NCBI GenBank assembly: GCA_030765605.1
Contig: JAVCCG010000006.1
Span: 1 to 22,627 of the forward strand
DNA: 22,627 nt
Direction: 5' to 3'
Source of the DNA: Candidatus Alcyoniella australis
GTDB taxonomy: Bacteria > Lernaellota > Lernaellaia > JAVCCG01 > Alcyoniellaceae
Shown here: positions 1 through 22,627 of the stretch, one piece after another
How the letters are laid out: the number at the start of each line of letters is the position of its first letter
How positions within the stretch are numbered: the first letter of the stretch is position 1
Made by a program: the position numbers and the translations under genes
The notes under the pieces: model-generated
Told to the model about the DNA's origin: nothing
Database searches by the model: none
The model's input: the letters and a program-made list of their open reading frames with translations, nothing else

Positions 1-2
1 CG

Positions 3-1184
3 GGCGTCGACATGGTCCTCACGGGCGAGGATCACCCGGCCTACCTTGACCCGCCGCCGCTGTGGAGCTTCTACGATCCGCCGACGGACCCGGACCGCGA
101 GACCGATCCCGAGTCAGCGTTACAGCGACTGTTCTGCTCCAAGGCCTACCAGGCGCACCCGGAGATGTTCCCGCCCGATAGTTGGATGGTCCAATCCTCG
201 CTGGAGATGCTGCGCCGCGAGAAGCCCGACCTGGCGGTGCTGCTGCTCGCGGAAATGGACGACAGCCAGCACGGCCTGGGCACGCTGGTCGATCCCACCG
301 AGTACGAGATGCGGCGTAAGCTGCTGCACGGCAGGGTGGCGGTCAGCCGCTACAACAGTGCGGTGATCCGCGAGCCGGTGCTCGACGCGATGCGCGACGT
401 GGACCTGCAGTTCGGCAAGCTGATGCGCGGCCTGGAGCAGATCGATTACTACCGCGACGCACTGATCGTGCTCTACTCGGACCACGGCCACATCACCCAC
501 CGTCAGACGCTGCGCACCAACTGGGACCCCAAGCTCAACTGCAATCCGCTCTCAGTGCTCTACGACAAGGGGCTGATCAATCGCCAAGAGCTTGACGGCC
601 GCGGCGTGTCGCTGCTCTCGGGCACCTCGGTGGGCGCGCTGTACTTTAAGGCCGAGACCGTGGCCCAGCGCCGACGCCGGGCGGCCGAATGCAAGCAGGC
701 GCTTGAAGAGCATGTGATCTGGGACGAGTTCGTCGACGACTGGATCTGCCCCTGGATCGCGGTCGGCGAGCGGCAGGGCATCGACGGCATTCCGGGGATC
801 TCCGAGCCCGGCGAGCTGTTCCACCCGTACTTCGCCGAGAACAACAGCCCCGGGACCCTGCATCACCCGGACCTGGCGTTGCTGATGCACAACGGCTGGC
901 AACTGCCGATCCGCAAGGGGCTGGCCACCAACATCGGCGCCAAGCTGCCCTGGTACACGCCGGACGATATCAGTCTGTTCATCGGCGGACACGGGTCGTA
1001 CGACACGGCCGGGATCGTAATCGCGTTCCAAGGGCCGGACGTGGCTCAGGGCAAGGTGCTGCGCGACCCGGAGTTTGCGCGCAACTATCGCATCTCGGAC
1101 ATTGCGATGACCGTGGCCGCGCGCCTGGGGCTCGAGCTGCAAACCACAACCGTGGGACGCGACCGCTCGGCGGATCTGGTCTAG
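3..1184 (+). CDS. Alkaline-phosphatase-superfamily hydrolase (type I phosphodiesterase/pyrophosphatase-like), 5' truncated
   Basis: The frame is open to the left edge, so the N-terminus, including the nucleophile region, lies outside the window; the Met at 12 need not be the start. Numbering from that Met, metal-binding motifs of the alkaline phosphatase superfamily are visible: an acidic/His motif DDSQH (83-87), SDHGH (156-160, D157 and H158 being typical ligands) and a late GGHGS (H327). This order fits type I phosphodiesterases and sulfatase-like hydrolases that cleave phosphate or sulfate esters with two metal ions. No membrane segment is seen in the visible 390 residues. The substrate cannot be named. 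It stands alone, with stem-loops directly after the stop. Superfamily assignment is fairly secure, subfamily is not. Confidence 0.75.
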   Translation, partial: GVDMVLTGEDHPAYLDPPPLWSFYDPPTDPDRETDPESALQRLFCSKAYQAHPEMFPPDSWMVQSSLEMLRREKPDLAVLLLAEMDDSQHGLGTLVDPTEYEMRRKLLHGRVAVSRYNSAVIREPVLDAMRDVDLQFGKLMRGLEQIDYYRDALIVLYSDHGHITHRQTLRTNWDPKLNCNPLSVLYDKGLINRQELDGRGVSLLSGTSVGALYFKAETVAQRRRRAAECKQALEEHVIWDEFVDDWICPWIAVGERQGIDGIPGISEPGELFHPYFAENNSPGTLHHPDLALLMHNGWQLPIRKGLATNIGAKLPWYTPDDISLFIGGHGSYDTAGIVIAFQGPDVAQGKVLRDPEFARNYRISDIAMTVAARLGLELQTTTVGRDRSADLV

Positions 1185-1195
1185 GCGGCTTCCAG

Positions 1196-1210
1196 GCGGC
1201 TTCGAGCCGC
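1196..1210 (+). terminator. Stem-loop just after the phosphodiesterase-like gene
   Basis: GCGGCT and AGCCGC form a perfect 6-bp stem around TCG, 12 bases after the stop codon. A 10-base direct repeat AGGCGGCTTC (1183-1192 and 1194-1203) overlaps the stop and the stem. There is no T-run, only a T-rich stretch about 15 bases on, so intrinsic termination is possible but weak. It shares its stem sequence with the repeats at 1295 and 1441. Confidence 0.3.
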
Positions 1211-1253
1211 AGCGTGGCTCGCATATTTCCCTGGTTATTTAGCGCCGATCCGT

Positions 1254-1266
1254 CCCGCGTCGCGGG
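1254..1266. other. CCCGCG-T-CGCGGG palindrome
   Basis: Perfect 6-bp inverted arms around a single T, flanked on both sides by GATC (1247-1250 and 1267-1270 region). As RNA the loop would have to open to several bases. It may be part of a terminator cluster or a protein site; nothing distinguishes these. Confidence 0.3.
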
Positions 1267-1294
1267 GATCATCGTTAAGCCACGAGTTTGGTCC

Positions 1295-1325
1295 GCTTGC
1301 GAGTTTTGCGCCGGCTCTAAGCCGG
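1295..1325. repeat. Intergenic stem-loop repeat, copy 1
   Basis: The unit starts GCTTGCGAGTTTTG and ends in a perfect hairpin CCGGCT-CTA-AGCCGG (1311-1325). It is near-identical to copy 2 at 1441-1473, with the stem base pairs changed in a compensatory way. This is the pattern of a small dispersed REP-like or structured repeat. No ORF overlaps it convincingly. Confidence 0.5.
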
Positions 1326-1417
1326 AAGCGCAATGGCTCGCTCAGCGTGGTCTTATCTAAAAAATTGGAGGAGCAACGTCCTTGGCAAAGCCGGCCCACG
1401 TCTTTCGACGCGGAGTG

Positions 1418-1435
1418 GGTCGTTGGTTAACGACC
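1418..1435. other. Inverted repeat GGTCGTT-GGTT-AACGACC
   Basis: Perfect 7-bp arms around a 4-base loop, between the two copies of the GCTT(T)GCGAG repeat. With the other stem-loops it makes 1185-1519 a gene-free but structured stretch; I see no supported ORF in it. Confidence 0.35.
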
Positions 1436-1440
1436 AGCGT

Positions 1441-1473
1441 GCTTTGCGAGTTTTGTGGCGGCTCTAAGCCGCC
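1441..1473. repeat. Intergenic stem-loop repeat, copy 2
   Basis: The unit GCTTTGCGAGTTTTG leads into a hairpin GGCGGCT-CTA-AGCCGCC (1457-1473), 7 bp. Compared with copy 1 the loop CTA and the 5' lead are kept, while the outer stem pair C-G has become G-C, so pairing is preserved. It ends about 45 bases before the stop of the convergent protease gene and might also help terminate that region. Confidence 0.5.
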
Positions 1474-1519
1474 CGGGCGCGGATTCTAGGGCGATTGATT
1501 ATTTCCGCGACCAGAGATT

Positions 1520-3109
1520 TTATAGCCCGCAGCACTCCGAGCTGTCGCTGCTCGAGCTTGAGCTGCTGCCCAGGCCTACGCAGTCCTCGATCTCGGAGCA
1601 GGAATCAGCGGCGATGATGCATTCGTAGACCGACTGCCTGAAGAGTTCGCACAGATCAAGACACTCGCTTATGGTATTGATGCCGAGGTCACCTGAAAGC
1701 GAGCATTGGTCGATGCGCTCGCACATTGTCTGGCAGTCGCGGTCCTCCGAATCGTCGTCGTCGATGTCATCATCGTCGTCGTCACCGGGCGAGCCGTTGT
1801 TGAGAAAGCTGCTCAGGCCTGCGGAGTAGGCGCCGGCGAAGTTGCCGTAGTAGTCCGTGCCGCTCATGTGGCTGCACGAGGCGTCCCCGGCCGAGAGCGT
1901 GCCCACCACCTTGGCCGAAGAGCTGAGCAGGGACGAGCCCGAGCTGCCGCCCTCGGTCGAGCCTTCGCGGTAGTGCACCTCGGTGAAGTCGGAGTAGGTG
2001 CCCACCACGTTGCCGATCGACAGTCGCAAATACGCGCCCGCCGGATGGTGCAGCACGCTGGCCGCCGAGCCGCTGCCGACCTGGCTGGCGCTCCAACCCA
2101 AATAGGCAGCGCCCGCGGGCGGCGAGCTGTCGAGCATCAGCAGGGTCATGTCGTAAGTGCTGTTGGTCCACTTCAGGTCCGAGCCCGAGGAATGGGGTAG
2201 CGAGTAGAAATTGGGCGCCGAGCCGTTGCACACCGATGTGTTGTAGTTCCAGGTGACGACCAGGGAGTTGGCTTCGGACGCGCCGGAGATGCAGTGATTG
2301 GCGGTGATGAACCACGGTTGATAGGTAAGTGCGGTATCGGACAACAGCGTACCGGTGCAGCTATAAGTGCCGCCCCCGCTCTCGAAGGCCATCTGGCCCA
2401 CCGCGCTCTTGAGCGGTACCCAGTCGCTGTGACATGTAGGGTCCAAGTAGCACCACGATTCCTTTTCGCCCGAATCCAAGCCCGCGTCGAACTCGACGAT
2501 GCCGTGGCTGATCCAGTCGATCCGGAACTGCGGCGGCGTATCCAAGTCGTTGACCAGCTCGATGTGCAGCACGTCGCCCTGGATCAGCGGGCCCCAGAAC
2601 TGGTCAGCGCCGTCGGTCCTGAACTGCTCCAACGTTTGCACGGTCCCGACGCTCGGATCGCCGTAGACCATTACCTGCGACGCGAGGTTCGCGTTCAGAC
2701 CGCTGAAGTGCGGCCGGATGAAAGTCGCGCCCTCGGAGCGGATCGCCACGCGCCACGAGCGCGCGCCGTCGGCCGCCTCGAGCTGCTCCCAGGTGGCGGG
2801 ATCGATCTGCGGCACGGGCACGCTCACGCCGATCAGCTCGCGCTTGGCGTCCGGGTTGTCCGCGCGCAGCCGCTGCAACGCGTCGGCCACAGTCGCCGGG
2901 TCGATCGACACGGTGGACGATTGCGGCGCAACGCTGCCCAGCACCATGCCCGGGCAAGTCAGTGGGGCGTTGGGAAGCACGGCGTCCTGCGTGATCGGCG
3001 AGAAGGTCGTCTGCGTCTGCGCAGCCTCGTCAGGGGCCGCGTAGGTGAAGGCGACCAGCAACAGTGCGAGCAGCAGAACCCCCGCGATAGTCGGGAATCG
3101 GAATCTCAT
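1520..3109 (-). CDS. Secreted trypsin-like serine protease (lysyl-endopeptidase-like) with Asp-rich stalk and Cys-rich tail
   Basis: 529 residues. A signal peptide spans about 1-24 (RFRF, a Leu/Val-rich core, then AA). The protease domain shows the chymotrypsin-fold triad: H272 in TANHC, D320 in TYDMTLL and S390 in TEGGSSGSS; the last motif closely matches Achromobacter-type lysyl endopeptidases. Residues 25-220 look like a propeptide or N-terminal domain. After the protease come an Asp stalk (about 443-455), a Cys-rich module with spaced C-x3-C pairs (459-510), a Ser run and a terminal ECCGL. The start is ATG behind TAGGAGGT with about 8 bases spacing. A promoter lies at 3175-3204. Expected role: cleavage of external proteins, with the stalk and tail probably for surface attachment (inference). 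Substrate specificity (Lys or otherwise) is not proved by sequence. Confidence 0.88.
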   Translation of the reverse strand: MRFRFPTIAGVLLLALLLVAFTYAAPDEAAQTQTTFSPITQDAVLPNAPLTCPGMVLGSVAPQSSTVSIDPATVADALQRLRADNPDAKRELIGVSVPVPQIDPATWEQLEAADGARSWRVAIRSEGATFIRPHFSGLNANLASQVMVYGDPSVGTVQTLEQFRTDGADQFWGPLIQGDVLHIELVNDLDTPPQFRIDWISHGIVEFDAGLDSGEKESWCYLDPTCHSDWVPLKSAVGQMAFESGGGTYSCTGTLLSDTALTYQPWFITANHCISGASEANSLVVTWNYNTSVCNGSAPNFYSLPHSSGSDLKWTNSTYDMTLLMLDSSPPAGAAYLGWSASQVGSGSAASVLHHPAGAYLRLSIGNVVGTYSDFTEVHYREGSTEGGSSGSSLLSSSAKVVGTLSAGDASCSHMSGTDYYGNFAGAYSAGLSSFLNNGSPGDDDDDDIDDDDSEDRDCQTMCERIDQCSLSGDLGINTISECLDLCELFRQSVYECIIAADSCSEIEDCVGLGSSSSSSSDSSECCGL

Positions 3110-3174
3110 TTGTACTTACCTCCTAGCTTGATGCAACGGCCCGTTGCGCGACATGGGACGCTCGGGCCGTGCCG

Positions 3175-3204
3175 ATTATAACGCCGCGGCCTGCCGGGTG
3201 TCAG
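3175..3204 (-). promoter_or_regulatory. Sigma70-like promoter of the protease gene
   Basis: Read on the minus strand: CTGACA (3204-3199), an 18-base spacer, then a perfect TATAAT (3180-3175). Transcription would start near 3168, giving a leader of about 58 bases that contains a 7-bp inverted repeat (ACGGCCC/GGGCCGT) before the strong Shine-Dalgarno. Confidence 0.6.
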
Positions 3205-3313
3205 GCGATGGCGCTTACGGATCAGCTATAAAAACTCGACGGGCGGTTGCCTTGGGCCCAAAGATGGTTATCTTTTTCACATACCCGACAACATTGGGGG
3301 GGGGCTTTTAGGC

Positions 3314-3577
3314 GTGATGATTATTGCAAAGTGGGCGGCGCTGATCCTGGGGGCAGGGGCGCTGCTGCTGATCCTGGATCGGCTGATGCTGGCTGCCGAG
3401 CGCCGTGGCTGGGTCTACTACCGCAAGCGCAAAGCCGCGCCCGGAGCCGTGGGCAACGCCCTGCTCGAACTGCAATCGATGCTAGAGCCTGCGCACAAAC
3501 ACGTGATCGAGGAACGCCAGTCCGAAAAATCCTCCCAAGACCAACAGGGCGACCCGCCTGATCCGGGCGGGGGATGA
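3314..3577 (+). CDS. Small single-pass membrane protein, DUF6191-like
   Basis: 87 residues. Residues 2-21 form one hydrophobic helix (IIAKWAALILGAGALLLIL). It is followed by a basic, aromatic juxtamembrane segment (AERRGWVYYRKRK, 27-39), then a helix LLELQSMLEP with a following HVIEE, and a Pro/Gly/Asp-rich tail. The pattern DRxxLAxERRGWxxYRK...LLExxxLxEP is what I recall from small proteins grouped as DUF6191, mostly actinobacterial; I cannot verify this by search. Start is ATG at 3314 or 3317; the upstream G-run (about 3296-3305) is a poor Shine-Dalgarno. It ends 7 bases before the convergent small ORF at 3585-3746. Function unknown. Confidence 0.6.
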   Translation: MMIIAKWAALILGAGALLLILDRLMLAAERRGWVYYRKRKAAPGAVGNALLELQSMLEPAHKHVIEERQSEKSSQDQQGDPPDPGGG

Positions 3578-3584
3578 TTGATCC

Positions 3585-3746
3585 TCAAGAAACGAATTCA
3601 GTTATTGCAATAAACTCGTTGTCGATATCTTCAATTCCGGCAAGTACGGAATCGATGAACAACCCACGGTCATTGTGCGTCTGCCCAGCGGGTTTCACGG
3701 ACTGCTTAAGGTCGATCGATTTGGCGTGACGATCATTATTTTTCAT
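3585..3746 (-). CDS. Small 53-residue hypothetical ORF coupled to the SGNH lipoprotein gene
   Basis: ATG at 3746 lies 8 bases after the TGA of the lipoprotein gene; GAGG overlapping that stop gives a Shine-Dalgarno about 7 bases upstream, so translational coupling is plausible. The product starts MKNNDRHAKSIDLKQ, is polar and Lys-rich at first, then has an acidic/hydrophobic end (FIDSVLAGIEDIDNEFIAITEF). Its base composition is clearly lower in GC than the neighbours. No family recognised and no signal peptide. It could be a short regulatory or decayed ORF; the natural amino-acid mix and coupled start are the only support. Confidence 0.4.
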   Translation of the reverse strand: MKNNDRHAKSIDLKQSVKPAGQTHNDRGLFIDSVLAGIEDIDNEFIAITEFVS

Positions 3747-3754
3747 ATCGCGCC

Positions 3755-4624
3755 TCAGGGCAGAAACTCCAGTTCGGCCGAGGTCGGCAGTTGGATGTTG
3801 GGGAAGATCTCGTTGATCTCGAGAACCATCACGTCGGCCACGAGCTGGTGGCCGCGCTCGTTGATGTGGCGCACGTCGGTCATGATCTGCCAGATGTAGA
3901 CCGGCTCGCCGTTGTAACGCACCTTGCCCAGCAGCACCTGGGCGTAATACCAGTCCAGGTCCACCAGGTGGTATGCAGGGTAGGCCGCAACCTCCTCGGC
4001 GATGGTGCGGTTGACCGCCTGCTTGTCGCCGTCGTAGTTGATCATTGCCAGCACCGGGATGTTGCACCAGAGCATCAGCGCGTTGGGCGCCTCGTTGGTG
4101 GAGGTGGTCAGCATCTGGCGCACGCGCAGGCGGAAGATCGTCAGCGAAGGATCGTCGTCGAGCAGGTGGAAGAAGCTGCCCACGTCGATGAACAGCGTGG
4201 CGCTCTCGCGCAGCTTCCAGGGGTGCTTGTATTCGACCACCCAGAACTGCGGATCGGGCGCGTCGCACAGCGCGAGCTGCGGCCAGGCCTGGTTGACCAG
4301 CTTGCCGTAGTAGTACTGGGTGTACTCGCCCAGACCGTAGGGCCCGCCCTCGTTGTCGTAGACCGTGTCGCTGGCGCCCATGGTGTTCAGCTCGCCCAGC
4401 AGGTTGATCTCCTGCCAGCTCAGGGTCTCGCAGTAGCCCGGGGGCAGGTCGTCGTCATCGCCCGTGTCGTCGTCCGCCTGATCGTCGTCGTCGCCCGTGT
4501 CGTCGTCGCCTGTGGCGTCGTCGTCGATCGCGTCGTCGTCATCGCCGCCTGATTCGCAGGACAGTGCGAACACCAGCAACAGCGCGAGCAGCGTTGCCAA
4601 CCATGCAACACGGAGGTTTTTCAC
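3755..4624 (-). CDS. Lipoprotein with Asp-rich stalk and SGNH/GDSL-hydrolase-like domain
   Basis: 289 residues from a GTG start, preceded by GGAGGT with 5 bases spacing. Residues 1-22 are a lipoprotein signal and the lipobox ends LSC, with C23 the lipidated Cys. Residues 28-59 are an Asp-rich stalk (blocks of DDDD split by A/I/T/G). The remaining domain has a GAS motif near residue 85 after a hydrophobic strand (possible block I nucleophile) and a clear C-terminal D-x-x-H block (DVRHINERGH, about 250-259), as in SGNH hydrolases that cut ester or acyl bonds. The oxyanion Gly and Asn blocks are not obvious, so activity is uncertain. It is probably displayed on a membrane surface. A TATAAT box at 4661-4666 suggests its own promoter. 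Confidence 0.7.
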   Translation of the reverse strand: MKNLRVAWLATLLALLLVFALSCESGGDDDDAIDDDATGDDDTGDDDDQADDDTGDDDDLPPGYCETLSWQEINLLGELNTMGASDTVYDNEGGPYGLGEYTQYYYGKLVNQAWPQLALCDAPDPQFWVVEYKHPWKLRESATLFIDVGSFFHLLDDDPSLTIFRLRVRQMLTTSTNEAPNALMLWCNIPVLAMINYDGDKQAVNRTIAEEVAAYPAYHLVDLDWYYAQVLLGKVRYNGEPVYIWQIMTDVRHINERGHQLVADVMVLEINEIFPNIQLPTSAELEFLP

Positions 4625-4660
4625 AACGCACCTCCATCAGCGGATTGTTCAGATACGCTG

Positions 4661-4666
4661 ATTATA
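4661..4666 (-). promoter_or_regulatory. -10 element upstream of the SGNH lipoprotein gene
   Basis: Perfect TATAAT on the minus strand, 36 bases before the GTG start, preceded by TG. No good -35 at 17-18 bases (TAAATT or TTAAAT). It sits 12-17 bases before the end of the upstream small Cys-protein gene. Confidence 0.4.
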
Positions 4667-4678
4667 CATCGAGGGCGG

Positions 4679-4903
4679 CTACAATTTAAACGAGCCGCCC
4701 TTGAGCTTGGACAGCGACTCCTCGGTCACTCCCTTGGCGATCAGCGCGATAGCGCAGTTCATGCGGTATTTGCCCTTGTCCTCCTGATAGTCGATGGTCC
4801 ACCACTGGCAGGCGTCCTGTCGGCAGTCGCGCTGGATCAGCGGGCAGAACTTGACCTCGGCTGTCTGGGCCTCCTCATGAACGATAAATACGTCGTCAGC
4901 CAT
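4679..4903 (-). CDS. Small conserved-type Cys/Trp protein, possible metal binder
   Basis: 74 residues, soluble. Core: FCPLIQRDCRQDACQWW then, about 13 residues later, MNCAIALIAKGV. The four Cys (C20, C27, C32, C50) in the order CPx5Cx4C...C with a Trp pair resemble a family of very small hypothetical proteins in anaerobes and deltaproteobacteria-like genomes; the Cys set could bind zinc or an iron-sulfur cluster, though this is inference. Strong start: GGAGGAATCA then ATG at 4903. It follows the SDR gene by 35 bases on the same strand, so the two may be co-transcribed. Function unknown. Confidence 0.7.
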   Translation of the reverse strand: MADDVFIVHEEAQTAEVKFCPLIQRDCRQDACQWWTIDYQEDKGKYRMNCAIALIAKGVTEESLSKLKGGSFKL

Positions 4904-4938
4904 TGATTCCTCCGTTGGTTGAAATTATTCCGCTGGAT

Positions 4939-5733
4939 CTATAGCAGCCCGCGGTGGCTGCCGCCGTCCACGCTGATTGAGGCGCCGGTGATGTACGAGG
5001 CGCGCGTCGAGCACAGGAACGCCACCAGCGCGGCCAGCTCGTCCGGACGTCCCATGCGTCCGCTGGGACAGCCGCCGACCAGTCTTTCCAGCGTATTATT
5101 GTCCACGTCCTGGTACTGCGCGTCGGGCGCAAGAGCGGCGAGCTGACGAATGCGGTCTGTGAAGAACACGCCGGGGCAGACCGCGTTGACCGTGATCCCT
5201 TGGGCCGCGACCTCGGCCGCCAGGCTTTTAAGAAACCCGGTCAGACCGGCGCGTCCGGCGTTGGACAGCGCCAGGTTGGGAACCGGCTGCTTGACCGCAA
5301 TCGAGGTGATGGCCACTATCCGGCCCCAGCCGCGCTCGCGCATCTGCGGCACGCATTGCAGGGCCAGATCGGCGTTGGCCGTCAGCAGTTGATTGGCCGC
5401 GCGGGCGTACTCCTCGGCCGTGAACTGGGTCGCCGTGCCCGGCGGCGGCCCGCCGCCGTTGAGCACCAGCATCTCGATCGGGCCCAGACCCTCGCGCGCC
5501 GCCTCGAGCAGGCGTTCGCGCTGATCGGCCTTGGTCAGGTCGGCCTGCACGGCCAGTACCTCGACTCCGGTCTGTTCGCGGATTTGCGCGGCAGTGCGCT
5601 CGAGCTGCTCGACGTTGCGCGCGCAGATCGTCAGCTTGGCGCCCTCGGCCGCCAGTTGTGCGGCACAGGCTGCTCCCAGCCCCTTGCTCGCCGCGCATAC
5701 CAGCGCATGACGTTCGCTTAGCCCAAGGTCCAT
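4939..5733 (-). CDS. Divergent short-chain dehydrogenase/reductase lacking the YxxxK pair
   Basis: 264 residues, the normal length of a classical SDR. The Rossmann start is present but altered: AASKGLG (14-20) in place of TGxxxGxG. The NAG-type motif appears as LNGGGPPPG (91-99) and the strand with the catalytic Ser as ITS (S144). At the expected spacing, Tyr and Lys are replaced: S157-N-A-G-R161. The C-terminal PG motif (187-188) and ISVDGG (253-258) are intact. Homologues with LSNxxRxG form a known side branch usually annotated as 3-oxoacyl-ACP reductase-like SDRs; cofactor binding is likely but standard reductase chemistry is doubtful. The start is ATG with AGAGGTAACC upstream. It is divergent from the Gfo/Idh gene. 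Confidence 0.88.
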   Translation of the reverse strand: MDLGLSERHALVCAASKGLGAACAAQLAAEGAKLTICARNVEQLERTAAQIREQTGVEVLAVQADLTKADQRERLLEAAREGLGPIEMLVLNGGGPPPGTATQFTAEEYARAANQLLTANADLALQCVPQMRERGWGRIVAITSIAVKQPVPNLALSNAGRAGLTGFLKSLAAEVAAQGITVNAVCPGVFFTDRIRQLAALAPDAQYQDVDNNTLERLVGGCPSGRMGRPDELAALVAFLCSTRASYITGASISVDGGSHRGLL

Positions 5734-5750
5734 GGTTACCTCTGTCGATA

Positions 5751-5769
5751 ATTTGTGAGTTTAACAAAT
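5751..5769. promoter_or_regulatory. Possible operator between divergent SDR and Gfo/Idh genes
   Basis: ATTTGT-7 bases-ACAAAT is a perfect 6-bp inverted repeat in the 97-base divergent intergenic region, 18 bases upstream of the SDR start. The arrangement fits a regulator site acting on one or both genes. No clear -35/-10 pair was found. Confidence 0.3.
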
Positions 5770-5830
5770 CTTTCGAGGTTTGCTCAAAGCTGCTAATCTT
5801 CGTCGCATCGTGAGTAATCCGGTAAAGCCA

Positions 5831-6889
5831 ATGGACGTAGAGCGACTGAGGATCGGCATCATCGGCGGAGGCCGGATTGCGGACATGCACGCGCCGGGCT
5901 ATCTGGAGCATCCGCGAGCCGAGATTTACGCGGTGTGCGATATCGACCAGGCCACGGCGGAGCGTCGCGCAGACCAGTGGGGCGCGAGTAAAACTTACAC
6001 CGACTATCGCGCGCTGCTCGACGATCCGCAGGTCCACGCGGTGGAGATCCTCACTCCCCACGACCTGCACTGCCAGATGGTCTGCGACGCGGCTGCCGCG
6101 GGCAAGCAGATCAGCGTGCAAAAGCCGATGGCGATCTCCATCGAACAGTGCGACCAAATGATCGCCGCGGCAAACCAGCACGGTGTGGCGCTCAAGGTCT
6201 TTGAGAACTTCGTGTTCTATCCGCCCTATCTGCGAGCCAAGGAGCTGATCGAACAAGGCGAGATCGGCGAGGTGCTCAGCGTGCGGCTGCGGCTGGGCTC
6301 GTGCGGCGGCGGTTGGCAGGTGCCGCTCTCGTCCTGGGCCTGGCGGCTCAACGCCGCCCAGTGCGGCAAGGGCCCCACGGTCTTCGACGACGGCAACCAC
6401 AAGTTCTCCGTGGCCTACGACCTACTGGGTCCGCCGCGCGAGGTCAGCGCCTGGATCGAATACAGCTTTGGGCACATCGACGCACCGGCGATGATCACCT
6501 GGGACTATGCCCAGAGCCGTGCCAAGGGCGTGTTCGACTGCACGATGATGCCCAACTGCCACGTCAAGAGCCGCTACTACGCCGCTGACGAACACCTCGA
6601 GGTTGCGGGCACCCGCGGCAGCCTCGAAGTCACGCGCTGGACCGGGCAGCTGCTCGACGAGCCGCCGCTGCGGTTATTCGTCGACGGACGCAGCGTGGGG
6701 TTTGAGGATCTACGCGCCGACTGGCTCGACAGCTTCTCGGATTCGGCCAAGCATTTTGTCGACGCGGTGCTTAGCGGTAAGCCAATGCATTTGTGCGGCG
6801 AGCGCGGACGCGAGGTGTTGCGCTTCAGTCTGGCGGCCTACCAAAGTTCAGAGCTTAAGCGCCCGGTGTTGTTCCAGGAGGTGCGATGA
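5831..6889 (+). CDS. Gfo/Idh/MocA-family NAD(P)-dependent oxidoreductase
   Basis: 352 residues from ATG 5831. Dinucleotide-binding motif GIIGGGRIA is at 9-17, and VQKP (96-99) corresponds to the EKP motif with catalytic Lys K98 (Glu replaced by Gln). The C-terminal domain has the family's DDGNHKFSVAYD, with the conserved His of the substrate site. Enzymes of this family oxidise or reduce sugars, inositols and related rings; substrate here is unknown. In-frame TTG 5780 and GTG 5810 lie upstream, but neither has a good Shine-Dalgarno, and ATG 5831 puts the Rossmann strand at the usual place. It overlaps the next gene by 4 bases (ATGA). Confidence 0.9.
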   Translation: MDVERLRIGIIGGGRIADMHAPGYLEHPRAEIYAVCDIDQATAERRADQWGASKTYTDYRALLDDPQVHAVEILTPHDLHCQMVCDAAAAGKQISVQKPMAISIEQCDQMIAAANQHGVALKVFENFVFYPPYLRAKELIEQGEIGEVLSVRLRLGSCGGGWQVPLSSWAWRLNAAQCGKGPTVFDDGNHKFSVAYDLLGPPREVSAWIEYSFGHIDAPAMITWDYAQSRAKGVFDCTMMPNCHVKSRYYAADEHLEVAGTRGSLEVTRWTGQLLDEPPLRLFVDGRSVGFEDLRADWLDSFSDSAKHFVDAVLSGKPMHLCGERGREVLRFSLAAYQSSELKRPVLFQEVR

Positions 6890-7182
6890 GCCGCCTGCGA
6901 TTTGCCGTTGCTACCGCAGAGGCGCGGATGATCTATTTGGCGGCCAGGCTGCTGCTGCACCTGCCCGACTGCGCGCTGCTGGGATTGATCGGCCTGGCCA
7001 GGCGTTTGCCCGGCGTGGCCGGCGGTCCGGCCGGGGATCAGCTGCACGAGGTGGCCCTGATACTGCGCAGCGGCGAGCCGTATTCGACGATTCTGCGCGA
7101 TCTGATTTATAAAGCGCGGCCGCACCGCGCGATCTGTACGATCCGTGGCGCGCTGATTTACGGCAGCGAGGAGCAATGGTGA
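6886..7182 (+). CDS. Small hypothetical protein between two Gfo/Idh genes
   Basis: 98 residues, not recognised. Residues 15-45 are Leu/Ala-rich and could form one or two short amphipathic or membrane-associated helices (MIYLAARLLLHLP, LLGLIGLARRLP). The rest is mixed and basic. Support for being real: AGGAGGTGCG directly before ATG, a 4-base overlap with the upstream stop and a 7-base overlap with the downstream ATG, so it sits in a tightly coupled operon. Function unknown. Confidence 0.6.
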   Translation: MSRLRFAVATAEARMIYLAARLLLHLPDCALLGLIGLARRLPGVAGGPAGDQLHEVALILRSGEPYSTILRDLIYKARPHRAICTIRGALIYGSEEQW

Positions 7183-8189
7183 CCCGGCGGCCGCGCGTGG
7201 GATTGATCGGCTGCTGCGGCGAGGCCGAGCAACTGGCTCGCGCCTACGTGCGATCCCAGCACGCCGAGCTGATCGGTGTGGCCGACCCGGACCGGCCCGA
7301 GGCTGCGCGGGCCCTGGCTGACGAGCTGGGGATCGAGCTTTACGAGGATCCGCTGACCCTGCAAAAAAACGCCGCGGCGATCGAGATCTGCCTCTCGCCG
7401 CAGACCGCGTCGGACTGGATCGAGCATTGCGTGGAAGCGCAGCAACCGTGCCGCGCGCTCTACCCTTGTGCCGAGGAGCTCGGGCGTTTGCAGACCCTGG
7501 TGCGTCGCTGCGAGTCGTTCGACATCCCGGCGCTGCTGCTGTTCCCGCCGCTGCACTATCCGCCGCTGATCAAGGCCCGCCAACTGTTGCGCGACGAGCT
7601 GCTGGGCGACGTACAGACCCTGCGGATGCGCGCGATTCTCGGGGGCGAGGGCGGCTGGTGGGAGGGCGGTATGCCGCGTTTCGAGCGGCCACGCGGCTCG
7701 CTGCTGTTGCACGACAAGCTGTTCGACATGCTGCCCTTGGCGCTGCTGTTTATCGGGTCCATCGAGCAGATGCGTGCCCGGATCGAGCCGCCCGACGCAT
7801 CCGGCGCCCAATCCTGCCAGCTTAGCTGGCGCTACGAGGGCGGGCAGGGCCACGGCGTGTTCGAGGCGTTGCGCGCGCCGCAGATGTTCGTCAAGAGCTG
7901 GGATGAGCCGATGGTCGAGGAGCTGGAGCTTTCGGGCACGGATGGTTACCTGTGGCTGCACCGCATGCGCGGTATGGGGCGCGATCGTCCGGCGCTGGAA
8001 ACCTACGTACACACCACGCTTTGCGCCCACGGCGGCAAGCTGCCGCTGCAATGGAGCACTGTCTACGACCGGGCAGTGCGCGCGTTCGCCGAAAGCCTGG
8101 GATCCAAGCGCCATAAGCAGACGCAGGGAGCCTCGCTGGGACTGGCGGTGCAGGCCCTGGAGCTGGTGTTAGAGCTGAGTCGGAGCTGA
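7176..8189 (+). CDS. Divergent Gfo/Idh/MocA-like protein, probably without the catalytic Lys
   Basis: 337 residues. The N-terminus follows the family plan (VGLIGCCGEAEQLAR, then VADPD at 35-39), but the glycine loop is degenerate. Where the first paralogue has VQKP this one has ALYP (94-97), so the catalytic Lys is Tyr96. A His remains in LLLHDKLFD, matching the NHKF motif. Later segments (LRMRAILGGEGGWWEGG, TDGYLWLHR) align in order with the first protein. It may be a partner or regulatory subunit of the first enzyme, or act on another ligand; this is inference. ATG at 7176 overlaps the upstream gene. Confidence 0.75.
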   Translation: MVTRRPRVGLIGCCGEAEQLARAYVRSQHAELIGVADPDRPEAARALADELGIELYEDPLTLQKNAAAIEICLSPQTASDWIEHCVEAQQPCRALYPCAEELGRLQTLVRRCESFDIPALLLFPPLHYPPLIKARQLLRDELLGDVQTLRMRAILGGEGGWWEGGMPRFERPRGSLLLHDKLFDMLPLALLFIGSIEQMRARIEPPDASGAQSCQLSWRYEGGQGHGVFEALRAPQMFVKSWDEPMVEELELSGTDGYLWLHRMRGMGRDRPALETYVHTTLCAHGGKLPLQWSTVYDRAVRAFAESLGSKRHKQTQGASLGLAVQALELVLELSRS

Positions 8190-8268
8190 TTATCGCCGGT
8201 TGCAATCGTTCGGGCGATGGTCGATATTTCGAATCAGTCAAAAAAATGAGCAGAGGTGAGATAGTCGT

Positions 8269-8991
8269 ATGAGCGGCCTGGATTTGTCCGTGCTGATTCC
8301 AACCAAGGAGGAAGCGGGCAGCGTGGGCCGAGTTGTGAGCGACGCCATTGAGGCCTGCCGCGAATTGGGCGTGAGCTACGAGGTGCTGGTCGTGGACGCC
8401 GGCAGCCTTGACCACACGGCCGAGCACGCCGCGCAGGCCGGGGCGCGGATTGTCGAGCAGCGCCGCGCCACCTACAGCGGAGCGATTCTCGACGGCCTGG
8501 ATGCCGCGCGGGGCCAATGGGTGCTGATCAGCGACGCGGACGGCTCCCACGAACTGCAGCTGATCCCGCGGCTGTGGCAGGCGCGCGATAGGGCCGAGTT
8601 GGTGATCGCCGCGCGCTACGTTCCCGGCGGAAGCTGGGAGATGCCGCTGTCGCGCTATGTGCTCTCGCGCGTGCTCAACTGGGCGTTCGCGATTTTGCTG
8701 GCGCTGCCGTTGCGCGACTCGTCCAGCGGCTACCGGCTGCTGCGGCGCGACGTCGTAACCCGCTATCGCTACTTCGGCCGCAACCTGAGTATCATCCAGG
8801 AGATCGCAACTGTGTTGCACATCAACGGCCATCGCATCATCGAGCTGCCGATCAACTTCCGGCCGCGGACCCTAGGCCAAAGCAAGTCGCGGGTGCTTAG
8901 CTTCGGCCCGTCGTATTTACGGACTCTGCTGCGGCTGATGCGCTACCGCTGGCTGGGACACAAGGGCTACGAGCCCCAGCCGCGGGGATAG
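8269..8991 (+). CDS. GT2 glycosyltransferase, polyprenyl-phosphate sugar synthase-like
   Basis: 240 residues, GT-A fold. LSVLIPTKEE (6-15), VVDAGS (41-46) and DADG (89-92, metal/nucleotide-sugar binding) mark GT2. ARYVPGG, RDSSSGYRL and the late IELPINFRPRTLGQSK are typical of DPM1-like enzymes that move a sugar from a nucleotide donor to dolichyl/undecaprenyl phosphate on the cytoplasmic side. One or two hydrophobic segments occur near 145-158, with no C-terminal membrane domain. The start is ATG 8269 with GAGGTGA about 11 bases upstream; 79 bases separate it from the preceding gene. Donor sugar unknown. Confidence 0.88.
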   Translation: MSGLDLSVLIPTKEEAGSVGRVVSDAIEACRELGVSYEVLVVDAGSLDHTAEHAAQAGARIVEQRRATYSGAILDGLDAARGQWVLISDADGSHELQLIPRLWQARDRAELVIAARYVPGGSWEMPLSRYVLSRVLNWAFAILLALPLRDSSSGYRLLRRDVVTRYRYFGRNLSIIQEIATVLHINGHRIIELPINFRPRTLGQSKSRVLSFGPSYLRTLLRLMRYRWLGHKGYEPQPRG

Positions 8992-9001
8992 GGGAGGGGC
9001 G

Positions 9002-9769
9002 ATGCCCGAGGACGCAATCAGGGTGCTCTACGCCGGGGACGGCGAGACCATCAACTACCTGGTGACCAAAGGGATGAGCTTTTATATGGCCGGCGGGTAC
9101 CAGGACGAGTCGATGTTTCTGATCGGCGCGCTGGCCGCGGACCCGGCGATCGAGGTGGTGCACATCAAGCCCGGCGAAAGCTTGGAGACCTTCCCGCGCA
9201 CCATCGAGGAACTCTCGACCTTCGACGTCTGCCTGCTCTCGGACATCGGTGCGGACACGATCCTGTTCTACATGGATCGCGACAAAGTGCCGATGGGCCC
9301 CGACCGGATCAAGCTGCTCGAGCGCTGGTGTCGCCAAGGCGGCGGACTGGGGATGATCGGCGGCTGGTCGAGCTTCGGCGGCTGGGGCGGACAGGCGCGC
9401 TGGCACGACACGCCGGTGGAGCGCTGTTTGCCGGTATTGATCAAGGACGGCGACGACCGCGTGGAGACCGTGGAGGGGATCGAGCCGCAACCGATCGACA
9501 TGCAGCATCCGATCATCGCCGGTTTGCCCTGGGACTGGTCCGAGCAGATCCTCTATCTGGGGTACAACCGTTTTCGCGCCAAGCCCGAGGCGCGGGTGCT
9601 GGCAAAAGTCGGCGACGACCCGCTGCTGGTGGTCGGGCAATGCGATCAGGGCCGCAGCCTGGCCTATGCCAGCGACTGCGCGCCGCACTGGGCGGGCAGC
9701 ATGCTCAAATGGCCGGGCAATCCGCAGTTCTGGGTGCGCTGTGTGCGCTGGCTGGCCGGCAGGCTGTGA
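9002..9769 (+). CDS. Class I glutamine-amidotransferase-like protein (PF07090/COG5426-type)
   Basis: 255 residues, soluble. The order of motifs matches the putative glutamine amidotransferase family PF07090: DVCLLSDIGA, then GGGLGMIGGWSSFGGWGG, RWHDTPVE, HPI near residue 165, YLGYNRF, then SDCAPHW and a final WVRCVRWLAG. As in that family, the position of a class I GATase nucleophile Cys holds Gly/Ser (MIGGWSS), so glutaminase activity is not expected. Biological role unknown. Strong Shine-Dalgarno GGGAGGGGCG before ATG; it starts 10 bases after the GT2 stop and is followed 2 bases later by the GNAT gene, so an operon is likely. Confidence 0.8.
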   Translation: MPEDAIRVLYAGDGETINYLVTKGMSFYMAGGYQDESMFLIGALAADPAIEVVHIKPGESLETFPRTIEELSTFDVCLLSDIGADTILFYMDRDKVPMGPDRIKLLERWCRQGGGLGMIGGWSSFGGWGGQARWHDTPVERCLPVLIKDGDDRVETVEGIEPQPIDMQHPIIAGLPWDWSEQILYLGYNRFRAKPEARVLAKVGDDPLLVVGQCDQGRSLAYASDCAPHWAGSMLKWPGNPQFWVRCVRWLAGRL

Positions 9770-9771
9770 CG

Positions 9772-10263
9772 ATGCCCGACCAGGCGCAATCCAACATTAA
9801 AATCGTCCCGGCCAGACGCCGCGACCTGGATACGGTACTGCAAATGGTGCTGACGCTGGTGCGCGAGCTCGAGCCGCTGAACCGCATGGAGCCGCTGCTG
9901 CCCAATCATCACCGAATCGGCGAACGCTATATCAGGCGCGTGATCGAGGACGATCGCCACAACTTCCTGCTGGCGGTCGACGATGAACGAAGCGTCGGCC
10001 TCTCCGAATTCCGCGTGCGTCAATCCATTGAGCCGGCCGCGCCGCTGGTCTACGGCTACATCACCTGGTTCTACGTGCATCCCGACTTTCGCCAACTCGG
10101 CGTGGGACGTCGACTGCTCGATGCCACCCGGCGACGGCTGCGGCAGCTCGGCGCGCAACAGATGCGCCTGGGCGCCCTGGCGCTCAACCAAGGCGCCGTG
10201 GAGTTCTGGCGCCGCATGGGCTTTGATCCGGGCGTGATCACCATGTTCAACAAACTCGATTGA
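9772..10263 (+). CDS. GNAT-family N-acetyltransferase
   Basis: 163 residues. The acetyl-CoA site is visible as YVHPDFRQLGVGRRLLD (motif A, R/QxxGxG), followed by a C-terminal LALNQGAVEFWRRMGF, the standard GNAT motif B ending. The substrate cannot be predicted. ATG 9772 is chosen because it begins 2 bases after the upstream stop and gives a normal GNAT length; the same frame stays open further left only because of GC bias. It closes the 8269-10263 gene run. Confidence 0.88.
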   Translation: MPDQAQSNIKIVPARRRDLDTVLQMVLTLVRELEPLNRMEPLLPNHHRIGERYIRRVIEDDRHNFLLAVDDERSVGLSEFRVRQSIEPAAPLVYGYITWFYVHPDFRQLGVGRRLLDATRRRLRQLGAQQMRLGALALNQGAVEFWRRMGFDPGVITMFNKLD

Positions 10264-10302
10264 CGAGTATTTCCGCCCCTTGACGCCCTCCCGCGGTTAA
10301 TC

Positions 10303-10320
10303 AACAGTTAGCGGACTGTT
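10303..10320. promoter_or_regulatory. Inverted repeat in the leader of the glycerophosphodiesterase gene
   Basis: AACAGT-6 bases-ACTGTT, perfect 6-bp arms, ends 5 bases before the GGAGG of the next gene. It could be an operator or an RNA hairpin near the ribosome site. A TTGACG lies upstream at 10280-10285 but no good -10 follows. Confidence 0.3.
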
Positions 10321-10336
10321 AACCCGGAGGCCGCTG

Positions 10337-11302
10337 ATGCGTTTTATTCAATTGATGATTCTCCTGGCCGCGACAGCGTTGCTTTGCGTTCCGGCGATGG
10401 CCGCGGCCGACGGTCCGCCGCTGAACATCGGCCATCGCGGCACCGGGTCCAACGGCCTGGGCAATCCCTTTCCCGAGAACACGATCCCGAGCTTCGAGCA
10501 GGCGTTCGCCGAGGGCGCGGACATGATCGAGCTCGACGTGACCCTCAGCTTTGATGGCCAGGTGGTGGTGATTCACGACGACACGTTGGACCGCACAACC
10601 GATTGCAGCGGCTGTGTGGATGCGCTGACCCTTGAGCAGATCCAGCTGTGCGACGCTGCCGTGGGCACACCGCTGGAGGGCAGCGGCGTGACCGTGCCCA
10701 CGTTGTATGAGGTGTTCGACGCGATCGGCGACCTGGGCCTGGTCAACGTTGAAATAAAATCCGGCTCGTGCAGCGGGATTCCCGCGGCCGACCTGGCCGC
10801 TGCCGTGGACCAGGTGCTCGGCGATGTGGACGCGCCCGCGGGCACGATCATCTCCTGCTTCAGCGCCGGTGTGCTTAGTCAGATGGAGCTGCTCGATCCC
10901 GAGCATTTTACCGGCCTGCTGTTCAACGAGCTGGACAACGGCCCGTCCATTGAGCAGGCCCACGACCTGGGGTTCGACGCGGTGCATCCGTTTCACCTCA
11001 CGCTCAACGCCGACCAAGTAACCTGGGCCCATTCGATGGACCTCAGCGTCAACCCCTGGACCATCGACGACCGGCTGCGGATGGAGGCGTTGTTTGGCAT
11101 GGACGTGGACGGGATCATCACCGACGCGCCGGACCTGCTTGCCGCGGCCATCGACGACTGGCCCTGGCCTCCGGCTGACGACGATGACGACGATGACGAC
11201 ATCGACGACGATGACGACATTGATGACGATGATGCGGGCGATGACGACGACGCGCCCGTTGGCGACGACGATGATGACGACGACTCGGGCTGCTGCGGAT
11301 AA
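10337..11302 (+). CDS. Secreted glycerophosphodiester phosphodiesterase with Asp-rich C-terminal stalk ending SGCCG
   Basis: 321 residues. A signal peptide covers about 1-23 (core LMILLAATALLCVP, AMA site). The GDPD domain has all hallmarks: GHRG (H33, R34), PENT (46-49), the metal-ligand pair E65 and D67 in IELDV, and HDDTLDRTT (80-88) with the second catalytic His; VEIK follows. It hydrolyses glycerophosphodiesters to glycerol-3-phosphate and an alcohol. After about residue 277 the chain becomes an Asp stalk and stops at SGCCG. There is no lipobox, so if attached it is through the tail. Shine-Dalgarno GGAGG, 7 bases before ATG. Confidence 0.9.
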   Translation: MRFIQLMILLAATALLCVPAMAAADGPPLNIGHRGTGSNGLGNPFPENTIPSFEQAFAEGADMIELDVTLSFDGQVVVIHDDTLDRTTDCSGCVDALTLEQIQLCDAAVGTPLEGSGVTVPTLYEVFDAIGDLGLVNVEIKSGSCSGIPAADLAAAVDQVLGDVDAPAGTIISCFSAGVLSQMELLDPEHFTGLLFNELDNGPSIEQAHDLGFDAVHPFHLTLNADQVTWAHSMDLSVNPWTIDDRLRMEALFGMDVDGIITDAPDLLAAAIDDWPWPPADDDDDDDDIDDDDDIDDDDAGDDDDAPVGDDDDDDDSGCCG

Positions 11303-11314
11303 GGATTTGCCCGG

Positions 11315-11343
11315 TTGACAATCGAGTGGCAGTCGTCTATAAA
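11315..11343 (+). promoter_or_regulatory. Near-consensus sigma70 promoter of the 48-residue basic protein
   Basis: TTGACA (11315-11320), exactly 17 bases, then TATAAA (11338-11343). Transcription should begin near 11350, leaving a leader of about 32 bases with a GGAGGAGGTG ribosome site. It is the best promoter match in the window. Confidence 0.75.
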
Positions 11344-11381
11344 CTGCCGCTCCGGGATGACTGATCCGGAGGAGGTGCCAG

Positions 11382-11528
11382 ATGGCGAGCAACAGAAAAG
11401 TCACGAGCTTCGTGCGCAAGCGTAAAAAGACCAAGATGGGCAAGGCGCGCAAGCGCGTAATGCGTGTCCAGAGCACTCCTGCGTTCCCAATTCATCCTGA
11501 CGGAAAGCCCGCCGAGACCAAGCCCTGA
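11382..11528 (+). CDS. 48-residue very basic small protein
   Basis: MASNRKVTSFVRKRKKTKMG begins the product; the first 30 residues contain about 14 Lys/Arg, followed by STPAFPIHPDGKP. Strong ribosome site (GGAGGAGGTG, 4 bases before ATG) and a near-consensus promoter indicate high expression. I recall similar short proteins with KxGKARKR and STPxFPIH in deltaproteobacteria-like genomes, but cannot check. The charge pattern suggests RNA, ribosome or nucleic-acid binding (inference). It is too short to be noticed by usual ORF cut-offs. No other known small ribosomal protein fits clearly. Confidence 0.75.
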   Translation: MASNRKVTSFVRKRKKTKMGKARKRVMRVQSTPAFPIHPDGKPAETKP

Positions 11529-11644
11529 CCTCAATTGAAAGCTGTTAATACGCTCAACCCGTCACAGATCGTCGCGGGGGGGCTTGAGTTGTGTGCCGGG
11601 CATTGTTTACATTGTTGGTTAAAGGAGCGAGACGCTTCAGAACC

Positions 11645-12652
11645 ATGAACGATTCGGACCCTCCCAGCTTTTCTGAATTCCAACTGATCGAGCTGATCCG
11701 CCGTGCGGCCGGGGATCCGGGCGCGGGCGTAACGATCGGCATCGGCGACGACGCCGCAGCGCTGTGCCTAAGCGGCGAGCTGTTGATCACCGTCGACGTG
11801 ATGAACCAAGACGTACATCTGCCGCTGGAACTGATGAGCCACGAGCAGATGGGCGCTAGGGCCGTGCTGGCCGCGGCGAGCGACATCTGCGCCATGGGCG
11901 CGCGGCCGCAATGGATTTTCGTCGGCCTGGCCGTGCCCCTTGATCTCGACGCTGGCGCGGCTTTGGCCCTGGGCCAGGGTATCGTGCGTGGCTGCGAAAT
12001 CGTCGGCGCGCATCTGGTGGGCGGCGATCTGACGCGTGGCGCGCTGTCGATCAGTGTGACCGTGCTCGGCCGGTCGCCGGAGGGCGGCGCGATCCGGCGC
12101 AGTGGCGCAAAGCCGGGCGATCTGATCTACGTCGGCGGCACCCTGGGCGACGCGTGCCTGGGCCTGTCGCTGATGCGCGGCGAGATTCAATCCGACGATC
12201 CGCAAGAGGCCGCGCGGCTCAAGGCGCGCTTCTGCGAGCCGCACCCCCAGCTCGAGCTCGGCGCACTGCTTGGCGAGTGGCAACTGGCCCACGCCCTAAT
12301 CGACGTGTCCGACGGGCTGATCCAGGACCTGGGGCACGTGGCCCAGGCTTCGGACGTTGCGATGGAGATCGACGTGCAGTTCGTGCCGCGCTCGCCGCTG
12401 TTCGAGCAGGCCTTTGTTGACCAACCCCAGCGCCTGGCGCGGATACTGGGCTGGGGCGAGGATTTTCGCCTGGCGTTCTGCATATCCCCGGACGCGGCGC
12501 AGCGTCTCGAATCGGCCACGGCGCAGTTTGACGAGCGCCCGGTTTGCGTGGGTCGAGTGCTCCAGGCCGGACCCGAGGGTCCGCGGGTGACGCTGCTCGA
12601 CGCTCAAGGACAGCCGCTGGATCTGCCCGACGGGGGGTATCGGCACTTCTGA
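11645..12652 (+). CDS. thiL: Thiamine-monophosphate kinase
   Basis: 335 residues, typical for ThiL. It phosphorylates thiamine monophosphate to the diphosphate with ATP, the last step of the pathway. Motifs in order: EFQLIELIRR (11-20), GIGDDAA (32-38, metal/ATP), a TVDVMNQDVHL strand, AAASDICAMGARP (77-88), GGDLTRG (126-132), GDLIYVGGTLGDA (158-170), IDVSDGLIQDLG (219-230) and GEDFRLAF in place of GEDYELLF. ATG 11645 is chosen because it places the EF.LI motif at the usual distance; its ribosome site is weak (AGGAG about 17 bases upstream), and in-frame GTG 11591 is an alternative. The stop TGA overlaps the next ATG. Confidence 0.92.
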   Translation: MNDSDPPSFSEFQLIELIRRAAGDPGAGVTIGIGDDAAALCLSGELLITVDVMNQDVHLPLELMSHEQMGARAVLAAASDICAMGARPQWIFVGLAVPLDLDAGAALALGQGIVRGCEIVGAHLVGGDLTRGALSISVTVLGRSPEGGAIRRSGAKPGDLIYVGGTLGDACLGLSLMRGEIQSDDPQEAARLKARFCEPHPQLELGALLGEWQLAHALIDVSDGLIQDLGHVAQASDVAMEIDVQFVPRSPLFEQAFVDQPQRLARILGWGEDFRLAFCISPDAAQRLESATAQFDERPVCVGRVLQAGPEGPRVTLLDAQGQPLDLPDGGYRHF

Positions 12653-13935
12653 TGGATCATCCGCAGATCGTTTTTCGCCTGGTGCTGCTCGCGTTGCTGC
12701 TGTGTTGCTCGGCGTTCTTCTCCGGCGGCGAAGTGGCGCTGTTCTCTTTGCCGCAGATCCGCGTGGCGAGCCTACGCGAGCGCGGCGGGGCGTGGGAGGC
12801 GGCGGCCCGGTTGCTCGACCGGCCGCGCAAGCTGCTGCTGACGCTGTTGATGGGCAACGAGTTCGTCAACGTCAGCATCTCCGCGGTCTCGGGCTACATG
12901 CTGGTCCACATGCTTGGTTTTGTAGGCTACCAGGCGGTAATCATCACCGCGGCGACCGTGCTGGTGCTGGGCGAGATCGTGCCCAAGACCGTGGCGTTTC
13001 GCCGTCCCGAGCCCTATACGCGGCTGGTGGCGCGCCCGCTGCTTTTAATTTCATGGCTGGTCAAGCCGTTGCGTTTGGTGCTCGAGGCGCTGGTCGACGC
13101 GATTGTGCGCGACGATGGTTCGCAAGCTTTGGAGCCGGTGCAGCGCGACGACCTGGTGCTGATGGTCGACCAGATGGCGCAGTCCGGCGAGTTGGACGAG
13201 ACCGAATCGCGCACGATCCACGCGATCCTCGACCTGGAAAATTTGCGCGTGGGCGAGATCATGACCCCGCGCACCGACATGTTCACGCTGCCGCTGGAGA
13301 CCACGGCTGCCGCGGCGCTGCCGCTGGTGCGCGAGGGCAAGTACTCGCGCGTCCCGGTGGTGCGCGAGGATGCCGACCACGTGGAGGGGATCCTCTTTGC
13401 CCGCGACCTGCTGAGCGCGCCGCCCGACGTCAGAGTCGCCGACCTGGCGCAGGTGCCGCTGTTCGTGCCCGAGCTCAAACGCGCCGATGATCTGCTGTTG
13501 CGCTTCCGCGACGAGCGCAGCCACATGGCGGTGGTGGTCGACGAGTTCGGCGGCACGGCCGGGATCGTGACCCTCGACGACGTGCTCGAGGAGCTGTTCG
13601 GCAAGATTCCCGACGAGTTCGACGAACGCGAGCCCAGCCCGCTGACCCAGGTCGGTCCCGGCTGCTGGCTGGTCGACGCGGGCATGCCGCTCGACGATTT
13701 CTCCGAGCAAACCGGTCTGGAAGTGAGCTGCGAGCAGTTCGACACGGTCGGCGGCTGGGCGCTGAGCCTGGTCGGGCATCTGCCCGACGAGGGCGAGCGG
13801 ATCGACGTCGAGGGTTTGACGATCTGGGTTACGGCGGTCAAGGGCACGCGGATCATCCGGCTCAAGGTCGAGTCCGGCGGCTGTGCCGAGCAGGACGAAC
13901 AGCCCGTCGAACCCGAGACGGAGCAGCAGCCGTGA
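12652..13935 (+). CDS. CNNM/CorC-type hemolysin-family membrane protein 1
   Basis: 427 residues. The N-terminal CNNM (DUF21) domain has three to four membrane helices and the signatures FSGGEVALF (23-31), GNEFVN (68-73) and GEIVPK (107-112). A CBS pair follows, beginning at IMTPRTDM (203-210), with YSRVPVV and VVVDEFGGTAGIVTLDD (about 294-310). The CorC/HlyC transporter-associated domain is at about 335-410 (FDTVGGWALSLVGHLP). Members take part in Mg2+/Co2+ export or sodium-linked Mg transport, with CBS domains sensing nucleotide. The tail is acidic (EQDEQPVEPETEQQ). ATG overlaps the thiL stop (TGATG) and the end overlaps the next GTG. Confidence 0.9.
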   Translation: MDHPQIVFRLVLLALLLCCSAFFSGGEVALFSLPQIRVASLRERGGAWEAAARLLDRPRKLLLTLLMGNEFVNVSISAVSGYMLVHMLGFVGYQAVIITAATVLVLGEIVPKTVAFRRPEPYTRLVARPLLLISWLVKPLRLVLEALVDAIVRDDGSQALEPVQRDDLVLMVDQMAQSGELDETESRTIHAILDLENLRVGEIMTPRTDMFTLPLETTAAAALPLVREGKYSRVPVVREDADHVEGILFARDLLSAPPDVRVADLAQVPLFVPELKRADDLLLRFRDERSHMAVVVDEFGGTAGIVTLDDVLEELFGKIPDEFDEREPSPLTQVGPGCWLVDAGMPLDDFSEQTGLEVSCEQFDTVGGWALSLVGHLPDEGERIDVEGLTIWVTAVKGTRIIRLKVESGGCAEQDEQPVEPETEQQP

Positions 13936-15185
13936 GTCTGTCGCTGACTGCGCTGATCGTGTTCGTCTGTCTGGTGAGCGAGGCGTTTTTCTCGGGCAGC
14001 GAGATCGCCTTAGTCAATGCCGACCGCATTCGGCTGCAACGGATGGCGTCCCAGGGAACGCGCGGTGCAGTGCTGGCACTGCGCTTTATCGACCGCCCGC
14101 AGTGGTTGTTCGGCACCACGCTGGTCGGGACCAACATTGCAACGGTCACGGCCTCGATCACGATCACGTTGTTTTTAGCGGACCTGCTCTCGACCAACGT
14201 CGAGTGGCTGGCTGTGCTGTGCACCATGCCCTTGACGCTGCTGATCGGCGAGTTCATCCCCAAAAGCCTGTTCCAGCACTGGTCGGACCAGCTGGCGCCG
14301 CTGATTGTTTTTCCGCTGACGATCTGTGGACTGCTGCTTGCGCCGGTGGTGATGCTGGCGGTGTTGGTTGGCGGCGGAGTCGCGCGGCTGGTCGGCGGAC
14401 GGGCGGAGAACGGGGCGCGCTTCCTTAGCCGCAACGAGCTGCGGCTGCTGGCCCGCCAGCAGCACAAGGTTGAGGAACTGGCCGACGAGAGCAAGATGAT
14501 CCGCCGGATGATCGAGTTTCCGAACCTGACCTGCCAGGACGTAAGCAAGCCGCTGGTCGACGTGGCTGTGGTGCGCGGCGACTGGACCGTGGATCGAGCG
14601 CTGGAGCTGATTGCGCAAAAGGGCTTCTCGCGCTATCCGATATGCGGCGAGCGTGTGGACGAGGTGTTGGGCATCCTGCACAGCTTCGATCTGTTGGGAC
14701 GTTCGCCCGACGAGCCGTTGATAGACCTGGCGCGTCCGGCGACTTTCGTGCCTCAGACCATGAGCGCCGAGCGGCTGCTGCGGCAGATGCAGCGCACGGG
14801 CCAATCGATGGCAATTGTGGTCGACGAGTACGGCGCGGCCGACGGCATCGTCACCTCCGAGGATCTGATCGAGGAGATCGTCGGTGAGATCGAGGACGAA
14901 CACGACCGGCTCGAACAGCCCTGGATCGAACAGTCCCCGGGCGTCTACCTGATCAGCGGCCGCGCCGAGATCTCGCGGCTCAACGAGGATCTCGATCTGG
15001 GACTGCCCGAGGGCGACTATCAAACCCTGGCCGGATTGATGCTGGCCCGGATGGGACGCATTGCGCGCCAGGGCGAACAGCTGTCGGTCGGCGCGCTCGA
15101 GCTGACCGTGCGCCGCGCCACGGGCCGCGCGCTGTTGCAGATCCAACTGCGGCTGCAAGGCGATCAGGACGGAGGCGCAAGTTGA
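13932..15185 (+). CDS. CNNM/CorC-type hemolysin-family membrane protein 2
   Basis: 417 residues from a GTG start inside the upstream stop (GTGA). Same plan as its neighbour: FSGSEIALV, a looser [11 protein letters not shown] helix, GEFIPK, then a CBS pair whose second unit has [26 protein letters not shown], and a C-terminal CorC/HlyC domain ([20 protein letters not shown]). The first CBS unit lacks the usual MTPR motif (SKPLVDV instead). Sequence identity to the first protein is modest outside the motifs, so this is an old pair; bacterial genomes often hold such tandem pairs that may form hetero-oligomers (inference). Confidence 0.9.
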
Positions 15186-17107
15186 GGCTCTGCCTAGTCG
15201 CCTCCTCCTATCCGCGTACGCCCGAGGACTCGATCAACGCCGGGGTGTTCGTGCGCGACTGCGCACTGGCCGCGCGCGACGCCGGACACCGGGTGAGCGT
15301 GGTCACCCATCGCAAATCCGGCCCCAGCGTGCCCGACCCGGGGATCGAGCTGGTCGAGTATCCCTGGCTGGGCACTGAGACCAGCCTGACCTCGGTGCGG
15401 CTCAACAGTCCGGCAGGCCCGTTCAAGGCCGCCTCGTTGTTGACGTTGGGCGCGCGCGCTCTGCGGCGACATATCGAGCAGCGCGGCTGCGACGCGGTGC
15501 TGGCGTTCTGGGCGATTCCCGGCGGGCTGATCGCACGATCGGCCTGCCTGCCCCTGGGCGTGCCCTATGCGGTCTGGGCGTTGGGTTCCGACATCTGGCG
15601 CTACGAGCACTCGCGGCTTGTGGGGCCGACCCTGCGACGGGTGCTGCGCGACGCGACCGCGCTCTATGCCGACGGCCTGGAGCTGGCGCAGCGGGTCGAG
15701 GCCGTGGCCGGACGCAAGTGCGCTTTCGCGCCCAGCTCGCGTCGACTGCCCGATCCCGACGATTTGCCGAATCTCGACCAAAGTAAAAAACAGCTGCTGT
15801 TCGTGGGGCGCTATCACCCCAACAAGGGGCCGGACGTGTTGCTTGAGGCGACCCAGCTTCTGCATCGCGAGCTACCCGACATGCGGCTGAGCGTTTTTGG
15901 CCAAGGCGAGCTGCAATCGTCGCTAACGGCTCGGGCCGCACGGCCGGACCTCGACGGATGTGTGGAGGTCGGCGGATTCATCGGGGCCCAGCGCTTTGCC
16001 GCGCACCTCGATCAGGTCGACGCGCTGGTGATCCCCTCGCGCATCGAGAGCATTCCGGTGGTGCTCTCCGACGCGGCACAACGCGGAACGCCGCTGGTGG
16101 TCACGGACGTGGGCGACATGGGCGCGCTGGTCAGGCAATACTCGGCGGGCGAGGTGGCGCGGCCCGAGGATCCGGCGGACCTGGCGCGGGCCATGGGCGA
16201 AGTGCTCGAACGCGGGCGCGGGGCATACGCCCTGGGCCTGGCCGCCTTGGCCGCACTCTTTGACATCGAGTCGACCATGCAGCAGATCAGCGGACAGCTC
16301 GAAACGGCGGCCCAGAGTGAGGCAGTAGGTCGCGCCGGAATTTGCGCACGGCTGTTCACGCGGCTGATCGCCAAGCTCTCGGCCCTGGCCGGACGAGCCG
16401 TGCGACCGGGCATGCGCCTGCGTCCCGGCGGGTTTGAGGCCGGGCATCCCAAGCATCTGCTGCCCGAGTCGGCCGACCACCACTGGTACCTCGAGCATCT
16501 CAAGGCGGACTTGCTGGTGCTCGACCTGGGGTGCGATCGCGGTGGACACGCGCGGCGCGCGGCGCGGGTGGCGCGGGCCGTGGTCGGCATCGAGCGCGAG
16601 CAAGCGGCGCTGCTGGCGGCACGTCAGGCCGGGGAGGCGGACTATTTGCGGGCCGACCTCGAATTGCCGCTGCCGTTTCGTTCCGACGCGTTTGATTGCG
16701 TGCTGGCCCTGGACGTGATCGAACACCTCGACGGACGCGACGAGTTCCTGGCCGAGGCGCGGCGGGTGCTGCGCGAGCGCGGTCTGTTGTTGCTCTCGGC
16801 GCCCAACTCGCGCACCGCGTGGAAGCGCGCATTGGCGCGCGCAGGCTTGAGTCCGCTGGCCGACCCGACGCATCGCATTGAGTACGCTGAACGCGAGCTG
16901 CGCGCAGTCTGCGAGCGGGCGGGATTCGAGGTGCTGCGCGTCGAGCCGGTGGTGCTCGACACTCCCTGGGCGCGGCTGATCGACCTGATCGGAGTATTGA
17001 GCATCCCGCTCTACCGCAAGGGTGTACAATGGAAACGCGCGCGCGCGCTGTCCAACCCGGACCAAAGCACCGGCTTTCGTTTAACGTTACGCAAGACGGC
17101 GGTTTAA
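15182..17107 (+). CDS. Fusion of GT4 glycosyltransferase and SAM-dependent methyltransferase
   Basis: 641 residues, TTG start overlapping the upstream TGA. Residues 1-375 are a GT-B glycosyltransferase of family GT4: N-terminal LCLVASSYP with AGVFVRD, then LLFVGRYHPNKGPDVLLEA (205-223) and a donor-site block PSRIESIPVVLSDA (285-298) in which the second acidic residue of the EX7E is Asp. Residues 440-640 are a class I methyltransferase: motif I LVLDLGCDRGG (445-455), acidic E at 471, and FDCVLALDVIEHLDGRDEF (504-522) of the Methyltransf_11 type. A basic linker (about 380-430) joins them. It probably makes or caps a glycan by adding sugar and methyl groups. Frame is continuous; no sign of error. 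Confidence 0.88.
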   Translation: MRLCLVASSYPRTPEDSINAGVFVRDCALAARDAGHRVSVVTHRKSGPSVPDPGIELVEYPWLGTETSLTSVRLNSPAGPFKAASLLTLGARALRRHIEQRGCDAVLAFWAIPGGLIARSACLPLGVPYAVWALGSDIWRYEHSRLVGPTLRRVLRDATALYADGLELAQRVEAVAGRKCAFAPSSRRLPDPDDLPNLDQSKKQLLFVGRYHPNKGPDVLLEATQLLHRELPDMRLSVFGQGELQSSLTARAARPDLDGCVEVGGFIGAQRFAAHLDQVDALVIPSRIESIPVVLSDAAQRGTPLVVTDVGDMGALVRQYSAGEVARPEDPADLARAMGEVLERGRGAYALGLAALAALFDIESTMQQISGQLETAAQSEAVGRAGICARLFTRLIAKLSALAGRAVRPGMRLRPGGFEAGHPKHLLPESADHHWYLEHLKADLLVLDLGCDRGGHARRAARVARAVVGIEREQAALLAARQAGEADYLRADLELPLPFRSDAFDCVLALDVIEHLDGRDEFLAEARRVLRERGLLLLSAPNSRTAWKRALARAGLSPLADPTHRIEYAERELRAVCERAGFEVLRVEPVVLDTPWARLIDLIGVLSIPLYRKGVQWKRARALSNPDQSTGFRLTLRKTAV

Positions 17108-17117
17108 GGAGGGAGCA

Positions 17118-17591
17118 ATGTCGGGGATCAGCATCGAATCCACAAGTTGCAGAAGGATCATCGGGCGGCTCGAAACCGGGGACGATCTGCGGGCCGGGAT
17201 TATCCAGCAGGCCAAGCTCCACAATGTGACCGCCGGCACGGTTACGGCTATCGGCGCGTTGAGCCGGCTCGAAGTCTCGGAGTATCACCAGGACAAGCGG
17301 CGCTACACCTATCCGATCAAACGCGAAGCAGCGGTCGAGGTGCTCAACCTCACCGGCAACCTGACCCTTCGAGACGAAGAGCTGGTGCTGCACGCGCACA
17401 TCGTCGCCTCGTATACCGACGAGGACGAGCTGCTCAGCGGCACGGTGCACTTCATCGGCGGCCACGTGGTGGCCGGCACGGTCTACGCGCTGGAGTTCGA
17501 GATCCAGGCGATGGACGACGTGTTGCTGCATCGCGGGATGCACGGGCCCACCGGCCTGACGCTCTGGGATCGGGTCGAGCGCAAACTCTAG
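17118..17591 (+). CDS. PPC/DUF296-domain protein
   Basis: 157 residues, one domain. Features of the PPC (DUF296) family: GRLETGDDLRAGI near the start, VTAGTVTAIGAL (37-48), EVLNLTGNLTL (74-84), then LHAHI and GGHVVAGTVYALEFEI. The family is the core of plant AT-hook PPC proteins; bacterial single-domain members are trimers of unknown function, some DNA-associated by annotation only. The His of LHAHI and of FIGGH form a likely metal site. GGAGGGAGCA precedes ATG; the gene follows the GT4-methyltransferase by 10 bases and ends the 11645-17591 run. Confidence 0.88.
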   Translation: MSGISIESTSCRRIIGRLETGDDLRAGIIQQAKLHNVTAGTVTAIGALSRLEVSEYHQDKRRYTYPIKREAAVEVLNLTGNLTLRDEELVLHAHIVASYTDEDELLSGTVHFIGGHVVAGTVYALEFEIQAMDDVLLHRGMHGPTGLTLWDRVERKL

Positions 17592-17649
17592 CCCGGATTA
17601 TTCATGGGGCTTCTACTGCGGCGCACAATTCATCCGCGCTAAATAATTA

Positions 17650-19899
17650 TCAGTCGCCCTCGGCGCGTTGTGCCGGGTCGGCGCAGCAGCGCAGGCCGTC
17701 GTCGGAGTAGGTGCCTTCCTCGGGGAAGTGCCGGTGACGGCTGGTGCAGTCCTGGCCGTACCAATCCGACCACCACGAGGTGCCGCCGCGCAAAATGTAC
17801 ATCCGGCGATACCCCTCCTGATCAAACGGCGTCGAGGTCCACTCCGAGAGATTGCCGTTGAGATCGAAGATCCCCTCGGGCGTGACGCATTCGGGGAACG
17901 AGCCGCTGGGACGCCGCGGACCGGACTGGCCGTCGCCACCGCCCCAGTTGCAGCGGCTGGACTCGAGCCGGTCGCCGTAACAGTACTCACGGCCCTCCAC
18001 GCCCGAGCAAGCGCGGTCCCACTCGTCCTCGGTACACAGCCGTTTTCCCTGCTGCGCGCACAGCTCGCCCGCCTCGTGCCAGTTGACGTAGTTGCGCGGC
18101 TCGACCCCCTTGTGATTGGGATATTCGTAGATGTCCATGCAAAAGGTCGGCACCTCGATTCGTTGTGGCTCGCGCTCCCACGACTTGGGCTGATGCTCGT
18201 GGCCCACGCTGATTGCAGCCGCGGAAAGCAGCGCCATGCCCTCGGGGCAGACGAGGTTCCCGACCGTTGCGGGTTCGGGCTGCGGCGCGGCCTGAATGCG
18301 GCGGCAGAAGTGGATGTTTTCGATGGTGGTCTGCACCTCGTAGTTGCCCTCGATCCATTGGCGCAGCTCGGGGAAATCGCGGCGCAACGCGGTCAGCGAA
18401 TCCATGGCATGGCCGTTGATCCAGGGCATGGAATCGCCGCTGACCAGCAGCACGTATTTGGGCCGCGCGGCTCGCAGATCGCGCAGCAGCTCCTCGTACC
18501 AGTCCTGACGATGCCACGAGGCGACGATCGGGTAGTTCGAGCAGAAGCGCGTGGGCGCAGGCCGATCGGCCAGATAGTAGATCAGCGTCTCAAAGCCCCA
18601 GATGTAGATCGGCTCTCCCGGCGCTGTGTGCTGCCGCAGAAATTCAGCCCCCAGGTAGTTGGCCGTGGCCGAGAAATCGCCGCCATGCTCGATGCTGTCA
18701 AAGCGCGCCAAGTGCTCGCGTTGGCTCAGCGTACCGGTGGCCAGCCCTCGCGCCTCGGATATGCGCGTGACGTACTCGCCTCCGTAACGCCCGACAAAGC
18801 TCAGCGCGCAGACCACAAGTATGGCCGCGCCCGCCAGTGCCCAGACCAGGCGGCGCGTGGTAAAGGCGACCATGACCCGGTCCACGAACACGGCCGCGAG
18901 CATTGCCAGCGGCGCTAATAACGGCAGCCAATGGTAGGCGTAGAACTTGCCCATCACGTCCATGCCCAGCACGGTGGCCACGAGCCAGGCGCAAAGTGCC
19001 AGCCCGTGCGCGCGACGATCGCGCAGCAACAACCAGGCCGCGGCGATTAGCCCGGGCACGGCAATCAGCGCCTGGTCCAACACGAATCGGCAATGCTGCC
19101 CCAAGGCGAAGCGCAGGAACTCGGCGAGTTGCCCCTGGTAGGTCAGCACCGCGTACTTGGGCGCGAACACGAACAGCGTGTAGAAGAAGTCGTCCCACGC
19201 TCCCAATGCCACGAGATGCATTGCGAACGCGGCCAACCCGACGCAGAACCCCACGCTGAGCACCGCGGTCCTGCCGACCCGCGCGAACAACCCGTAGGGC
19301 CGCAGCCGCAAGCCTTGGCCGAAAATCAGCGCCAGCACCGGAAGGTAGATCAATCCTTGGGTGAAGCGGACCAGAAACACCGCGGCCATCAGCAGCCCGG
19401 CGAGCAGATCCCACGACCAGCGCGGCCCGCGCGACTTGGGCAGCAGCGCGATCAACGCCAACGCCGAGGGCAGGGCGGCCAGCGAGTCGGTGTTGCCCAG
19501 GTTCCAAAAATTGTTTCCCAGGTAGTAGGCCGCCAGGTACAGCACGCCGGACCAGGTGCCGACCCGCGTGTTGAACAGCCGACGTCCCAGGCCGAACAGC
19601 GCCAGGCCGGTGGCCGCCTGCCACAACAGATCGCCCAGCCGCAGGGCCAGGCCGCCTTTTCCCAGCAGCGCGATCCACGAGGCGTAGACGTAGAACACGC
19701 CCGGCGGTCGGATTTCCCACGCGTCGGAGTAGGGCGCACCGCCGTGAAGCAACACATCGGCGATGTACAGCCCGATCCCCTGATCGCGTCCCAGGGGCAG
19801 CCACAGCGCGGGACCGCCGAGCAGCAGCGCCGCGAGCAGCACCAGCAGCCATCCGGCGCGCCCCGGCCGTTTCAAATCTGCGATTGCCGAACTATCCAT
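17650..19899 (-). CDS. Polytopic GT39/ArnT-like glycosyltransferase fused to an FGE-sulfatase-like domain
   Basis: 749 residues. Residues 1-400 hold about ten hydrophobic helices; the first external loop has [18 protein letters not shown] and WEIRPPGVF, the signature of family 39-like polyprenyl-phosphate-sugar transferases, with the Asp of RDQG as probable catalytic base. Residues 400-530 are an extracytoplasmic domain ending in NIHFCRRI. Residues 551-740 match the FGE-sulfatase fold: [45 protein letters not shown] and a final LRGGTSWW...GLRCCAD. Copper-binding Cys pairs of true formylglycine-generating enzymes are not evident, so this part may bind rather than oxidise. ATG 19899 is preferred: the same frame is open for 79 codons upstream but those lack protein character. 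Confidence 0.85.
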
Positions 19900-19908
19900 T
19901 GAACGGGC

Positions 19909-19914
19909 ATTATA
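19909..19914 (-). promoter_or_regulatory. -10 box at a possibly leaderless start
   Basis: Perfect TATAAT on the minus strand, with only 9 bases between it and the ATG at 19899. Transcription would begin 0-3 bases before the start codon, and no Shine-Dalgarno is present, which fits a leaderless mRNA. The -35 (GAGCAT or AGCATC) is poor. Confidence 0.45.
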
Positions 19915-19957
19915 CAGACTGACAAACAACGATGCTCGAAATGAGCAGAGGATAAAG

Positions 19958-20695
19958 ATGGCGCGGACCGTGATCGTGATGCCGGCGTACAACGCCGAGA
20001 AGACCCTGCAGAAAACCCTGGCCGACATACCCGAGGGATTGGCCGAACACGTGATCCTGGTGGACGATGCCAGCACCGACCGCACGGCGGAGCTGGCGCG
20101 CGATCTGGGCCTGACCGTGTTCGTGCACGAACGCAACCGCGGCTACGGCGCCAACCAGAAGACCTGCTACCGCGAGGCGCTCAAGCTCGGGGCCGAGGTG
20201 GTGGTGATGATCCACCCCGACTACCAGTACGACAGCGCACTGGCCCCGCACCTAGTCGACCTGATCGCCCGCGGCTACTTCGACGTGATGCTCGGCACGC
20301 GCATCCGCACGCGCGGCGAGACCATGGCCGGCGGCATGCCCTGGTGGAAGTACCTCTCCAACCGCTTCCTGACCCTGGCCGAGAACGTGCTCACCGGACA
20401 GAACCTCTCCGAGTGGCACACCGGCTACCGCGCCTACTCGCGCAAGGTGCTCGAAACGGTCCCCTGGGAGCGCAACTCCGACGACTTCATCTTCGACTCG
20501 CAGTTCCTGATGCAGACGGCCTTTCTCGGATTCAAAATCGCCGAGATCCCGGTGCCCGTGCGCTACTACGACGACTCGAGCTCGATCAACTTCAAACGCA
20601 GCGCAACCTACGGCCTGCTTACTCTGTACACGGCCCTGCAGTTCGCCCTGGCCCGCACCAAAATCCACCGCGCCAAACTCTTCGAGCCCAAATAG
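19958..20695 (+). CDS. GT2 glycosyltransferase, second polyprenyl-phosphate sugar synthase-like
   Basis: 245 residues. [14 protein letters not shown] (4-17), [11 protein letters not shown] (33-43) and [10 protein letters not shown] (60-69) mark GT2; the DXD-type site is IHPDYQYD (85-92). TGYRAYSR and [17 protein letters not shown] are late-domain motifs common in DPM1-like enzymes. It should use a nucleotide sugar on the cytoplasmic face. It is divergent from the polytopic transferase, 58 bases apart, a pairing that fits making and using a lipid-linked sugar (inference). The ribosome site AGAGGATAAAG lies just before ATG. Last GC-rich gene before the compositional change. Confidence 0.9.
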
Positions 20696-20760
20696 CACGC
20701 GAGAGATGCACAAAACCCCGACCCTGGGGGACGAATAGCCATCCATGCGCATCTTTTTTC

Positions 20761-20790
20761 TTGACATTTGCAGCTCAAAATATCAATTAT
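20761..20790 (+). promoter_or_regulatory. Possible sigma70 promoter at the start of the AT-rich region
   Basis: TTGACA (20761-20766) is perfect; after 18 bases comes AATTAT (20785-20790), four of six matches. It would drive transcription through the tmRNA-like 3' fragment. AT-rich sequence makes chance matches likely. Confidence 0.3.
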
Positions 20791-20821
20791 TAATATGGTT
20801 CATTGAAACACAAGAAACACT

Positions 20822-20854
20822 CGGACGGGGGTTCGACTCCGGTTTCCTCCACCA
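20822..20854 (+). ncRNA. tmRNA (ssrA) 3'-end remnant, probable attachment-site scar
   Basis: CGGACGGGGGTTCGACTCC followed by ...CTCCACCA reproduces the 3' end of tmRNA genes, including the GGAC lead typical of tmRNA. The spacing is exact: T-loop TTCGACT, 5 + 7 bases, discriminator A, CCA. However the T-stem GGGGG/CCGGT is mispaired at two positions, and no matching 5' acceptor strand (GGAGGAA) or tag reading frame lies in the preceding 125 bases. So this is a fragment, the usual leftover of an integrase that targets ssrA. The intact gene is outside the window. Confidence 0.5.
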
Positions 20855-21189
20855 GTTTTCTTTTTTGAACCGGTTCTCTCTGTCTTTCGGATTAGCACGA
20901 GGGTCTTTTGCAACGCCACGTACAAGCGCTTGAAGTCAACGGTTTTTCCAGGGTTGGGACGGCTGCCGGCTCGCGCAATCTTATGGACGCGGTTGCGCCC
21001 CCAAGCACCCATTTTGCCCCCCCCAATAGCCCTTTCTCCGTCTCTTTCTCTGAATCTTTTGGACTACCCCCACCTCGTCCTAAAGATGAGAGTGCTTATA
21101 AATCAAGTAGTTATAAAGACAGTTTTTCGGAGAGTTCGACTCCCGCGACGATTAGCATGGAACTCTTTATTACGAGAAAGGGGTCTATA
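20855..21189. other. Gene-free stretch of mixed composition between tmRNA fragment and TIR gene
   Basis: I see no supported gene. Contents: a T-rich run then a perfect palindrome GAACCGGTTC (20867-20876), moderately GC-rich sequence to about 21010, an eight-C run near 21017-21024, then AT-rich sequence. A GGAG-7 bases-CTCC hairpin at about 21129-21143 contains GTTCGACTCC (21134-21143), the same 10-mer as the tmRNA T-arm at 20831-20840. The frame of the next gene is open through here from TTG 20908 but the residues (Pro/Ser-rich, no hydrophobic core) look non-coding. Confidence 0.5.
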
Positions 21190-22335
21190 ATGCCGCCAAA
21201 AGCCTTTTTTAGTTGCCGCTTCGATAACGACAGCAAAGAAATAATAAACTATTTCAAGATAATTGCCAAATCATCTAATGTTCTGCCGATACTAGCTGAT
21301 CATGTTGAGTCAAAACCACTGGCGCAAAAGGTCCTTGAAACTATCAAGGACGCAGATTGCACAGTAGCGATAATTACTCCTTCAACTATTTCAAATCATG
21401 TAACAAGCGCTTGGATTAATCAAGAGGTTGGAATGTCGTATGCCGCTAATATTCCGGTTATTGCTTTTGTGGAAGATACAATACAAGATCTTGGCATTAT
21501 TCCAATTATTACTGAATATATCACATTTAACAGAAACAAACTGCACTTGATTCTCGACAAAGCCCTTTCCTTTTTTTCAGGTATCGCGGCAAAAATTACA
21601 TCAAAAAGCATTCAGTGCCTATATGACAATACTAATTGTAAAGAAAAACTAGACAAATATGCCGACATGTACGATACCCGTCTGTTCGTTAATCTTCCTG
21701 CCAAGCAGAAAATTGCCAAATGTGTGGTTGAAAAATTTATTTCGGATTCAACAAAAGGCATATTGTTGGACTCCGGTTCGGTGACATATGTGATTGCAGA
21801 TGAACTTATAAATAGTGGTTTACAAATTCCAATAGTAACAAATAATATCGCCATCATATCAAAGATGAAGGATATCCTTCATTACCCTGTGCATATCCTT
21901 CCAGGCGAACTTGATAGTCGAACCTTAGCTGTCGGTGGAAAAGATACGGCGGAAGTTGCAAGACAATACTTGATGGGAGAAATGAATATAACTATTGATA
22001 TTGCATTTTTAGCTGCAAATTCTATCGATCCAAATTTCGGACTAAGCGCTGACGCCACCCCCTTTGTCGACTTTCGTACGGCGATTCTAAGGAATGCACG
22101 AAACGTAGTAGTAGTTCTACAAGGAGAGAAGTTACTCAAGCCGGTTTTGAATCCAATAGTGGCTCAAGATGAATGGCGCGAGATATTTCACAGACGATCC
22201 GTAGAATCGTCTATGTGGATTGTGTGCCATACTCTTGTTGAACACTACGGGCAAGCTATGGAGAATAGATATATGAAATGCATGGAGTGTTTTAAGCAGG
22301 AATTACCGGATGGCCACGTGATTGAAATTTGTTAA
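21190..22335 (+). CDS. TIR-like domain fused to DeoR-type sugar-phosphate sensor domain
   Basis: 381 residues from ATG 21190 (AAGGGG 8 bases upstream). Residues 3-130 are TIR-like: first strand KAFFSCRF, then DADCTVAIITPSTIS (54-68), SAWINQEVGMSYA (73-85) with E79 at the place of the NADase Glu, and IPVIAFVED. Residues 188-320 follow the DeoR C-terminal sensor (DeoRC, ISOCOT fold): LLDSGSVTYVIAD (192-204; DeoR has DAGSTT), PIVTNN (214-219), ILPGELDSRTLAVGG (236-250) and FLAANSIDPNFGLSAD (273-288). No helix-turn-helix. Inference: a phosphosugar- or nucleotide-like ligand controls a TIR enzyme. The gene is AT-rich, unlike all neighbours on its left, and no partner gene is visible between it and the IS element. 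TIR activity is not proved by sequence. Confidence 0.8.
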   Translation: MPPKAFFSCRFDNDSKEIINYFKIIAKSSNVLPILADHVESKPLAQKVLETIKDADCTVAIITPSTISNHVTSAWINQEVGMSYAANIPVIAFVEDTIQDLGIIPIITEYITFNRNKLHLILDKALSFFSGIAAKITSKSIQCLYDNTNCKEKLDKYADMYDTRLFVNLPAKQKIAKCVVEKFISDSTKGILLDSGSVTYVIADELINSGLQIPIVTNNIAIISKMKDILHYPVHILPGELDSRTLAVGGKDTAEVARQYLMGEMNITIDIAFLAANSIDPNFGLSADATPFVDFRTAILRNARNVVVVLQGEKLLKPVLNPIVAQDEWREIFHRRSVESSMWIVCHTLVEHYGQAMENRYMKCMECFKQELPDGHVIEIC

Positions 22336-22436
22336 TGAACTAATTTCACTTAAAAAGACGATTTATAAAACTATAGATTTACATGAATCTTGAATTTCCT
22401 GCGTTGCGCCTCCCAGTCCAAGGGCAACATTCTGGT

Positions 22437-22627
22437 TGACCTGCCCCCGAAAACGGTACCACCTAATGTGAGAGACCGGCACTTGCTTGCTGGGGACTGA
22501 GGGGCGGATCCCCGGATCCCGCAGCCAAGGGCAGAATCGCCTCCGGCGCAGGTGGCCGATACCCCAGCGAGCTGTGCGGACGGAAGGTGTTGTACTCCCG
22601 CCGCCACCGTTTCAACAGCACCTGAGC
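22437..22627 (-). mobile_element. IS3-family insertion sequence, transposase-side end only
   Basis: The transposase reading frame enters from the right edge and ends at 22463. Just beyond its stop, TGACCTGCCCCCG (22437-22449) looks like the terminal inverted repeat of an IS3-type element, making 22437 the probable boundary. The other end and target duplication are outside the window. 22336-22436, between the TIR gene and this boundary, holds no gene I can support. Confidence 0.65.
22463..22627 (-). CDS. IS3-family transposase (OrfB) C-terminus, partial
   Basis: The last 54 residues are visible; the gene continues past the window edge. LKRWRREYNTFRPHSSLGY is the conserved ending of the rve/DDE integrase domain of IS3-family OrfB transposases, followed by RPPAPEAILPLAAG and a short tail ending GLSH before a TAG stop. 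The catalytic DDE residues are outside the window, so whether it is intact is unknown. Its GC-rich composition contrasts with the AT-rich TIR gene next to it. Confidence 0.85.
   Translation of the reverse strand, partial: AQVLLKRWRREYNTFRPHSSLGYRPPAPEAILPLAAGSGDPPLSPQQASAGLSH

Follow-up and report, generated by a model that had tools for sequence, protein, structure and literature searches.

FGE-like domains without copper cysteines are common in bacteria, many of them carried on kinases, and we know of no assigned role for most of them. In human FGE, C218, C235, C346 and C365 form two structural disulfides and C336 and C341 make up the active-site pair (PMC4505483). Among the non-catalytic members of the fold, PorK has neither of the two catalytic cysteines and uses the former substrate groove for protein contacts (PMC12421860). 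Outer accessory domains are also already known on GT-C glycosyltransferases: eukaryotic PMTs with luminal MIR domains, and TMTC/TMEM260-like enzymes with TPRs, combine a GT-C membrane region with a soluble accessory domain on the acceptor side, and for the MIR domains of PMTs mannose-binding sites, an influence on processivity and the binding of O-mannosyl peptides have been reported (PMC7759382). What sets the locus described here apart is an FGE fold as probable outer accessory domain of a GT-C transferase. On balance, we consider it probable that the fused chain is a lipid-linked-sugar transferase with a non-catalytic, outer FGE-fold module for binding or docking, specific to its lineage.

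A transferase and an FGE-fold domain in one reading frame

The window, meaning the whole stretch of 22,627 nucleotides that was analysed, is one entire contig of a genome assembly of 157 contigs (4.29 Mb, 98% complete). Two features define the fusion:

17650..19899, minus strand: fused gene encoding 749 aa, a PMT_2 glycosyltransferase followed by an FGE-fold domain (open frame, two Pfam domains, codon bias)
18250..18294, minus strand: linker at the join, residues 536-550 (standalone transferases stop just before it, the FGE domain begins after it, and its DNA is unique in the genome)

The chain runs from an ATG at 19899 to a stop at 17650 on the minus strand without an internal stop. Pfam recognizes PMT_2 at residues 64-195 (51.3 bits against a cut-off of 26.1, E 2e-13) and, in the same chain, FGE-sulfatase at residues 596-738 (64.5 bits against a cut-off of 23.3, E 1.6e-17), while the GC content at the third codon position lies between 0.78 and 0.92 per 50-codon block in all blocks, the join included. 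A first-pass annotation of this DNA had read a transferase and an FGE-like domain without interruption in one chain, and the open frame, the two Pfam matches and the even codon bias agree with it. The range of residues 540-749 that it proposed for structure prediction is corrected as to the start, the complete FGE domain beginning at C551 (CPEGM) after a linker of residues ~536-550. The membrane enzyme, described there as GT39/ArnT-like, is likewise recovered by the 51.3-bit PMT_2 match as a transferase of PMT/ArnT type, an assignment that does not separate GT39 from GT83.

A fragmented assembly in which the window makes up a whole contig, together with relatives that all carry both parts as separate genes, might suggest two genes wrongly joined by a chimeric assembly or a frameshift. 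Against this, the frame is open across both halves, and the last codons of one gene rarely meet the domain start of another in frame. The 321 bp at the join have no second copy in the rest of the genome, with short chance matches only, and the surrounding 4 kb contain no substantial repeat. Because the codon bias stays even from one half to the other and the DNA at the junction occurs only once in the genome, we regard such an artifact as very improbable, and the fused chain is most likely real. A TATAAT sequence lies at 19909-19914 on the minus strand, 9 bp upstream of the ATG, with no obvious Shine-Dalgarno sequence, and the mRNA of the fused gene may be leaderless.

The transferase half resembles a complete PMT_2 enzyme

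19315..19710, minus strand: PMT_2 Pfam match, residues 64-195
18295..19899, minus strand: transferase half, residues 1-535, made up of a membrane region that reaches residue ~369 and a soluble C-terminal domain of its own at ~370-535 (alignment with standalone relatives, hydropathy)
19783..19785, minus strand: codon for the candidate catalytic acid D39, which lies in the first outer loop (invariant in five aligned relatives)

Residues 1-535 share with the PMT_2 (PF13231) GT-C glycosyltransferases the Pfam match, a predicted polytopic membrane region whose first outer loop carries an acidic residue, and a soluble C-terminal domain. In this loop, D39 and the GGAPYxD stretch are invariant in the alignment of transferase relatives, and D39, a candidate whose role is taken from the family, is probably the catalytic acid. 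Hydropathy gives at least nine hydrophobic segments in this half, and the alternation of Arg-rich short loops, on a simple positive-inside reading, would place residues 370 onward outside. The C-terminus of the fused chain is probably extracytoplasmic. An outer location of the FGE part fits this charge pattern and the topology of the family, the ten invariant cysteines described below, and the exported or post-membrane position of the domain in its relatives.

Within the class, sampled by seven genomes each from a different genus, the closest transferase relatives align over residues ~14-543 with identities of 55% (G004), 50% (G002) and 43% (G003). These three, and likewise a relative with 28-31% identity in G045, stop from a few to ~20 residues past residue 535, whereas the fused chain continues into an extra FGE-fold domain; none of the transferase relatives examined, these four included, has such a domain. 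Since the relatives end at ~535, the FGE domain was added to an already complete enzyme, behind that enzyme's own soluble C-terminal domain. No transferase relatives were found in viral contigs, and plasmid records gave a single, partial match in Leisingera. A model of the whole chain reached a mean pLDDT of 56.5 with the membrane part modelled without an alignment; its quality is too low for the domains to be oriented relative to each other, which weakens the case for our preferred explanation.

The FGE-fold half lacks the copper pair

17653..18249, minus strand: FGE-fold domain, residues 551-749, containing C640 in addition to the ten subfamily cysteines (Pfam, alignment, model, fold matches)
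17746..17787, minus strand: residues 705-718, the segment that holds the copper pair in active FGEs, with only C718 present (profile alignment to human FGE chains, PMC4505483)

Ten cysteines are invariant across 18 aligned members of a Cys-rich FGE subfamily, which begins with C-x-x-x-M (CPxGM) and ends in GxRCC in all 18; the GLRCC terminus of the fused chain, previously taken for a variant ending, is the norm of this subfamily. A profile of the FGE relatives matches solved FGEs and SUMF2, and in the profile alignment C614, C631, C718 and C738 fall on C218, C235, C346 and C365 of human FGE, so that both structural disulfide positions are kept. By contrast, the positions of human C336 and C341 are taken by other residues or a gap, and the fused domain, with zero cysteines between C671 and C718, has no counterpart of the copper pair. 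The GGxxxCxxxxC pattern of active FGE is likewise found in none of the 18 best FGE-sulfatase matches of the genome.

An AF2 model of the domain, built on an alignment of 38 relatives of which 37 come from viral contigs, is of fair quality (pLDDT 77.1, pTM 0.75), and its fold matches include CalU17, FGEs, TvpA, EgtB and PorK, with Z scores from 17.4 downwards. The structure check proposed in the first-pass annotation thus yields a predicted FGE fold (best Z 17.4) in which the copper-binding Cys pair is missing. Its remark that catalytic FGE cysteines are not evident is borne out by the cysteine-free stretch between C671 and C718, while its suggestion that the domain modifies a substrate Cys fails on the same ground, the stretch due to hold the copper pair having no cysteine. 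Residues 551-749 have the fold of an FGE, and formylglycine chemistry is very unlikely; the conserved cysteines would instead stabilize the domain through disulfides. The domain resembles other non-catalytic FGE-like proteins, PorK/GldK of the T9SS and SUMF2, in having the fold without copper cysteines and in probably lying outside the cytoplasm, but differs from them in being tethered to a transferase and in its ten conserved cysteines, as none of those proteins is part of a glycosyltransferase.

The same fold also houses EgtB-type enzymes, and in the domain they share the FGE part weakly resembles SenA and EgtB by NCBIfam, which would fit an enzyme that carries out another reaction of the FGE/EgtB/PvdO fold, or that makes formylglycine by way of other ligands. 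EgtB enzymes have a DinB-like N-terminal domain, however, and this is absent from the Pfam result; nor does the lack of any cysteine from C671 to C718 leave room for a copper pair, and disulfides explain the ten cysteines better. We consider an enzymatic FGE part highly unlikely. Still further from our expectation, and of almost negligible probability, is the reading that a diversity-generating retroelement has written the FGE part as a hypervariable domain for ligand binding: the fold matches of the model do include TvpA, Mtd and TaqVP, but a search of the genome for a near-identical template of the C-terminal 456 bp found none, a result for which a copy missed in the 98% complete assembly is conceivable but unlikely.

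A resident exported FGE-like gene as the likely source

In a tree of 40 FGE domains, the fused domain pairs with a standalone exported paralogue (C81) of the same genome (support 97/77), and the two form a clade of four (97/90) with standalone exported proteins from G002 (C5) and G006 (C374), all from the same class. Eight other close FGE relatives stand at the C-terminus of Ser/Thr kinases (Pfam check). These kinases resemble the fused chain in that a domain of the same Cys-rich FGE subfamily ends a longer chain, and differ in the partner, which here is a membrane sugar transferase; the chain has no Pfam kinase match. The event was likely one in which two resident genes became joined, one for a transferase and one for an exported FGE-like protein, the latter minus its signal peptide. 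Cys-rich FGE-domain relatives are also encoded on 54 viral contigs (L132-L185), mostly as standalone proteins of ~200-350 aa.

A singleton among large families

Whole-chain searches of ~580 distinct genomes, in which all candidates were scored for the class and two small phyla, the best five at most per genome for 195 genomes from the phylum to which G034 belongs, and the best two per genome for 386 genomes, found no second transferase-FGE chain; fusions of more distant halves could escape where few candidates per genome were scored. The search for other GT39-FGE fusions called for in the earlier annotation has therefore given none in these genomes. That annotation had also named, as an observation that would speak against the fusion, a consistent split of the two parts into separate genes among relatives; they are separate in every relative found, and the fusion here stands as a singleton. 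Long open frames at four transferase matches (L022, L024, L050 and L194) are no further fusions, being extensions before the start rather than C-terminal domains. A full-text search of the literature found no paper that joins FGE-sulfatase with PMT_2. On present evidence, the fusion is a lineage-specific singleton and not a conserved architecture, and because no other genome searched carries it, selection for the fusion is not established, which counts against our preferred explanation.

Both families are very large in these genomes. The 4.29-Mb genome has at least 66 PMT_2 matches and 23 FGE-sulfatase matches; G002, G004 and G006 have at least 58-76 PMT_2 matches per genome, and FGE-sulfatase matches number 19-59 per genome over all four. 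Leaving out the fused gene itself, nine FGE places in the four genomes have a PMT_2 match at a distance of 5 kb or less, where chance would give 10.6, both figures being lowered because they were counted among the PMT_2 matches listed, in which the weak end is absent. Neighbourhood association between the two families above chance is thus not seen in the four genomes, and given proximity at chance level we attach no weight to the neighbourhood.

Individual clusters were nonetheless observed. In G002 (contig C5), locus L055 at 8888-12460 is a compact single-strand series in which a standalone FGE gene from the clade of the fused domain is followed by a radical SAM gene of PflA/AmmeMemoRadiSam-like type and then by a PMT_2 gene, and two further clusters have FGE, GT2 and TMEM260-like O-mannosyltransferase genes in a row. 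A neighbourhood link drawn from these three was dropped in view of the base rate. In two genera, a PMT_2 gene immediately follows an FGE gene of like orientation (G002:C19:51992-53291 and G006:C3:27885-29311); the pair is possibly conserved, although overall proximity is at chance level.

The main rival to a functional module is a neutral passenger fusion, in which chance brought together members of two very large paralogous families, the transferase works as its relatives do, and the contribution of the FGE part is small or nil. Its occurrence as a singleton in ~580 genomes fits this well, as do the lack of neighbourhood association and the sheer number of PMT_2 and FGE matches in one genome, which eases chance joining. 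The FGE part, however, is intact from CPEGM to GLRCC, keeps the ten subfamily cysteines and a normal codon bias, and has no visible decay. We judge a neutral passenger plausible, though not the probable outcome.

Proposed working of the fused chain

19958..20695, plus strand: divergent GT2 gene, resembling polyprenyl-phosphate hexose synthases (Pfam; NCBIfam matches well below equivalog cut-offs)

In the functional reading that we prefer, a complete GT-C enzyme of PMT_2 type has been fused in frame to a complete FGE-like protein of the exported type that lacks its signal peptide. The membrane part would take a sugar from a polyprenyl-phosphate donor and transfer it outside the cytoplasm, probably using the acidic D39 for the transfer. 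A possible maker of the donor, judging by sequence, is the divergent GT2 gene that lies 58 bp from the fused gene. The FGE part would sit outside the membrane, behind the soluble domain of the transferase, stabilized by disulfides and making no formylglycine, and may serve as a tethered module that binds or docks the acceptor, be it protein or glycan, or a partner protein, in analogy to the MIR or TPR domains of other O-mannosyltransferases. PorK and the MIR domains of PMTs are precedents for such a role, and the suggestion of the first-pass annotation that the FGE fold could recognise the acceptor is plausible. The more specific proposal that the groove of the FGE fold binds the acceptor protein or the nascent glycan and thereby sets the choice of acceptor we hold as rather unlikely.

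The likeness to the MIR and TPR transferases is one of working only, with no common origin of the added part claimed: their accessory domain is a beta-trefoil or a TPR array, whereas here it is an FGE fold, and the fused chain has no Pfam match to a MIR domain. TPRs were also seen in our analysis, in the TMEM260-like enzymes of the FGE-GT2 clusters. If the groove does bind the acceptor, a tethered FGE module would be a further kind of GT-C accessory domain beside MIR and TPR. Since a guess can be made at the class of reaction that the transferase carries out, the fusion offers a concrete test of what an FGE-like domain may do, namely whether it holds an acceptor, and in a genome with so many PMT_2 matches the case is relevant to the ways in which expanded GT-C families might come to use diverse acceptors. 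Its reach is limited to that of a single, unconserved fusion.

Other genes in the window

A further chain of two domains, encoded at 15182-17107 on the plus strand, combines a GT4 glycosyltransferase with a class I methyltransferase over 641 aa. The gene at 20908-22335 (plus strand), which has a DeoR sensor domain and a weak TIR-like or deoxyribosyltransferase-like similarity, stands in a stretch of 39% GC, against ~60-70% elsewhere in the window, and is probably foreign. Three genes, at 1520-3109 and 3755-4624 on the minus strand and 10337-11302 on the plus strand, encode exported-looking proteins with long Asp-rich runs (DDDDD), which sit in linkers or tails, as they do in other genomes of the class.

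Follow-up and report, generated by a model that had tools for sequence, protein, structure and literature searches.

A TIR-like domain joined to a DeoR-type sensor domain in Candidatus Alcyoniella australis: a candidate ligand-gated TIR enzyme

A contig of Candidatus Alcyoniella australis (JAVCCG010000006.1) carries at its end a gene for a 381-residue protein in which a divergent TIR domain probably stands where a DeoR regulator would have its DNA-binding region, followed by a complete DeoR-type sensor domain (hereafter TIR-DeoRC). TIR domains are of an immune type, often cleaving NAD or producing an alarm signal, and TIR effectors fused to a sensor are already known; DeoRC as the sensor is new, and no paper pairing TIR with DeoR, DeoRC or ISOCOT was found in the open-licence literature. 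Most likely the protein is a TIR enzyme, gated by a ligand, in a Thoeris-like defense, with DeoRC serving as sensor or oligomerizer. The initial annotation of the window (the whole stretch of DNA analyzed, 22,627 nucleotides) had already proposed that a TIR domain replaces the helix-turn-helix (HTH) of a DeoR regulator, and family, profile and structure comparisons, together with a full-length relative in another phylum, support this. The motifs that it quoted are present in the translation: WINQE (residues 75–79), DSGSVT (194–199), VTNN (216–219), PGELDSRT (238–245) and FLAANSIDPNFGL (273–285). The features discussed below are collected in Table 1.

Table 1. Positions of TIR-DeoRC features in the window and of 8xMP genes at other loci (L numbers).
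Feature	Position	Strand	Basis
Shine-Dalgarno-like AAAGGGG, 6 nt 5' of the ATG	21177..21183	+	Sequence
TIR-DeoRC protein, 381 aa	21190..22335	+	Open reading frame, translation, full-length 47% identical relative
Probable TIR domain, residues 1–137	21190..21600	+	Weak Pfam TIR_2/ThsB_TIR matches, TIR_2 genomic relatives, profile scores
Glu79 codon in W75-I-N-Q-E79, putative TIR catalytic glutamate	21424..21426	+	Same residue in five TIR proteins
DeoR C-terminal sensor domain (DeoRC, RpiA/eIF2B-like fold), residues 160–381	21667..22332	+	Pfam, model
Presumed phosphate-binding loop D194-S-G-S-V-T199 (D-x-G-T-T-T in DeoR regulators)	21769..21786	+	D194, G196 and T199 invariant
Lys314 codon, DeoR-family lysine	22129..22131	+	Invariant with three canonical DeoR/GlpR proteins
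IS3-type transposase C-terminal end (LLKRWRREYNTFRPHSSLGYRPPAPEAI...), cut by the contig end	22463..22627	-	Translation
8xMP beside ThsB-like TIR genes	L028:2510-3438, L031:2570-3510, L032:2463-3450		
8xMP beside ThsB-like TIR genes	L034:2483-3558, L035:2557-3633, L037-L039, L050-L054		

The DeoRC Sensor Half

Pfam DeoRC (PF00455) matches the window protein with an E-value of 1.2e-18 and 68.1 bits (cut-off 31.8 bits), and the relative from the other phylum scores 60.3. NCBIfam DeoR/GlpR models match the C-terminal half of the window protein as well, far under their full-length cut-offs. The AlphaFold model is mostly confident in the DeoRC part (ten-residue means 52–91), which residues 1–163 are not, and its best PDB match is E. 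coli DeoR (7l6l, residues 74–252; VIA-align Z 16.0, rmsd 2.8, 176 residues). Next come eIF2B, ribose-1,5-bisphosphate isomerase and ribose-5-phosphate isomerase, and sugar phosphates are bound by several of these proteins. An alignment with three canonical DeoR/GlpR proteins shows D194, G196, T199, T217, N218, G239, G250 and K314 to be common to all four sequences. The HTH of those three proteins is without counterpart in the N-terminus of the window protein, and no HTH family matched it in Pfam at E-values up to 10. By family match and predicted structure, then, residues from about 160 to 381 are a complete DeoR sensor domain lacking the DNA-binding part. The earlier placement of a DeoR sensor at residues 185–345 was right as to the fold and too short in extent, as the domain begins near residue 160 and reaches the C-terminus.

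TIR enzymes act only when assembled and DeoR-type proteins are oligomers, so the DeoRC half might be an oligomerization scaffold for TIR and nothing else, infection being sensed by another partner or by TIR directly. Conservation of the pocket is weak proof of ligand binding with just two members of the architecture known. The residues listed above are nevertheless kept as in true DeoR regulators, which would be needless for a scaffold, and we judge this explanation unlikely.

A Probable Divergent TIR Domain

Direct Pfam matches to the N-terminal part all fall below cut-off: Nuc_deoxyrib_tr at 22.4 bits (E 1.4e-4; cut-off 28.8 bits), TIR_2 at 18.9 bits (E 2.2e-3; cut-off 28 bits) and ThsB_TIR at 15.2 bits (E 0.03). 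The stronger evidence comes through relatives. A two-sequence profile of the domain, run against 386 genomes, found six further proteins, and four of the five that were scanned exceeded the TIR_2 cut-off (E 5e-17 to 3e-22), the fifth lying just under it. F6, S8, I52, W75 and E79 are invariant across an alignment with five TIR proteins, so that the motifs F-x-S, in the first strand, and W-x3-E are kept; E79 is also invariant with the ThsB-like TIR partners of 8xMP described below. Comparison by hhalign with three of the five TIR proteins gave 97.9% probability over 124 columns. A profile of all five gave the window domain 47.2 bits, whereas the best-scoring of 2,000 shuffles reached 10.0; the test is not wholly independent, the five having first been picked by similarity to this domain, but they count as TIR proteins in their own right. 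A seven-sequence TIR profile matches several TIR structures, among them Cat1 (the best PDB match), AbTIR and SARM1, and its alignment to Cat1 and the others spans both F-x-S and W-x3-E. The strands and helices are predicted in an order that a TIR fold would allow. Structure prediction followed by a fold search, as the initial annotation had proposed for both halves, succeeded with DeoRC and not with TIR: AlphaFold models of the TIR part lie mostly below pLDDT 50 (domain model mean 45) and gave no significant structure match. For the poor model of this part alone the best Foldseek E-value was 0.46, and SARM1 and plant TIRs appeared as non-significant matches. Residues 1–137 are, on these sequence comparisons, a probable divergent TIR domain, well supported through relatives.

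The direct Pfam ranking raises the question of whether the N-terminal part is instead a nucleoside 2-deoxyribosyltransferase-like N-glycosidase, which would make the protein a metabolically regulated nucleotide-salvage enzyme with no immune TIR. In Pfam this part matches Nuc_deoxyrib_tr best, and deoxyribosyltransferases are among its PDB phmmer matches (E 0.018 and 0.26). Deoxyribosyltransferases are, however, close to the TIR/DrHyd/SLOG class, and because of this relatedness such cross-matches are to be expected. The family also scores below cut-off in both members, at only 14.3 bits in the relative, which scores higher with TIR_2; the domain's relatives in genomes belong to TIR_2, and their matches to Nuc_deoxyrib_tr are far weaker or absent; and F-x-S and W-x3-E are TIR motifs. 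A salvage enzyme therefore appears quite improbable, and a divergent TIR domain is the reading retained here. Chance motif matching was also considered as a source of the two-domain assignment and is ruled out by the Pfam DeoRC score, the structural match to DeoR and the TIR profile score against shuffles.

Among the proteins closest to the TIR part, a recurrent layout is a short TIR protein that ends in one likely membrane helix (L016:1420-1899, L017:1402-1902, L018:1369-1851, and L021:1492-1968).

Relatives and Distribution

A search for the architecture and its neighborhoods, suggested in the initial annotation, yielded one TIR-DeoRC relative, in Candidatus Abyssobacteria bacterium SURF_17, where it lies beside a gene of the 8xMP membrane-protein family. 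This organism belongs to another phylum, and its protein is 47% identical to the window protein over residues 4–380, with the motif residues of both domains invariant between the two, W75 and E79 included. Since a full-length relative exists in another phylum, the architecture is no artefact. These two proteins are the known members. A genome-contig pattern scan of 84,980 species gave SURF_17 only, among the matches listed. No further member was found in six other genomes of the window's phylum, in 385 genomes around SURF_17 (a sample largely that which yielded SURF_17) or in additional samples of 10, 392, and 82 genomes; in this sampling, large phyla other than that of genome G248 were thinly covered. 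The viral contigs, phages, and plasmids searched contained no other TIR-DeoRC; plasmid matches were rejected as relatives, being ordinary DeoR regulators.

The 8xMP Neighbor and Its Linkage to TIR Genes

In SURF_17 the 8xMP gene (PF24838, E 2.5e-40) lies about 300 nt upstream of the TIR-DeoRC gene on the same strand, and this is the one genome in which the two are seen together. It is the nearest recognized upstream gene and the only 8xMP in that genome. The neighbors compared with Pfam are this gene, a downstream fragment of lactate racemase (LarA_C, the C-terminal part) and one gene of no recognized family. The lactate racemase C-terminal domain stands alone (L009:8382-8864); an insertion that deleted the N-terminal part may have left it behind as a scar.

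8xMP loci were sampled from plasmids and genomes and scanned for TIR reading frames with two profiles, one of them seeded by five of the TIR proteins beside 8xMP, all five of which exceed the Pfam ThsB_TIR cut-off. With SURF_17 left out, a same-strand TIR gene adjoins 8xMP at 13 of the 22 loci; one of the 13 (G315) is from the same family as the SURF_17 organism. The TIR gene usually comes first, overlapping 8xMP or a few bases away, a tight layout from which the SURF_17 order (8xMP first, with its longer gap) departs. Such loci occur in cyanobacteria, proteobacteria, actinobacteria, and haloarchaea. Genes for type I restriction, a PIN protein and a caspase-family protein are among the neighbors at 8xMP loci. 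At six more distant 8xMP matches (L041-L046) no TIR was found within about 1.5 kb. The literature search on 8xMP, in open-licence papers, returned unrelated work only.

Because the relative adjoins a member of a family often found beside TIR genes, a role of TIR-DeoRC in defense or signaling gains support. By analogy, the arrangement in SURF_17 suggests a pair of TIR signal and membrane effector, like the predicted TIR-SLATT pairs.

Two observations concern 8xMP in its own right. TIR-8xMP is a candidate two-gene module of TIR signal and membrane effector, present in bacteria and haloarchaea, and the 8xMP proteins tested gave no significant match in PADLOC 2023. At a locus without TIR on a Rhizobium leguminosarum plasmid (L030:1-3435), an NB-ARC gene directly precedes 8xMP, in the usual place of the TIR gene.

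Proposed Mechanism and Comparison With Known Systems

For TIR-DeoRC we infer enzymatic activity, a ligand, control through oligomerization, a membrane effect and phage defense. We lean slightly toward a ligand-controlled TIR enzyme whose assembly is set by the DeoRC ligand, which would cleave NAD+ upon infection or stress and in SURF_17 would act on 8xMP. DeoRC would bind a phosphorylated sugar or else a nucleotide that carries ribose phosphate, and would thereby determine how the protein assembles; should this ligand change during infection or stress, the TIR domains would be brought together; and the assembled domains would cleave NAD+ using the putative catalytic Glu79. The outcome would be NAD+ depletion or an ADP-ribose-type signal, and in SURF_17 the TIR-made signal may act on the adjoining 8xMP membrane protein.

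Several known systems offer parts of this scheme. TIR, DrHyd and SLOG form one class acting on the N-glycosidic bonds of nucleotides (PMC9503650). Cat1, of type III CRISPR-Cas, degrades NAD+ and consists of a TIR with a ligand-sensing CARF domain attached (PMC12162218); like TIR-DeoRC it unites TIR and a small-molecule sensor in one protein, although the sensor here is DeoRC and no CRISPR genes were noticed here. The likeness to Thoeris (ThsB TIR with a ThsA effector) is by analogy that of a TIR enzyme likely making an ADP-ribose-type signal. The TIR of type II Thoeris produces His-ADPR, and this signal drives an effector that disrupts membranes (PMC12948488); the SURF_17 gene likewise adjoins a membrane-protein gene. 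Unlike Thoeris, TIR-DeoRC carries its own sensor domain, and neither a SIR2-SLOG nor a macro-domain ThsA was seen among the Pfam-tested neighbors in SURF_17; PADLOC gave no ThsB-type TIR match for the window protein and at best 0.038 for the relative. TIR genes also adjoin SLATT genes, small membrane effectors by prediction, which are also predicted to respond to an ADP-ribose derivative (PMC9503650). The SURF_17 partner differs from these in being 8xMP, without a SLATT family match, and its TIR in being fused to DeoRC. With DeoR/GlpR regulators, finally, TIR-DeoRC has in common the complete C-terminal sensor and its motif residues, and it differs from them in having TIR where the DNA-binding HTH would stand.

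SARM1 is a TIR NADase under the control of a fused metabolite-sensing domain, and senses NMN/NAD+ through ARM repeats. TIR-DeoRC resembles it in joining TIR to a sensor, and departs from it in that the sensor is a DeoRC of sugar-phosphate type and not ARM repeats. A tentative and somewhat doubtful extension of the comparison would make TIR-DeoRC a prokaryotic SARM1 counterpart, in which DeoRC, reading a phosphorylated sugar or NAD-derived metabolite, directly gates a TIR NADase or signal synthase that acts on an octameric 8xMP, in a metabolite-triggered anti-phage cell-death circuit not yet described.

The infection cue of bacterial TIR proteins is known in few cases only. Here TIR is joined to a sugar-phosphate-sensing fold that is well understood, so that a modest set of metabolites would suffice to test the trigger directly; a DeoRC-gated TIR would suggest that bacterial immunity can take its cue straight from the central metabolism of sugars or NAD. 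The repeated pairing of TIR with 8xMP, in turn, marks out 8xMP as a candidate family of effectors for TIR signals.

Setting of the Gene in Candidatus Alcyoniella australis

The open reading frame runs from an ATG at 21190 to a stop at 22333–22335. A pseudogene or frameshifted reading was considered and is ruled out by the intact frame and the full-length relative. The gene has a GC content of 0.39 and a GC3 of 0.36, against GC3 values of 0.80–0.92 in four upstream host genes, and the remaining genes of the window are GC-rich; given this AT-rich composition, the gene was probably acquired horizontally. The contig terminates 292 bp past the gene, and an IS3-type transposase remnant, 127 bp away, has a 77% identical stretch in an IS3-like open reading frame elsewhere in the same genome. 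No defense genes were recognized among the other genes of the window, and no 8xMP gene was found in the genome (4.3 Mb, 98% complete).

It could be argued that this copy is an orphan, acquired but lacking its partner, or is silent, and that a working system exists only at the SURF_17 locus. The AT-rich composition, the position at a contig end close to an IS3 remnant and the lack of 8xMP in a nearly complete genome all fit such a history. Against it, the frame is intact, a Shine-Dalgarno-like site is present and every motif residue is kept, and on balance we hold an orphan or silent gene to be rather unlikely.

The AT-rich stretch at 20770–21189, between a host-like glycosyltransferase gene and the TIR-DeoRC gene, has no recognized gene; an open frame enters upstream of TIR-DeoRC from 20908 and has no family match. 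Elsewhere in the window, long Asp-rich stretches (e.g., DDDDDDD) recur in the predicted proteins at 1520–3109, 3755–4624, and 10337–11302.
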